From positions 1 through 53,140 of the forward strand of contig JAOABX010000018.1 in the NCBI GenBank assembly GCA_026418175.1: 53,140 nucleotides of DNA. The letters are read 5' to 3'. The notes beneath the pieces were generated by a model, which saw only the letters and a program-made list of their open reading frames with translations, was not told where the DNA came from and made no database searches. How positions within the stretch are numbered: position 1 is the stretch's first letter; each line of letters starts with the position of its first letter. The position numbers and the translations under genes were made by a program. This document shows positions 1-53,140 of this stretch, piece after piece. The DNA comes from Flavobacteriales bacterium. GTDB taxonomy: Bacteria > Bacteroidota > Bacteroidia > CAIKAF01.

Positions 1-1
1 G

Positions 2-406
2 TGTAAAGACTGCCCCTTAAGAACACAGTGTATCGGCAAAAGCGATTTCAAAAAAATAGAAGACAGCATTGATAAACCGCTTTATGATGAGATGCACGCC
101 CGCCTGCAAAGCGCCAAAGCCAAACGCATGGCTAAGCTGCGTAGCAGCACCGTAGAGCCGGTGCTGGGAACACTCATCAACTTTATGGGTATGCGCAGAA
201 TATGGACACGGGGCATAGCAGGCGCCACCAAGTTTCTCTTAGGCGCTGCCATTGCGTACAACCTCAAAAAATGGATGAAGTTTAAAGAGAGGAAAACCAA
301 AGTAGCGGTGATGATGAAAGAACTGCCGAAAAAAGCCGAAAAAATGATGAAAAATGACTTATTTTTCTTTTACCGCCCATGCTACACGCCAGTAAGCATG
401 GTATAA
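2..406 (+). CDS. IS1182-type transposase, C-terminal part (cut by window edge)
   Basis: The frame is open from the left edge, so the N-terminus lies outside the window. The visible part starts with a cysteine cluster (CKDCPLRTQC). It is followed by a KKIEDSIDKPLYDEM stretch and then EPVLGTLINFMGMRR and RGIAGATKFLLGAAIAYNLKKW. That order matches the end of IS1182-family DDE transposases, where the E of 'VEPVLG' would be the third catalytic acid. The last residues (about YRPCYTPVSMV) look unlike a transposase end and may be read-through into flanking DNA. A small inverted repeat (CCATGCT at 377-383, AGCATGG at 395-401) overlaps the stop codon. It could belong to the element end or act as a weak terminator. 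Whether the copy is intact cannot be judged from here. Confidence 0.75.
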   Translation, partial: CKDCPLRTQCIGKSDFKKIEDSIDKPLYDEMHARLQSAKAKRMAKLRSSTVEPVLGTLINFMGMRRIWTRGIAGATKFLLGAAIAYNLKKWMKFKERKTKVAVMMKELPKKAEKMMKNDLFFFYRPCYTPVSMV

Positions 407-416
407 TTAAATGTTT

Positions 417-494
417 CGCTAAACCGGAAAATATTTATCCGACCAAGCGTATTTCATCGCAGTGGGGGTTGTGCAACGGCTACCGCTGTTGGCG
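417..494 (-). other. attC-like foldable site at the end of the PRTase-NADAR unit
   Basis: On the minus strand this 78-base segment can fold with its two ends paired. CGC-C-AAC at 494-488 pairs with GTT-TA-GCG at 424-417, and CGG at 485-483 pairs with CCG at 427-425. Two bases (AG) are left unpaired between the two stems. Paired outer and inner boxes with unpaired bases between them, and a length of about 60-140 bases, describe integron attC sites. The boxes do not match the classical RYYYAAC/GTTRRRY consensus fully, and the stems are short. The call is an inference from geometry and from its position just after the NADAR gene. Confidence 0.35.
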
Positions 495-503
495 GTATTT
501 GCT
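488..503 (+). repeat. Left copy of inverted repeat bounding the PRTase-NADAR unit
   Basis: The sequence is GTTGGCGGTATTTGCT on the plus strand. Its inverse, AGCATTACCGCCAAC, lies at 2514-2528. The first ten bases match exactly, and the rest match if one base is gapped. The repeat begins six bases after the NADAR stop codon. It also forms half of a local hairpin, TACCGC (481-486) with GCGGTA (492-497). Confidence 0.7.
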
Positions 504-508
504 TCTTT

Positions 509-1345
509 TCAGAATGGTAAAGTCGCTTGTCCTTCGTAATTGTTTTTTGCTTTGGTTGATTTTGATTTTGTTGTTCTCTTTTTAGTTGTCTTCTTAACTT
601 GTTCCTTATTCTCTATTTCAATTTTCGATTCACTTACGATTGTCTGTTCGCTTTCTACTTTAGGATACTCCCTTTCTTTTGATGTCCAAGTTTTAAGATT
701 TTCGATTTCAAAATATCTTGTCGTTTTTTTAATTGTTGAAATAAAATTTTCTCGTTCATCAATCGTCTCAATTTTTTTTCCTAAGAGCGTGAAATTTAAA
801 ATATTTAAAGGCTCAACTACGAACATTTCATAACTGTATCTTTTTTCATTATAAAATTGTCTTAGCTCCATAAGCAGCCGTCCTAAAGCATTTGTGCCTT
901 TAAGAATATTCTCGTCTTGTTTATCCCTTATTGCACCCCAAAAATCATCTTTGCTACTTTCTTCTACTATCGGCCTATCAAAAGTGCTTTCTAATAATTT
1001 CCCAAACTCAAAAAAATTCTGCGCAAGTTTCACTCTCAAACACCAACGCATTATTTTAATTCGAGTATCTTTCCAATCTACTCTTGAATTACTTCTATAT
1101 GGCTTACCTACCATTTTAGCTGACATTGGGCTTTTCTCTTTGATTATTTTTTCTTGAATATCTGGAAGGTGAGGAAATCTACAAGCCTGATATAATGCTT
1201 CAGAAGTAAGTATATGAACACCATTCACTTTTAATGGAAAGCCTGAAGCCATATTTGAAAGACCACCATAAAGTTCTTTGGTCTTTCTGAATACACAACA
1301 CTCATTTGCGTTGTAGATTTTATGTTCGTGTTTTTTTGTTTTCAT
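509..1345 (-). CDS. NADAR-domain protein (YbiA-like) with SSB-like C-terminal tip
   Basis: Residues about 18-162 form a NADAR/YbiA-like domain. The marks are LSNM (30s), SEALYQA (48-54), RVKLAQN (104-110), DDFWG (133-137) and GTNALGRLLMELR (150-162). NADAR enzymes bind NAD-derived ribosides, and some remove ADP-ribose from guanine in DNA or RNA, acting as antitoxins to DarT-type toxins. Lys106 is a candidate catalytic lysine (my inference). Residues about 215-278 are low in complexity and lysine-rich, and end in ATLPF. The start ATG lies 67 bases after the annotated end of the upstream PRTase gene, but only 2 bases after its stop if the G6 frameshift is corrected. Transcription and translation are therefore probably coupled. 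The gene lies inside the 488-2528 inverted repeats, which suggests horizontal transfer. Confidence 0.8.
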   Translation of the reverse strand: MKTKKHEHKIYNANECCVFRKTKELYGGLSNMASGFPLKVNGVHILTSEALYQACRFPHLPDIQEKIIKEKSPMSAKMVGKPYRSNSRVDWKDTRIKIMRWCLRVKLAQNFFEFGKLLESTFDRPIVEESSKDDFWGAIRDKQDENILKGTNALGRLLMELRQFYNEKRYSYEMFVVEPLNILNFTLLGKKIETIDERENFISTIKKTTRYFEIENLKTWTSKEREYPKVESEQTIVSESKIEIENKEQVKKTTKKRTTKSKSTKAKNNYEGQATLPF

Positions 1346-1347
1346 AA

Positions 1348-1432
1348 TTAGAAAGGTAAATCAAAAGGTAAATCATCATCAAGCGTTGTACTATCAGGTA
1401 CAAAGTTAAAATTTACAATTGGGTTACCCCCC
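1348..1432 (-). other. Out-of-frame 3' extension of the PRTase gene behind a G6 tract
   Basis: The minus strand has six Gs at 1432-1427, after codons AAC C. As written, the frame ends RGVTQL-stop at 1413. A shift of one base at the G tract (-1 slippage, or seven Gs) opens a frame that continues RGGNPIVNFNFVP and ends TTLDDDLPFDLPF. Its stop codon is at 1350-1348, two bases before the NADAR ATG. The extended product would be 383 residues. The extension has plausible protein composition, and its end is spaced ideally for coupling. Possible causes are a sequencing error, an inactivating mutation, phase variation, or polymerase or ribosome slippage. Confidence 0.65.
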
Positions 1433-2498
1433 GGTTTACCTTAAATAGTGGCGTAAATCCACCACCGGAATACCAAAATACTAATGGGGCATTATTAGGA
1501 ACATTACGCCAAGTAAAACACAATGCACCGAATCCAAAATTTTTCAATGCTGGTATTGAGTATCCCAGTGCTCTCATATTCTTATTTATAGGATTGGCAT
1601 TTTTCAATATTTCAATTCCTTTTTGAAGAAAGGCATTCTCCACAATAATTCTATTCTCTGCACTTGTAAAAAACAGTTCGGACGCTGGCTGTCCAGCAGG
1701 TCTAAAAAACTCTTCTTTGCTTATTGTATTATACTTTTTAGTATGATTATCGACCAGTTCGATAATTTCATTCTTGTAGTCATTAACAATCTGCGGCTGA
1801 CCGTTCTCAAGTGGATACAATAAGTCAATTTTTGAATTTAAGCCTATTCCATTTTCAATTTCAATTAGTCTATACATTTTATGTTTTAAAGATACATCAT
1901 TAGAAATTTTGTACCGCATCTCAGCTACTTTCTTTCGGTAATTTTTTTCGTGTATAAAAATGTATGCAAATACTAAGGTTGTTGAATTGTCAGCTACTGC
2001 TTGAGCATTGGTTTTATATAGGGAAAAATTTTGTTGTGACCATTTTTTTATATCGGATATAAGCGTTAACCCTGTGCAGAGTATGTCATCCATATATATG
2101 GATAATTTTTTTGAAGTAGTTCCGCAGTCAGCAAGAGAAATCCCATATTTTTCTTGAATTAATTCATCAAACAATGAGAGCATAATTCTCTGGCTCTTTC
2201 CTTCAGGCTGAAGATTTAAAAAGTCAGAGTTTTTCAGAAATTCAACAGCACTATTAAAATTGAAATCCTTGGTCAACACTTGAATAACTTGGTCTAGGAA
2301 GTTTTTAACTTTTGATTTCGAACAATACCTTTTTTTGAAAATATTATCGAGCTCAGTAAGAATTGGTAATCTCAAGTCATCGTCAAACTGATTAATCCAA
2401 TTTCTGATCCTTTCAGTTGTCATACGAACAGGAGGGCTGTTTTCGTCCGCCCGATAGTCTTCTAATGTCTGATAGATACTTGTTATTAATTGTTCCAT
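1413..2498 (-). CDS. Phosphoribosyltransferase-fold conflict-system protein (PRTase-CE-like)
   Basis: The central motif IYMDDILCTG at residues 134-143 is the hydrophobic-strand, DD, xxxTG signature of the PRPP-binding loop of type I phosphoribosyltransferases. Flanking regions are helical. The C-terminal block 311-354 (LGYSIPALKN, FGFGALCFTW, then PLVFWYSGGGFTPLF) looks like a conserved family end. I associate this architecture with the PRTase-CE group proposed as effectors in bacterial conflict systems. That assignment is from memory and needs a profile search. No signal peptide or membrane segment is seen, so it should be cytosolic. The gene precedes a NADAR gene on the same strand. As written it is 361 residues, ending in VTQL after a G6 tract; the likely intended product is 383 residues. 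Its ATG lies 16 bases downstream of the inverted-repeat boundary. Confidence 0.65.
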   Translation of the reverse strand: MEQLITSIYQTLEDYRADENSPPVRMTTERIRNWINQFDDDLRLPILTELDNIFKKRYCSKSKVKNFLDQVIQVLTKDFNFNSAVEFLKNSDFLNLQPEGKSQRIMLSLFDELIQEKYGISLADCGTTSKKLSIYMDDILCTGLTLISDIKKWSQQNFSLYKTNAQAVADNSTTLVFAYIFIHEKNYRKKVAEMRYKISNDVSLKHKMYRLIEIENGIGLNSKIDLLYPLENGQPQIVNDYKNEIIELVDNHTKKYNTISKEEFFRPAGQPASELFFTSAENRIIVENAFLQKGIEILKNANPINKNMRALGYSIPALKNFGFGALCFTWRNVPNNAPLVFWYSGGGFTPLFKVNRGVTQL

Positions 2499-2513
2499 TG
2501 TCGTTGTCTTTTT

Positions 2514-2528
2514 AGCATTACCGCCAAC
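2514..2528 (-). repeat. Right copy of inverted repeat bounding the PRTase-NADAR unit
   Basis: On the minus strand this reads GTTGGCGGTAATGCT and lies 15 bases before the PRTase start codon, so the start of the unit would be GTTGGCG. It is the inverse of 488-503. The 129-base stretch 2499-2627 between the PRTase and recombinase genes contains this repeat and no other gene. If the unit is an integron-type cassette, the insertion site (attI-like) would lie here. I see no clear promoter in it. Confidence 0.7.
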
Positions 2529-2627
2529 TTGATTATAAGTCTGAAAAAATCATCCTTTTGCATCCAATAGTGGAAAATAGGTCTGATTTTTTTCTCCTTT
2601 TCTCTAACTTCAATTTTATAAAATTTA

Positions 2628-3758
2628 TTATAAATCATCAAACGGACTTTTTATTTTTTTTAAACTCTTGTTTGTAACATGAGTGTATATTTCCGTAGTT
2701 TTTAAATGTTTGTGTCCAAGTAGTGCTTGTATGTATCGTATATCGGTGCCGGCATCCAGTAAATGCGTGGCATAAGCATGCCGTAACCAGTGCAGTGTGA
2801 CCGCCTTTTTTATTCCTGCTTTTTGTACCGCTTGTTTTAATACGCTTTGTAAACTTTTTTCACTGTATGGTGTACAGGGTTTTTGCCCTTCAAATAGCCA
2901 TTTTTTTGGCCGGTAAGCTTTATAATAAGTACGTAACATGTGTATGATTTTTTCCGAGATAGGAATTACTCTATCTTTTTTCCCTTTTGCATTTTGAATC
3001 AACAATACATGTCTTTTACTATCAATATCCGTTATTTTTAGATTTAACAATTCGCTCCTGCGCAATCCACATGCATATAGTAAACTTAGCATGGTTTTAT
3101 GTTTTATATTTGCCGGGGCTTCTATTATGGCTTTTACTTCCTCTTGGCTGAGTATGGGGGGTAGTTTTCTACCCTGCTTTGGACGGTGAATATCTTCAGG
3201 CTTTAACCGGCTTTTAGTAATTCGGCTATAAAATAATTTCACGGCATTTACTACCTGGTTCTGAAACGATGAAGAATAATTATTTTTAAGTATGTATTGG
3301 TTGTTAAATTCCACTAAGTCTTGTTCTGTAATTTTTGAAATGGGTGTGAACGCATGGTAGCGTAAAAAAATACGTATGGCCTCTGTATAGGTTTTAATGG
3401 TGCTACTACTGTAGCGTTTTGAACGCATCCACTGTTCAAATATCCGAATTTGTTCGGCCGCTTCTTCGCTTAGCATTGGCAAGTTTTCGCTTGGCTGCTT
3501 TGGTGTTTTTTGGGTCAAGGTATTTTCATTCAGTTTCGGTAATTCAGTCAAGTCCAGCCATGCTATATTTTTCAGCGTTTTATAGAGCTGTTCAAAGTTT
3601 TGTTTGGTATTTTCCAAATACCAGCATTGTAAATTTTTACTCCACAACGCCCCGATGGCTTTTACATTTTTTATAAGGCTTTTATCGTAAGGAAAGTAAA
3701 TACCTATACAATTTTTGCCATCTTTCTTAATGGCTTTTAGAGTGATGGTTTTTGTCAT
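2628..3758 (-). CDS. Tyrosine recombinase/integrase with extra N-terminal domain
   Basis: This 376-residue protein has a SAM-like core-binding domain at about 98-185 and a catalytic domain at about 197-365. The full set of catalytic residues is present: R233 (GLRRSEL), K258 (AKGKKDR), H323 and R326 (HWLRH), H349 (LLGHK) and the nucleophile Y358 (TTEIYTHV). It ends in SPFDDL. Residues 1-70, including GALWSKNLQCWYLE, form an additional small domain that plain XerC/XerD lack, perhaps for DNA-arm binding. The gene is next to and upstream of the repeat-bounded PRTase-NADAR unit and points the same way, so it is the likely enzyme that moves the unit. I do not see the additional patch that marks classical integron integrases. 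Confidence 0.85.
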   Translation of the reverse strand: MTKTITLKAIKKDGKNCIGIYFPYDKSLIKNVKAIGALWSKNLQCWYLENTKQNFEQLYKTLKNIAWLDLTELPKLNENTLTQKTPKQPSENLPMLSEEAAEQIRIFEQWMRSKRYSSSTIKTYTEAIRIFLRYHAFTPISKITEQDLVEFNNQYILKNNYSSSFQNQVVNAVKLFYSRITKSRLKPEDIHRPKQGRKLPPILSQEEVKAIIEAPANIKHKTMLSLLYACGLRRSELLNLKITDIDSKRHVLLIQNAKGKKDRVIPISEKIIHMLRTYYKAYRPKKWLFEGQKPCTPYSEKSLQSVLKQAVQKAGIKKAVTLHWLRHAYATHLLDAGTDIRYIQALLGHKHLKTTEIYTHVTNKSLKKIKSPFDDL

Positions 3759-3820
3759 GATATGTTACCAATTTCTGTTCATTAAAAATAATGAATTGAA
3801 ATTTTGTCATCCCATATTCA

Positions 3821-5011
3821 TTACATCGTAACTTCATCCACACTTTCTAAAATGATTTTGCAGGCTTTTTTAATTTGTTCGGATGTAATCACCAGGGGAG
3901 GGGAGAGGCGTAAACTCTGCGCATTGAACAAAAACCAATCGGTTAGTATTCCTTTTTCCAGGCAGCGGGCAATGACTTGTTTATTAAACGCCTCGCTTTC
4001 AAATTCTACAGCTAACATGAGTCCTTTACCGGATATTTGTTTGATAGCCGGATGAACCAAATACTGTCTGAATAATGCCTCTTTTGAGGCCACTTCTTGG
4101 ATGTAAGGTTTTTGTAGTAAAACTTTTAATGTGGCTAACGAAGCTGCACAACTTACCGGATGCCCGCCAAACGTAGTGATATGCCCTAATACCGGATTAT
4201 GCGTCAAACACAACATAATATCACGCGATGCAATGAAGGCCCCCAAAGGCATTCCCCCGCCAAATCCTTTGGCCAGTACTAATACATCAGGCACCACACC
4301 GTAGTGTTCAAAGGCAAATAACTTACCGGTGCGCCCATAGCCGGTTTGTATTTCATCAAATATCAGCAAAGCTCCTACTTCGTTACAGCGTTCACGCAAT
4401 TTTTTCAGCCATGCTGCTTGCGCCGGCACATAGCCGGCTTCGCCTTGTACCGGTTCCACAATTACAGCGGCAGTTCTGCATGAAATTTTTTTCAAATCTT
4501 CCTCACAATTGTAGCGCAGAATTTTATTGCCCGGTACCAGCGGTCGGAATGCCTGCTTAAAATACTCATCACCCATCAGGCTTAGCGCCCCTTGCGTACT
4601 TCCATGATAGGCTTTTGCAAACGACACGGTTTCAAACCTTCCGGTGTATCGCTTGGCTAATTTTACTGCACCCTCTATCGCTTCGCTTCCACTGTTTACA
4701 TAATACACCATCTGCAAATTTTCCGGCAAGAGGGTGGCTAATTTTCTGGCCAATTGTACTTGCGGGCTTTGTATAATCTCTCCATACACCATCAGGTGCA
4801 TGTATTTTCGCATTTGTTTTTGTATAGCTCGAACCACTGATGGATACCCATGCCCCAAATTACTTACCGAGATTCCCGATATTAAATCCATATAGCGCTT
4901 GCGGTTACGGTCAGTCAGCAACACTCCGCGAGCCTTTACAATTTCCAACATCAACGGTTCGGGGCTGGTTTGCCCTTGATGTTGCAAGAATAAACTTCGT
5001 AACGAAATCAT
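3821..5011 (-). CDS. Class III PLP-dependent aminotransferase (acetylornithine/ornithine type)
   Basis: The protein is 396 residues, the usual length for fold type I class III aminotransferases. Visible motifs are YYVNSGSEA (phosphate-binding region), AKAYHGST, IVEPVQGEAGY, the PLP-ring aspartate in LLIFDEIQTGYGRTG, and the Schiff-base lysine in LAKGFGGGMPLG. Together these indicate transfer of an amino group from an omega-amino or ornithine-type donor to 2-oxoglutarate in the cytosol. The exact substrate cannot be fixed; there are no arginine or ornithine pathway genes next to it. It stands alone between the mobile region and a 650-base intergenic stretch. A hairpin (TTCATTA 3778-3784, TAATGAA 3789-3795) lies between its end and the recombinase gene. 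Confidence 0.88.
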   Translation of the reverse strand: MISLRSLFLQHQGQTSPEPLMLEIVKARGVLLTDRNRKRYMDLISGISVSNLGHGYPSVVRAIQKQMRKYMHLMVYGEIIQSPQVQLARKLATLLPENLQMVYYVNSGSEAIEGAVKLAKRYTGRFETVSFAKAYHGSTQGALSLMGDEYFKQAFRPLVPGNKILRYNCEEDLKKISCRTAAVIVEPVQGEAGYVPAQAAWLKKLRERCNEVGALLIFDEIQTGYGRTGKLFAFEHYGVVPDVLVLAKGFGGGMPLGAFIASRDIMLCLTHNPVLGHITTFGGHPVSCAASLATLKVLLQKPYIQEVASKEALFRQYLVHPAIKQISGKGLMLAVEFESEAFNKQVIARCLEKGILTDWFLFNAQSLRLSPPLVITSEQIKKACKIILESVDEVTM

Positions 5012-5056
5012 GCTGCAAGTTAGTAATCCATTTTTTTCTAATGATAATTTTTTTCA

Positions 5057-5207
5057 GGGGGGCATACGCGTGTTTCGCTACTATGCAGCATGGTTGCAAC
5101 CCAGCTGCACTAAGGCTGCGCGGGCTTATTGCCAGTCGCCTGCTCGCCTAAGTGCAGCTAATTTGCATCCTGTGCTGCATACCGCTTCACCCGCTGCCCC
5201 AACTTCT
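5057..5207. repeat. Long imperfect palindrome in intergenic region
   Basis: The arms TATGCAGCA (5082-5090) and TGCTGCATA (5173-5181) are perfect inverses, as are AGCTGCACT (5103-5111) and AGTGCAGCT (5151-5159). The sequence between them also pairs (GGTTGCAA 5092-5099 with TTGCATCC 5063+100 to 5070+100, i.e. 5163-5170, one mismatch). Outside, a GGGGCA near 5059-5064 faces TGCCCC near 5195-5200, with partial pairing between. The whole forms a stem of 25 or more base pairs around a loop of about 40 bases. It is GC-rich compared with its surroundings. It contains no gene and may be a MITE, a REP-like element or a structured RNA. Confidence 0.6.
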
Positions 5208-5466
5208 GCATTTACGTTCTTTTAGTTTTTTACCTCAGGCTTATTTTCTCTTAAAAAACGAGCACCATCATTGGTAAAAAAAAGAGGTATAGCTTAAAAA
5301 TTAATTTAATTTTTGAATATAAATGGGGCTAACAGGTTTTAGTAATAACCTTAAATAATAATATTCTCAACATATTTTGCCCGAATGCATTCAAACATAA
5401 TCACCGAAGAAATGAAAAAAGCATGGCTGATACGTACAAAGGCTACGATGGCTAAAATTCAACGCC

Positions 5467-5620
5467 TAGATAATGGCAGCCGGATGGAAGCGGAAAGCCC
5501 GCAGCGGCGAATGCCGCAGCACACAGGGTAGTAGGGCCGAGCAGACAAGGACACTACAGCCCTGATGCGATGCGTGCATGAGCCGCGAGGACTTGCAGCG
5601 TACAGCCGTGCATGCCCCCG
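5467..5620. repeat. GC-rich structured block, possible dispersed intergenic repeat
   Basis: This block is far more GC-rich than the AT-rich DNA at 5230-5400 beside it. It contains hairpin GCGGC-GAAT-GCCGC (5504-5517), a stem AGGGTAGT (5525-5532) with ACTA/CCCT (5553-5563, three-base bulge), and a direct repeat GTGCATG (5574-5580, 5608-5614). Read on the minus strand it begins with a run of Gs followed by CAT, as does the palindrome at 5057 on the plus strand. I see no convincing coding frame. The rest of 5012-5697 is AT-rich and appears empty. Confidence 0.4.
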
Positions 5621-5697
5621 CATCATTATTAAAAAAGAAATGATTAGATGTTTGTATTTCGTTGTGCTATGCCTTTACATTTTTTTATTTTTGGTAC

Positions 5698-7254
5698 ATG
5701 AAGCATGTATTTTTAGTATTGTCTGGTACATATTGTTTGTTAAATTTTGCTACGAATAATCATACATTCAGCAACGATGTATTGTATTTTTGGAGCGGGG
5801 CTGTAACCCATCGGTCAGCCCGAGTAAACATAGTATTGGAGCAGTCTGCCGAAAAAGTGCGTATAGCCTGTGCACCTTCGATGGCTTTTGAAAATCCTGT
5901 TTATTCTTCATTTCAGGCAGTGACTGAAGCAACCGGGTTTGCAGCCGGTTTTGATATCATTGGGTTAGCACCCAATACCCGTTATTACTATGCAGTTGAA
6001 ATTAACGGCCAGCTCGACCTTACGCCGGATGATATTGGCTCGTTTCAAACTTTTCAGGAGGGAGCATTTTCGTTTTCGTTTTTGTTAGGAGCCTGCAACC
6101 TGTTTCCAAACAATCCGGTGTATGACTACATGCGGGCACAACATGCATTGTTTTACCTTAATGTAGGCGATTTGCATTATGCCAATCCCAACTCTGCAAG
6201 TGTAATACCTCACCGCGAAGCGTATGAAGACCGGGTGCTTAGTCGTGACCGTGAAATGAAACTGTTGCGTCATACACCCATTGCCTATGTGTGGGATGAC
6301 CATGATTTTTGTGGCGATAACAACGATGGCAACAACGGATGTGGCCCCGCTGCCAAACAGGCTTACAAAGAGTATGTGCCGCATTATCCGCTGGGTGATG
6401 CTGATGGCCCTACAGGTATCTATCAGGCTTTTACAGTAGGTAGGGTTCGATTCATCATGTCTGATATGCGTTCGGAACGAAAAGATGGACACATTTTTAG
6501 CGAAAAACAAAGGGAATGGCTAAAAAACGAAATGCGGCAAGCCCAGCAAAACGGTCAAATTATAGCCTGGGTTACTTCAGTATCCTATTCGGGTACAGGA
6601 AAAGACAACTGGGGAGGTTTTCCGGCCGACCGTGAAGATATTGGAAATTTTTTGCGTGATGAAAACATTCAAAATATGTTTATTCTTTCTGGCGATGCCC
6701 ACATGTCGGCCATTGATAATGGTACTCACAGTGATTTTTCGAAAGAACGAAATAATCCGAACCGCTATCCTATCTTTCAGTCGGCAGCATTGAATAACGT
6801 GGGATCAGATAAGGGGGGAGAATACAGCGAAGGCGGAACCTTCCCGAATCCACCGTTTACCGGGCAGTTTGGGGTAGTAACTGTAACTGACCATGGTGGC
6901 TCTGATATTTGTATCAATTTTAAAACCTATCGTTTAAACTTGATTTTTGATCAGCTGATTGAATTGTTGAATTTTGATTTTTGCCGCACCCTGCCTGAGG
7001 TTCCGATTACTGAAGCATCTAATACAACCTGGCTGAAGCAGGTAGCTCCACGGCACTTTGAAATACGCCTGCCCGAATCCGGCGACCTGGATTTAAAAGT
7101 GTTTGACTGGCTTGGAACCACCTATGTAAAACGTTATACCAAAGAAGCCGGTGAGCTTACTGCACTCGACCTTTCTGCTTTGGCGAGCGGAACATATTTT
7201 GTGAAAGTGGAGTCGAATCAAAGGCTTATGTTGCAGAAAATAGTGCTGGAATAA
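5698..7254 (+). CDS. PhoD-like metallophosphatase with T9SS sorting domain
   Basis: The ATG at 5698 gives a typical signal peptide (MKHVFLVLSG, then a hydrophobic stretch); an upstream ATG at 5662 would spoil it. An N-terminal Ig-like domain (about 25-120) precedes the PhoD catalytic domain. Metal-ligand motifs are GDLHYANP (about 157-164), WDDHDFCGDN (199-208), SDMRSERKDG and ILSGDAHMS (GDAH 332-335). PhoD enzymes are Ca/Fe-dependent phosphomonoesterases or phosphodiesterases. The last ~75 residues (ending DLSALASGTYFVKVES, then LMLQKIVLE) are a type A T9SS C-terminal sorting domain. The enzyme should therefore cross the outer membrane through the type IX system and act at the surface or outside the cell, probably in phosphate scavenging. 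Confidence 0.88.
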   Translation: MKHVFLVLSGTYCLLNFATNNHTFSNDVLYFWSGAVTHRSARVNIVLEQSAEKVRIACAPSMAFENPVYSSFQAVTEATGFAAGFDIIGLAPNTRYYYAVEINGQLDLTPDDIGSFQTFQEGAFSFSFLLGACNLFPNNPVYDYMRAQHALFYLNVGDLHYANPNSASVIPHREAYEDRVLSRDREMKLLRHTPIAYVWDDHDFCGDNNDGNNGCGPAAKQAYKEYVPHYPLGDADGPTGIYQAFTVGRVRFIMSDMRSERKDGHIFSEKQREWLKNEMRQAQQNGQIIAWVTSVSYSGTGKDNWGGFPADREDIGNFLRDENIQNMFILSGDAHMSAIDNGTHSDFSKERNNPNRYPIFQSAALNNVGSDKGGEYSEGGTFPNPPFTGQFGVVTVTDHGGSDICINFKTYRLNLIFDQLIELLNFDFCRTLPEVPITEASNTTWLKQVAPRHFEIRLPESGDLDLKVFDWLGTTYVKRYTKEAGELTALDLSALASGTYFVKVESNQRLMLQKIVLE

Positions 7255-7345
7255 TTGCACTATGTGCTAGATTAACTTCGTGATTTTTGTTACGTAAAAT
7301 AGCATGCAAATTATTGAACTTTGCATATAAATTTTATAGAAACTT

Positions 7346-8134
7346 ATGATCAACGAAGAAACAGATATTTTGCAAGCAAGTTACGAAGTACCTGTATTGG
7401 TTGATTTTTGGGCGCCATGGTGTGGCCCTTGCCGTTTTTTAAGTCCTGTATTGGATGAACTGGCTGCCGAAGCCCATGGCCGTTGGAAGCTGGTAAAAGT
7501 AAATACCGATGAGCAGCCTGAATTTATGCATAAGTATCGCATTCAAGGCATACCGGCGCTTAAGTTGTTTTATGGAGGTAAAATTATAGGCGAGCAAGTG
7601 GGTGCGTTGCCCAAACATCAACTGAAGCAATGGTTGGATGCGTTAATCCCCACACCTGAAAAGAAAGCCTGGCTGGCTTTACAGGCACATTTGCAAGAGA
7701 TTAGAGAGGAAGAAGCCATCCAAATGCTTCGCGATTTTTTGAAGACCTATCCTAATCACGATGAAGCAAAGGTTGCTTTGTTAGCCAGGGAAGTCATGCA
7801 TGACCCGCAGGGCGTAAAACCTATAATTGACGAATGGCTGAAACAACAGCCGGAACGCGACGACTTGAAAGATATCCAGGCAATGGCCACTTTCTTAACC
7901 ATCAATTTTAATGCAGGAACATCGGTGGATGCAATCCTGAACGATGCCAGAAAAGAATTACAGGAAAATATGGCTGATGAAGCTCTGGATAAACTTATTC
8001 AAAGCATTATGCGCAATAAGCAAGCCTATGATGAAATTGCTCGCAGGGTATGCATCGCTTTGTTTCACCGGTGGGGTGATCAACATCCGCTAACTCTAAA
8101 ATACCGCCGGCGGTTTAATATGGCTTTGTATTAA
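7346..8134 (+). CDS. Thioredoxin-TPR protein, CnoX/YbbN-like
   Basis: Residues 1-100 are a thioredoxin fold with VDFWAPWCGPCR (active cysteines C26 and C29) and the cis-proline region GIPALKLF. Residues about 110-262 are helical repeats similar to the TPR-like part of CnoX (YbbN), a holdase that hands clients to GroEL. Length (262) is close to that of CnoX (about 284). E. coli CnoX has lost the first active cysteine, whereas both are kept here, so this copy may also act as an oxidoreductase. The gene ends four bases inside the convergent rsmI gene. No signal peptide is present, so it is cytosolic. Confidence 0.85.
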   Translation: MINEETDILQASYEVPVLVDFWAPWCGPCRFLSPVLDELAAEAHGRWKLVKVNTDEQPEFMHKYRIQGIPALKLFYGGKIIGEQVGALPKHQLKQWLDALIPTPEKKAWLALQAHLQEIREEEAIQMLRDFLKTYPNHDEAKVALLAREVMHDPQGVKPIIDEWLKQQPERDDLKDIQAMATFLTINFNAGTSVDAILNDARKELQENMADEALDKLIQSIMRNKQAYDEIARRVCIALFHRWGDQHPLTLKYRRRFNMALY

Positions 8135-8823
8135 TCATTGTTAGATTGTGTTTCATTTTTTCCGCTAACTACCAATACAATTTCTCCTTTGGGAGGATGG
8201 TTGGTATAATGCTGGATGAGTTCAGCGGCAGTACCTCTCCGGGTTTCATGAAACATCTTACTTATTTCACGGCATACGCTAATCATGCGGTTTTCTCCAA
8301 AATAGGTTTTAAACTCTTCCAGGGCTTTTATTAGTCGGTAAGGCGATTCGTAAAATACAAGAGTACGTGTTTCTTCAGTGAGGGCTTTCAGGCGTTTTTG
8401 GCGCCCTTTTTTATGGGGTAAAAAGCCCTCAAACACAAATCGGTCTGTTGGAAAGCCTGATTGTACCAAGGCAGGAACAAAAGCCGTAGGACCGGGAAGG
8501 CATTCTACTTCAATGTTGTTATCAATACAGGCACGAACCAGTAAAAATGCAGGGTCAGAAATACCCGGCGTTCCGGCATCAGAAACAAGGCCCATGGTGG
8601 TACCACTCAATAAAAGGTCAATAATTTTTTTTACTGACTGGTGTTCGTTATATTGATGAAAACTCATCAATCGGTTTTGAATGTTGTAATGTTGCAGCAA
8701 TTTGGAAGTTTGCCGGGTGTCTTCGGCCAGGATGAGATGTACTTCCTTCAATAAGCGAATGGCCCGAAAGGTTATGTCTTCCAGGTTTCCTATAGGAGTG
8801 GGAATGATGAAAAGTTTTGACAC
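8131..8823 (-). CDS. rsmI: 16S rRNA (cytidine1402-2'-O)-methyltransferase RsmI
   Basis: The N-terminus reads LFIIPTPIGNLEDIT, the signature of RsmI within the tetrapyrrole-methylase family. It is followed by LAEDTRQTSKLL, the SAM-binding GLVSDAGTPGISDPA (79-91), PGPTAFVPAL, and the FEGFLPHKKGRQKRL stretch. RsmI 2'-O-methylates C1402 in the 16S rRNA decoding centre, using SAM. At 230 residues it is somewhat short of the E. coli protein (about 286) because the C-terminal domain is small, which is common in Bacteroidota. It overlaps the convergent thioredoxin-like gene by four bases. It lies 10 bases after the M28 peptidase gene on the same strand, so they may be cotranscribed. Confidence 0.93.
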   Translation of the reverse strand: MSKLFIIPTPIGNLEDITFRAIRLLKEVHLILAEDTRQTSKLLQHYNIQNRLMSFHQYNEHQSVKKIIDLLLSGTTMGLVSDAGTPGISDPAFLLVRACIDNNIEVECLPGPTAFVPALVQSGFPTDRFVFEGFLPHKKGRQKRLKALTEETRTLVFYESPYRLIKALEEFKTYFGENRMISVCREISKMFHETRRGTAAELIQHYTNHPPKGEIVLVVSGKNETQSNND

Positions 8824-8833
8824 AGGTTTATAA

Positions 8834-10114
8834 TTAATAGCGTTTAATCAGTTCAGTAATCAGGGTAAACACTTCATTAAACTTGGTGAGTTGTAAATTT
8901 TCAGCTCGGTCGTTCACATCATGATAGTGTTTGTATGCCCCCATGGTATAAATGAAAACTGCCGGGACACCGGCTTCAGCAAAATAATAATGATCGCTAT
9001 TGGGGGCATTGCTTCGTTCTTTGATGGTTTTAAGTAGCTGTAATTCTTCATTAATGGCGGTCATTGTGCGGAAAATGCGTGGTTGTTCTTTTCCATTTAC
9101 TACGGTGATACCCTCTTCGCCGCCACCCATCAAATCAACATTGATTAATAAACGGATATTTTTAAGCGGAAATATTGGATTCATGGTAAAATACTTTGAC
9201 CCTATCAATCCGGCTTCTTCCCCGGCAAAGGCAATAAATGCAATGGAATATTTACAAAATTGCGGATTCTCTGCGAAATATTTTGCCAAACTTAACATCA
9301 TAGCCACCCCACTGGCATTGTCGTTGGCTCCATAAAAAGTAATGTTCGGGCCTATTTTCCCCAAGTGGTCATAGTGTGCAGTAAACACGATGAAGGTATC
9401 GGGAACCGTGTTGCCTGGTATGTACGCAATCACGTTTTGTGTAGTATGTTGAGGTACGTATCGATTTTGAATGGCTACTTTTAAGGTTTTATGTTCTTTT
9501 TTCAACGTGTTTCGCATTACATCCAGTTGAGCATACAGGGTGGTGTCAGTGGATACACTCCAGGTAATTTTATCTTTAATGCGAATAATACCTTTGGCAC
9601 CGTATGGGTTCATTCCTAAGTTTTTAAAAGCTTTTTTGGAATCGTCGGTTGTAATTCCTTTTTCATCCATTACCAGAAATGTTTTATCAAAGCGCTGTTT
9701 GGAAAATTTTCGAAATCTTTTTTCATTGCTGAGTAACAAACTATCTATCCAAACTAATTTATATTCTCCACGTATAGCAGGGCAGGAGGCTACCGGTATA
9801 AAATCAACACCCGGACGCAGAGAGTCTTTGCCAGATATTGCAGATATTTCATAGGGAAATGTATTAACAGGAAATTGAAAATTTTGAAAATAGGTCATGG
9901 CTTTCGGAAACCTTTTTAAGCCCATCCGGTTAAATTCTGCCGCAATAAAATGGGCAGCCCGTGAGTCGCCATCATCAATATACCCTCTTCCGGCAAAGTA
10001 TTCGTGCGATAGGGTATCTACAATCTTTCGTCCGTATTGCTCAGCATTAAACTGTGCTTGCAGACTAACTGCAAACCAAACTAATAACCCGCATAGACAT
10101 CCTGTTTTTTTCAT
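8834..10114 (-). CDS. M28-family zinc aminopeptidase, secreted
   Basis: A signal peptide (MKKTGCLCGLLVWF, cleavage near AQA/Q) precedes a long N-terminal region with a PA-like insert. The M28 peptidase domain follows. Zinc ligands and catalytic residues are visible: H247 (FTAHYDHLG), D265 (NDNASGV), E299 and E300 (AGEEAGL), D327 (NVDLMG) and H398 (YKHYHDVND). The enzyme should remove N-terminal residues from peptides in the periplasm or outside the cell. Length (426) is normal for Bacteroidota members with this N-terminal domain. Its start overlaps the end of the upstream hypothetical gene by four bases, indicating coupling in an operon ending with rsmI. Confidence 0.88.
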   Translation of the reverse strand: MKKTGCLCGLLVWFAVSLQAQFNAEQYGRKIVDTLSHEYFAGRGYIDDGDSRAAHFIAAEFNRMGLKRFPKAMTYFQNFQFPVNTFPYEISAISGKDSLRPGVDFIPVASCPAIRGEYKLVWIDSLLLSNEKRFRKFSKQRFDKTFLVMDEKGITTDDSKKAFKNLGMNPYGAKGIIRIKDKITWSVSTDTTLYAQLDVMRNTLKKEHKTLKVAIQNRYVPQHTTQNVIAYIPGNTVPDTFIVFTAHYDHLGKIGPNITFYGANDNASGVAMMLSLAKYFAENPQFCKYSIAFIAFAGEEAGLIGSKYFTMNPIFPLKNIRLLINVDLMGGGEEGITVVNGKEQPRIFRTMTAINEELQLLKTIKERSNAPNSDHYYFAEAGVPAVFIYTMGAYKHYHDVNDRAENLQLTKFNEVFTLITELIKRY

Positions 10115-10830
10115 GCATGGCGGCGCTGAATATATATCAGCATTTTCTGAAAGGTTTTCGATTCAAAATCCCAGTGGTATTTTCCTGCATAGTCATTAAT
10201 GGTAACCAAAGCTTCATCCAGAGTTTGTAGTTGATTTACCTTGTTGATAAATTCATTATAAGGTACATTATCGCCCTGAAACAGTTCGTTAATGAAAAGA
10301 AATTTTTCATGCAGGGCAATGGCTTTTGTCAAGTCAGCTATTTTACTTAGGGCTAATTTGTCGGCCAGGGCTTCTTTTACTGCGTCTGATTTTTGGTCGT
10401 TAAAAGTAACTTTCGCTTCGGCAACTGTCATGGCAGGGATTTTTGTTTCCTTCAGAGGTTCCGTCGAAGGAGCGGTGGGGGGGGCACCCGCTGTAGGCTG
10501 AATTTTTGTAGGGGGAACTTCGGCTACCGAGGGTTGAATGGAAGGCTCAGTTTTGGGTTGCACTGGTGGTTCAACAATAGGTTGTGGCGCAGTTTTTACA
10601 ACCGATTCGGGAATTGTATCCATCACTGCAGCTGGCGGTGTAAGCACAATAGAAGGGTTTACAGACCTGGCATATTTCAATATCACCGAAAGTTCGTAAG
10701 CCTGGCGTAATTCGTTGTGCATTTTTTCAATGTCAGCAACATTTAGAGTATGGGTTTGCATTTGTTGCAATAGGTGCTGAGTACGCAGCACGTGTAATTC
10801 AATTTTTTCGAGTATTTCGGGCGTATTCAT
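10111..10830 (-). CDS. Conserved Bacteroidota protein with Pro-rich linker
   Basis: I do not recognise a named family. The N-terminal ~55 residues are helical (MNTPEILEKI, HNELRQAYEL). A linker from about 60 to 135 is rich in proline, threonine and alanine. The C-terminal ~80 residues (ADLTKAIALHEKFLFINELF, GDNVPYNEFINKVNQ, YHWDFESKTFQKML, ending RRH) resemble a small domain I recall from Bacteroidota hypothetical proteins with KFLFINELF and a tryptophan-containing WD.ES end. No signal peptide or membrane segment is seen. It overlaps the M28 peptidase gene by four bases and lies divergent to tdk. A role as an adaptor with two binding ends joined by a flexible linker is only a guess. Confidence 0.7.
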   Translation of the reverse strand: MNTPEILEKIELHVLRTQHLLQQMQTHTLNVADIEKMHNELRQAYELSVILKYARSVNPSIVLTPPAAVMDTIPESVVKTAPQPIVEPPVQPKTEPSIQPSVAEVPPTKIQPTAGAPPTAPSTEPLKETKIPAMTVAEAKVTFNDQKSDAVKEALADKLALSKIADLTKAIALHEKFLFINELFQGDNVPYNEFINKVNQLQTLDEALVTINDYAGKYHWDFESKTFQKMLIYIQRRHA

Positions 10831-10872
10831 GAGATTGTTTACAGAATAAACGGTTTAACCTGGTTTTTATGT

Positions 10873-10880
10873 TAATTTTG
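10873..10880 (+). promoter_or_regulatory. Bacteroidota -7 box upstream of tdk
   Basis: TAATTTTG matches TAnnTTTG and lies 59 bases before the tdk start codon. No good TTTG box is found about 19 bases further up, so only the -7 element is supported. Confidence 0.4.
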
Positions 10881-10938
10881 AAATAAAGTTGCACAAATTT
10901 ACAGCCTGATTTTTGGCGAAGCAAAGGATTTATTCAAG

Positions 10939-11526
10939 ATGTTTGTTGAAAACACATTTAAGCAAACCGATAAGCGGAGAGGATGGATAGAAGTAATCTG
11001 CGGCTCAATGTTTTCGGGCAAGACCGAAGAATTGATTCGCCGTTTGAAAAGGGCACAGTTTGCTCGTTTAAACGTGGAAATTTTTAAGCCGGCCATTGAT
11101 ACTCGGTATGATGAGCAAAAGGTGGTGTCGCACGATGCCAATTCCATTCAATCTACTGCAGTTCCTTCTTCAGCTAATATTTTGCTGCTTGCAAACAATG
11201 TGGATGTGGTGGGTATAGATGAAGCCCAGTTCTTTGACCAGGGCTTGGTTGAGGTGTGTAATACCTTGGCCAATAATGGTGTACGTGTTATTATTGCCGG
11301 GCTTGACATGGATTATTTAGGAAATCCTTTTGGGGTGATGCCACAACTGATGGCCGTTGCAGAGTTTGTAACTAAAGTACATGCCATTTGTGTAGAATGT
11401 GGCCACTTGGCACACCATTCTTATCGGGTTACCGGCGAAAGTAAAATTGTTTTATTAGGAGAAACTGATAAGTACAAACCTTTGTGCCGTTATTGTTATC
11501 AAAATCACCACGCACAATCTTCTTAA
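10939..11526 (+). CDS. tdk: Thymidine kinase (type II, TK1-like)
   Basis: The Walker A loop is in [14 protein letters not shown] (P-loop residues 22-29), preceded by GWIEV as in bacterial TK1-type kinases. The Walker B/catalytic part is [23 protein letters not shown] follows, then the lasso region with zinc cysteines CVECGH and CRYC. The enzyme phosphorylates thymidine with ATP in the salvage pathway, in the cytosol as a tetramer. Length 195 is typical. The gene sits three bases before murF-alr on the same strand, so the two are probably cotranscribed, as a nucleotide-salvage and cell-wall pair without an obvious functional link. Confidence 0.95.
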
Positions 11527-11529
11527 TGC

Positions 11530-13998
11530 ATGTACACCATCGAAGATATTGCACGAATTTGCGAAGGTACCTGCCTACAGGCTGGAAACAGACTGAATCC
11601 TGTATTGTACCTGTGTACGGATAGCCGTAAGGTAGTATTTGCCGATTCCTCGCTATTTATTGCTATTCGTGGATTGTATCACGACGGCCATTTATTTGCC
11701 GAACAGGCATATTCCAAAGGTATTCGGTATTTTTTAATAAACCGGGATGCTGCAATCAGCTTGCATGCTGATGCGGTATACGTTTGCGTGGACGATACAT
11801 TGGAAGCCATACAAAAATTGGCTGCATATCATCGACGCAGGTTTCATTATCCTGTGATTGGAATAACAGGCAGTAATGGTAAAACGGTGGTTAAAGAGTG
11901 GCTGTATCAATTGTTAAGTCCTTCTTATCAGATCATTAAAAGTCCGGGTAGTTATAATTCTCAAATAGGAGTGCCCTTGTCGTTGTGGAATATGGCAAGT
12001 GAACATACCTTAGGAATTTTTGAAGCCGGAATTTCCAAACCAGGGGAGATGCAAAAACTTGCCCGGATGATTCGTCCGGACATTGGTATATTTACCATGA
12101 TTGGAGATGCACATGGTGAAAACTTTTCCTCGGTTGAGCAGAAAATTCGCGAAAAATTGCAACTCTTTCATTCGTGCCATACCTTAATTTATTGTCGCGA
12201 CCATGTAGCCATCCATGAGGTAATACGAGCATATGAGCCATTGCGAGGCATTCGTTTTTTTACCTGGTCAGCAACGCAAGATGCAGAAATGCGTGTTTTG
12301 TCAGTCTCCAAATTTCATGGCTCCACCGTGTTACAGCTGCAGGCCGGTGAAAAATTTGAAATTACCATCCCATTTACTGACCATGCTTCTATTGAAAATG
12401 CCTTGCATGGCGTGGCAACCATGTTGGTATTGAATGTACCGGTAGCTGAGATTCAACATACCGTAGCCGGCCTCCAACCCGTAGCTATGCGGCTTGAAAT
12501 GAAAAAAGGGATAAACGGTTGCCGAATTATTAATGATGCGTACAATGCCGACCTTGATTCGATTCGCATTGCTTTGCAGTATTTATTTGAATTGGGTAGC
12601 CATCACAAAAAAACGTTGATTCTAACTGACATTCAACAATCTGGGAAACCTGAAGGCCAATTATATCGTGAATTGGCAGATTTGGTTAATGGCTATAATT
12701 TTGAACGGGTGATGCTGATCGGGCAAGCTATAGCAATGCATAAAAATCTATTTCAACGAGTTTCACATATATTTTCAAATACGGATGAATTATTACAGGC
12801 CTTACCTTTACTAAATTTCAGAGAAGAAGACGTTTTGATTAAAGGGGCCCGGGTTTTTCAGTTAGAACGGCTTGATACTTTTTTGGTAGAAAAGATACAT
12901 TCTACTGTGTTGGAAATTAACCTGAATGCGCTGGCGCACAACCTAAATTATTATCGCTCGTTATTGCAGCCGGGTACCCGCCTCATGGCCATGGTAAAGG
13001 CTGCTTCATATGGTACTGGTGAACATGAAGTGGCGCAGTTGTTAGAATTTTATAAAGCTGATTATTTGGCTGTGGCGTATACTGACGAAGGTATTCACTT
13101 GCGTCAGCAAGGAGTTTCATTGCCCGTGATGGTAATGAGTCCTGAAACAGAACATTATGACCGGATGGCACAGTACCGGCTGGAGCCGGAGATTTACAAC
13201 CAGCGCTCGTTAACCCGATTTATTCTGTTTGCACGTTCTACAACCTCAGACGTTCCCCCGGTACATCTAAAAATCAACACAGGTATGAACCGGCTGGGAT
13301 TTGACCTGGAAGAAATTTCGGTTCTTATTCGTTTATTGAAAGAAAATCCTCAGATTCAGGTAGCATCTGTATTTTCTCACTTGGCAGCATCTGAATCTGC
13401 CCAGCATGATGCATTTACTGAAATTCAAATTTCGCGGTTTAATCAGGCATGTCAAATGCTGTATGATGCTCTGGGGTATATGCCTTTACGCCACATATTA
13501 AATACAGGTGGTATTGAGCGATTCCCGGAAGCACAATACGAAATGGTTCGATTAGGCATAGGATTATACGGAGTGGGAGCTACACCCGAACAATCGAAAC
13601 ACCTGATGCCTGTAGCGCGGATGAAGACCGTTATTTCGCAGATTCGTAAAGTACCAGCTAGAGAATCAGTTGGGTATGGTCGAAGTACTGTGTGTGAAAA
13701 AGACACAGTGATAGCTACTGTTCCGGTGGGATATGCTGACGGTTATCGTCGATCTCTAAGCAATGGAATAGGAGCCATGGTGGTGAATGGTATGTTGGCT
13801 CCTGTGGTGGGCCGGATATGCATGGATATGACCATGATCGATATTACCGGAATAGATGCTTCAGAAGGCGATGAAGTCATAATTTTTGGCGACAGCATTC
13901 TACCGTTAGAAAAGCTGGCACAGCAAATGCAAACCATCCCATATGAAATTCTTACCGGAATTTCGCACCGGGTAAAACGGATTTTCGTAAAAGAATAA
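11530..13998 (+). CDS. Bifunctional MurF-alanine racemase
   Basis: The N-terminal ~455 residues are a Mur ligase of MurF type, with P-loop GITGSNGKTVVKEW (GSNGKT 114-119) and NDAYNAD in the C-terminal region. MurF adds D-Ala-D-Ala to UDP-MurNAc-tripeptide. Residues about 460-822 are alanine racemase: PLP lysine K490 in MVKAASYGTG, KINTGMNRLGF, HILNTGG, VGYGRSTV, the VPVGYADGYRRS block that holds the second catalytic base region, and GRICMDMTMIDI. The fusion provides D-Ala synthesis and its use in one polypeptide. It is a known Bacteroidota arrangement. The racemase motif has AASYGTG where most have ANAYGHG, a mild variation. Length 822 fits the fusion family. Confidence 0.94.
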   Translation: MYTIEDIARICEGTCLQAGNRLNPVLYLCTDSRKVVFADSSLFIAIRGLYHDGHLFAEQAYSKGIRYFLINRDAAISLHADAVYVCVDDTLEAIQKLAAYHRRRFHYPVIGITGSNGKTVVKEWLYQLLSPSYQIIKSPGSYNSQIGVPLSLWNMASEHTLGIFEAGISKPGEMQKLARMIRPDIGIFTMIGDAHGENFSSVEQKIREKLQLFHSCHTLIYCRDHVAIHEVIRAYEPLRGIRFFTWSATQDAEMRVLSVSKFHGSTVLQLQAGEKFEITIPFTDHASIENALHGVATMLVLNVPVAEIQHTVAGLQPVAMRLEMKKGINGCRIINDAYNADLDSIRIALQYLFELGSHHKKTLILTDIQQSGKPEGQLYRELADLVNGYNFERVMLIGQAIAMHKNLFQRVSHIFSNTDELLQALPLLNFREEDVLIKGARVFQLERLDTFLVEKIHSTVLEINLNALAHNLNYYRSLLQPGTRLMAMVKAASYGTGEHEVAQLLEFYKADYLAVAYTDEGIHLRQQGVSLPVMVMSPETEHYDRMAQYRLEPEIYNQRSLTRFILFARSTTSDVPPVHLKINTGMNRLGFDLEEISVLIRLLKENPQIQVASVFSHLAASESAQHDAFTEIQISRFNQACQMLYDALGYMPLRHILNTGGIERFPEAQYEMVRLGIGLYGVGATPEQSKHLMPVARMKTVISQIRKVPARESVGYGRSTVCEKDTVIATVPVGYADGYRRSLSNGIGAMVVNGMLAPVVGRICMDMTMIDITGIDASEGDEVIIFGDSILPLEKLAQQMQTIPYEILTGISHRVKRIFVKE

Positions 13999-14254
13999 CG
14001 CGGCTTTGTTACTGCATATTTATTTGAGAGGATTGTAAAATAAATTTATACATCCGCTGGATGGCTGATTGTTGATGTGAATTTTTAATGATGCTTCTCT
14101 TCAATTTTTTTTGTATGAAAGAATCATTCTTTGGGTTGACTGGAGGCTTTACATCAAAAAGATTATATATAAGAAAAAGGATTTTAAGAGGGTGAAAGAG
14201 AATAAAAACTAAGAAAAAGAAAACTGAAAGTTCTGTCCTTTCATTCAGCATTTG

Positions 14255-14336
<82 letters not shown>

Positions 14337-14453
14337 AAGTTTTAAAACGGTTACAAAAATACGCAAAATAATTATTCGGAATTCAGTATAAGTAATTCGT
14401 CAAAATTATTATCCACCGTGAATAAGCTTAAAGGAACACTTATTTTATGATGA

Positions 14454-16133
14454 TTATTCTTTAATCAAAGTATATAAAGAAACCTCATTTTCTTTGCCCT
14501 TGAATAATCGGGTAGTAACATATTCTGCATGGATGCTGGGTAATAAGTCGAGCCGGCGTAACAGGTTTTCTGAAATTAGCATTTTTTTTCCCAAGCTGAT
14601 ACATTGATTCAAAATTCGTTCGGTGGTATTAATTACATCACCATGAAATACAATTTCTGTTTTGGTGCGGCCCACTTCGCCGGTAATAACTTTTCCTCCG
14701 TGCATACCTACCTTGAATTCTGGGCAAAATCCAAATTTTTTTATGTATTCGGGGCGAAGTTTTTCCATTTGTTTTTCAATTCGAAAATAACAACGAATGC
14801 AATTGGCATTTTTTACTCCATCTTTCATTTTCCATGTTACTACAACTTCATCGCCAACATATTGATAGATTTCTCCTTTTGATTTGCTGATGGGTTCGCC
14901 AATGTCATAAAAAAATCTATTCAGCAATTCGTGATACTTTTCGGTACCCATTTTTTCGGCCAAACTGGTAGAGGAGTTAATGTCGAGAAACATAAAGATT
15001 CGTTCTTCTTCTATGGGTTTATGATACATGCCCATAATGTAATTCATCATAAGTCTGGGGCCTATGATGCGGCTAGTTAATTTAATAATGTTTAAGATAA
15101 CACTGATTAGAAAAGCTGACCAAAGCATAATCATAATGCCTTGAGTAGAAATAATATCTTTGAAAATTCTCGATTCTGTGATTTCAGAAAAATTCATTTC
15201 GGCCAACAGCAGGTCGTATATTACCATGCCGATATATTGCGCCGATTTGAATAATGCAATTAGCGTGAATGTGCCAATAAATAAAGAAACCGGAAAATTA
15301 AATTTTCGAATAATGAGGCGTTCAAAAGGCCTATCGCCAATACGCAAAGCTAGCCCAATTAAGAAACCAGAGATTGACCCAATTCCCCAGGAATAGCTAT
15401 AATTACCCCAAACAGTTAAACTCAATGAAATACCTATGACCAGGCCTAAAAAAATAGTCCCTGCCGCATTTAGCAATGTATTACTAATTTGAATTGCATA
15501 TGCTTTAGATTGTTGAGTAATCTTACTGGTTTCACGTTCTAATTGAATGCTGCGTTCTTTGAATAGTTTAAGGTTCCGGTCTTTTTGTTCCTGGTATCTC
15601 AGAAAGGCATACCGGGTTAGAAACTCAGTTTCCTGCAAGTATTTAATTTGTATATCACACCATTCTTTATCAGTATAATGTTTATCTAAATACACTTCCC
15701 ATTCTTTGCGAAGTAATTCACCTCGTTCTTCAAAATTTTCTAATCCCATCGACAACCTGTCAGCATCAATCAGCACCGATTCAAGAATATTTCCGGCATC
15801 ATGCAAGTATTTGGTGGCTAGAATACAATTTTTGATGATTGTAATTTTTTCTTCGGGGTAGTTTTTACTTCGTAAAAAATTTTCTGCAATGAACTGGCTT
15901 TCTTCTTCATGGCCTACGTACTGTTCTGTGTAACCCACATCATGAAACCAAGCTGCTATGGCTACAATTTCCAGCTCTTCACCGGTAAGTTTTTCTCCGC
16001 TGCCAATTTCCAAAGCCCTTGCCACCACTTCACGGGTATGGTTTAGGTCATGATAATACAATTCTTTGGGAAGCTTTTCTTCCATTAATTGGGTTACATA
16101 GGCTTCTATTTCCTGCATTAAATTGGTGTTCAT
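14454..16133 (-). CDS. HD-domain / membrane / class III nucleotide cyclase protein
   Basis: The ATG at 16133 is chosen over an upstream TTG at 16154. Residues about 1-190 are a small HD phosphohydrolase domain (H32 in LNHT, H64-D65 in AWFHDVGY, D123/D125 in LIDADRLS). A helical stretch follows, then about four membrane segments between ~215 and ~355. Residues about 375-559 are a class III adenylate/guanylate cyclase catalytic domain: metal aspartate D384 in FMFLDINSSTS, D428 in QYVGDEVVV, and GDVINTTER with N502 and R506. A Gln stands before YVGD where adenylate cyclases often have Lys, so the nucleotide is uncertain. The protein could both make and degrade a nucleotide signal. It is followed 12 bases from xerD on the same strand. 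Confidence 0.85.
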   Translation of the reverse strand: MNTNLMQEIEAYVTQLMEEKLPKELYYHDLNHTREVVARALEIGSGEKLTGEELEIVAIAAWFHDVGYTEQYVGHEEESQFIAENFLRSKNYPEEKITIIKNCILATKYLHDAGNILESVLIDADRLSMGLENFEERGELLRKEWEVYLDKHYTDKEWCDIQIKYLQETEFLTRYAFLRYQEQKDRNLKLFKERSIQLERETSKITQQSKAYAIQISNTLLNAAGTIFLGLVIGISLSLTVWGNYSYSWGIGSISGFLIGLALRIGDRPFERLIIRKFNFPVSLFIGTFTLIALFKSAQYIGMVIYDLLLAEMNFSEITESRIFKDIISTQGIMIMLWSAFLISVILNIIKLTSRIIGPRLMMNYIMGMYHKPIEEERIFMFLDINSSTSLAEKMGTEKYHELLNRFFYDIGEPISKSKGEIYQYVGDEVVVTWKMKDGVKNANCIRCYFRIEKQMEKLRPEYIKKFGFCPEFKVGMHGGKVITGEVGRTKTEIVFHGDVINTTERILNQCISLGKKMLISENLLRRLDLLPSIHAEYVTTRLFKGKENEVSLYTLIKE

Positions 16134-16165
16134 GAATATTACCAATGCATACAAAGATAGCGTTT

Positions 16166-17062
16166 TTAGCTGCGGGGATGAAACTGTATGATGGTGTCGC
16201 GGAGGTATTGCCTGTCTAAATGGGTATAAATTTCAGTGGTGGTGATTGAAGCATGGCCTAGCATTTCCTGAATGGCTCGAAGGTCAGCTCCACCGTCAAT
16301 GAGATGGGTGGCAAAGGAATGACGTAGGGTATGTGGACTAATGGTTTTATGAATACCGGCTCGGGCTGCCAAATCACGTATCATAATGAAAATCATTTGC
16401 CGGGTAAGTTTTCTGCCGTTACGATTTAAAAACACAATATCTTCAAACCCTTTTTTTATGGGGATGTGAACACGGATTAGTTCCAGGTAATTTTTAAGGT
16501 AACGGATAGTAATTTCGCTAATGGGTACGAGTCGTTCTTTATCTCCTTTGCCAATTACCCGAATAAAGCCATCGTTTAAAAACAAGTTTGAAATACGAAG
16601 CTCGGTAAGTTCGCTTACCCGTAATCCGCAGCCATACATGGTTTCAATGATTGCTTTGTTACGCTCGCCTTCGGGCTTGCTTAAATCAATGGCTGCAATC
16701 ATTCGGTCAATTTCTTCTACCGAAAGTACTTCTGGGAGTTTCCGTCCCAGCTTGGGCATTTCTAACAGTTGTGATGGGTCGGTTTCAATCAATTTTTCCA
16801 GGGCCAAATACCGAAAAAAAGCCCGAATACCTGAAATGATACGGGCCTGAGAAGTAGCAGAAAGCCCTAAGTCGTGAAGCCAGGTAATGAAACCTGTAAG
16901 TTGCTGCAACTGAATATTTCTTGGCTCAAACCGAATGTTTTCTATTTCGCAGTATTGCATAAACTTTCCTACATCATCCAAATAAGCTTGAATACTATGT
17001 TCGGAAAGCGATTTTTCCAACTGAAGATAGGCTTTAAAATTTTGAAGATATATTTTACTCAC
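16166..17062 (-). CDS. xerD: Site-specific tyrosine recombinase XerD-like
   Basis: This 298-residue protein has the standard Xer length and layout, with a SAM-like domain (1-~90) and a catalytic domain. Motifs are GLRVSELTEL (catalytic Arg), IGKGDKERLVP (Lys), SPHTLRHSFATHLIDGGADLR without break in the original, LGHASITTTEIYTHL (His and nucleophile Tyr), and PKLGRKLPEVLS before the catalytic domain. Xer enzymes resolve chromosome dimers at dif with FtsK. The start is GTG; no closer ATG fits. It differs from the recombinase at 2628-3758, which has an added N-terminal domain. It is upstream of the HD-cyclase gene in the same direction and divergent from aroQ. Confidence 0.9.
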   Translation of the reverse strand: MSKIYLQNFKAYLQLEKSLSEHSIQAYLDDVGKFMQYCEIENIRFEPRNIQLQQLTGFITWLHDLGLSATSQARIISGIRAFFRYLALEKLIETDPSQLLEMPKLGRKLPEVLSVEEIDRMIAAIDLSKPEGERNKAIIETMYGCGLRVSELTELRISNLFLNDGFIRVIGKGDKERLVPISEITIRYLKNYLELIRVHIPIKKGFEDIVFLNRNGRKLTRQMIFIMIRDLAARAGIHKTISPHTLRHSFATHLIDGGADLRAIQEMLGHASITTTEIYTHLDRQYLRDTIIQFHPRS

Positions 17063-17143
17063 GGAATAAAGTTAATACCTACGTTTCAATAAATTCAAAG
17101 CCTTTATTACAGAATAAAAACAGTATAGCGTTAATAAAAATTA

Positions 17144-17151
17144 TAGTTTTG
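17144..17151 (+). promoter_or_regulatory. Bacteroidota -7 box upstream of aroQ
   Basis: TAGTTTTG fits TAnnTTTG and lies 17 bases before the aroQ ATG. The upstream TTTG element is not convincing. Confidence 0.4.
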
Positions 17152-17168
17152 AACTTCAAAGCTACACC

Positions 17169-17603
17169 ATGAAGATTTGCATAGTTAATGGACCGAATTT
17201 AAATTTACTTGGAACTAGAGAGCCTTCTATTTATGGTTCACAGAGTATGGAGCTTGTTCTTGCATCGTTACAGGCGGCATTTCCAAATGTAGAATTTAAA
17301 CTGTTGCAAAGCAATTTAGAAGGTGAGCTTATTAATTTTATACACGAATATTCTTCACAAGGGTATTTGTTTATCATTAATGCCGGCGGGTATAGTCATA
17401 CTTCTGTGGCTCTTGCTGATGCAGTGAAAGCCGTAAATGCAAGGTTTGTGGAAGTGCATATTTCAAACATCTATAGTCGTGAATCGTTTAGGCATACGTT
17501 GTTGCTGGCGCCGCATGCATTGGGTATTATTACGGGGTTTGGGCTTAATTCATACCGTTTGGCAGCAGAATACTTATTGCGCTTTTATCAGGAAGAAAAA
17601 TAA
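17169..17603 (+). CDS. aroQ: 3-dehydroquinate dehydratase, type II
   Basis: At 144 residues this is the usual length for type II dehydroquinase. Motifs are ICIVNGPNLNLLGTREPSIYG (shown in parts: NGPNLNLLG and the lid Tyr in SIYG), INAGGYSHTSVAL with the active-site His region, VEVHISNIYSRESFRH with the second His and substrate contacts, and GITGFGLNSYRLA-like end (IITGFGLNSY). The enzyme converts 3-dehydroquinate to 3-dehydroshikimate in aromatic amino acid synthesis, as a dodecamer in the cytosol. It stands alone here, and its 3' end overlaps the convergent glycosyltransferase gene by 16 bases. Confidence 0.95.
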   Translation: MKICIVNGPNLNLLGTREPSIYGSQSMELVLASLQAAFPNVEFKLLQSNLEGELINFIHEYSSQGYLFIINAGGYSHTSVALADAVKAVNARFVEVHISNIYSRESFRHTLLLAPHALGIITGFGLNSYRLAAEYLLRFYQEEK

Positions 17604-18613
17604 TGGAGGGGCAATTGGCTGAATTTGTTTCTTTTTTTAAGATGATAGTCCCACAATATACTTCGCTGATAGATCTGTGAAACCCAATTCGGTTTAGCTT
17701 CTTTTCGTTTTTTAAAATGTATAATAATTCCTTTATAAAAATGTAAATGTGCTTTAAGAACAGCCCAAAAATGCAAATGTCCATTGCTTTGAAAAAGAAA
17801 AGCAAGGGCAGCAATTCCGTCAAGCACCATACGTAAAAACAGAATGGGAATCAGCCGATTACCGGGTAGGTTTTTGAGTAGTAAATTCAGGTTATTCCGA
17901 AAGTTAAGAAATGTTTTTCGGGGTGAAAGTTGATTTAGGGTACCCCCTCCCACATGATAAACAATTGATTTAGGTTCACATAAAATTTTCCATCCCCTGT
18001 TTTTCATACGCCAGCATAAATCAATTTCTTCCATATGGGCAAAGAATTCTTCATCAAATCCACCACAGGCATGATAAACTTCGCTTCGAACAAAAAAAGC
18101 AGCTCCGGTGGCCCAGAAAATTTCAAGAGGAGTATTATACTGTCCTTCATCAAATTCTAGGGTATCGAAAATTCTTCCACGGCAAAACGGATAACCTAAA
18201 TAATCAATAAAACCACCGGCTGCTCCGGCATATTCAAAAGCCTCTTTATGTTGCCACGAACGTATGATGGGTTGGCAGGCTCCCAAGTTTGGTTGCTTTT
18301 CAAATTGCCGTAGGATAGGCGATAACCATCCGGGAGTAACTTCAACATCTGAATTCAGCAACACATAATAATCAGCAGAAATTTCTTTCAGTGCCCGATT
18401 ATAGCCGCCAGCAAACCCGTAGTTTTTATCCAGCTGTAAAATCTGAACTTCAGGGAATTCATTTTTGAGTATTTTTATTGATTCATCTGTCGAAGCATTA
18501 TCAACTACCCAAATGGTGGCTTCATGCCTACTATGTTCAATTACCGAAGGTAAAAACCGCCGAAGCAATGCTGCTCCATTCCAATTTAATATTACAACGG
18601 CGGTAACCTTCAT
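17588..18613 (-). CDS. Glycosyltransferase family 2
   Basis: The N-terminus VVILNWNGAALLRRFLPSV and VVDNASTDESI are the GT2 nucleotide-sugar binding strands. NYGFAGGYNRAL and VLLNSDVEV (metal-binding DxD equivalent) follow, then WATGAAFFVRSEV and EEIDLCWRMKNRGW near the active site. The set is typical of rhamnosyl- or similar sugar transferases that build surface polysaccharide. At the C-terminus a hydrophobic stretch (about 250-285) may anchor the protein to the inner membrane. No polysaccharide cluster is nearby, so the acceptor is unknown. It shares 16 bases with the convergent aroQ. Confidence 0.88.
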   Translation of the reverse strand: MKVTAVVILNWNGAALLRRFLPSVIEHSRHEATIWVVDNASTDESIKILKNEFPEVQILQLDKNYGFAGGYNRALKEISADYYVLLNSDVEVTPGWLSPILRQFEKQPNLGACQPIIRSWQHKEAFEYAGAAGGFIDYLGYPFCRGRIFDTLEFDEGQYNTPLEIFWATGAAFFVRSEVYHACGGFDEEFFAHMEEIDLCWRMKNRGWKILCEPKSIVYHVGGGTLNQLSPRKTFLNFRNNLNLLLKNLPGNRLIPILFLRMVLDGIAALAFLFQSNGHLHFWAVLKAHLHFYKGIIIHFKKRKEAKPNWVSQIYQRSILWDYHLKKRNKFSQLPLHYFSS

Positions 18614-18680
18614 GCAAGGATTTTAAAAAACAAAAAACTGAAAAAAATAAATACAATGTTTAGTAATAGGTAATAAAAAC

Positions 18681-18706
18681 AAAAACCCCGCTTGAGGCGG
18701 GGCTTT
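18681..18706 (-). terminator. Terminator downstream of HU gene
   Basis: The stem is CCCCGC (18686-18691) with GCGGGG (18697-18702) around a five-base loop. On the minus strand it is followed by a T run, as expected for a Rho-independent terminator of the HU gene. Confidence 0.9.
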
Positions 18707-18727
18707 GTAATGCGTTGATGCAATGAA

Positions 18728-19000
18728 TTACTTGATTGCGCCAGCAAGCTCGGCACCAGCTTTGAATTTTACCACTTTTTTGGCAGCAATTTTAATTTCT
18801 TTGCCAGTTTGTGGGTTACGGCCGGTACGAGCAGCTCTTTTAGCTACGCTCCAAGAACCGAAACCTACTAAAGCTACACGGTCTCCTTTTTTCAGAGCCT
18901 TAGTAGTAGCTGCAATGAAACCATCTAATGCTCTTTTTGCATCAGCTTTTGAAAGTCCAGCATCAGCTGCGATTGCGTCAATTAATTCTGCTTTGTTCAT
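18728..19000 (-). CDS. HU-family DNA-binding protein
   Basis: This 90-residue protein reads [25 protein letters not shown] and then [28 protein letters not shown] (given here in shorter parts: [21 protein letters not shown]), the beta-arm with the intercalating proline. [11 protein letters not shown] ends the fold. It is a nucleoid architectural protein that bends DNA as a dimer. A clear promoter lies upstream and a strong terminator downstream, so it is a single-gene unit, probably highly expressed. Confidence 0.95.
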
Positions 19001-19043
19001 AATTTAGAAGTTTAGTTAGTTATACAATTGGTTTAACCGAGAG

Positions 19044-19073
19044 CAAATATATGGGGTGTATTGAAATTACAAG
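19044..19073 (-). promoter_or_regulatory. Promoter of the HU gene
   Basis: On the minus strand TATATTTG (19051-19044) matches TAnnTTTG. CTTG (19073-19070), one base from TTTG, lies 18 bases upstream of it. Transcription would start about 35 bases before the HU ATG. Confidence 0.6.
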
Positions 19074-19207
19074 CGTTTCAGATAAGAAAAATGTTGTAAT
19101 GTTGATAAAATAAGGGCTTTGTTAATTACACCAACCTGTATTCCCTATTATCATTAGATATTAACAAGTTTTATGTCTGTATCACGTATAAAACCCAGCA
19201 TTTACGG

Positions 19208-20173
19208 CTATTTTACTTTCCATACCCCTGTTAATAAAGGAAACCCCCGGAGAAATTCCTCTGCCTTTAATCGCTTTCTTCCTGCCAGTTGAAGTTCTTC
19301 TATGTATAATGCACCTTCGGAGTGATTTACCCAGATGTGTTTCTTTCCATCGGTTCCTATAGTGCCTGATTTTTCAGTATTTTTAAAGTGTTTTATGCTT
19401 GATTTGTATATTTTTAAAGGGGTTTCTGGATAGTTGTCTCCTATAAGTATTGTAAAAGCTGAAGGATATGGACTAAGTCCTCTGATTTGATTGTGGATTT
19501 GGGTAAGTGACTGATTCCAATTTATTTTACAATCGTCTTTGAATATTTTAGGAGCAGGTTTTAATATAATATGTTCATTTTCAATAATTTGCTTCTGATC
19601 AATTGAATGAACTTCACCTTTTTCAATCATTTCAACGGTTTTTAGTACCATTTCGGCTCCTATGAACATCATTCGGTCGTGCAATTCTCCGGCTGTTTCT
19701 TCATCCCCTATATCCATTTTTTGTTGTAAAATAATTTTTCCTGTATCAATTTCTTTTTCGATGAAAAAAGTAGTTAGCCCGGTTTGCTTTTCTCCATTCA
19801 TAATAGCCCAGTTAATGGGAGCAGCACCACGGTATTGGGGTAGAAGGGAGGCATGAAGATTAATGGTTCCATATTTTGGATGAGCCCAAACGGATTCGGG
19901 AAGCATACGAAAGGCAACTACTATGTTTAAATCAGGTTTGAGAGCATAGTAAGTTTCTAGAAATGCTGGATCTTTTAGCTTTTCGGGTTGTAAAACCATT
20001 ATACCATGTTTTAGGGCACATTGTTTTACTTCAGAATAATGTATTTGTTGGCCTCTCCCAGCTGGGCGGTCTGGAGCTGTAATCACAGCTACAATTTGTT
20101 TACCGGCTTCCAATAATTTTTCGAGTGTAGGTACAGCAAATCCTGGGGTACCCATAAAAATAATTCGTAACAT
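19208..20173 (-). CDS. fmt: Methionyl-tRNA formyltransferase
   Basis: The protein begins RIIFMGTPGFAVPTLEKLL and has APDRPAGRGQ, the catalytic part INLHASLLPQYRGAAPINW (Asn and His) and FIEKEIDTGKI (Asp). A C-terminal OB-like domain includes QIRGLSPYPSAFT. It transfers a formyl group from 10-formyl-THF to initiator Met-tRNA. Length 321 is typical. The 200 bases upstream of HU and downstream of fmt contain only the HU promoter. No def gene is adjacent. Confidence 0.95.
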   Translation of the reverse strand: MLRIIFMGTPGFAVPTLEKLLEAGKQIVAVITAPDRPAGRGQQIHYSEVKQCALKHGIMVLQPEKLKDPAFLETYYALKPDLNIVVAFRMLPESVWAHPKYGTINLHASLLPQYRGAAPINWAIMNGEKQTGLTTFFIEKEIDTGKIILQQKMDIGDEETAGELHDRMMFIGAEMVLKTVEMIEKGEVHSIDQKQIIENEHIILKPAPKIFKDDCKINWNQSLTQIHNQIRGLSPYPSAFTILIGDNYPETPLKIYKSSIKHFKNTEKSGTIGTDGKKHIWVNHSEGALYIEELQLAGRKRLKAEEFLRGFPLLTGVWKVK

Positions 20174-20239
20174 TGGTTACATATTTGTACCCCAAATAAC
20201 GGAACTTATAAGCGAATTTTAGAATATGAATTTGAAATT

Positions 20240-21100
20240 TCAAAAATTAAGCAGTTCAACCACGTAAACCATGTGAGTATATGGAGGAATTAGCGGAGGC
20301 ATTCCTTCTTTTCCATATGCTAAGTAATATGGAACAATGATTCTACATTTTTCTCCTTTATGCATACGGCTGATGCCTTCATCCAGACCCTGTGGTACTG
20401 CTCCGCTTCCCAATACAAAGGTCCATGGCTGGCCTGATGGATAAGTATTTGTTATTTCCTGACCGCTAAACGTAATACCCATCAGATGTATCGTTACTTC
20501 AGAGCCATATTTTGGACTTTTCCCTTTGCCCGGTATTTCAGTAATCATATAAATACCAGAACCAACGGGCTCGCCTTCTATGTTATTTAGTCGTAAGTAA
20601 TCCTGAAATTGCTTGTAAGCGTAAGCCCGCTCATGATTTTCTTTCTCATCGAGCCAAGTTACATACAAATCATTATCCATCAACTGGTCAATCCGAATAT
20701 GAATTTTAATAAACGAACCGGAATCAACATTGGCTGGCAATGGTTGCCGAAAAGAAGGTAAACTAAAAAATGCATTGGCCTGCATTTTAATAATAGCGCT
20801 ATCGCCAGATGTTAATTTCTTCAATGCTTTTATAAAATCGCTGGAATCAGCAGTATTTAATGGTACCTGCAAATAAAAACCTTCTCGTAAAAACGGATCG
20901 TTAATCAAGGAGTCGTATTCATTTCTGATTTGTGCGTATCCTAACATAAATACGCCTTTACCGGAAGCTACTCCAGTATCTAAATCAGTAATCAAGCGGT
21001 ATCCAGTTTGGTCTGAAATTTTTGTAAAACCTTTCAAAGGTCTTTGCTTGCATGAAAGAATGAATAAAATTAATAGCAAACTACTTAATACTCGTATCAT
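20240..21100 (-). CDS. FKBP-type peptidyl-prolyl isomerase lipoprotein
   Basis: A lipoprotein signal peptide with the lipobox LFILSC leads to an acylated Cys near residue 17. The middle region (about 30-190) is charged and lacks known motifs, with a possible degenerate first FKBP-like part. Residues about 195-286 form an FKBP domain: GSEVTIHLMG, FVLGSGAVPQGLDEGISRMHKGEKCRI (in parts: VPQGLDEGI, HKGEKCRIIVP), YLAYGKEG and MVYVVELLNF. It should help prolyl folding of envelope proteins. The start overlaps the GldI-like gene by 20 bases, and the pair follows nrnA, so the three form one operon. Confidence 0.82.
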   Translation of the reverse strand: MIRVLSSLLLILFILSCKQRPLKGFTKISDQTGYRLITDLDTGVASGKGVFMLGYAQIRNEYDSLINDPFLREGFYLQVPLNTADSSDFIKALKKLTSGDSAIIKMQANAFFSLPSFRQPLPANVDSGSFIKIHIRIDQLMDNDLYVTWLDEKENHERAYAYKQFQDYLRLNNIEGEPVGSGIYMITEIPGKGKSPKYGSEVTIHLMGITFSGQEITNTYPSGQPWTFVLGSGAVPQGLDEGISRMHKGEKCRIIVPYYLAYGKEGMPPLIPPYTHMVYVVELLNF

Positions 21101-21635
21101 TCTTTTTTTGTTTAGGAATTATCTCCAATACATGTATTTTATAAATTACCGTTGATAAAGGAGGAATTTTTGCCATATCTCCGGCTAATCCAAAAGCTCT
21201 GTGGGAAGGAATAATGATGATGGCTTTGTCTCCTTTGTGTAAGTATTTTATAGCTTCGTGCATACCACTTTCTACGTTATCATAGTCCACCACAAAATGT
21301 TCGGGGCCTGATTCTTTCGATGTATAACACACAGTACCATCCAGCAATGAAATTTCAAAGTCAATAATTACCACATCGCCACTGGCCGGTGTTTCATCGC
21401 TGCCTTGTTCAATAATCATGTATCTAACACCGGTTCCGGTCTCTGTCATATTCCAGTTACGGCGTTTTACATAACCATCAATAGCAAGTTTTTCTTCCCG
21501 GCTTAACTTTCGATTCACTTTCATCAATGGCTCTTTCAATTCGTTCATGTTAATATCCGGTACAGGTTTCTGAATTTTTTCTTTGCAACCTGCAAATGCC
21601 AATAAGCTAATAAAGATGAGCAGTTTGATATGCAT
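21081..21635 (-). CDS. GldI-like FKBP lipoprotein
   Basis: The ATG at 21635 gives a lipoprotein signal (MHIKLLIFISLLAFAGC, Cys at 17) and overlaps the nrnA stop codon by one base (TGATG), which indicates coupled translation. Residues about 75-175 are an FKBP domain (GDVVIIDFEISLLDGTV, MHEAIKYLHKGDKAIIIIPSH, AFGLAGDMAKIPP). The preceding NRKLSREEKLAIDGYVKRRNW resembles the helix before the FKBP domain of GldI, a lipoprotein needed for gliding in Flavobacteria. The nrnA-gldI neighbourhood, as I recall it from Flavobacteriia, supports this. T9SS genes elsewhere in the window fit a role in folding T9SS or motility components. The gene identity is inferred, not proven. Confidence 0.72.
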   Translation of the reverse strand: MHIKLLIFISLLAFAGCKEKIQKPVPDINMNELKEPLMKVNRKLSREEKLAIDGYVKRRNWNMTETGTGVRYMIIEQGSDETPASGDVVIIDFEISLLDGTVCYTSKESGPEHFVVDYDNVESGMHEAIKYLHKGDKAIIIIPSHRAFGLAGDMAKIPPLSTVIYKIHVLEIIPKQKKNDTSIK

Positions 21636-22687
21636 CACAGATGTAAACTTTCTAAAACAGTTTTGTATTGTGGTAAGCATTCTAAAAAATGATTAACAGC
21701 TAAGTTTACCGGCCCGTTAAATTGCCCTCCGGCTGCATTGCGGTGTCCTCCTCCGTCAAAGAAACGGGAAGAAAACTCATTGGCCGGAAAGGTACTTTTT
21801 GAACGAAATGACACTTTCGTTGTATGATCTTCTCGTTCAAAGAAAAATGCTCCAAAAATAATTCCTTCAATACTAAGGGTATAATTTACAATTCCTTCAG
21901 TATCGCCCTTTTTAACACCAAAAGAACGAAGTTCTTCGCCTGATAAATGAATAAATGCTGTTTTGTATTCAGGCAATATAACCATTTTTTCATTTAGGCA
22001 ATATCCAAGCAGTTTAAGGCGTTGAGGAGTATTTACATCAAAAATTTTGGTAATGATGTGTTCTGTATCAATACCAGTTTTTAATAATTCTGAAGCGGTT
22101 TCAAATGTTTGTGGCCGGAGAGCATGTCTAAAACATCCGGTATCTGTAACAAGTCCGGCATAAATGCAGGTAGCAATGGTTTTGTCTAACGAAATGTCTG
22201 AAAAATATTTTACATAAAAATCAAACACCAGTTCACAAGTACTGCTAGAAGTAATGTCATGAAATAAAAAATCATAAGCTTCGATTTCTGGATGAGGATG
22301 GTGGTCAATCATAATTTTCAGGCAAGGATTTTCCCGAACAAATTTTTCTAACACTCCGCAGCGGCTTACATGCCCGTAATCTGAAGAGATTATACAATCA
22401 GCATTTTGAATGTAAGTTTCTGCTATTGTATTTTTTTTATCCCAAATAATAATATTTTCTGCTCCGGGTAAAAAATTCAAAAAGTATGGAAGCGAATCTT
22501 CTACCACTACATGGGTTGGCACACCTGCTTTGTTTAATAAATGCATTAAAGCCAACGAAGAGCCAACAGCATCTCCATCCGGTGATTTGTGTGGTATAAC
22601 CACTGCTTGCCTGCATGAGCGCAGTTTTAATATTGAACCTGGAATTGATGTGTTTTTCAAGTTAAATAATTCTATATTGTTAGTCAA
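21635..22687 (-). CDS. nrnA: DHH-family oligoribonuclease / pAp phosphatase NrnA
   Basis: The motifs HKSPDGDAVGSSLAL, SSDYGHV, MIDHHPHPE (DHH) and TDTGCFRHA form the metal-binding DHH core. The DHHA1 domain ends with FRSKSTFPANEF and FFDGGGHRNAAGGQF. NrnA degrades nano-RNAs and converts pAp (3'-phosphoadenosine 5'-phosphate) to AMP in the cytosol. Length 350 is usual. It is the first gene of an operon with two FKBP lipoproteins and is divergent from ndk. Confidence 0.93.
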   Translation of the reverse strand: MTNNIELFNLKNTSIPGSILKLRSCRQAVVIPHKSPDGDAVGSSLALMHLLNKAGVPTHVVVEDSLPYFLNFLPGAENIIIWDKKNTIAETYIQNADCIISSDYGHVSRCGVLEKFVRENPCLKIMIDHHPHPEIEAYDFLFHDITSSSTCELVFDFYVKYFSDISLDKTIATCIYAGLVTDTGCFRHALRPQTFETASELLKTGIDTEHIITKIFDVNTPQRLKLLGYCLNEKMVILPEYKTAFIHLSGEELRSFGVKKGDTEGIVNYTLSIEGIIFGAFFFEREDHTTKVSFRSKSTFPANEFSSRFFDGGGHRNAAGGQFNGPVNLAVNHFLECLPQYKTVLESLHL

Positions 22688-22710
22688 TTAATGTTTTGAT
22701 GCTATTTTAT

Positions 22711-22718
22711 TACTTTTG
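22711..22718 (+). promoter_or_regulatory. Bacteroidota -7 box upstream of ndk
   Basis: TACTTTTG matches TAnnTTTG, 52 bases before the ndk ATG. A TTTG at 22695-22698 is too close (12 bases) to be the usual -33 element. Confidence 0.45.
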
Positions 22719-22769
22719 CACCTCAATTTAATTAAAACGTAAAGTTAGGTATTTAAAAACATTCAAGAA

Positions 22770-23192
22770 ATGAGCGGAAAAAGAACATTTACCATGATTA
22801 AGCCCGATGCGGTGCAAAACGGATATATGGGAGCAATTTTAAATGATATTATCGCAGGCGGATTTCGGGTGGTGGCTATGAAATACACCCGTTTGACCCC
22901 AGAGAAAGCAGGAGAATTTTATGCGGTACATCGGGAGCGCCCATTTTATGGAGAGTTGGTTGAATACATGTCCTCCGGTCCAATTGTTGCTGCAGTTCTT
23001 GAAAAAGATAATGCAGTAGAATCGTTCCGAAAGTTGATTGGTGCTACTGATCCGCAAAAAGCTGAAGAAGGTACGATTCGACGAAAATATGCAAAGTCTA
23101 TTGCCGCTAATGCCATTCATGGTTCAGATAGTGATGAGAATGCAGCGATTGAAGCCGCATTTTTCTTTTCAAAGCTCGAAATCTTTGAATAG
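22770..23192 (+). CDS. ndk: Nucleoside diphosphate kinase
   Basis: The protein reads [20 protein letters not shown] and ends its core with [20 protein letters not shown] (in parts: [14 protein letters not shown]) and [11 protein letters not shown], which carries the phospho-histidine. It balances NTP and dNTP pools by phosphate transfer through that His. Length 140 is standard. It has its own promoter element and is followed by a terminator, then trmH. Confidence 0.96.
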
Positions 23193-23207
23193 TATGCAAT
23201 AATTCAT

Positions 23208-23237
23208 AAAAGGTTGTGTAAATGCAACCTTTTTTGT
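23208..23237 (+). terminator. Terminator downstream of ndk
   Basis: AAAAGGTTG (23208-23216) pairs with CAACCTTTT (23225-23233) around an eight-base loop and is followed by a T-rich run. The trmH start codon lies only a few bases further. Confidence 0.8.
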
Positions 23238-23241
23238 TTTT

Positions 23242-23925
23242 ATGGATTTTGAAACTAAACAAAAGCTGAAAGACTTTTTATTTCAGTTGATTTCTGAAAA
23301 TAAACAGCAGAAATTTTCAGATACTGTTGCCGGTCGAACACGTTACATCACAGTAGTTTTGGAAGATTTGTATCAATCGCACAATGCAAGTGCTGTGCTT
23401 CGTACCTGCGATTGCTTTGGAGTGCAAGATGTACACATTATTGAAAATGCTCATCGCTTTCAAATAGCGCACGAAATTGTGCGTGGTGCCTCCAAATGGT
23501 TAACAATACAAAAATATAATCTTCCTGATTCAAATAACACTGAGATATGCTTGAAAAGCTTAAAAAATAAAGGTTATCAAATAATTGGTACTACCCCACA
23601 TATAGAAGATACTAACTTGGAAGAAATGGATTTAACTTCTCCCATCGCCTTAGTATTTGGTACCGAAAAGAAAGGGTTATCCACTGAGGCTCGAAAACAT
23701 TGTGATGGCTATATGAAAGTACCAATGTATGGGTTTACTGAAAGTCTGAATATTTCTGTTTGTGCTGGCATCAGCCTTCATCATCTTATTTGGAAAATTC
23801 GTCAATCAAATATTTCATGGCAGTTAAGTCCAGAGGAGCAGTTAGATTTGATGATAGAGTGGGCATTTCAGGTAACAGGAAACCGTAAACAGTTAAAAGC
23901 TGAATTTTTGAAAACTATGATATAA
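23242..23925 (+). CDS. trmH: SpoU/TrmH-family tRNA (guanosine-2'-O-)-methyltransferase
   Basis: Motif 1 is HNASAVLRTCDCFGV with the catalytic Arg. Motif 2 is IALVFGTEKKGLS and motif 3 is VPMYGFTESLNISVCAGI, which together form the SPOUT knot that binds SAM. The N-terminal helical part and the C-terminal helix (SPEEQLDLMIEWAF) fit TrmH rather than the shorter TrmL. It should methylate the ribose of G18 in the tRNA D-loop. At 227 residues it is close to E. coli TrmH (229). Confidence 0.88.
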   Translation: MDFETKQKLKDFLFQLISENKQQKFSDTVAGRTRYITVVLEDLYQSHNASAVLRTCDCFGVQDVHIIENAHRFQIAHEIVRGASKWLTIQKYNLPDSNNTEICLKSLKNKGYQIIGTTPHIEDTNLEEMDLTSPIALVFGTEKKGLSTEARKHCDGYMKVPMYGFTESLNISVCAGISLHHLIWKIRQSNISWQLSPEEQLDLMIEWAFQVTGNRKQLKAEFLKTMI

Positions 23926-23983
23926 ATCATATCATGGCTTAATTTTTGCAAGTATTTTAGCCAAAATTTACCCCTAAAATTAT

Positions 23984-26278
23984 ATGTATAAAAAGTTATC
24001 TATTGCAATACTTTTAATAATTATAGGCCTTACTGCATTTTTTGCCTATCGTACATCTCAAATTGGGTTTGATTACAATTTCGAAACATTCTTTCCGAAA
24101 AATGATAAAGACACCGATTTCTTCATGGAGCACCGCAAACGCTTCGGAACTGATAATGACTTTGTATTAATAGGCCTGAAAAATAATCAGGGAATATTCA
24201 ATTATTATTTTTTAGAAAAAGTACAACGGCTTACCGATACGTTAAAACATATACCGGATGTAAAATCAGTTATTTCTCCGGTTGAAATTGTTGAAATAAC
24301 CCGTGATCCATTGATGGGAGTGCCATCCGAATTACCTTATTTACGTTGGAAACAGGATTCGCTCTACGCTATAGACAGTGCAAGAATATACCGTACCCCG
24401 GAACTTCTAGGTTCCTTGTTTTCGAAAGATGGAAAATCTGTTTGTATAATGATTAATCATACTGAACGAATTGATGATGATGAGTGTACTCGTCTAACCA
24501 ATAATTTATATAATCTGGCCCCTTATTTCCAGTTTGATGAATACCATGTAGCCGGTCGGTGTATCGGTCAAACTTATTACACCAGCCAAATGAAGGGTGA
24601 ACTAATTATTCTCTTATTTTCAGGTTTTTTAGCCATGGTGATTTTAATGATTATCATTTATCGTTCTGCTATTGCAGTGATTCTTCCTTTAATTGTTGTG
24701 GCATTGGTGGTGGTTTGGACCATGGGTTTTATGAATATTACCGGAAAAAAAATAGATATGTTAGCAAACGCCATTCCTACTATTTTGGTGGTTACCGGCT
24801 TATCGGTAGCAGTTCATATAATTACCAAATATATTGACCACCTCCGTGAAGGATGGACAAAATTTGACTCATTAAAAGATACTGTTACGCACGTTGGATT
24901 GGCTAATTTCTTTACTACTTTAACTACTGTGGTAGGTTTTGCATCGTTGGCAACAACCGGTATTAAACCCATTGATGATTTTGGATTATACACAGCTTTT
25001 GGAGTTGCACTATCATTTATTATTGCATATACGGTAATTCCATCGTTGTTATACTTGCTTCCTGTTCCAAAAAAAACAGGTTATATAGGTTTTCCAAAAC
25101 TAACATGGAATAATGCATTAATAAATATGTTTTCCTTCATAACCTCCAAAAAATATTGGGTATTAGGAGCCGTTGTGGTATTAGTATTAAGCATGATTTT
25201 TGGTATTACACATATTCGTGAAAATACCTACATCATGGATGACTTAAGTAAGAAATCAAAGTTGAAAAAAGACTTTGAATTTTTTGGTAAAGAATTTCAG
25301 GGAACTCGTGCTTTTGAAATGTCTTTAACAGTAAAAGATACTTCTAAAACCGTATTTGATCGTGATGTGCTGATGGAGATTGAAAAAATGGAAGTTTTTT
25401 TAAAAAATGATTACGGGCTTGGATATATATTCTCGCCTGTTTCATTGGTAAAGGCTGCTAATCGTAGCTATGCTGGGGGTGATCCAGAAGCTTATATTAT
25501 TCCTGAAAGTGATGCTAGGCTAAGAAAAATTGTTAAAGAATTGAAAGCATTTCAAGGCAATGATATGATCAAGGCACTGATAAGCGATGATTTCCGCACA
25601 GCACGTATTCGTTCTATTTTTCAAGATGTTGGCAGCTATAAAGCGCATCAAATGAATTTGGCATTTTATGATTATATGAATACCCACGTTAGTAAAGATC
25701 TTTTTGAGTATAAGTTGACTGGAACAGCTGAGTTGATAGATAAAAACAACCGAAATCTAGCTTGGAATATTGCCTCCGGAATTTTAATAGCATTCGTGGT
25801 TGTGGGTATTATTTTGGCAATTTTATTTAAATCATTCATAATTGTATTGATTGGTATAATTACCAATGTAATTCCATTGATTCTTTTAGGTGGAATTATG
25901 GGATATTTTGATATCAACCTGAAATTATCTACAGCTATTTTATTCTCCATTGCATTTGGAATTGCCGTTGACGATACCATTCATTTTTTAAGCAAATTCC
26001 GTCAGGAAATTCTTAAAGAGAAAACCGTGCTTTATGCTTTAAAACGTACCTATTTAACTACCGGTAAGGCAATGATAATAACATCCATTTTGTTATGTAC
26101 TGGATTTGGGGTATTAGGGATTTCATCATTTGTAGGTACTAAGATTATTGGCTCACTTACCGCATTGACCCTGTTTTTTGCCATGATTTTTAATCTTACA
26201 TTCCTTCCGGTTTTGATATTATTATTTTATCGAAGGAAAAGCATTAAAACCGAAGTAATTCCTGAAAAGGTAGCGTAA
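23984..26278 (+). CDS. RND/MMPL-family transporter
   Basis: At 764 residues it has two repeats, each with one membrane helix, a large periplasmic loop and about five more helices, giving ~12 membrane segments. The N-terminal helix is KKLSIAILLIIIGLTAFFAY, followed by FDYNFETFFPKNDKDTDFF, a DYNFETFFP start typical of MMPL/HAE3 members. The repeat ends include GLSVAVHIITKYIDHLREG and FGIAVDDTIHFLSKFRQE, the membrane aspartates of the proton relay. It is shorter than tripartite RND pumps (about 1000 residues), and no membrane-fusion or TolC partner is near. Lipid or hydrophobic-compound export is likely, but the substrate is unknown. Confidence 0.88.
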   Translation: MYKKLSIAILLIIIGLTAFFAYRTSQIGFDYNFETFFPKNDKDTDFFMEHRKRFGTDNDFVLIGLKNNQGIFNYYFLEKVQRLTDTLKHIPDVKSVISPVEIVEITRDPLMGVPSELPYLRWKQDSLYAIDSARIYRTPELLGSLFSKDGKSVCIMINHTERIDDDECTRLTNNLYNLAPYFQFDEYHVAGRCIGQTYYTSQMKGELIILLFSGFLAMVILMIIIYRSAIAVILPLIVVALVVVWTMGFMNITGKKIDMLANAIPTILVVTGLSVAVHIITKYIDHLREGWTKFDSLKDTVTHVGLANFFTTLTTVVGFASLATTGIKPIDDFGLYTAFGVALSFIIAYTVIPSLLYLLPVPKKTGYIGFPKLTWNNALINMFSFITSKKYWVLGAVVVLVLSMIFGITHIRENTYIMDDLSKKSKLKKDFEFFGKEFQGTRAFEMSLTVKDTSKTVFDRDVLMEIEKMEVFLKNDYGLGYIFSPVSLVKAANRSYAGGDPEAYIIPESDARLRKIVKELKAFQGNDMIKALISDDFRTARIRSIFQDVGSYKAHQMNLAFYDYMNTHVSKDLFEYKLTGTAELIDKNNRNLAWNIASGILIAFVVVGIILAILFKSFIIVLIGIITNVIPLILLGGIMGYFDINLKLSTAILFSIAFGIAVDDTIHFLSKFRQEILKEKTVLYALKRTYLTTGKAMIITSILLCTGFGVLGISSFVGTKIIGSLTALTLFFAMIFNLTFLPVLILLFYRRKSIKTEVIPEKVA

Positions 26279-26284
26279 TAAATA

Positions 26285-27424
26285 TTAGAAAATTCGTTCA
26301 AAAAACGTAACAATTTCTTGCTGAATGGCTGGATTTGCACCTGATGCCAGGGCAACAGATATGATTAATCCAATGGTAGCATAACTAAAATCTCGGAAAA
26401 TCATCCACAAGGCTTTATTTTTATGTTTTTTTCCAGGTTTATTTCTAGCCAAGTTAATGGCAATTTCTCGCCCACCAATTACTCCTAAAAATACCCAGGT
26501 AGTACTCATGGGGATGGTACTTATAAATAATTTATAAATTAAAAGTAAAACATAACTAAAGTCAACCAGGGTTGCTGCTCTAACATCCGAAATTCTAACT
26601 TTTTCACTTACTACTTTTTGAATTTTATCTCCACGCAAATAAAAAAGGATACCTAACCCTAAAAAAATGGTAGAAGAAAAAATAATGAATTGAAGTAGCG
26701 TTTGTTGGCGTGGTAAAAATACTGCGATATTAGCTCCATCCTGCATTATCCATACAGCCCATAATAATCCACTCACGGTCCATTGAATATAGGTCCACCA
26801 AGGATGAATTTTTCTGCTCTTAAAAAATTTCCGAATTACGTTGTAAAAACCATACCAAATTACAAATGAAAGAATGAATGCAATAGCATATCCTGAAATA
26901 CTTTTTGTAACCATCGCTGTAATCCCTTCTGAACTTGAACTGAATACACTTAGCAACAGAAATGTAGTAGAGACAGGCATCCGCAAACGAGTTAATATTA
27001 GCAGTACAAGAGGTGCTATTACTTGATAAATACTAAATTCACTAGGGTGTGGATACTTGGTTTCTCCATTTTTATTTAACAATCGCATATAGGTTACATC
27101 CCCATCAAAAGCAATCCAGCTATAAGTGATAGTAACCAAAAATATGCCGCCCACAAACAACCAAAGTACCCACCACTTTCGATGTTTATTACTTTCAATA
27201 AAAGTTCCTAATGATTGAATACTATCGTTTGCAACTGCGGAATAGGCTGCAAAAACAAAACCTACCCACATGGCAGCCTGGCCAAAATTTATAGATACTG
27301 CGGCGGCTATAAAACCTATCAGAATAAATATTAAAAACTTTTTTTCGTTGGTGATATAGTCTAATACATCTAGATAAAAGTAGCTTTGCTTTTTGCCACC
27401 GGTAGAGGCATGCTTTTTGGCCAT
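26285..27424 (-). CDS. Divergent PiT-like membrane carrier
   Basis: About ten membrane helices are visible in 379 residues. Two halves show matching motifs: AVANDSIQSLGT (64-73) then RMPVSTTFLLLS (148-159) in the first, and QDGANIAVFLP (228-238) then IPMSTTWVFLGVIGGRE (304-320) in the second. This duplicated (G)AND plus PxSTT pattern is that of the PiT/PHO4 phosphate carriers, which run on Na+ or H+. The motifs are altered (ND missing in the second half), so the substrate may not be phosphate. No PhoU-like regulator is adjacent. It is convergent with the RND transporter gene, 6 bases apart. Confidence 0.6.
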   Translation of the reverse strand: MAKKHASTGGKKQSYFYLDVLDYITNEKKFLIFILIGFIAAAVSINFGQAAMWVGFVFAAYSAVANDSIQSLGTFIESNKHRKWWVLWLFVGGIFLVTITYSWIAFDGDVTYMRLLNKNGETKYPHPSEFSIYQVIAPLVLLILTRLRMPVSTTFLLLSVFSSSSEGITAMVTKSISGYAIAFILSFVIWYGFYNVIRKFFKSRKIHPWWTYIQWTVSGLLWAVWIMQDGANIAVFLPRQQTLLQFIIFSSTIFLGLGILFYLRGDKIQKVVSEKVRISDVRAATLVDFSYVLLLIYKLFISTIPMSTTWVFLGVIGGREIAINLARNKPGKKHKNKALWMIFRDFSYATIGLIISVALASGANPAIQQEIVTFFERIF

Positions 27425-27520
27425 AGTTGTGAAATAAATTCAAATCAAAGCAAAACTACAACTACAGCTTTGTATTTATTTTAAACCATAATACATCTTA
27501 ATGTTTTCTTAACATTAGCA

Positions 27521-28303
27521 CTAATTGAGGCGAAATAGTAGCTGGATAATACTGTAAATAAATACTGAAAAAAGCATGATGGTTTTAACAATCAACCGGG
27601 ATGAGAAGCTTTTTAACGGAAAAAATAAAACTAATATTCCACAAATAAAAATGATAACGGCCAATATTCCATATTGGGCGGTGTGGTAGGGGGGATGAAA
27701 AGAAATCGAAGGATTGTTAGCTAACGAATAATATCTTACATCCTTCAATAAAACCGAATAATAAATCTGAATAGGTTCCCCCTGCCAGATATATGAAAAG
27801 GTTTTATCAGTGCCTAAGATAAAATTTGCTGTTTGTATAGTGCCTGAACAATGTTCGCCATGGTTACAATATTTTTTATAACTCAGAACGGGTTCTGTAA
27901 TGCTATCCAAAGGCAAGTATGTGTCAAAAGCAAAAAATAAGGCCAAAATTGTTAATACAATTGTAATTGGTTTTCCCCAGTATATTTCATGTACAGAAGT
28001 TTTTTCAAAAGCCTCTCTTTGTTTTAAATATTCTTCAAATCTTCTTTTTCGATATTGATATGTTCGTTCTTGTTTTTCTTTTTCCTGTTGAAATCTGTAA
28101 ATTGTTTTATTGTTTTGGGTTTGATAGTATTTGGTAATTAACTGGTATGCCTGATTGATTTGTGTAAAATAAAAATGAGCATCCGGCGATGGGTTTACAT
28201 CTGGATGATATTTTTTGGATAATTCCTTAAATTTCTTTTTAACTGTAATAAGGTCGCTCCCCGGAGCTAAGCCAAGAATATTAAAACAATGGTTGATGTT
28301 CAT
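27521..28303 (-). CDS. J-domain protein with membrane anchor
   Basis: Residues 1-65 are a J-domain: NILGLAPGSD, FKELSKKYHPDVNP with the HPD triad at 33-35, and FTQINQAYQLI. It therefore probably stimulates an Hsp70 ATPase. A charged region follows (about 70-105), then a membrane helix (ITIVLTILALFFAF). A ~90-residue domain follows (about 125-215) with KYCNHGEHCSGT, and then two C-terminal helices. The J-domain would face the cytosol and recruit DnaK to the inner membrane. The domain between helices is unknown to me. It lies 3 bases after a TonB-C/TPR gene on the same strand. Confidence 0.8.
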   Translation of the reverse strand: MNINHCFNILGLAPGSDLITVKKKFKELSKKYHPDVNPSPDAHFYFTQINQAYQLITKYYQTQNNKTIYRFQQEKEKQERTYQYRKRRFEEYLKQREAFEKTSVHEIYWGKPITIVLTILALFFAFDTYLPLDSITEPVLSYKKYCNHGEHCSGTIQTANFILGTDKTFSYIWQGEPIQIYYSVLLKDVRYYSLANNPSISFHPPYHTAQYGILAVIIFICGILVLFFPLKSFSSRLIVKTIMLFSVFIYSIIQLLFRLN

Positions 28304-28306
28304 GTA

Positions 28307-28957
28307 TTATTGACAATACTCTGCAAAGTATTGTTCACCCATTTTAAAACCTAAATCAGAGGCTCTTTTCAGGACAGTACAAGCCTCTTCTTTTTTCCCA
28401 AGATTGTACAACAAAATTCCTTTACCCGGTAAAAAATCTGGATTATATGGTTGGTGCTTTAGTACATTGTTGCACAACTCAAGAGCTTCTTCATATTTTT
28501 TATTTTCAAAACTACTTGCAATTTTTTCTTTAATAGGTTTTAATTCTTCGCCAGGGATAGGATTAATAGAAATGCTAACTTCTATGTATAATGGATATGT
28601 CTCCTTATCTTTTGTAATATTTTTTATTACCCATTTCCCCTTGCTTTTATTTAAAACCATTAAAGCCTCTCTGTCTGCATGTTTTCCAATGGATTGAATA
28701 ATTTCAGGATTTTTTATTTCTCCTTTTTCATCGAGCATAAAAGAAATTAATACCACCCCTGTTTCATTATTTTCTTGTATTTCTTTAGTAAGAATCAAAT
28801 TTTTTTTGCAAAAATCATCCCACCCTGTTATTCCACCAGTAAAATGTTTGTCAATACGTGCAAATACTTCATACAAAGGTGGTACCTGTGAATGACTCTT
28901 GAATGCAAGCAGTACAATTAATATTAACGAAAAAAAGAATGTTTTTTTCATATACAA
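28307..28957 (-). CDS. Periplasmic TonB-C-like / TPR protein
   Basis: A signal peptide (MKKTFFFSLILIVLLAF, cleaved near SHS/Q) precedes a TonB C-terminal-like fold at about 40-135 (GVVLISFMLDEKGEIKNPEI, SIGKHADREALMVL). This is a form common in Bacteroidota proteins that are not true energy transducers. Residues about 140-216 are TPR-like helices (YEEALELCNNVLKHQP, FLPGKGILLYNLGKKEEA, ending with SEL1-like ASDLGFKMGEQYFAEYC). There is no N-terminal membrane anchor with a proline-rich linker, so TonB-ExbBD coupling is unlikely. A scaffold role is inferred. Confidence 0.72.
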   Translation of the reverse strand: MYMKKTFFFSLILIVLLAFKSHSQVPPLYEVFARIDKHFTGGITGWDDFCKKNLILTKEIQENNETGVVLISFMLDEKGEIKNPEIIQSIGKHADREALMVLNKSKGKWVIKNITKDKETYPLYIEVSISINPIPGEELKPIKEKIASSFENKKYEEALELCNNVLKHQPYNPDFLPGKGILLYNLGKKEEACTVLKRASDLGFKMGEQYFAEYCQ

Positions 28958-28963
28958 AAAGAA

Positions 28964-29425
28964 TTAAGTTTTATTAAGCCAATATATTGAAAAATTAAGT
29001 ATAGTTGCAAAGCTTACCCAAAGAATATATGGAATAAGTAGATAGCCTGCCACTGATTTAATTTTATAAAACACAATGATACAAGCTGCAATAAAAATCC
29101 ACAAAATGACAATTTCAATAAAAGCACCTAATAGCAGTTTAAAATAAAAAAACAAAAATGACCAGCTCAAATTTAATAACAGTTGAATGGCAAAAATTAA
29201 CATGGCTACATTTCTTTCGTTTGAAGGTTGTTGTTGCCATATTACACCGAAAGAAATACCCATTAGGATATATAATAAAGTCCATACAGGACCAAAAATC
29301 CAGTTGGGGGGATTAAAAATCGGTTTATTAAGGGTTAAATACCAATCGTTTACAGAAGAGGCTGTGGCAAAACTTCCGGCATATCCAATAACAAGGCAAA
29401 CAATGATGCTTATGGCTATTTTCAT
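28964..29425 (-). CDS. TspO/MBR-family membrane protein
   Basis: At 153 residues it has five membrane helices, the hallmark of TspO. Conserved parts are WYLTLNKPIFNPPNWIFGPVW (in parts: LNKPIFNPPNW, FGPVWTLLYILMG), FAIQLLLNLSWSFLFF and YLLIPYILWVSFATILNFSI. TspO binds tetrapyrroles and sterol-like ligands and is linked to stress signalling. Its ATG overlaps the end of the sterol-desaturase-family gene by four bases, which shows coupled translation. Confidence 0.93.
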   Translation of the reverse strand: MKIAISIIVCLVIGYAGSFATASSVNDWYLTLNKPIFNPPNWIFGPVWTLLYILMGISFGVIWQQQPSNERNVAMLIFAIQLLLNLSWSFLFFYFKLLLGAFIEIVILWIFIAACIIVFYKIKSVAGYLLIPYILWVSFATILNFSIYWLNKT

Positions 29426-30753
29426 GGATGCACGATTTTAGGGATAACTGAGGGAGCGTTAGGCCTAAAAAAATAAAGTGTCCAGCCTAAGCATGCTGTA
29501 AAAAAAGTGATTGATAAAAAGCCTTCAATACTAATAATATTCCATTCATGAAAGCGAATAAATAACACAGATGTAGTTATAATGCGTAGGGTTTCTGAAT
29601 TCAATACCCATTTTTTATGTTCCATAATTCCGGACCAATTGATAATCATCCACCAAAGCAAACCTGCGCCTACCCATCGCTCCATTGTATTCCAGGGAGT
29701 GTTTTCCTGTATAATTAGTAACACAAAGTATAATCCAAATATCACCTGAAAGATTAAATAAGGCTTGGCACCTTGGTACATGGGAGTAACAAAACGTATC
29801 TGGTTTTCGGCATTCACTTCTTGAAGTTGTTTTTGAGGTAATCCTCGTGGCCTCCATCCGGTTGGCATAAACCAAATTCGAATCTTATCCCACCAATTAG
29901 GAGCTGCCATCGCATCTTTCCAAAGCAAAATGTAGTAATGAAAATTGATAAGTATAGGATTCCAGGTGTTGGGGCCATTATACATTCCATAAACAATTTT
30001 TTCTTTTTCTTCGGCAAAACTTCCAAACAAACGGTCCCAAATAATTAGAAATTCACCATAGTTTTTATCCAAATACCGAAAATTCATTCCATGATGAACC
30101 CGATGGTGCGATGGTGTTGTAAATATCCATTCAATTGGGCCTAATTTGCCAATATATTCGGTGTGGTGTAAAAATGAAATAAATAAATGCAGGGCCGACA
30201 TTACATATATATCCATAGGTTCAAACCCAATGATAGTTAGGGGCCAAAAAAATAAAAACGATACCAATCGCTGAGTAACACTGGCTCTAAGGGCAACAAA
30301 AAAGTTCATTTCTTCTGCACTGTGATGTGGCGAATGGGCAGCCCATAGGATGTTGATTTTATGCCCCCACCGATGCACCCAGTAAAAAATAAAATCCATG
30401 GAAATCAATAAAAAAATTCCATTTACCCAATTCATCGGAATGGTAAACAACCTAAAATTATTCCACAAATAACCATATGTAATATACACTCCGGCAGCCA
30501 CCAGTACATTAACAGTTTGATTACCCAATGCTGTTCCCATATTGGCAACAGCTTCCTGAAACGATATTCTTCCTTTTTTCTTTACTAATTCTACCCCAAT
30601 TTCAACTAACACAAAAAAGATGGCAATAGGAGTAAGTAGGGCATAAATATTATTGCCTTGTTTGGCATCTGGAGTTGGTGTTTGAGCATAAACCCAACCC
30701 GTGAACAGAATTAAAACCAACGAAGCAATCCACTTTTTTCTCATATAAACCAT
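29422..30753 (-). CDS. Sterol desaturase / fatty acid hydroxylase family protein
   Basis: The histidine clusters for a di-iron site are HRWGH (127-131), HSPHH (140-144), HH at 196-197 and HHRVHH (216-221). They lie in a membrane protein of about eight or more hydrophobic segments. The order HxxxH, HxxHH, HxxHH matches the fatty acid hydroxylase superfamily. The extended C-terminal membrane part recalls alkylglycerol-monooxygenase-like members. The N-terminus (ASLVLILFTGWVYA) looks like a signal or anchor. The substrate is probably a membrane lipid; hopanoid or sterol substrates are not supported by other genes here. The start could also be the ATG nine bases downstream. Confidence 0.85.
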   Translation of the reverse strand: MVYMRKKWIASLVLILFTGWVYAQTPTPDAKQGNNIYALLTPIAIFFVLVEIGVELVKKKGRISFQEAVANMGTALGNQTVNVLVAAGVYITYGYLWNNFRLFTIPMNWVNGIFLLISMDFIFYWVHRWGHKINILWAAHSPHHSAEEMNFFVALRASVTQRLVSFLFFWPLTIIGFEPMDIYVMSALHLFISFLHHTEYIGKLGPIEWIFTTPSHHRVHHGMNFRYLDKNYGEFLIIWDRLFGSFAEEKEKIVYGMYNGPNTWNPILINFHYYILLWKDAMAAPNWWDKIRIWFMPTGWRPRGLPQKQLQEVNAENQIRFVTPMYQGAKPYLIFQVIFGLYFVLLIIQENTPWNTMERWVGAGLLWWMIINWSGIMEHKKWVLNSETLRIITTSVLFIRFHEWNIISIEGFLSITFFTACLGWTLYFFRPNAPSVIPKIVHP

Positions 30754-30758
30754 AGGTT

Positions 30759-31175
30759 TTATGAAATAAACTGCAATACACCAAAGGTAGAAGCCGCTAA
30801 TAAAATGTAGGGAACTAAAGATGCGGCACCGGCATAGTCTTTAGCAATGCGTTGGCCTAAAAACAAACAAGTAAGTGAAATCAGGCTAAGTATTGCTCCT
30901 AATTTGCCAATAACAGGCTGCTTACTGGCAAAAAGCATCAGTGCTCCCACCAAGCTTAATAATCCACTAACTACTTCCATAATTGTTATAGTAACGAGTA
31001 AAAAAGGCACTATGTTTTTGAATAATGATTTAGAAAAATGTCCTTTTAACCATAAAAGATTGCCTTGATAATCGGTTATTTTATCTAGGCCGGATTGCAG
31101 AAATAAAATAGCCAAAATGATAAGTAAGATTAAACCTATGCTATGCCATTGTAACAAGTTCTGAAGTTCAGTCAT
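30759..31175 (-). CDS. DoxX-like membrane protein
   Basis: This 138-residue protein has four membrane segments. The features are FLQSGLDKITDYQGN near the first helix, a middle helix with TIMEVVSGLLSLVGALML, and FLGQRIAKDYAGAASL. This resembles DoxX/DoxD-type proteins, but at a level where the name means little about function. It is 5 bases upstream of the sterol-desaturase-family gene and on the same strand, so it forms an operon with that gene and tspO. The function may relate to membrane redox chemistry (inference). Confidence 0.65.
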   Translation of the reverse strand: MTELQNLLQWHSIGLILLIILAILFLQSGLDKITDYQGNLLWLKGHFSKSLFKNIVPFLLVTITIMEVVSGLLSLVGALMLFASKQPVIGKLGAILSLISLTCLFLGQRIAKDYAGAASLVPYILLAASTFGVLQFIS

Positions 31176-31258
31176 ATAGATTATTAATTATTTAATATGC
31201 AAAATAATAAAATCCAGCTTAAATATGTGCAGGATAAAAAGCATTCATCAACTTCATA

Positions 31259-31783
31259 CTAAAAGCGAATGAATTTTTCAATTTGAAGTTCCATTACCCG
31301 TAAAGTTTCATCATCAACAATGGTTTTGGAATCATCCATCAAAGTGAAAATACGAGAAATGGGAAGTTTGTAGGGTAATACATGTACATCGAGGTAATGC
31401 AATATTCCAGTAAAGTGTTCCATACCCCTTAAATTACCGGCTCTTCCGCTTGATATTCCAACAAGTGCGGCTTTTTTCCCTTTAAATACTGAGGGTTCGA
31501 TGGAATCTATCAGCATTTTTACAATGCCTGGGAAACTACCGTTATATTCTGGCAACACAAAAATGAATTTTTCGGCTGAAACGAAGTATGTTTTCAACAA
31601 CTTATCAACTTCCTCTGAAGTTGTTCCAAAAATGGAATTGTCTTGAAAGAAGCCACTTGGAAGGGTTCGGAGGTCTAAAAGCTGTACTTCTTCTCCTTTT
31701 TGTTTAATTGAATTTAGGTAATAATTTGAAAAAGTAATAGTTAAGTTGTCTTTTCGATGCGTTCCTGAGATTATAGTTATCAT
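31259..31783 (-). CDS. NADPH-dependent FMN reductase family protein
   Basis: The 174-residue flavodoxin-like fold starts ITIISGTHRKDNLT, the FMN-phosphate loop. FVLPEYNGSFPGIVKMLIDSI is the family signature around the isoalloxazine ring, and ALVGISSGRAGNLRGM follows. It should be a soluble quinone, azo or chromate reductase type enzyme that uses NAD(P)H. It is the first gene of a minus-strand group with the DoxX-like and sterol-desaturase-family genes and might supply reducing power, but an 83-base gap leaves this open. Confidence 0.88.
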   Translation of the reverse strand: MITIISGTHRKDNLTITFSNYYLNSIKQKGEEVQLLDLRTLPSGFFQDNSIFGTTSEEVDKLLKTYFVSAEKFIFVLPEYNGSFPGIVKMLIDSIEPSVFKGKKAALVGISSGRAGNLRGMEHFTGILHYLDVHVLPYKLPISRIFTLMDDSKTIVDDETLRVMELQIEKFIRF

Positions 31784-31859
31784 GATGTTTGTTAATTCTA
31801 GCTAACGTGGTGTTAAAAAATAGAAAGGTGTACTAAACTGCACTCCGCATTCGTTGTAG

Positions 31860-31867
31860 TACCTTTG
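31860..31867 (+). promoter_or_regulatory. Bacteroidota -7 box upstream of parA
   Basis: TACCTTTG matches TAnnTTTG, 68 bases before the parA ATG. A GTACTA/TAGTAC inverted pair (31830-31835, 31858-31863) overlaps it and could be an operator, but this is weak. No TTTG is seen at the normal distance. Confidence 0.4.
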
Positions 31868-31934
31868 AGACACAAAAACAAGGTCATTCAAATTAGGTTC
31901 AAATTTGGCCATAAATATTTATTGAATTAAGAAA

Positions 31935-32753
31935 ATGGGAAAAATAATTTCAATTGCAAACCAAAAAGGGGGAGTAGGAAAAACTACTACAGCCATTAAT
32001 CTTTCAGCAGGATTAGCGGTATTAGAATACAAAACACTGATTATTGATGCTGACCCTCAGGCTAATGCCACATCCGGTGTGGGTTTTGATCAAAAAACCA
32101 TTAAGACTAGCATTTACGAATGCATCTTAAATGAAGTAAACCCCAAAGATATTATTCTTCAAACTAAAACTCCCAACTTGGATATTATTCCGGCTCATAT
32201 TGATTTAGTGGGCGCAGAGATTGAATTAATCAACATGCCCAATCGGGAAAAAATGATGAAGGTGGTGCTTGATAAAATTAAGGATGATTATGATTTTATC
32301 ATCATAGATTGTTCACCTTCGCTGGGTTTAATTACGGTGAATGCACTGTCAGCCTCTGATTCGGTAATCATACCAGTACAATGCGAATATTTTGCTCTTG
32401 AAGGTCTTGGAAAATTGCTTAATACTATTAAAATCGTTCAAACCAGGCTAAATCCAGATCTTGAAATTGAAGGTATCTTACTTACGATGTATGACAAGCG
32501 TCTTCGCTTGTCTAATCAGGTGGTAGAAGATGTACGTACGCATTTTCAGGATATGGTTTTTGAAACCATTATTTCTCGTAATACTACTTTGGGAGAAGCC
32601 CCCAGTTTTGGAGAATCAGTGATTATGTATGATGCTGAATCGAAAGGGGCGCAAAGTTATTTAGACTTGGCCCGAGAAGTGCTGCAAAAAAATAATATGA
32701 CCCGCATAGATGTTACTAAAAAATTAGTGAATCAAGAAGATCATGACAAATAA
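31935..32753 (+). CDS. parA: Chromosome partitioning ATPase ParA/Soj
   Basis: The deviant Walker A motif is QKGGVGKTTTAINLS (signature Lys11, P-loop Lys16). Walker A' DADPQANATSG and Walker B DYDFIIIDCSPSLG follow, then QCEYFALEGL. Length 272 fits chromosomal Soj-type ParA. It forms ATP-dependent dimers on the nucleoid and moves ParB-parS complexes. The gene overlaps parB by 11 bases. No parS-like CACGTG palindrome was noticed in this window. Confidence 0.95.
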   Translation: MGKIISIANQKGGVGKTTTAINLSAGLAVLEYKTLIIDADPQANATSGVGFDQKTIKTSIYECILNEVNPKDIILQTKTPNLDIIPAHIDLVGAEIELINMPNREKMMKVVLDKIKDDYDFIIIDCSPSLGLITVNALSASDSVIIPVQCEYFALEGLGKLLNTIKIVQTRLNPDLEIEGILLTMYDKRLRLSNQVVEDVRTHFQDMVFETIISRNTTLGEAPSFGESVIMYDAESKGAQSYLDLAREVLQKNNMTRIDVTKKLVNQEDHDK

Positions 32754-33663
32754 TCGTAAACAAGCTTTGGGTAAGGGGTTGAGCGCTTTGTTATCAGGAG
32801 GCTCAACCGAAGAAGAGGTGGTAGTTAAACCTTCCACCCGTTCTGAGGCCGGAGTGGCGATGGTAAATATTCAATGGATAGTTGCAAATCCATATCAGCC
32901 TCGAACAGAATTCGAACAAGAAGCATTGGAAGAATTGGCTGAATCTATTAAGGTACATGGAATCATTCAGCCAGTTACGCTTAGAAAACTTGCTGATCAG
33001 CAGTATCAACTTATTTCTGGGGAACGTCGTTTCCGAGCTTCGCAAATGGCTGGACTTACAGAAATTCCTGCATACATTCGTACTGCTGATGACCAAACCA
33101 TGCTGGAAATGGCCCTCATTGAAAACATTCAGCGTGAAGACCTCAATGCTATTGAAGTGGCATTCAGTTATCAGCGCCTTATTGATGAGTGTAACCTAAC
33201 GCAGGAACAATTGAGTAATCGTGTAGCCAAGAAGCGCTCTACCATTACTAACTACCTACGTTTACTAAAATTACCAGCAGAAATTCAGCAAGGCATCAAA
33301 CAAGGTAAAATAACCATGGGGCATGCCCGGGCGTTGATAAATGCTGGAGATGAAAAAAAACAATTGGAGATTTACCAAAAAATTCTACAAGATGATTTGA
33401 GTGTAAGGCAAGTAGAAGAATTGGTGCGTAAAAAAAATGAATCAAAAACTGAAAAGCCTACTGTATCTAAGAAAACTGAAACTAATGCGCTGGAAGAAGA
33501 TTCGTCACGTACTCAAACATTTAAGTTGTATGGCGATAAATTATCAGCTATTCTAAATCGTCCGATTCAAATTCAACAAACAAAAGATGGTAAAGGCAGA
33601 ATTACTATCGAATTTGAAAATGACGAACAATTGGAAAAAATCATTGAGTTTTTCGATCGATAG
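32743..33663 (+). CDS. parB: Chromosome partitioning protein ParB
   Basis: It begins with the basic RKQALGKGLSALLSGG motif that stimulates ParA. The ParB N-terminal CTPase/clamp domain follows: IVANPYQPRTEFEQEALEEL, HGIIQPVTLR, and LISGERRFRASQMAGL with the GERRFRA box. ALIENIQREDLNAIE and the helix-turn-helix region (TQEQLSNRVAKKRSTITNYLRLL) bind parS. A short C-terminal dimerisation part is rich in lysine and glutamate. Length 306 is usual. It ends with a strong terminator. Confidence 0.95.
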   Translation: MTNNRKQALGKGLSALLSGGSTEEEVVVKPSTRSEAGVAMVNIQWIVANPYQPRTEFEQEALEELAESIKVHGIIQPVTLRKLADQQYQLISGERRFRASQMAGLTEIPAYIRTADDQTMLEMALIENIQREDLNAIEVAFSYQRLIDECNLTQEQLSNRVAKKRSTITNYLRLLKLPAEIQQGIKQGKITMGHARALINAGDEKKQLEIYQKILQDDLSVRQVEELVRKKNESKTEKPTVSKKTETNALEEDSSRTQTFKLYGDKLSAILNRPIQIQQTKDGKGRITIEFENDEQLEKIIEFFDR

Positions 33664-33683
33664 AAAACAATAATAATTTTGAC

Positions 33684-33711
33684 AAAAGGGGCTATTTAGC
33701 CCCTTTTTATT
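33684..33711 (+). terminator. Terminator downstream of parB
   Basis: AAAAGGGGCTA (33684-33694) pairs with TAGCCCCTTTT (33697-33707) and is followed by more Ts. The remaining bases to 33871 hold nothing I can support. Confidence 0.9.
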
Positions 33712-33871
33712 TTTTAGGTTATGCGTTTTCAACTGTTATTTTTTCAATCAGTATCATTTTTACCTACTGTAAAAAGTAATCTTTATTTGTAATGGGTTTG
33801 AATCTAAGTATATTACTACCAATTGATGTAGCTCAAACAGGTTTTTTATATTTTCGTGCAAAACTATACAC

Positions 33872-35233
33872 ATGTGGCATAACAATATTCTTGAAGCCAT
33901 AGGAAACACTCCGATGGTTAAATTAAACCGAATTACAAAAGATATACCTGCCACAGTCTTGGCCAAAGTCGAAACATTCAATCCCGGAAATTCCATTAAA
34001 GATCGTATGGCGCTTAAAATGATTGAAGATGCTGAACGCAAAGGATTGCTAAAGCCCGGTGGAACGATCATTGAAGGAACTTCAGGAAATACGGGAATGG
34101 GGTTAGCCATTGCTGCTATCATTAAAGGATATAAATGTATATTTACTACAACCGATAAACAAAGCAAGGAAAAGATTGATGCACTAAAAGCATTTGGTGC
34201 AGAAGTTATTGTTTGTCCAACCAATGTAGATCCTGACGACCCACGATCTTACTACTCGGTTTCATCAAGATTAGTAAATGAAATTCCCAATTCCTGGAAG
34301 CCTAATCAGTACGATAATCTATCAAACCGGCAGGCCCACTATGAATCAACCGGCCCTGAAATTTGGAGTCAAACGGAAGGCAAAATTACACATTTGGTTG
34401 CCGGTGTAGGTACAGGTGGAACCATTACCGGTACAGGCATGTTTTTGAAAGAAAAAAATCCAGCGGTGCAGGTGTTGGGAATTGATACGTATGGCTCAGT
34501 ATTTAAAAAATACAAGGAAACCGGAATTTTTGACAAAAATGAAATTTATCCCTATGTAACCGAAGGAATTGGAGAAGATTTTTTGCCGGAGAATGTTGAT
34601 TTTAACATCATTGATCATTTTGAAAAAGTAACCGATAAAGAGGCCGCCGTAATGACACGGCGTATTGCAAAAGAAGAAGGCATATGGGTTGGCAATTCAT
34701 CCGGAGCAGCCCTGCAAGGATTATTGCAAATGGCAGATCGTTTTAAAAAAGACGATGTAGTGGTAGTAATTTTTGTTGATCATGGAACCCGTTACTTGGG
34801 TAAGATGTTCAATGACGATTGGATGCTGAAAATGGGATATTTAGATAAATCCGGATTATGTGCTGCCGATATAATTTCTTCTTCTCATAAACCCCCATTG
34901 GCCAGTATTGAAGCTACAGAAACGGTTGCTAAAGCTGCATTCATAATGACTACCAATGATTTTTCACAAATTCCTGTGACAGATCAAGGGCGTATTGTAG
35001 GAACGCTTCATGAAAAGCATATATTCGAAAAGGTATTACAAGACCCAACCATAAAAAATCTTCCGGTACGAGAAGTGATGGATGAAGCATTGCCTTTTGT
35101 GGATATTTCTACTTCATGCGATGCATTGTCAACCATGCTAAATAAGGATATTCCCGCTGTTTTAGTACGCGATTTTAAAACAGATACTAATTACATCATT
35201 ACCCGTTCTGATATTATGCGAATTTTACTGTAA
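33872..35233 (+). CDS. Cystathionine beta-synthase-like PLP enzyme with CBS pair
   Basis: Residues about 1-320 are a fold type II PLP enzyme: AIGNTPMVKLNRI, the Schiff-base lysine in NPGNSIKDRMA, EGTSGNTGMGLA, GTGGTITGTG phosphate loop and GNSSGAA. Residues about 335-453 hold two CBS domains (IMTTNDFSQIPVTDQGRIVG, ending IITRSDIMRIL). The architecture matches cystathionine beta-synthase without a haem domain, making cystathionine from homocysteine and serine. A cysteine synthase role is also possible. The CBS pair may sense SAM or adenosine nucleotides. It stands alone between parB's terminator and the binding protein gene. Confidence 0.87.
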   Translation: MWHNNILEAIGNTPMVKLNRITKDIPATVLAKVETFNPGNSIKDRMALKMIEDAERKGLLKPGGTIIEGTSGNTGMGLAIAAIIKGYKCIFTTTDKQSKEKIDALKAFGAEVIVCPTNVDPDDPRSYYSVSSRLVNEIPNSWKPNQYDNLSNRQAHYESTGPEIWSQTEGKITHLVAGVGTGGTITGTGMFLKEKNPAVQVLGIDTYGSVFKKYKETGIFDKNEIYPYVTEGIGEDFLPENVDFNIIDHFEKVTDKEAAVMTRRIAKEEGIWVGNSSGAALQGLLQMADRFKKDDVVVVIFVDHGTRYLGKMFNDDWMLKMGYLDKSGLCAADIISSSHKPPLASIEATETVAKAAFIMTTNDFSQIPVTDQGRIVGTLHEKHIFEKVLQDPTIKNLPVREVMDEALPFVDISTSCDALSTMLNKDIPAVLVRDFKTDTNYIITRSDIMRILL

Positions 35234-35313
35234 TACACGCTTTACGGTTAAAAAATACTTAGCATTTGTATAAAGCATAGTTTAGAATGAACTTATTTTG
35301 AGTTGTTAATTTA

Positions 35314-36132
35314 ATGCCACATGGTAGTATGGCAGTGAACTTAGTTCAGCATCGTGATCAGATGAATTTTCTTATCAGTGTGCCTGATACACTCCAGCGT
35401 ATTGTTTCTTTGGTGCCTTCGCAAACTGAGTTTTTATGTGATTTAGGTTTGGAAAAAAACATTGTAGGCATTACCAAGTTTTGTATTCATCCTTCCAGTT
35501 GCTATCAAACTAAAATCAGAGTGGGAGGTACAAAAGATTTTTCTCTGGAAACCATTCGATTACTTAATCCTGATATTATCATTGCAAACAAAGAAGAAAA
35601 TGATGAAGAACAAATTTTAAAACTAAAAAGTATCTATCCTGTTTGGATTAGTGATGTTCGTTCTTTAGCACATGCTGAAGACATGATGCGTAGGCTGGGA
35701 GAAGTGTTTCATAGAGAAGAAAAGGCGCAGGAAATTATAAAAAAAATTCAGCATAATTTTTTAAAGATTCAACCATTAAACCAACCACTGCGAACTACAT
35801 ATTTTATTTGGAGAAAGCCCTACATGTCGGTAAATAAAGACACATTTATACATGATATGTTGCAGCGCATTGGTTTTGAAAATTGTTTTGCAAATTCTAG
35901 AGCCCGGTATCCCAAAATAACCGAAGCCATGTTGAAAGAAGCAAATCCGGAAGTGATTTTATTATCTTCAGAGCCATATCCCTTTAAGGAAAAACATTTT
36001 GAGGAAATTCATGCAGTTTGTCCGAAAGCCAGGATTTTTTTAGTAAATGGAGAAATGTTCAGTTGGTATGGTTCTCGATTAATTCAATCTCCGGCTTATT
36101 TTCAAAAGCTGATTAAAAAGCTGGCAGAATGA
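35314..36132 (+). CDS. BtuF-like helical-backbone binding protein, no signal peptide
   Basis: The fold is that of class III periplasmic binding proteins: RIVSLVPSQTEFLCDLGL, IVGITKFCIHPS, VGGTKDFSLETIRLLNPDIIIA (in parts: VGGTKDFSLE, LLNPDIIIANKEEN) and a second lobe with FIWRKPYMSVNKDTF. Such proteins bind cobalamin, haem or Fe-siderophores. No signal peptide precedes the domain, whichever ATG is used (35314 or 35362), so it is probably cytosolic or a repurposed member. No ABC permease is adjacent. It overlaps the following ORF start by four bases, which suggests an operon with lptE. Confidence 0.75.
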   Translation: MPHGSMAVNLVQHRDQMNFLISVPDTLQRIVSLVPSQTEFLCDLGLEKNIVGITKFCIHPSSCYQTKIRVGGTKDFSLETIRLLNPDIIIANKEENDEEQILKLKSIYPVWISDVRSLAHAEDMMRRLGEVFHREEKAQEIIKKIQHNFLKIQPLNQPLRTTYFIWRKPYMSVNKDTFIHDMLQRIGFENCFANSRARYPKITEAMLKEANPEVILLSSEPYPFKEKHFEEIHAVCPKARIFLVNGEMFSWYGSRLIQSPAYFQKLIKKLAE

Positions 36133-36173
36133 TTCAAAAGCAGTCATTATCTTTTGTATTTTTACATCGGGCT

Positions 36174-36686
36174 ATGAAATGGAACATTACTTATTGGTTG
36201 TCTTTACTACTAGTAGTGTTTTTGAACATTGCTTGCAAAGTTAATTATTCCCTTTCCGGAGCCTCTATTCCTGACAATGTTAAAACAGTATCCATTGAAT
36301 ATTTTGAAAACCAAGCAGCTCTTACTAATCCCAATTTTCCTCAAATTATTACCGAAGCGCTTCGAGATAAGTTTTTATCACAAACTCGCCTCAAGCTGGT
36401 AAACTCAGATGGAGATGTGCATTTTCGCGGGTTTATAACGGCATATCAGTCTGCACCAGTGGCTGTAAGCGGAAACGATCAGGCTTCGTTAAACCGATTA
36501 ACCATTTCTGTAGCTGTTTCGTATGAAAACAAATTGGATGATTCACAAAATTTCAACCAGTCATTTACCCGTTTTGCTGATTTTTCAGCCAGCCAGAATC
36601 TTTCTTCGGTTGAAGATGCTTTGATGAATGAAATTGCTGGCCAATTGGTTCAAGATATTTTTAACCGGGCTTTTTTGAATTGGTAA
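36174..36686 (+). CDS. lptE: LPS-assembly lipoprotein LptE-like
   Basis: With the ATG at 36174, a signal peptide MKWNITYWLSLLLVVFLNIAC gives a lipidated Cys. An earlier ATG at 36129 overlaps the previous stop (ATGA) and would add 15 residues. Then CKVNYSLSGASIPDNVKTVSI (in parts: YSLSGASIP, VKTVSIEYFEN) is the start of Bacteroidota LptE. TEALRDKFLSQTRLKLV and GDVHFRGFITAY follow. LptE plugs the LptD barrel that inserts LPS in the outer membrane. At 170 residues it is typical. It is followed by a TPR gene and secG. Confidence 0.87.
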   Translation: MKWNITYWLSLLLVVFLNIACKVNYSLSGASIPDNVKTVSIEYFENQAALTNPNFPQIITEALRDKFLSQTRLKLVNSDGDVHFRGFITAYQSAPVAVSGNDQASLNRLTISVAVSYENKLDDSQNFNQSFTRFADFSASQNLSSVEDALMNEIAGQLVQDIFNRAFLNW

Positions 36687-36792
36687 ATGCAATAACATTT
36701 GATTACTAAATCCATTAGTGTTAAATTATCATAGAGGTTTTTTTAAATTTCACTATCTTGCACTAAAATTTATTAAAAGCGATTTGTTGATT

Positions 36793-37233
36793 ATGCCAGC
36801 AGTAATTGACCCTCGAATGATTACAAGTTACAACATAGAAGAAGCCTTTCAGGAAGATGTGCAACATGTTTCATCCACTGATGAACGAACATTTCTTGAC
36901 TGGTTATCCATTTGCAAGGGTGAAGGTTCCATAAAATGGCATAAAATAAAAAAACAGCAATCTGTTATAGATAAATTTATTCAATCAGAGCCTAAAATTC
37001 AACCTGTAAAGGGTGTTTTAAATGATATTCGTGATTTTGATTTAGAGCAAAAATCATCCAAAAAAGATACTGCTGATATGATTGTGTCTGAAACATTGGC
37101 TAATATTTATTATCAGCAAAAAAAATATTCTCTTTGCATTGAAACCTATCGAAAATTAAGTTTGGTTTATCCTGAAAAAAGTGCTTACTTTGCCAGCCTG
37201 ATTAAAAAAATAGAGAAAGAACAGGAATCATAA
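36793..37233 (+). CDS. Small TPR-motif protein between lptE and secG
   Basis: I choose the ATG at 36793; an upstream GTG at 36718 would add 25 residues that look non-coding. The N-terminal ~90 residues are charged, with RMITSYNIEEAFQED and a FLDWLSIC segment, and match no domain I can name. The C-terminal ~50 residues form one TPR (SETLANIYYQQKKYSLCIETYRKL, SLVYPEKSAYFASLI). It is cytosolic by appearance and lies 10 bases before secG, with spacing that suggests cotranscription. Confidence 0.7.
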   Translation: MPAVIDPRMITSYNIEEAFQEDVQHVSSTDERTFLDWLSICKGEGSIKWHKIKKQQSVIDKFIQSEPKIQPVKGVLNDIRDFDLEQKSSKKDTADMIVSETLANIYYQQKKYSLCIETYRKLSLVYPEKSAYFASLIKKIEKEQES

Positions 37234-37243
37234 TTAAAAGTAT

Positions 37244-37567
37244 ATGACAGTTATTTTCACCATACTTATTATGTTATGTGCACTCCTCCTTATATTGGTA
37301 GTGCTTATTCAAAATTCCAAAGGGGGCGGATTGGCATCAAATATTGGGGTTTCAAATCAGATTATGGGAGTAAAAAAAACTACCGATGTGGTTGAAAAAG
37401 CTACGTGGTATTTAATCGGCATTCTTGTAATATTGTGTATTGCATCAGGTTTTGTTTTTAAACCTGCTAGCAGCAGAACTCAATCTACAGGCGTGGGTGA
37501 AGAAATTATTACAAATTTGGAAGTACCTCAAAATCCAAATGCACCTCAAATTCCAGGTGGGCAATAA
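37244..37567 (+). CDS. secG: Preprotein translocase subunit SecG
   Basis: Two membrane helices (MTVIFTILIMLCALLLILVV and ATWYLIGILVILCIASGF) flank the SecG signature LIQNSKGGGLASNIG. It is a small subunit of the SecYEG channel and stimulates export. Length 107 is normal. A terminator with a GAAA tetraloop follows directly. Confidence 0.94.
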   Translation: MTVIFTILIMLCALLLILVVLIQNSKGGGLASNIGVSNQIMGVKKTTDVVEKATWYLIGILVILCIASGFVFKPASSRTQSTGVGEEIITNLEVPQNPNAPQIPGGQ

Positions 37568-37583
37568 CAAATAAATTTGAAAA

Positions 37584-37613
37584 GGGCTATCGAAAGATAG
37601 CCTTTTTTTTTTT
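37584..37613 (+). terminator. Terminator downstream of secG
   Basis: GGCTATC (37585-37591) and GATAGCC (37596-37602) pair around a GAAA tetraloop and precede a run of eleven Ts. Confidence 0.93.
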
Positions 37614-37651
37614 ACGCTTTTACGATTAACAAAAAGTAATTGTTGTCAACT

Positions 37652-37747
37652 TGTCAGCTTATTTCTGCCAAAAAAAGTAAATACAAGGATAATTGCTGAA
37701 ATATTGGCAATAAAATTTGTTGAATATAGGTTTGGCACAGATTCTGT
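37652..37747 (+). promoter_or_regulatory. Candidate heat-shock control region of groESL
   Basis: An imperfect inverted repeat TGTCAG (37652-37657) and CTGCCA (37665-37670) lies about 62 bases upstream of TTGGCACAGATTCTGT (37732-37747). The latter looks like the -24 half (TGGCAC) of a sigma-54 promoter, though the -12 GC is imperfect. An upstream activator site plus a -24/-12-like promoter would fit enhancer-type control. No CIRCE (TTAGCACTC inverted repeat) is seen. The call is tentative. Confidence 0.35.
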
Positions 37748-37800
37748 CTAATGGGGCGGTGAAATTTAAAATATAGTTTAACCTTTAAATTTAGATGTAT

Positions 37801-38079
37801 ATGAGTAGCATTAAGGTAAAACCACTGCACGACCGAGTAATTGTTGAACCGGCGGCTGCCGAGGAAAAAACCCAGAGCGGTATTATTATTCCAGACACAG
37901 CCAAGGAAAAACCGCAGCGGGGAACCATTGTGGCAGTAGGTTCTGGTAAAAAAGATGAACCGATGACAGTAAAAACTGGCGATCAAGTATTGTATGGAAA
38001 ATACTCAGGAACCGAAATTCAGATAGACGGCAAAGACTATCTGATAATGCGTGAAAGTGACATTTTTGCTATTCTTTAA
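37801..38079 (+). CDS. groES: Co-chaperonin GroES
   Basis: The ATG at 37801 is preferred to one six bases upstream. It reads [36 protein letters not shown] (mobile loop region that binds GroEL), [14 protein letters not shown] and [13 protein letters not shown]. Length 92 is standard. It caps the GroEL ring. groEL follows after 42 bases. Confidence 0.96.
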
Positions 38080-38106
38080 TCTAATAATTTTATTATTAAC
38101 CTGTAA

Positions 38107-39753
<1,647 letters not shown>

Positions 39754-39783
39754 AAGAGTCCATTTATTTGAATTAATTAAAAT

Positions 39784-39812
39784 AAAAAGGTGCGTTCCTA
39801 ACGCACCTTTTT
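39784..39812. terminator. Bidirectional terminator between groEL and thiL
   Basis: AAAAAGGTGCGTT (39784-39796) and AACGCACCTTTTT (39800-39812) are perfect inverses around a CCT loop. The T run on both strands suits both groEL and the convergent thiL. Confidence 0.92.
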
Positions 39813-39874
39813 ATTTTTAAGAAACATTAATCTTTACTACATATACCCCTAGATTCTATATTATACAAGAATAT

Positions 39875-40915
39875 TTACTTACTAAAATGATCCCACCCCG
39901 ATGCAGTTATGGGGTGCAATTCATTTTTACTGTCAATAAAATAGCAAGCTCCAGGGGTATCTGTTATGTATCCAATGACATGCAGGTCTGCTATCATTCG
40001 GGCTTTTTCGTAATCTTCTTGGCGTATAGTCATCAACAATTCATATTCTTCTCCTCCGTATAAAGCCATGGTTATGGCCGACATGTTCAATTCTTCAGCC
40101 ATGTTCCAAGTATCTTGATCAATGGGAATTTTTTCAGCATCAATTCTACAGCCACAGACTGACGCTTTGCATATATGAAGTATCTCTGATGCCAAACCAT
40201 CTGAAATGTCAATCATGGCAGTGGGTTTAAATCCAAGTTCTTTCATTTGCCGAATAATATCAGCCCGTGGTTCAGGTTTTAGTTGCTTTTCCAATATGTA
40301 ATCATGGCCTTCTAGGTCGGGCTGTATACTTGTATTTTCAAGAAATATCTGTTTTTCACGCTCCAATAATTGTAGTCCGGCATATGCTGCACCTAAATTA
40401 CCGGTTACACAAATTAAATCTCCCTTTTTGGCTCCATTTCTATAAACTATTTCATCAGGATTTGCAATACCAACTGCAGTAATACTAATCGTTAAACCAC
40501 TCATAGAACTGGTGGTATCTCCTCCTATCAAGTCAACTTTGTAGTTACTACAGGCTAAGTTTATTCCACTATATAATTCTTCAATAGCTTCTAGTGTGTA
40601 TTTACTTGAAACCGCAATTGAAACAGTTATATGCGTTGGTTTGCCATTCATGGCATAGATATCACTTAGGTTTACAGCTACGGCTTTATAGCCTAAATGT
40701 TTTAACGGTACATACCGAAGGTCAAAATGTATTCCCTCAGTAAGCATATCGGTAGTTATAATTACTTGTTTATTTTCAGGTTGAATTACTGCCCCATCAT
40801 CTCCTATTCCCATGATAGTTTCCGGATGGTGCAATACAACGTGTTTTTTCAAGTGTTCTATCAATCCAAATTCACCCAGTGATTCAAGTGTAGTTTTTTC
40901 TGAATTTTCAAACAT
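39875..40915 (-). CDS. thiL: Thiamine-monophosphate kinase
   Basis: It starts LGEFGLIEHL and has GIGDDGAVI, the ATP/metal-binding TTDMLTEGIHFDL, HLGYKAVAVNLSDIYAMNG (in parts: LGYKAVAVNLSDI), LIGGDTTSS and a C-terminal DISDGLASEI and YGGEEYELL. ThiL phosphorylates thiamine phosphate to thiamine diphosphate. Length 346 is usual. It is divergent from the suf operon; no TPP riboswitch was recognised upstream. Confidence 0.94.
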   Translation of the reverse strand: MFENSEKTTLESLGEFGLIEHLKKHVVLHHPETIMGIGDDGAVIQPENKQVIITTDMLTEGIHFDLRYVPLKHLGYKAVAVNLSDIYAMNGKPTHITVSIAVSSKYTLEAIEELYSGINLACSNYKVDLIGGDTTSSMSGLTISITAVGIANPDEIVYRNGAKKGDLICVTGNLGAAYAGLQLLEREKQIFLENTSIQPDLEGHDYILEKQLKPEPRADIIRQMKELGFKPTAMIDISDGLASEILHICKASVCGCRIDAEKIPIDQDTWNMAEELNMSAITMALYGGEEYELLMTIRQEDYEKARMIADLHVIGYITDTPGACYFIDSKNELHPITASGWDHFSK

Positions 40916-41017
40916 GTATAATGATTGTTTTATTTGATGACAAAATTACCATTTCTAATGAGTTGCAAATTAGTTGATTTTATTAGGATAAAAACCTTAT
41001 TCCCAAATGTCATATTT

Positions 41018-41048
41018 TTTGGAAGGGTGATATTTTTATGTAAATTTG
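41018..41048 (+). promoter_or_regulatory. Promoter of the suf operon
   Basis: TTTG (41018-41021) and TAAATTTG (41041-41048) are separated by 19 bases, a perfect fit to the Bacteroidota -33/-7 pattern. The start of transcription would be about 41053-41056. Confidence 0.8.
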
Positions 41049-41057
41049 CATGATAGT

Positions 41058-41080
41058 TTATTTAGAATTATTCTAAATAA
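41058..41080. promoter_or_regulatory. Palindromic operator of the suf operon (Fur/PerR-like)
   Basis: TTATTTAGAA, three bases, then TTCTAAATAA form a perfect 10+3+10 palindrome just after the predicted transcription start. Its core TTAGAAT-T-ATTCTAA (41062-41076) matches the 7-1-7 Per-box consensus TTAnAATnATTnTAA of the Fur family. It does not look like an IscR site. A repressor bound here would block initiation. Confidence 0.7.
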
Positions 41081-41119
41081 TTAAAACAATCTTTCTAAGA
41101 AGTTGTTAAATAGCTAGGT

Positions 41120-41449
41120 ATGATTTCAGTTTCAGAAAAAGCAAAAAATAAGATTAAAGAACTTATGGGTGAAGATGCAAATCATCAGCCTTCCAAATTT
41201 ATTCGAGTAGCAGTAAAGAGCGGCGGGTGTTCAGGTTTGTCATACAATCTTGAATTTGACACACAAATCAGAGAGCATGACCAGGTATTTGAAGATAAAG
41301 GGATAAAAATTGTAGTTGATAAAAAAAGCATATTATACTTGGTAGGTACCGAACTCGACTACACAGACGGTTTGAACGGAAAGGGTTTTCAATTTAATAA
41401 TCCAAACGCTAGCAGAACCTGCGGTTGCGGAGAAAGTTTTGCTGTATAA
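41120..41449 (+). CDS. Iron-sulfur carrier of HesB/IscA/SufA family
   Basis: This 109-residue protein has the three cysteines of the family: SGGCSGLSY and the C-terminal [20 protein letters not shown] and [21 protein letters not shown] are family parts. A-type carriers hand Fe-S clusters to apoproteins. As the first gene of the suf operon it serves as the SufA. The stop codon is 16 bases before sufB's ATG. Confidence 0.93.
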
Positions 41450-41465
41450 AATAAATGTTTCCACT

Positions 41466-42911
41466 ATGAATGATCAAGATAAACTGTTGGATGAAGTTGT
41501 TTCAGGAGAATATAAATATGGCTTTTATACCGATATTGAAACAGAAACGGCTCCTAAAGGCTTAAATGAAGATATTATTCGTTTTATATCTGCAAAAAAA
41601 AATGAGCCGGCATGGTTGCTCGAATGGCGTTTAAAGGCCTTTAGATATTGGCAAACAATGAAAGAGCCATCTTGGGCTCACGTACATTATCCATCCATTG
41701 ACTTTCAAGATATCATTTATTATGCAGCCCCTAAAAAAAAGCCAAAGTACGAATCGTTGGATGAAGTAGATCCACAACTTTTGGAAACCTTTAGGAAATT
41801 GGGAATTTCACTCGAAGAACAAAAAATTCTGGCTGGAGTTGCCGTTGATGTGGTGATGGACAGTGTGTCGGTAAAAACTACCTTTAAAGAAAAATTGGCT
41901 GAACTGGGGATTATATTTTGTTCTATCAGCGAAGCTATTCAAACACATCCTGAATTAGTAAAAAAATATCTGGGTACCGTAGTACCTTATCGAGATAATT
42001 TTTATGCGGCTTTAAATTCAGCTGTGTTTTCTGATGGCTCTTTTGTGTACATACCTAAAGGAGTGCGTTGTCCCATGGAGTTATCCACGTATTTCCGAAT
42101 AAATGCTATGGATACGGGCCAGTTTGAACGAACCTTAATCATTGCTGATGAAGCTAGCTATGTGAGCTATTTAGAAGGTTGTACAGCTCCCATGCGCGAT
42201 GAAAATCAGCTTCATGCAGCGGTGGTAGAATTAATTGCGATGGACGATGCAGAAATAAAATATTCTACTGTACAAAACTGGTATCCAGGGGATAAAGATG
42301 GAAAAGGAGGCATATATAATTTTGTTACCAAACGCGGAATTTGCCAAGGTGTGCGGTCTAAAATCAGCTGGACTCAGGTAGAGACAGGTTCTGCCATTAC
42401 ATGGAAATATCCATCAGTAGTATTAAAAGGAGATTATTCTATCGGAGAATTTTATTCCGTGGCTGTAACCGGTAATTACCAACAAGCCGATACCGGAACT
42501 AAAATGATACATTTGGGTAAAAATACACGGAGTACAATTGTTTCAAAAGGTATTTCAGCGGGAAAAAGCAATAATAGTTATCGCGGGCTGGTGAAAATGG
42601 CACCTTCTGCTAAAAACGCCCGAAATTTTAGCCAGTGCGATTCATTATTGATTGGGGATCAGTGTGGTGCACATACGTTTCCATACATCGAGGTGAATAA
42701 TCCAACCGGGATTGTTGAACATGAAGCAACCACTTCAAAAATTGCCGAAGATCAGATCTTTTATTGTAATCAGCGTGGTATTAATACTGAAAAAGCTGTT
42801 GCCTTGATAGTTAATGGATATTGTAAAGAAGTACTTAACCAACTTCCCATGGAATTTGCAGTTGAAGCACAAAAACTTTTGGCAATCAGTTTAGAAGGAA
42901 GCGTAGGATAA
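41466..42911 (+). CDS. sufB: Fe-S cluster scaffold SufB
   Basis: The ATG at 41466 is taken; a TTG at 41439 lies inside the previous gene. The 481-residue protein has [35 protein letters not shown] (in parts: [13 protein letters not shown]), [24 protein letters not shown] (in parts), the [17 protein letters not shown] region and [19 protein letters not shown] with late-fold Cys and His. SufB is the core of SufBC2D, where clusters are built. The order A-like, B, C, D, S, E is complete here. Confidence 0.96.
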
Positions 42912-42964
42912 GAAATACGTAAATACAAAAAAATAAATTTCATATAATCATTCATACAATTACT

Positions 42965-43723
42965 ATGTTATCAATAAAAAATCTTCATGCTTCCATTGAT
43001 GGAAAAGAAATTTTGCGAGGATTAAATTTAGAAGTTAAACCTGGTGAAGTTCATGCCATCATGGGGCCTAATGGGTCTGGTAAATCAACGCTTGCTTCTG
43101 TTTTAGCGGGTCGCGAAGAATATGAAGTGACAGAAGGCGAAATCATATTCAATGAGAAAAATTTATTGGAGCTTGCTCCGGAAGAAAGAGCAGGTGAGGG
43201 CATATTTTTAGCATTTCAATATCCGATTGAAATTCCCGGTGTGAGCATGATGAATTTTATGAAAACAGCCATTCAAGAAATTCGTGAATATAGAAAGCAA
43301 GAACCGCTGGATGCCAAATCATTTTTAGCATTAGTAAAAGAAAAACAAACATTGGTAGAGTTAGATAAAAAATTGGCCAATCGCTCGGTAAATGAAGGAT
43401 TTTCGGGTGGAGAAAAAAAACGGAATGAGATTTTTCAAATGGCCATGCTTGAACCCAAGCTTGCTATCCTGGATGAAACAGATTCTGGCTTAGATATCGA
43501 TGCTTTACGAATTGTTGCAAACGGAGTGAACAAACTTCGTTCTCCTCACAATTCTTTTTTGGTTATTACGCATTATCAGCGGCTGTTGGATTATATTATC
43601 CCTGATTTTGTACATGTATTGTACAAAGGAAAAATTGTAAAAACAGGCGATAAAACCCTGGCCTTGGAATTAGAGGAAAAAGGTTACGATTGGATTAAGG
43701 AAAAGGTTGATGTATTGAATTAA
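42965..43723 (+). CDS. sufC: Fe-S assembly ATPase SufC
   Basis: The ABC ATPase fold has Walker A GPNGSGKSTLASVL, signature GFSGGEKKRNEIFQM and Walker B LAILDETDSGLDIDAL, the variant typical of SufC. The H-loop is LVITHYQRLLDY. At 252 residues it is standard. It works in SufBC2D, not as a transporter. It lies 53 bases after sufB and one base before sufD. Confidence 0.97.
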   Translation: MLSIKNLHASIDGKEILRGLNLEVKPGEVHAIMGPNGSGKSTLASVLAGREEYEVTEGEIIFNEKNLLELAPEERAGEGIFLAFQYPIEIPGVSMMNFMKTAIQEIREYRKQEPLDAKSFLALVKEKQTLVELDKKLANRSVNEGFSGGEKKRNEIFQMAMLEPKLAILDETDSGLDIDALRIVANGVNKLRSPHNSFLVITHYQRLLDYIIPDFVHVLYKGKIVKTGDKTLALELEEKGYDWIKEKVDVLN

Positions 43724-43724
43724 T

Positions 43725-45002
43725 ATGAAATGGAATATGAAAAATACATCGCTGAAAAATCAGGTGGAAAATAAATTTATTCATGGTGCATTTTCTATTA
43801 AAGGCTTTGAACAACTACGCAGCCAATCAATGAATAATTTGAAGCATATTGAACTTCCTGACATTAAAAATGAAGATTGGAAATATACCAACCTTCAATC
43901 ATTTCTTGAAGCAATTAATCCTGATGGAAATGAAGTATCTTTTGAAATAAAGGATATTTACCAGCCCAATACCTTGCTAATTCATAACGGTCGTTTAATA
44001 CATTCTACAATTTCAGATGAAATTAAAAAGTGGATAAATATTATCCCTATTCATCAATTTAGTGAGTTTACTTCAGGTAAATCGTTTGAAACAATTTCTG
44101 AAAAATCATCCGATTATTTTGTCTTATTGAATAATGTTTCATTCAACCGTGGATGGATATTGCACATAAAATCTGACGCTCCTGATAATATTAGTCTTCG
44201 TTTTGAATACATATGGTCGAATACATCTGATATTATTATTTCTTCCAGAAATATTGTGTATATGGAAGCCAATACCCGGCTGCATATTACAGAAAACCAT
44301 CGGTCTGAAGAGCAATCATGCAAGATTTTTGTTAATCATGTTACAGAATGTTTTTTAAACAATCAATCTGAATTAATATTTAATAGACTGCAAGAGATGA
44401 ATTCTAAAGTATGTGCTTTATCTTATACTTTTTCATCTATAGCTACTGGTGCTCGTTTTGAAATGAACAATGTAATTGCCGGTCAAGGTATTATTCGAAA
44501 TAATTATATCATGAACCTCCATGGTGAAGAGGCTTACACAGGGATAACGGGGTTAAACTTACTTACAGGCCAACAACATACCGATTCATGGGTTCAAGTA
44601 AATCATTTTAGTCAAAATTGTAATAGTGATCAACTATTTAAATCCATTGTAAATGATCTGGCAACGGCCGCCTTTACCGGTAAAATTTATGTAGCAAGGG
44701 GGGCACAAAAAACCAATGCATATCAATCATGTCGTAGTATTGTTTTGAGTGATGAAGCAAAATCGTATGCCCGGCCACAACTTGAAATTTATGCGGATGA
44801 TGTAAAATGTAGCCATGGAGCTACCACAGGCCAAATAAATGAAGAGGCTATATTTTATATGCAGTCTCGTGGAATTTCCAAACCAACAGCTCAACGGCTT
44901 TTGCTAAGCGCATTTGCTTCTGATGTTATAAATAAAATACATGATGATGCATTTTGTGAACAAGTGGAAGCACTTATTGACTCAAAATTTTCTATCCAAT
45001 GA
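43725..45002 (+). CDS. sufD: Fe-S assembly protein SufD
   Basis: The fold is a right-handed beta-helix as in SufB. Recognisable parts are ELPDIKNEDWKYTNL near the N-terminus, QQHTDSWVQVNHFSQNCNSDQLFKS (in parts: HTDSWVQVNHF), FTGKIYVARGAQKTNAYQ (conserved GKI.V.. and KT.A.Q), and CSHGATTGQINEEAIFYMQSRG (in parts: CSHGATTGQI). Length 425 is normal. The first-half core is divergent, as usual for SufD. It overlaps sufS by four bases. Confidence 0.94.
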   Translation: MKWNMKNTSLKNQVENKFIHGAFSIKGFEQLRSQSMNNLKHIELPDIKNEDWKYTNLQSFLEAINPDGNEVSFEIKDIYQPNTLLIHNGRLIHSTISDEIKKWINIIPIHQFSEFTSGKSFETISEKSSDYFVLLNNVSFNRGWILHIKSDAPDNISLRFEYIWSNTSDIIISSRNIVYMEANTRLHITENHRSEEQSCKIFVNHVTECFLNNQSELIFNRLQEMNSKVCALSYTFSSIATGARFEMNNVIAGQGIIRNNYIMNLHGEEAYTGITGLNLLTGQQHTDSWVQVNHFSQNCNSDQLFKSIVNDLATAAFTGKIYVARGAQKTNAYQSCRSIVLSDEAKSYARPQLEIYADDVKCSHGATTGQINEEAIFYMQSRGISKPTAQRLLLSAFASDVINKIHDDAFCEQVEALIDSKFSIQ

Positions 45003-46249
45003 CTCCAACTGTTTCCATACAACCTCAAGATGCACTTTATTGGAATAAAATACGTAATGATTTTCCTATTCTTCAGCAGTCTGTAAACGGGTATCCGTTG
45101 GTATATTTAGATAATGCAGCTTCATCGCAAAAGCCACAACAGGTAATTGATTCCATAGTTCATTATTATACAACTTACAATGCCAATGTTCATCGGGGAG
45201 TACATACCTTGAGTCAAAAAGGAACCGATGCTTTTGAAGCTGCTAGAAAAAAAGTTCAGCATTTCATTGGAGCAAATTCTGAAAAGGAAATTATTTTTAC
45301 TAAAGGAACTACAAATTCTGTGAATTTGCTGGCATATACGTTTAGTCAGCAAATGTTAATGCCCGATGATGAAATACTAATTACTGCCATGGAGCATCAT
45401 GCTAATTTGGTGCCCTGGCAAATGGCTTGTGAACGTACCGGAGCTAAACTTCGAGTAATCCCAATGAATGATGAAGGCGAATTGCAGTTAGATCAGCTGG
45501 ATAATCTCATTACTGATAAAACACGCTTGATTTCTGTAGTCCATGTTTCTAATGCATTGGGTACTGTTAATCCTGTAAAATATATTATTGATAAAGCCCA
45601 TAATCATCATATTCCGGTAATGATAGATGGAGCTCAGGCCATTCCTCATCAGCCGGTGAATGTAAAGGAACTCGATTGTGATTTTTATTGTTTTTCAGGC
45701 CATAAAATGTGTGCCCCTACCGGAATTGGAGTGTTGTATGCAAAACAAACTTGGTTAGAAAAACTACCTCCATTTGAAGGGGGAGGAGAGATGATTAGCG
45801 ATGTTTCGTTTGAAAAAACAACCTACAATGAATTGCCCTTTAAATTTGAAGCAGGCACTCCACATATCGAAGGGGTAATTGCTTTGGGCCAAGCCATTGA
45901 TTACCTGGAAAACATCGGGATGGACGCTATATATGCCCGTGAAATGTATTTACACAACTTGGCATATGAAAAATTAAATACAATACCGGGTTTTATTCCT
46001 GTAGGTAAAGCAGCAAAGAAAGCCTCTGTTATATCTTTTTTGATTGATGGTATCCATCCCTATGATTTAGGGGTGATTTTAGATAAGCAAGGGATAGCTG
46101 TACGAACAGGACATCATTGCACACAACCTATCATGAAGCAGTTCAACATTCCGGGCACAGTACGTGCTTCTTTTGCTTTTTATAATTCAGAGCAAGATGT
46201 AGAATTTTTTATTGCTGCCATAAAAAAAGCAGTTAAAATGTTAAGTTAA
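44999..46249 (+). CDS. sufS: Cysteine desulfurase SufS
   Basis: The class V PLP fold has YLDNAASSQKPQQVI, TKGTTNSVNLLA, AMEHHANLVPW (His stacking on PLP), DGAQAIPH, FSGHKMCAPTGIGVLY (Schiff-base lysine) and VRTGHHCTQPIM (catalytic Cys). Group II desulfurase SufS works with SufE, which accepts the sulfane sulfur. Length 416 is usual. The ATGA overlap with sufD indicates translational coupling. Confidence 0.96.
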   Translation: MTPTVSIQPQDALYWNKIRNDFPILQQSVNGYPLVYLDNAASSQKPQQVIDSIVHYYTTYNANVHRGVHTLSQKGTDAFEAARKKVQHFIGANSEKEIIFTKGTTNSVNLLAYTFSQQMLMPDDEILITAMEHHANLVPWQMACERTGAKLRVIPMNDEGELQLDQLDNLITDKTRLISVVHVSNALGTVNPVKYIIDKAHNHHIPVMIDGAQAIPHQPVNVKELDCDFYCFSGHKMCAPTGIGVLYAKQTWLEKLPPFEGGGEMISDVSFEKTTYNELPFKFEAGTPHIEGVIALGQAIDYLENIGMDAIYAREMYLHNLAYEKLNTIPGFIPVGKAAKKASVISFLIDGIHPYDLGVILDKQGIAVRTGHHCTQPIMKQFNIPGTVRASFAFYNSEQDVEFFIAAIKKAVKMLS

Positions 46250-46255
46250 ATAATT

Positions 46256-46675
46256 ATGAGCGCATCAATTAATGAGATTCAAGATGAAATTATCGAAGAA
46301 TTTGAACTCTTTGATGATTGGATGCAAAAATATGACCATTTAATTGAAATGGGAAAATCTCTTCCCATCATGGATGCCTCTTTAAAGACAGATGATCGTT
46401 TAATTAAAGGTTGTCAAAGTAAAGTTTGGTTAGTAACATCCAAAAAAAACGGATTGATAGAATATTTCGCCGATAGCGATGCTGTAATTAGTAAAGGAGT
46501 AATTGCAATGCTTATTCGCGTGCTAAATAATCATACACCCGAAGAAATTGTAAATGCAGACCTTTATTTTATTGATCGTATTGGCTTAAAAGAACATTTG
46601 TCTCCAAATCGGAGTAATGGATTGGTTAGTATGATTCGTCAAATGAAACTTGATGCCTTGGCATTAAGTAACTAA
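46256..46675 (+). CDS. sufE: Sulfur acceptor SufE
   Basis: It reads EFELFDDWMQKYDHLIEMG, LIKGCQSKVWL with the sulfur-accepting Cys, and FADSDAVISKGVIAMLIRVL. At 139 residues it matches SufE. It enhances SufS and carries persulfide to SufBCD. Its start is 6 bases after sufS. Confidence 0.95.
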   Translation: MSASINEIQDEIIEEFELFDDWMQKYDHLIEMGKSLPIMDASLKTDDRLIKGCQSKVWLVTSKKNGLIEYFADSDAVISKGVIAMLIRVLNNHTPEEIVNADLYFIDRIGLKEHLSPNRSNGLVSMIRQMKLDALALSN

Positions 46676-46686
46676 ATCTATAATGT

Positions 46687-47004
46687 ATGAGTATAGATAA
46701 AGAAGAATTGCAAAAACAAATCATTGCCAAGATCAAAACCATTTATGATCCAGAAATACCTGTGGATATATATGAACTTGGCTTAATTTACGATATTGAT
46801 GTGAATGATGAAGGAAACGTGCATATTGTTATGACGTTAACTTCGCCCAATTGTCCTTCGGCCGAACAAATTCCCCAGGAAGTAGAAGAAAAAACTAAAA
46901 AGGTTGAAGGAGTCAAAGATGTCAAGGTGCAACTCACCTTTGATCCACCTTGGGATAAAGACATGATGAGCGAAGAAGCTCAGCTGGAGCTGGGCTTCCT
47001 ATAA
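46687..47004 (+). CDS. SUF-associated DUF59/MIP18-family protein
   Basis: The DUF59 domain spans nearly all 105 residues: IYDPEIPVDIYELGLIYDI, VMTLTSPNCPSAEQIP with the reactive Cys and VQLTFDPPWDKDMMSEEA. This is the SufT-like maturation factor found at the ends of many suf operons, which helps deliver Fe-S clusters. It lies 11 bases after sufE, so it closes the operon. A short hairpin follows. Confidence 0.92.
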   Translation: MSIDKEELQKQIIAKIKTIYDPEIPVDIYELGLIYDIDVNDEGNVHIVMTLTSPNCPSAEQIPQEVEEKTKKVEGVKDVKVQLTFDPPWDKDMMSEEAQLELGFL

Positions 47005-47031
47005 CTGTCAACCTTACCTCCTTTTTTATCG

Positions 47032-47064
47032 TTGCTTCAGATTAAAAAATTGAAGCAATTCCTC
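47032..47064 (+). terminator. Possible terminator of the suf operon
   Basis: TTGCTTCA (47032-47039) and TGAAGCAA (47051-47058) are perfect inverses with an 11-base AT-rich loop. TTCCTCTCTTTT follows. The T run is interrupted and the stem has few GC pairs, so strength is uncertain. Confidence 0.5.
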
Positions 47065-47134
47065 TCTTTTATAAAAGAATTTTTTTCTTTGTGAAGTTTT
47101 ATACTTCGTTTGTTGATTTTAATTCAATTGAATC

Positions 47135-49558
47135 ATGGCAAAGAATTTAGTGATAGTTGAGTCGCCCGCTAAGGCAAAAACCATTGAATCATACCTGGGT
47201 AAAGACTATTTGGTAATGTCTAGTTACGGCCATGTTCGCGATTTGTCTGAAAAAGGTTTATCTGTTGATATTGAAAATAATTTTACTCCAATTTATATAA
47301 TCCCTGAGGATAAAAAGAAAATAATTTCTGAATTAAAAAAATTATCAAAACAAGCAGAAACAGTTTGGTTGGCATCTGATGAAGACCGCGAAGGGGAAGC
47401 CATTTCATGGCATTTGACGCAGGCGTTGGAACTTGATGAAAAAAAAACCAAGCGCATTGTATTTAATGAAATCACCAAGTCGGCCATTCTCAAAGCCATT
47501 GAAAACCCCAGAAAGATCGATTATAACTTGGTAAATGCTCAGCAAGCACGCAGGGTTTTAGATCGTTTGGTGGGATATGAACTTTCTCCGGTTTTGTGGA
47601 AAAAAGTAAAACCATCCTTATCAGCCGGACGTGTTCAATCTGTGGCAGTTCGTTTAATTGTTGAAAGGGAGCGGGAAAGAAATGCATTTAAAGTACAATC
47701 TTTTTATCGAGTAATTGCTTTATTCTCGGCCAATGGTAAAATGTTCCGTGCTGAATTAAGTAAACGTTTCGATTCTAAAAATGAAGCACAGGAATTTTTA
47801 AAACAATGCCAAACAGCCACTTTTACAGTACAATCGGTAGAACAAAAGCCCGGTACTAAATCTCCATCAGCGCCCTTTACCACAAGTACCTTACAACAAG
47901 AAGCTAGTCGCAAGCTTGGTTTTTCTGTTGCCAGAACCATGCAGTTGGCTCAAAAACTTTATGAAAGTGGTAAGATTACATACATGCGTACCGATTCAGT
48001 AAATATGTCTGATTATGCTTTGCAAGCTGCTGAATCTGCTATACATCAAATGTATGGTAAAGAATATCATCAACGACGCCAATTTTCAACCAAATCTAAA
48101 GGAGCACAAGAGGCGCATGAATGTATTCGTCCTACTGATATGTCAATTCCAACCACCGGTGCAGATGCATCTGAAATTCGCCTGTATGAATTAATTTGGA
48201 AAAGAAGCATTGCTTCACAAATGAGCGATGCAAAACTTGAAAAAACTATTATTACTGTTAACTCTCCCCAGCATAATCTTTATTTTTCAGCAAAAGGGGA
48301 AGTAATTAAGTTTGATGGCTTCCTGAAAGTATATCTGGAAGGGACCGATGACGAAGAAGAAGATCAACAAGAACAACAATTGCCTGATGTTAAAAAAGGA
48401 GATCACTTGCAGGCCAAAGAAATAATTGCAACAGAACGTTTTACTTCGCCGCCGCCCAGATATACCGAGGCAAGTTTGGTAAAGAAACTTGAAGAGCTGG
48501 GAATTGGCCGCCCCTCAACCTATGCACCCACCATTTCAACCATTCAAAATAGAGGCTACGTGGTGAAAGAAGATCGTCCGGGTGAAGTAAGAAAATATCA
48601 TGTGCTTTCACTTAGAAATAATCAACTGGAAGAAGAGGTAAAAGAAGAAATTACCGGTGCTGAAAAAAATAAACTTTTCCCTACCGATATTGGAGCCTTG
48701 GTAAACGATTTTTTAGTAGAGCATTTCGGCAAAATTGTTGATTATAATTTTACAGCTACAGTTGAGAAAGAGTTTGATGAAATTGCTTCAGGGAATTTAA
48801 AATGGGAAAAAATGATAAAAGGTTTTTATAAACCTTTTCATGAAATTGTAGAAGAAACTGAAAAAACATCAAAACGCGTTACAGGTAAACGTGAATTAGG
48901 CATTGATCCGGCTTCCGGAAAAAAAGTTTATGCTTTGATTGGAAGATTTGGACCCATGATTCAGATTGGCGAAGTAGAGGAGGAGGAAAAACCACGTTAC
49001 GCCAGCTTAAGAAAAGGTCAAAGCATTGAATCAATTACTTTAGAACAAGCGCTTGATTTGTTTAAACTACCCCGTACATTGGGTGAATTTGAAGGAAAAG
49101 AAATGGTGGTAGGTATTGGTAGGTTTGGCCCATACATTCGTCATGATGGCAAATTTGTTTCCATTCCCAAAGGAATTGATCCGATGGAAATTGACGAATT
49201 GCAAGCACGCCAGTTAATAATTGAAAAACGAAATGCAGAACAAAATAGAATTATTCAATCATTTGAAGGAGGAGCAATTCAAATTCTTCGTGGTCGGTTT
49301 GGTCCGTATATCACCAATGCCGAAGGAAATTATAAAATACCCAAAGACGTTGATGCTGAAAAGTTAACCTTGGATGAAGTAAAAGAAATTATTGCTACCT
49401 CCAAGCCTTCCGGAAAATCTGCTAAAAAAGTTTCGTTAAAAAAAGAACAAGTAAACGAAACCAAGGTTAAAAAGGCTGCTTCGGCCAAGAAAAAAGCTTC
49501 CCCGGTAAAAAAGAAAAAGGCTGCTACTAAAAAGAAAAGTACAACGAAGTCAAAGTAA
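47135..49558 (+). CDS. topA: DNA topoisomerase I
   Basis: The Toprim domain is LVIVESPAKAKTIESYLG and ASDEDREGEAISWHL. The active-site tyrosine is in KITYMRTDSVNMS, and GRVQSVAVRLIVERE is the conserved block before it. IGRPSTYAPTISTIQNRGYV follows. The C-terminal part has three GRFGPxI topo-C repeats (GRFGPMIQIG, GRFGPYIRHDG, GRFGPYITNAEG) and a lysine-rich tail rather than zinc fingers. It relaxes negative supercoils. Length 807 is in the Bacteroidota range. The product sits at the start of the block leading to porP and gldK. Confidence 0.96.
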   Translation: MAKNLVIVESPAKAKTIESYLGKDYLVMSSYGHVRDLSEKGLSVDIENNFTPIYIIPEDKKKIISELKKLSKQAETVWLASDEDREGEAISWHLTQALELDEKKTKRIVFNEITKSAILKAIENPRKIDYNLVNAQQARRVLDRLVGYELSPVLWKKVKPSLSAGRVQSVAVRLIVERERERNAFKVQSFYRVIALFSANGKMFRAELSKRFDSKNEAQEFLKQCQTATFTVQSVEQKPGTKSPSAPFTTSTLQQEASRKLGFSVARTMQLAQKLYESGKITYMRTDSVNMSDYALQAAESAIHQMYGKEYHQRRQFSTKSKGAQEAHECIRPTDMSIPTTGADASEIRLYELIWKRSIASQMSDAKLEKTIITVNSPQHNLYFSAKGEVIKFDGFLKVYLEGTDDEEEDQQEQQLPDVKKGDHLQAKEIIATERFTSPPPRYTEASLVKKLEELGIGRPSTYAPTISTIQNRGYVVKEDRPGEVRKYHVLSLRNNQLEEEVKEEITGAEKNKLFPTDIGALVNDFLVEHFGKIVDYNFTATVEKEFDEIASGNLKWEKMIKGFYKPFHEIVEETEKTSKRVTGKRELGIDPASGKKVYALIGRFGPMIQIGEVEEEEKPRYASLRKGQSIESITLEQALDLFKLPRTLGEFEGKEMVVGIGRFGPYIRHDGKFVSIPKGIDPMEIDELQARQLIIEKRNAEQNRIIQSFEGGAIQILRGRFGPYITNAEGNYKIPKDVDAEKLTLDEVKEIIATSKPSGKSAKKVSLKKEQVNETKVKKAASAKKKASPVKKKKAATKKKSTTKSK

Positions 49559-49644
49559 TTAAGATTAAATTGTAAATATCTTCATCTACAATTTCTCTGA
49601 TTAAATATTATTTGAATGTACTTTTCCACTCAATTCAAGCCAAT

Positions 49645-50823
49645 ATGAGTTGGGAAAGTTTTTTTAAACCGATAAGTAATATAGTACTTGCTGAAGATTT
49701 TAATCGCAGCCAATATTCTTCGAATATTCAAAGCTATGCCAGCGGGAATGAATTTCCTGAACTCAAAGAAAAAGCATTTGATATTGTATTGATTGGGGTA
49801 GGGTATGATAGCTCAGACCTCTCAGCCAGCATTTATCAAACACCTGATCATGTTCGATATTGGTTTTATCGGCTTTTTAAGGGTAATTATGAAGTTAAGA
49901 TAGCCGACTTGGGTAATTTTAATATTCGAAATTCCCTTGAAGTCTTAATCGAAAAATTATCCGACCTTTTGGCTGAAATTATATACACGGGTGCTATCCC
50001 AATTATCATTGGCGGAGGAAAAGAGTTAACGTATGCAAATTATTTAGCTTACAAAAAACTAGGTAAATATTGCAACCTTCTCAATGTAAGTTCTACACTA
50101 AATTTTAGTGAAGCCTCAGATGAACTTACTGCAACCAATTTTTTAAGCAAAATTTTATCAGATAAAGACAATCATCTATTCAATTATTGCAATATTGGAT
50201 ATCAGACATACCTTAATCCACAGGAGCTAATTGAATTATTTAAAAGTTTTCATTTTGATTTATTGCGGTTAGGAGAAGTTCGTGCTAAAATTGAAGAAAC
50301 AGAACCGTTAATTCGTGATGTGGATTTTGCTTCCTTTGATCTGGGAGCAGTAAAATATGCAGATGCCCCCAATGCATTGTTTTCAACTCCCAATGGCCTT
50401 ACCAGTGATGAAATTTGCCGTCTTGCCAGATATGCTGGGTTAAGCCTAAAATGTACCTCTGTAGGATTTTATGGAATAAAACCTGCTGGAAAGCTTGAAT
50501 GGACCGATCATCACCTCATGGCGCAATGTATTTGGCATTTTATTGAGGGCTTTTATTTAAGAAAACCAGAGAGCATGAATATTAATGATAATACATACAT
50601 CAAATATCATGTAGCTTATCAAGGGTATCCTGACGAAATTTCTTTTTATAAAAACAAGGTGACTGAAAAGTGGTGGATGGGAGTTCCCGTGAGTGAAAAA
50701 AAACAGGGTAAATACCATATCCAGGAATATTTAGTACCTTGCTCACCCATGGATTACCAAATAGCATCCCATAATGAAGTTCCTGACCGCTGGATCAGGG
50801 TTTTCAAAAAGCTGAATGACTGA
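49645..50823 (+). CDS. Arginase/formimidoylglutamase-fold protein lacking metal ligands
   Basis: The ATG at 49645 is chosen over a TTG at 49612. The protein (392 residues) has the arginase superfamily layout: FDIVLIGVGYD, IPIIIGGGKELTYANY and DVDFASFDLGAVKYADAP, followed by GLTSDEICRLARYAG. The usual metal ligands are missing. GGxH is GGGKE (Lys at 126), the DAHxD position reads NVSSTLN (147-153), and the SxDxD site has SFDLG (230-234), leaving one Asp. Catalysis on a guanidino substrate is therefore unlikely. It sits between topA and porP/sprF. Its closeness to T9SS genes hints at a structural or regulatory role (inference). Confidence 0.75.
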   Translation: MSWESFFKPISNIVLAEDFNRSQYSSNIQSYASGNEFPELKEKAFDIVLIGVGYDSSDLSASIYQTPDHVRYWFYRLFKGNYEVKIADLGNFNIRNSLEVLIEKLSDLLAEIIYTGAIPIIIGGGKELTYANYLAYKKLGKYCNLLNVSSTLNFSEASDELTATNFLSKILSDKDNHLFNYCNIGYQTYLNPQELIELFKSFHFDLLRLGEVRAKIEETEPLIRDVDFASFDLGAVKYADAPNALFSTPNGLTSDEICRLARYAGLSLKCTSVGFYGIKPAGKLEWTDHHLMAQCIWHFIEGFYLRKPESMNINDNTYIKYHVAYQGYPDEISFYKNKVTEKWWMGVPVSEKKQGKYHIQEYLVPCSPMDYQIASHNEVPDRWIRVFKKLND

Positions 50824-50970
50824 TGTTTAAATTTAAAAACCTAATAATCAATAATATAAATGAATTTATTAAAAATTCATAAACAAAGATTTGGAGGAAA
50901 TAAAAATTTTTTTCCTTACATTTACATTTTGAATAGTGTGTGTAGAGATTTAAGTAGTTTGAAATTATAT

Positions 50971-51945
50971 ATGAAAAAACTTATACTATCAGTATTTACA
51001 GTAGGGATTGTGTTTTCTGTTTCTGCACAGCAGGATCCACAGTTTACTCAATTTTTTAATAACAAGCTTATTATGAATCCGGCATATGCTGGTGCAAAAG
51101 ATGCTATTTGTGCTACTATGCTTGGTCGTTTTCAGTGGGTAGGTTTTCAAGGTGCTCCTACATCTGCACTTCTATCTATTGATTTACCTGTTTGGACTAA
51201 GGGTAATAATCAAATAGCCGCTGGTTTGACTACTTACTTAGATTATATTGGTTTTCAAAGAAACTATGCTTTGCGAGTTGCAGGAACTTACCGTAGGAAA
51301 AATTTAGGTCCTGGTCATTTAGCAGTTGGATTTGATATCGGTTTTTCCAACAAAGGAATTGAAAATCCTACTTGGATATATCCCAGCGGAATGCCTGACC
51401 CTAACATCCCTCCTTCAGGTTCATCCATTAATAATTTTGGATTCGATTTAGGTGTTGGGGTTTACTATCATACTGAAATTTGGTATGCGGGTATTTCTGC
51501 TACACACTTAACGGCGTCTCAATTTACAAATTTGAATTATCGAGATGCAAGGCACATGTTTTTCATGGGTGGCTACACCTTTAAAAGCATTGGGGGTTCT
51601 GATTTTGATTTGAATCCGAATATTTTAGTTAAAACCGAATTTGCAACGGCTCAATTTGATGCTAACCTGAATGTGATTTGGAGAGAATTTTATTGGGGTG
51701 GATTAACATATCGTATTCAGGATGCAGTAGCAATTAATTTAGGTATGAATTTCGGAGCCTTAACTCCCAAGTTGAATGGTTTACAAATCGGATATTCATA
51801 TGATATAAATACATCAAGACTTAATGCATTTAATTCAGGTACACATGAAGTAATGCTTAGGTATTGCTTTAAAATTACCAAGGAGCAGGAAATTATTAAG
51901 CGTTATAACGTTCGTTTCTTAGATTATAACAGAGATCGTTTTTAA
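50971..51945 (+). CDS. PorP/SprF-family type IX secretion membrane protein
   Basis: The ATG at 50971 gives a good signal peptide (MKKLILSVFTVGIVFSVSAQ) and is preferred to one at 50860. The mature start QDPQFTQFFNNKLIMNPAYAG is the family signature. The rest is an outer-membrane beta-barrel with GRFQWVGFQGAP, HLAVGFDIGFSNKG and a C-terminal strand pattern (MLRYCFKI). PorP/SprF proteins attach to the GldJKLMN machinery, and some anchor specific surface proteins. The next gene is gldK, as in other Bacteroidota T9SS loci. The C-terminal extension (EQEIIKRYNVRFLDYNRDRF) is unusual in being charged. Confidence 0.92.
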   Translation: MKKLILSVFTVGIVFSVSAQQDPQFTQFFNNKLIMNPAYAGAKDAICATMLGRFQWVGFQGAPTSALLSIDLPVWTKGNNQIAAGLTTYLDYIGFQRNYALRVAGTYRRKNLGPGHLAVGFDIGFSNKGIENPTWIYPSGMPDPNIPPSGSSINNFGFDLGVGVYYHTEIWYAGISATHLTASQFTNLNYRDARHMFFMGGYTFKSIGGSDFDLNPNILVKTEFATAQFDANLNVIWREFYWGGLTYRIQDAVAINLGMNFGALTPKLNGLQIGYSYDINTSRLNAFNSGTHEVMLRYCFKITKEQEIIKRYNVRFLDYNRDRF

Positions 51946-52058
51946 ACTAAACCCTGATTAATAAGAAATAATTAACAAATAGTCATAAAAAATGTAAAAT
52001 AATATAAATGAGGAATCGTTTATATAGTGACAATAAATTCGCCAAAAACAACAAAAAC

Positions 52059-53140
52059 ATGAGAAAACTAGCGTTAATCGCCGGTGTAGTTTGGTTACTG
52101 GGAAGTTGTAGCGGAGGCTATCAGGGCCAGTTAACCGGAGTACAAGGTCGCCCCAAGTGGTACCAGGCAGATCCCTATGGAATGGTTTACCTTCCCATGG
52201 GCAGCTATAACATGGGAGATAGTGATCAAGAAGTGCCGCAGGCATTTTTGTCTCCTAGCAAAACAGTCTCTGTACAAGCTTTTTATATGGATCAAACGGA
52301 GATATCAAATAATGAATATCGTCAGTTTGTATATTACGTTAGAGACTCATTGTTCAGAAGTATTTTGGGTACCAATGTGGATGAAGATCGTTTCTTTATC
52401 AGAGAAAATGATTTTGATGAAGAAATAGACCCCCCCTTGTTGAACTGGAAAACTAAAATCCGTTTCCAAGATCAGGAAGTACGTGAAGCGTTGGAAGAAC
52501 TCTATTATCCGGAAGATCAGCGTTACATGCGTAAGCGTGAAATTGATGTTAATAAATTGATTTATACTTATTGGTGGATTGACCTGGTAGAAGCTTCTAA
52601 ATACAAGTATCGCGAAACCCGTTATAATTCAGAGAAAGGAATTAATGGTAAAGACGATAAAACATATTATCAGGAATATACGGGTCCGGCTGCAGGTTCT
52701 CCTACCCGTCATGATAGAAGAACGTTTATTCGTAAAGAGATGGTTCCGGTATATCCAGATACTCTAGTTTGGATAGCTGATTTTGAATATTCTTATAATG
52801 AACCGATGACCAAAATGTATTTTTGGCATCCAGCCTATGATAACTATCCTGTAGTTGGTGTGAATTGGAAGCAGGCCAATGCATTTTGTCACTGGAGAAC
52901 AGAGTTAATGAATAATTATTTAATTGGAAATGGAGATTTCCCTGTACACGATTTTCGTCTTCCTACCGAAGCTGAATGGGAGTATGCAGCACGCGGAGGT
53001 TTGGATTTAAGTCCATATCCATGGGGAGGCCCTTACATTCGTAATTCCAGAGGTTGTTTCTTAGGTAACTTTAAGCCCCTGCGAGGTAACTATATAGATG
53101 ATGGTGGTTTCCATACTTTACCAGTTGATTCTTACAATCC
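52059..53140 (+). CDS. gldK: T9SS lipoprotein GldK (3' end beyond window)
   Basis: The frame is open from the ATG at 52059 to the right edge (360 codons), so the gene is incomplete. The signal MRKLALIAGVVWLLGSC has a lipobox with Cys17. Residues about 35-360 have the formylglycine-generating-enzyme/SUMF1 fold: YGMVYLPMGSYNMGDSD, MDQTEISNNEYRQFVYYV, VVGVNWKQANAFCHWR, FRLPTEAEWEYAARGG and ending in LPVDSYN. GldK/PorK forms the periplasmic ring of the T9SS with GldN. It follows porP/sprF by 113 bases; gldLMN probably lie just outside. Confidence 0.95.
   Translation, partial: MRKLALIAGVVWLLGSCSGGYQGQLTGVQGRPKWYQADPYGMVYLPMGSYNMGDSDQEVPQAFLSPSKTVSVQAFYMDQTEISNNEYRQFVYYVRDSLFRSILGTNVDEDRFFIRENDFDEEIDPPLLNWKTKIRFQDQEVREALEELYYPEDQRYMRKREIDVNKLIYTYWWIDLVEASKYKYRETRYNSEKGINGKDDKTYYQEYTGPAAGSPTRHDRRTFIRKEMVPVYPDTLVWIADFEYSYNEPMTKMYFWHPAYDNYPVVGVNWKQANAFCHWRTELMNNYLIGNGDFPVHDFRLPTEAEWEYAARGGLDLSPYPWGGPYIRNSRGCFLGNFKPLRGNYIDDGGFHTLPVDSYN

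Follow-up and report, generated by a model that had tools for sequence, protein, structure and literature searches.

Does a bacterial protein that joins an HD domain to a class III nucleotidyl cyclase through a membrane region both make and destroy one cyclic nucleotide? The question is raised by a gene in the window, by which we mean the whole 53,140-nucleotide stretch of DNA that was analyzed, contig JAOABX010000018.1 of a Flavobacteriales bacterium. The original prediction placed one polypeptide at positions 14454 to 16133 and read it as a combined synthase-hydrolase. The coordinates were right and enclose a protein of 559 aa, with the reading frame lying on the minus strand; the plus-strand frame over the same positions is full of stops. 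The features of the locus are as follows.

14454..16133, minus strand: whole gene, 559 aa, encoding an HD domain, four membrane helices and a class III cyclase; ATG at 16133, stop at 14454-14456
15549..16133, minus strand: N-terminal HD domain, residues 1-195 (Pfam PF01966; residues kept in 47 HD domains; AlphaFold pLDDT 97.5)
15057..15497, minus strand: four membrane helices, approximately residues 213-359, with a long helix from residue 174 ahead of them (hydropathy and charge pattern; model helices)
14457..15014, minus strand: class III nucleotidyl cyclase domain, residues 374-559 (PF00211; OaPAC fold match; alignment)
16166..17062, minus strand: gene for a xerD-like recombinase, next upstream of the fusion gene and separated from it by a 32-base gap

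Layout and conservation of the fusion gene

The N-terminal domain matched the Pfam HD family PF01966 over residues 30 to 129 (25.4 bits, cut-off 22), and the C-terminal domain matched PF00211 (Guanylate_cyc) over residues 380 to 556 (45.4 bits, cut-off 21.9). Hydropathy analysis of the region between them revealed four hydrophobic segments, within residues 213 to 359, in agreement with the estimate of about four membrane helices. In every one of the 15 orthologues, the juxtamembrane stretch that follows the last helix has 4 to 7 Lys/Arg but lacks Asp/Glu, and by the positive-inside rule this Lys/Arg-rich, acid-free stretch makes it most likely that both catalytic domains are cytosolic, as had been proposed. 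The whole-protein model reached a pTM of 0.43, and its arrangement of domains is therefore unreliable.

The full layout of HD domain, four membrane helices (4TM) and cyclase is present, in one copy each, in 15 of 16 genomes of the source family; the sixteenth genome (G010), which is 77% complete, shows an unfused cyclase. Identity to the window protein is 43 to 93% for the other 14 orthologues, and a frame left open by chance is ruled out by 15 orthologues that range down to 43%. Alignment showed that the HD residues H28, H32, H64, D65, E76, D123 and D125, as well as the cyclase residues D384, D428, N502, R506, Q424 and V495, are invariant in all 15 orthologues. The intact HD residues and the cyclase with both metal aspartates, Asn and Arg that had been described from the window protein are thus kept throughout, and so are the Gln (15/15) and the fused layout (15/16), whose conservation the original prediction had marked as a point to check. 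Averaged over pairs, the orthologues share an identity of 0.46 in the HD domain, 0.40 in the membrane part and 0.63 in the cyclase. When one genome per species was scanned and the best 80 of 492 loci were taken, the fusion was present in the 14 loci that matched the full query and absent from the other 66. In three of the surveyed family genomes (G005, G007 and G011), the fusion gene is the only class III cyclase and also holds the only HD domain of its family. Together, these results indicate that the fusion gene is real, conserved and functionally suggestive.

The genes around the fusion gene are xerD, aroQ and murF-alr, and no PycTM or PycTIR effector gene is adjacent. Of 14 named orthologous loci, 10 have the xerD-like gene next to the fusion gene, and this kept neighborhood, together with a single full-layout copy in 15 of 16 genomes, led us to reject a defense-island gene and suggests that the fusion is a core gene rather than part of a mobile island. 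Around 20 bases before the ATG, at window positions 16152-16159 of the minus strand, the sequence TATCTTTG resembles the Bacteroidota -7 promoter box, so the fusion gene may be transcribed from a promoter of its own as well as by read-through from xerD. The promoter scan returned 4 promoter-like sites, fewer than the 10.9 that chance would give. Elsewhere in the window, positions 21635-22687 of the minus strand hold an ORF that by eye resembles a DHH/DHHA1 phosphoesterase, which could be another nucleotide-signal hydrolase.

Residues, folds and relatives of the two catalytic domains

The cyclase domain has all class III signature residues, namely the two metal Asp (D384 and D428) and the transition-state Asn (N502) and Arg (R506). 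Its model matched OaPAC (Z 22.3, rmsd 2.3, 185 aligned), and Cya2 and CyaC also matched. In class III cyclases, Lys together with Asp or Thr specifies ATP, and Glu specifies GTP. The usual adenylate cyclase pair is absent from the window protein: in the alignment, Q424 falls on the Lys of OaPAC, just as the original prediction had it, and V495 on the Asp/Thr place. The combination of Gln424 and Val495 at the base-specifying places fits neither the ATP rule nor the GTP rule. From the Gln, a product such as cGMP or an unusual nucleotide had been suspected. This was not established, and we rejected the Gln as the mark of a special nucleotide, given that it is a trait of the 4TM-cyclase family. 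All fused rows carry it (30 rows, a number inflated by loci that were counted twice, from 15 distinct genomes), as do 68 of 70 unfused relatives, a sample biased toward Gln, which was written into one of the two search patterns. Gln also stands at this place in Rv0386, a mycobacterial adenylate cyclase. We take cAMP as the default product. Matches to PF00027, which are candidate receptors, were found in 17 of 17 genomes searched, two of them in the genome of the window. The pyrimidine cyclases EaPycC, AnPycC and BcPycC have other residues at the base-specifying place (PMC11224242). In Bacteroidota, Ignavibacteria and Chlorobiota, 4TM class III cyclases also occur as stand-alone proteins; their cyclase domain and part of their 4TM region are homologous to those of the window protein, but their chain contains no HD domain. 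The window genome itself encodes a second, unfused 4TM class III cyclase (G000:C7:25723-26598; L022, L106), with Lys at the 424 place.

The HD domain contains the motif H...HD...D. Loss of the HD residues in homologues had been named as one outcome that would refute the prediction, and we found that all metal and acid residues are kept in 47 of 47 HD domains from six contexts. The AlphaFold model of the domain (pLDDT 97.5) shares its fold, over nearly the whole domain, and the H-x3-H and HD motifs with class I cyclic-nucleotide phosphodiesterases (PDEs; Z 17.2 to 18.4, rmsd 2.3 to 2.8, 191 to 195 of 200 residues), and it ties equally with bacterial HD hydrolases (2pq7, Z 18.6; Lin1889, 17.7; YpgQ, 17.6). 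The rank order in the PDB fold list says little, because PDE10A entries crowd it. Unlike the class I PDEs, the window HD domain is much shorter, and its sequence stays below the cut-off of PF00233, the class I PDE family. PF00233 matched 2 of 20 HD domains (best E 0.015, below the cut-off), and over 198 genomes it yielded no match above the cut-off and two below it, namely an HD-PycTM protein (L116) and an unrelated HD protein that by eye is dGTPase-like (L117). The YpgQ/2pq7-type bacterial HD hydrolases are stand-alone proteins. Besides sharing the fold tie, they include the solved structure that the HD profile matched best by sequence (2pq7, E 1.1e-10). A Foldseek search with the HD model gave no match reaching E 0.001, and a phmmer search of solved structures with one HD-PycTM HD domain gave nothing useful. 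Given the tie with other HD hydrolases and the sub-cut-off PF00233 scores, the fold permits a phosphodiesterase without proving one.

A tree of 47 HD domains resolved two clades with support of 100/100. Clade one comprises cyclase-HD fusions and stand-alone HD proteins, and clade two comprises HD-PycTM proteins, fusions of HD with polyphosphate kinase 1 (HD-PPK1) and the HD-4TM-cyclase of the window, plus a stand-alone HD (L134) and the HD domains at L020 and L044. The window-type HD domains form a single branch (81/71) beside the HD-PycTM proteins of L125 and L132 (95/88). Gln162 is found in all 15 window-type HD domains, all 5 cyclase-HD fusions and 7 of the 8 stand-alone HD proteins (27/28), the one exception being in a genome that lacks a class III cyclase (G029). 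Among the effector fusions, it occurs in 2 of 14 HD-PycTM proteins, both of them sisters of the window group, and in none of 3 HD-PPK1 proteins. This distribution suggests that position 162 may mark ligand choice.

Co-occurrence of the HD family with class III cyclases

We searched 198 Bacteroidia genomes with a profile of 20 HD domains (A2) and with PF00211, and transcribed the genome sets for the counts by hand from the match tables. Both families were present in 117 genomes, the HD family alone in 13, the cyclase alone in 3 and neither in 65 (Fisher p 5e-35). When each of 48 families was represented by a single genome, the corresponding counts were 24, 4, 0 and 20 (p 1.3e-9). In the control, PPK1 was set against the HD family over the same 198 genomes, and the counts were 105, 25, 51 and 17 (p 0.36). 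We therefore rejected the possibility of a generic HD protein, on the basis of the co-occurrence with class III cyclases versus the PPK1 control. The A2 profile itself favors co-occurrence because it contains cyclase-fused HD domains, and stand-alone HD proteins serve as the control for this: among the matches listed, a class III cyclase is present in 44 of 46 genomes that have stand-alone HD proteins only, a set from which genomes of mixed HD type were left out.

The two families are also linked on the chromosome. Visual selection among 21 HD and 16 cyclase rows gave sixteen pairs with the HD domain within 104 bases of a cyclase domain; ORF length indicates a single ORF for 11 of them and two separate genes for the other 5. 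Read by eye, five ORFs carry the HD domain C-terminal to a class III cyclase with the canonical Lys and Asp signature, behind N-termini that differ from one another. A stand-alone HD gene adjoins a cyclase gene at four loci (L121 to L124). At L107 (966-1589), L115 (6121-6744) and L121 (3210-3887), the stand-alone HD gene is directly followed by a gene that by eye is universal-stress-protein-like.

The 13 HD-positive genomes without a PF00211 cyclase include six with HD-PycTM proteins (G036, G093, G114, G185, G198 and G204), two with a stand-alone HD protein (G029 and G113) and four with weak HD matches (G025, G054, G123 and G203), in addition to G146. In the nine of these 13 genomes that were searched with one PycC model, no match was better than E 0.38. 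The existence of such genomes implies that effector-linked HD domains need not rely on a class III cyclase, and it is to the effector-linked clade that the window HD domain belongs in the tree.

The relatives of the HD domain are fused to canonical-looking adenylate cyclases, to Pycsar-type PycTM effectors and to PPK1. The HD-PycTM proteins (PF01966 plus PF18967), its closest relatives in the tree, carry the PycTM membrane effector where the window protein has a cyclase. Three ORFs of 900 to 920 aa (L118, 619-3378; L119, 2412-5156; L120, 2796-5495) join an N-terminal HD domain to a complete polyphosphate kinase 1, and because of this fusion the ligand of the HD domain could be something else. 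In four loci of Ignavibacteria/Chlorobiota (L043, L045, L050 and L051), a 4TM-cyclase gene, ppk1, sixA, a gene that by eye is potassium-channel-like and a full-length HD-PycTM gene lie together; the cluster recurs at L042, where the contig ends within the HD-PycTM gene. In a Bacteroidia genome (L125), ppk1, a 4TM-cyclase gene and an HD-PycTM gene lie side by side. At L128, L129 and L130, HD-PycTM genes are divergent from genes for proteins of approximately 1240 to 1260 aa that by eye are phosphoesterase-like lipoproteins. PycTM (PF18967) was absent from the 16 family genomes. The simplest history would be that a cyclase gene and a neighboring HD-PycTM gene fused and that the PycTM part was lost; the position of the window HD domain beside the HD-PycTM proteins of L125 and L132 is as expected if neighboring genes fused. 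For Acidithiobacillia, a genomic link of cAMP synthesis, by a class IV cyclase, with PPK has been proposed (PMC6416229).

A proposed local source and sink, rival readings and plant CAPE

The combined synthase-hydrolase of the original prediction remains the best-supported reading, on the strength of the co-occurrence, the fusions and adjacency, the kept HD residues and the fold, with both activities being predicted ones. We propose, with a probability of roughly 0.5, that the window protein is a membrane-tethered bifunctional enzyme that locally both produces and removes one cyclic nucleotide. Two copies would pair through the four helices so that the C-terminal domains form the class III cyclase, which would convert a nucleoside triphosphate to a 3',5'-cyclic nucleotide. 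The N-terminal HD domain, on the cytosolic side of the membrane as well, would use its metal centre to hydrolyze that cyclic nucleotide. Since source and sink would share one chain, the signal could be kept local or brief, at a level set by whatever the membrane part may sense.

The HD domain might instead bind the cyclic nucleotide in order to sense it or to switch the cyclase by feedback, while hydrolyzing little or none of it, and in its relatives pass the signal to PycTM or PPK1. We consider this unlikely. The window HD domain does lie in a clade with HD-PycTM and HD-PPK1 effectors, where a sensing role is as likely, and the attachment of one domain to several different outputs is what would be expected of a sensor; yet a pure sensor need not keep the metal and acid residues that are invariant in 47 HD domains, and the separate second clade sits on cyclases or stands alone. 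We are equally doubtful that the HD domain hydrolyzes another phosphate compound, such as polyphosphate, nucleoside triphosphates or the pyrophosphate that the cyclase sets free. The fold tie with YpgQ-like pyrophosphohydrolases, the PPK1 fusion, the position of HD genes beside ppk1, sixA and PAP2 genes, and two genomes without a class III cyclase in which HD-PycTM adjoins ppk1 (G093 and G185) would all suit such a substrate. However, the HD family follows class III cyclases (p 5e-35) and does not follow PPK1 (p 0.36), and the removal of pyrophosphate is a general need that would not track cyclases.

That the gene is a one-gene relative of Pycsar phage defense, with cyclase, ligand domain and membrane part in a single chain, seems very improbable. 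The PADLOC PycC models do match the cyclase (best E 2.6e-12), and the HD-PycTM proteins are closest to the window HD domain, but the 16 family genomes contain no PycTM domain.

The known layout nearest to that of the window protein is the one of plant CAPE (COMBINED AC with PDE), which in basal plants joins an N-terminal class I PDE, membrane helices and a C-terminal class III cyclase. CrCAPE, GbCAPE and AaCAPE have four helices and most CAPE proteins an even number; the proteins are approximately 1250 aa long in three species, and the PDE domain of Marchantia was expressed as residues 101-479 (PMC5159850, PMC8115329). Both AC and PDE activities were measured for Marchantia CAPE (PMC5159850). 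The likeness to the window protein is one of layout only, with an HD-fold hydrolase, an even number of helices and a class III cyclase in the same order in one polypeptide. In contrast to CAPE, which has a recognized class I PDE domain, the window protein has an HD domain of approximately 195 residues that scores below the PF00233 cut-off, and we do not class it as CAPE because PF00233 is not reached. Its 4TM part, in addition, is common to bacterial stand-alone cyclases, and its activities are predicted ones. The relationship of the membrane part to these cyclases makes convergence with CAPE likelier, and the window protein is probably best read as a bacterial look-alike of plant CAPE. No description of this HD-cyclase pairing was found in the accessible portions of the literature searched, with subscription papers mostly outside its scope.

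How Bacteroidota remove cyclic mononucleotides is, to our knowledge, largely open. An HD family that tracks class III cyclases closely is a directly testable hydrolase candidate, and the fused gene is the simplest test object, with two active sites in one protein. We tentatively suggest that the family may consist of hitherto undescribed bacterial phosphodiesterases for cyclic mononucleotides. It would be a minimal version of the class I PDEs and would serve class III cyclase signaling across Bacteroidia, with clade two as the cyclic-nucleotide input and timer of PycTM and polyphosphate kinase and the window protein as an independent invention of the CAPE layout. If this is true, plants and bacteria would have reached the same cyclase-plus-hydrolase layout, and cyclic nucleotides would be linked with polyphosphate and with Pycsar-type membrane effectors.
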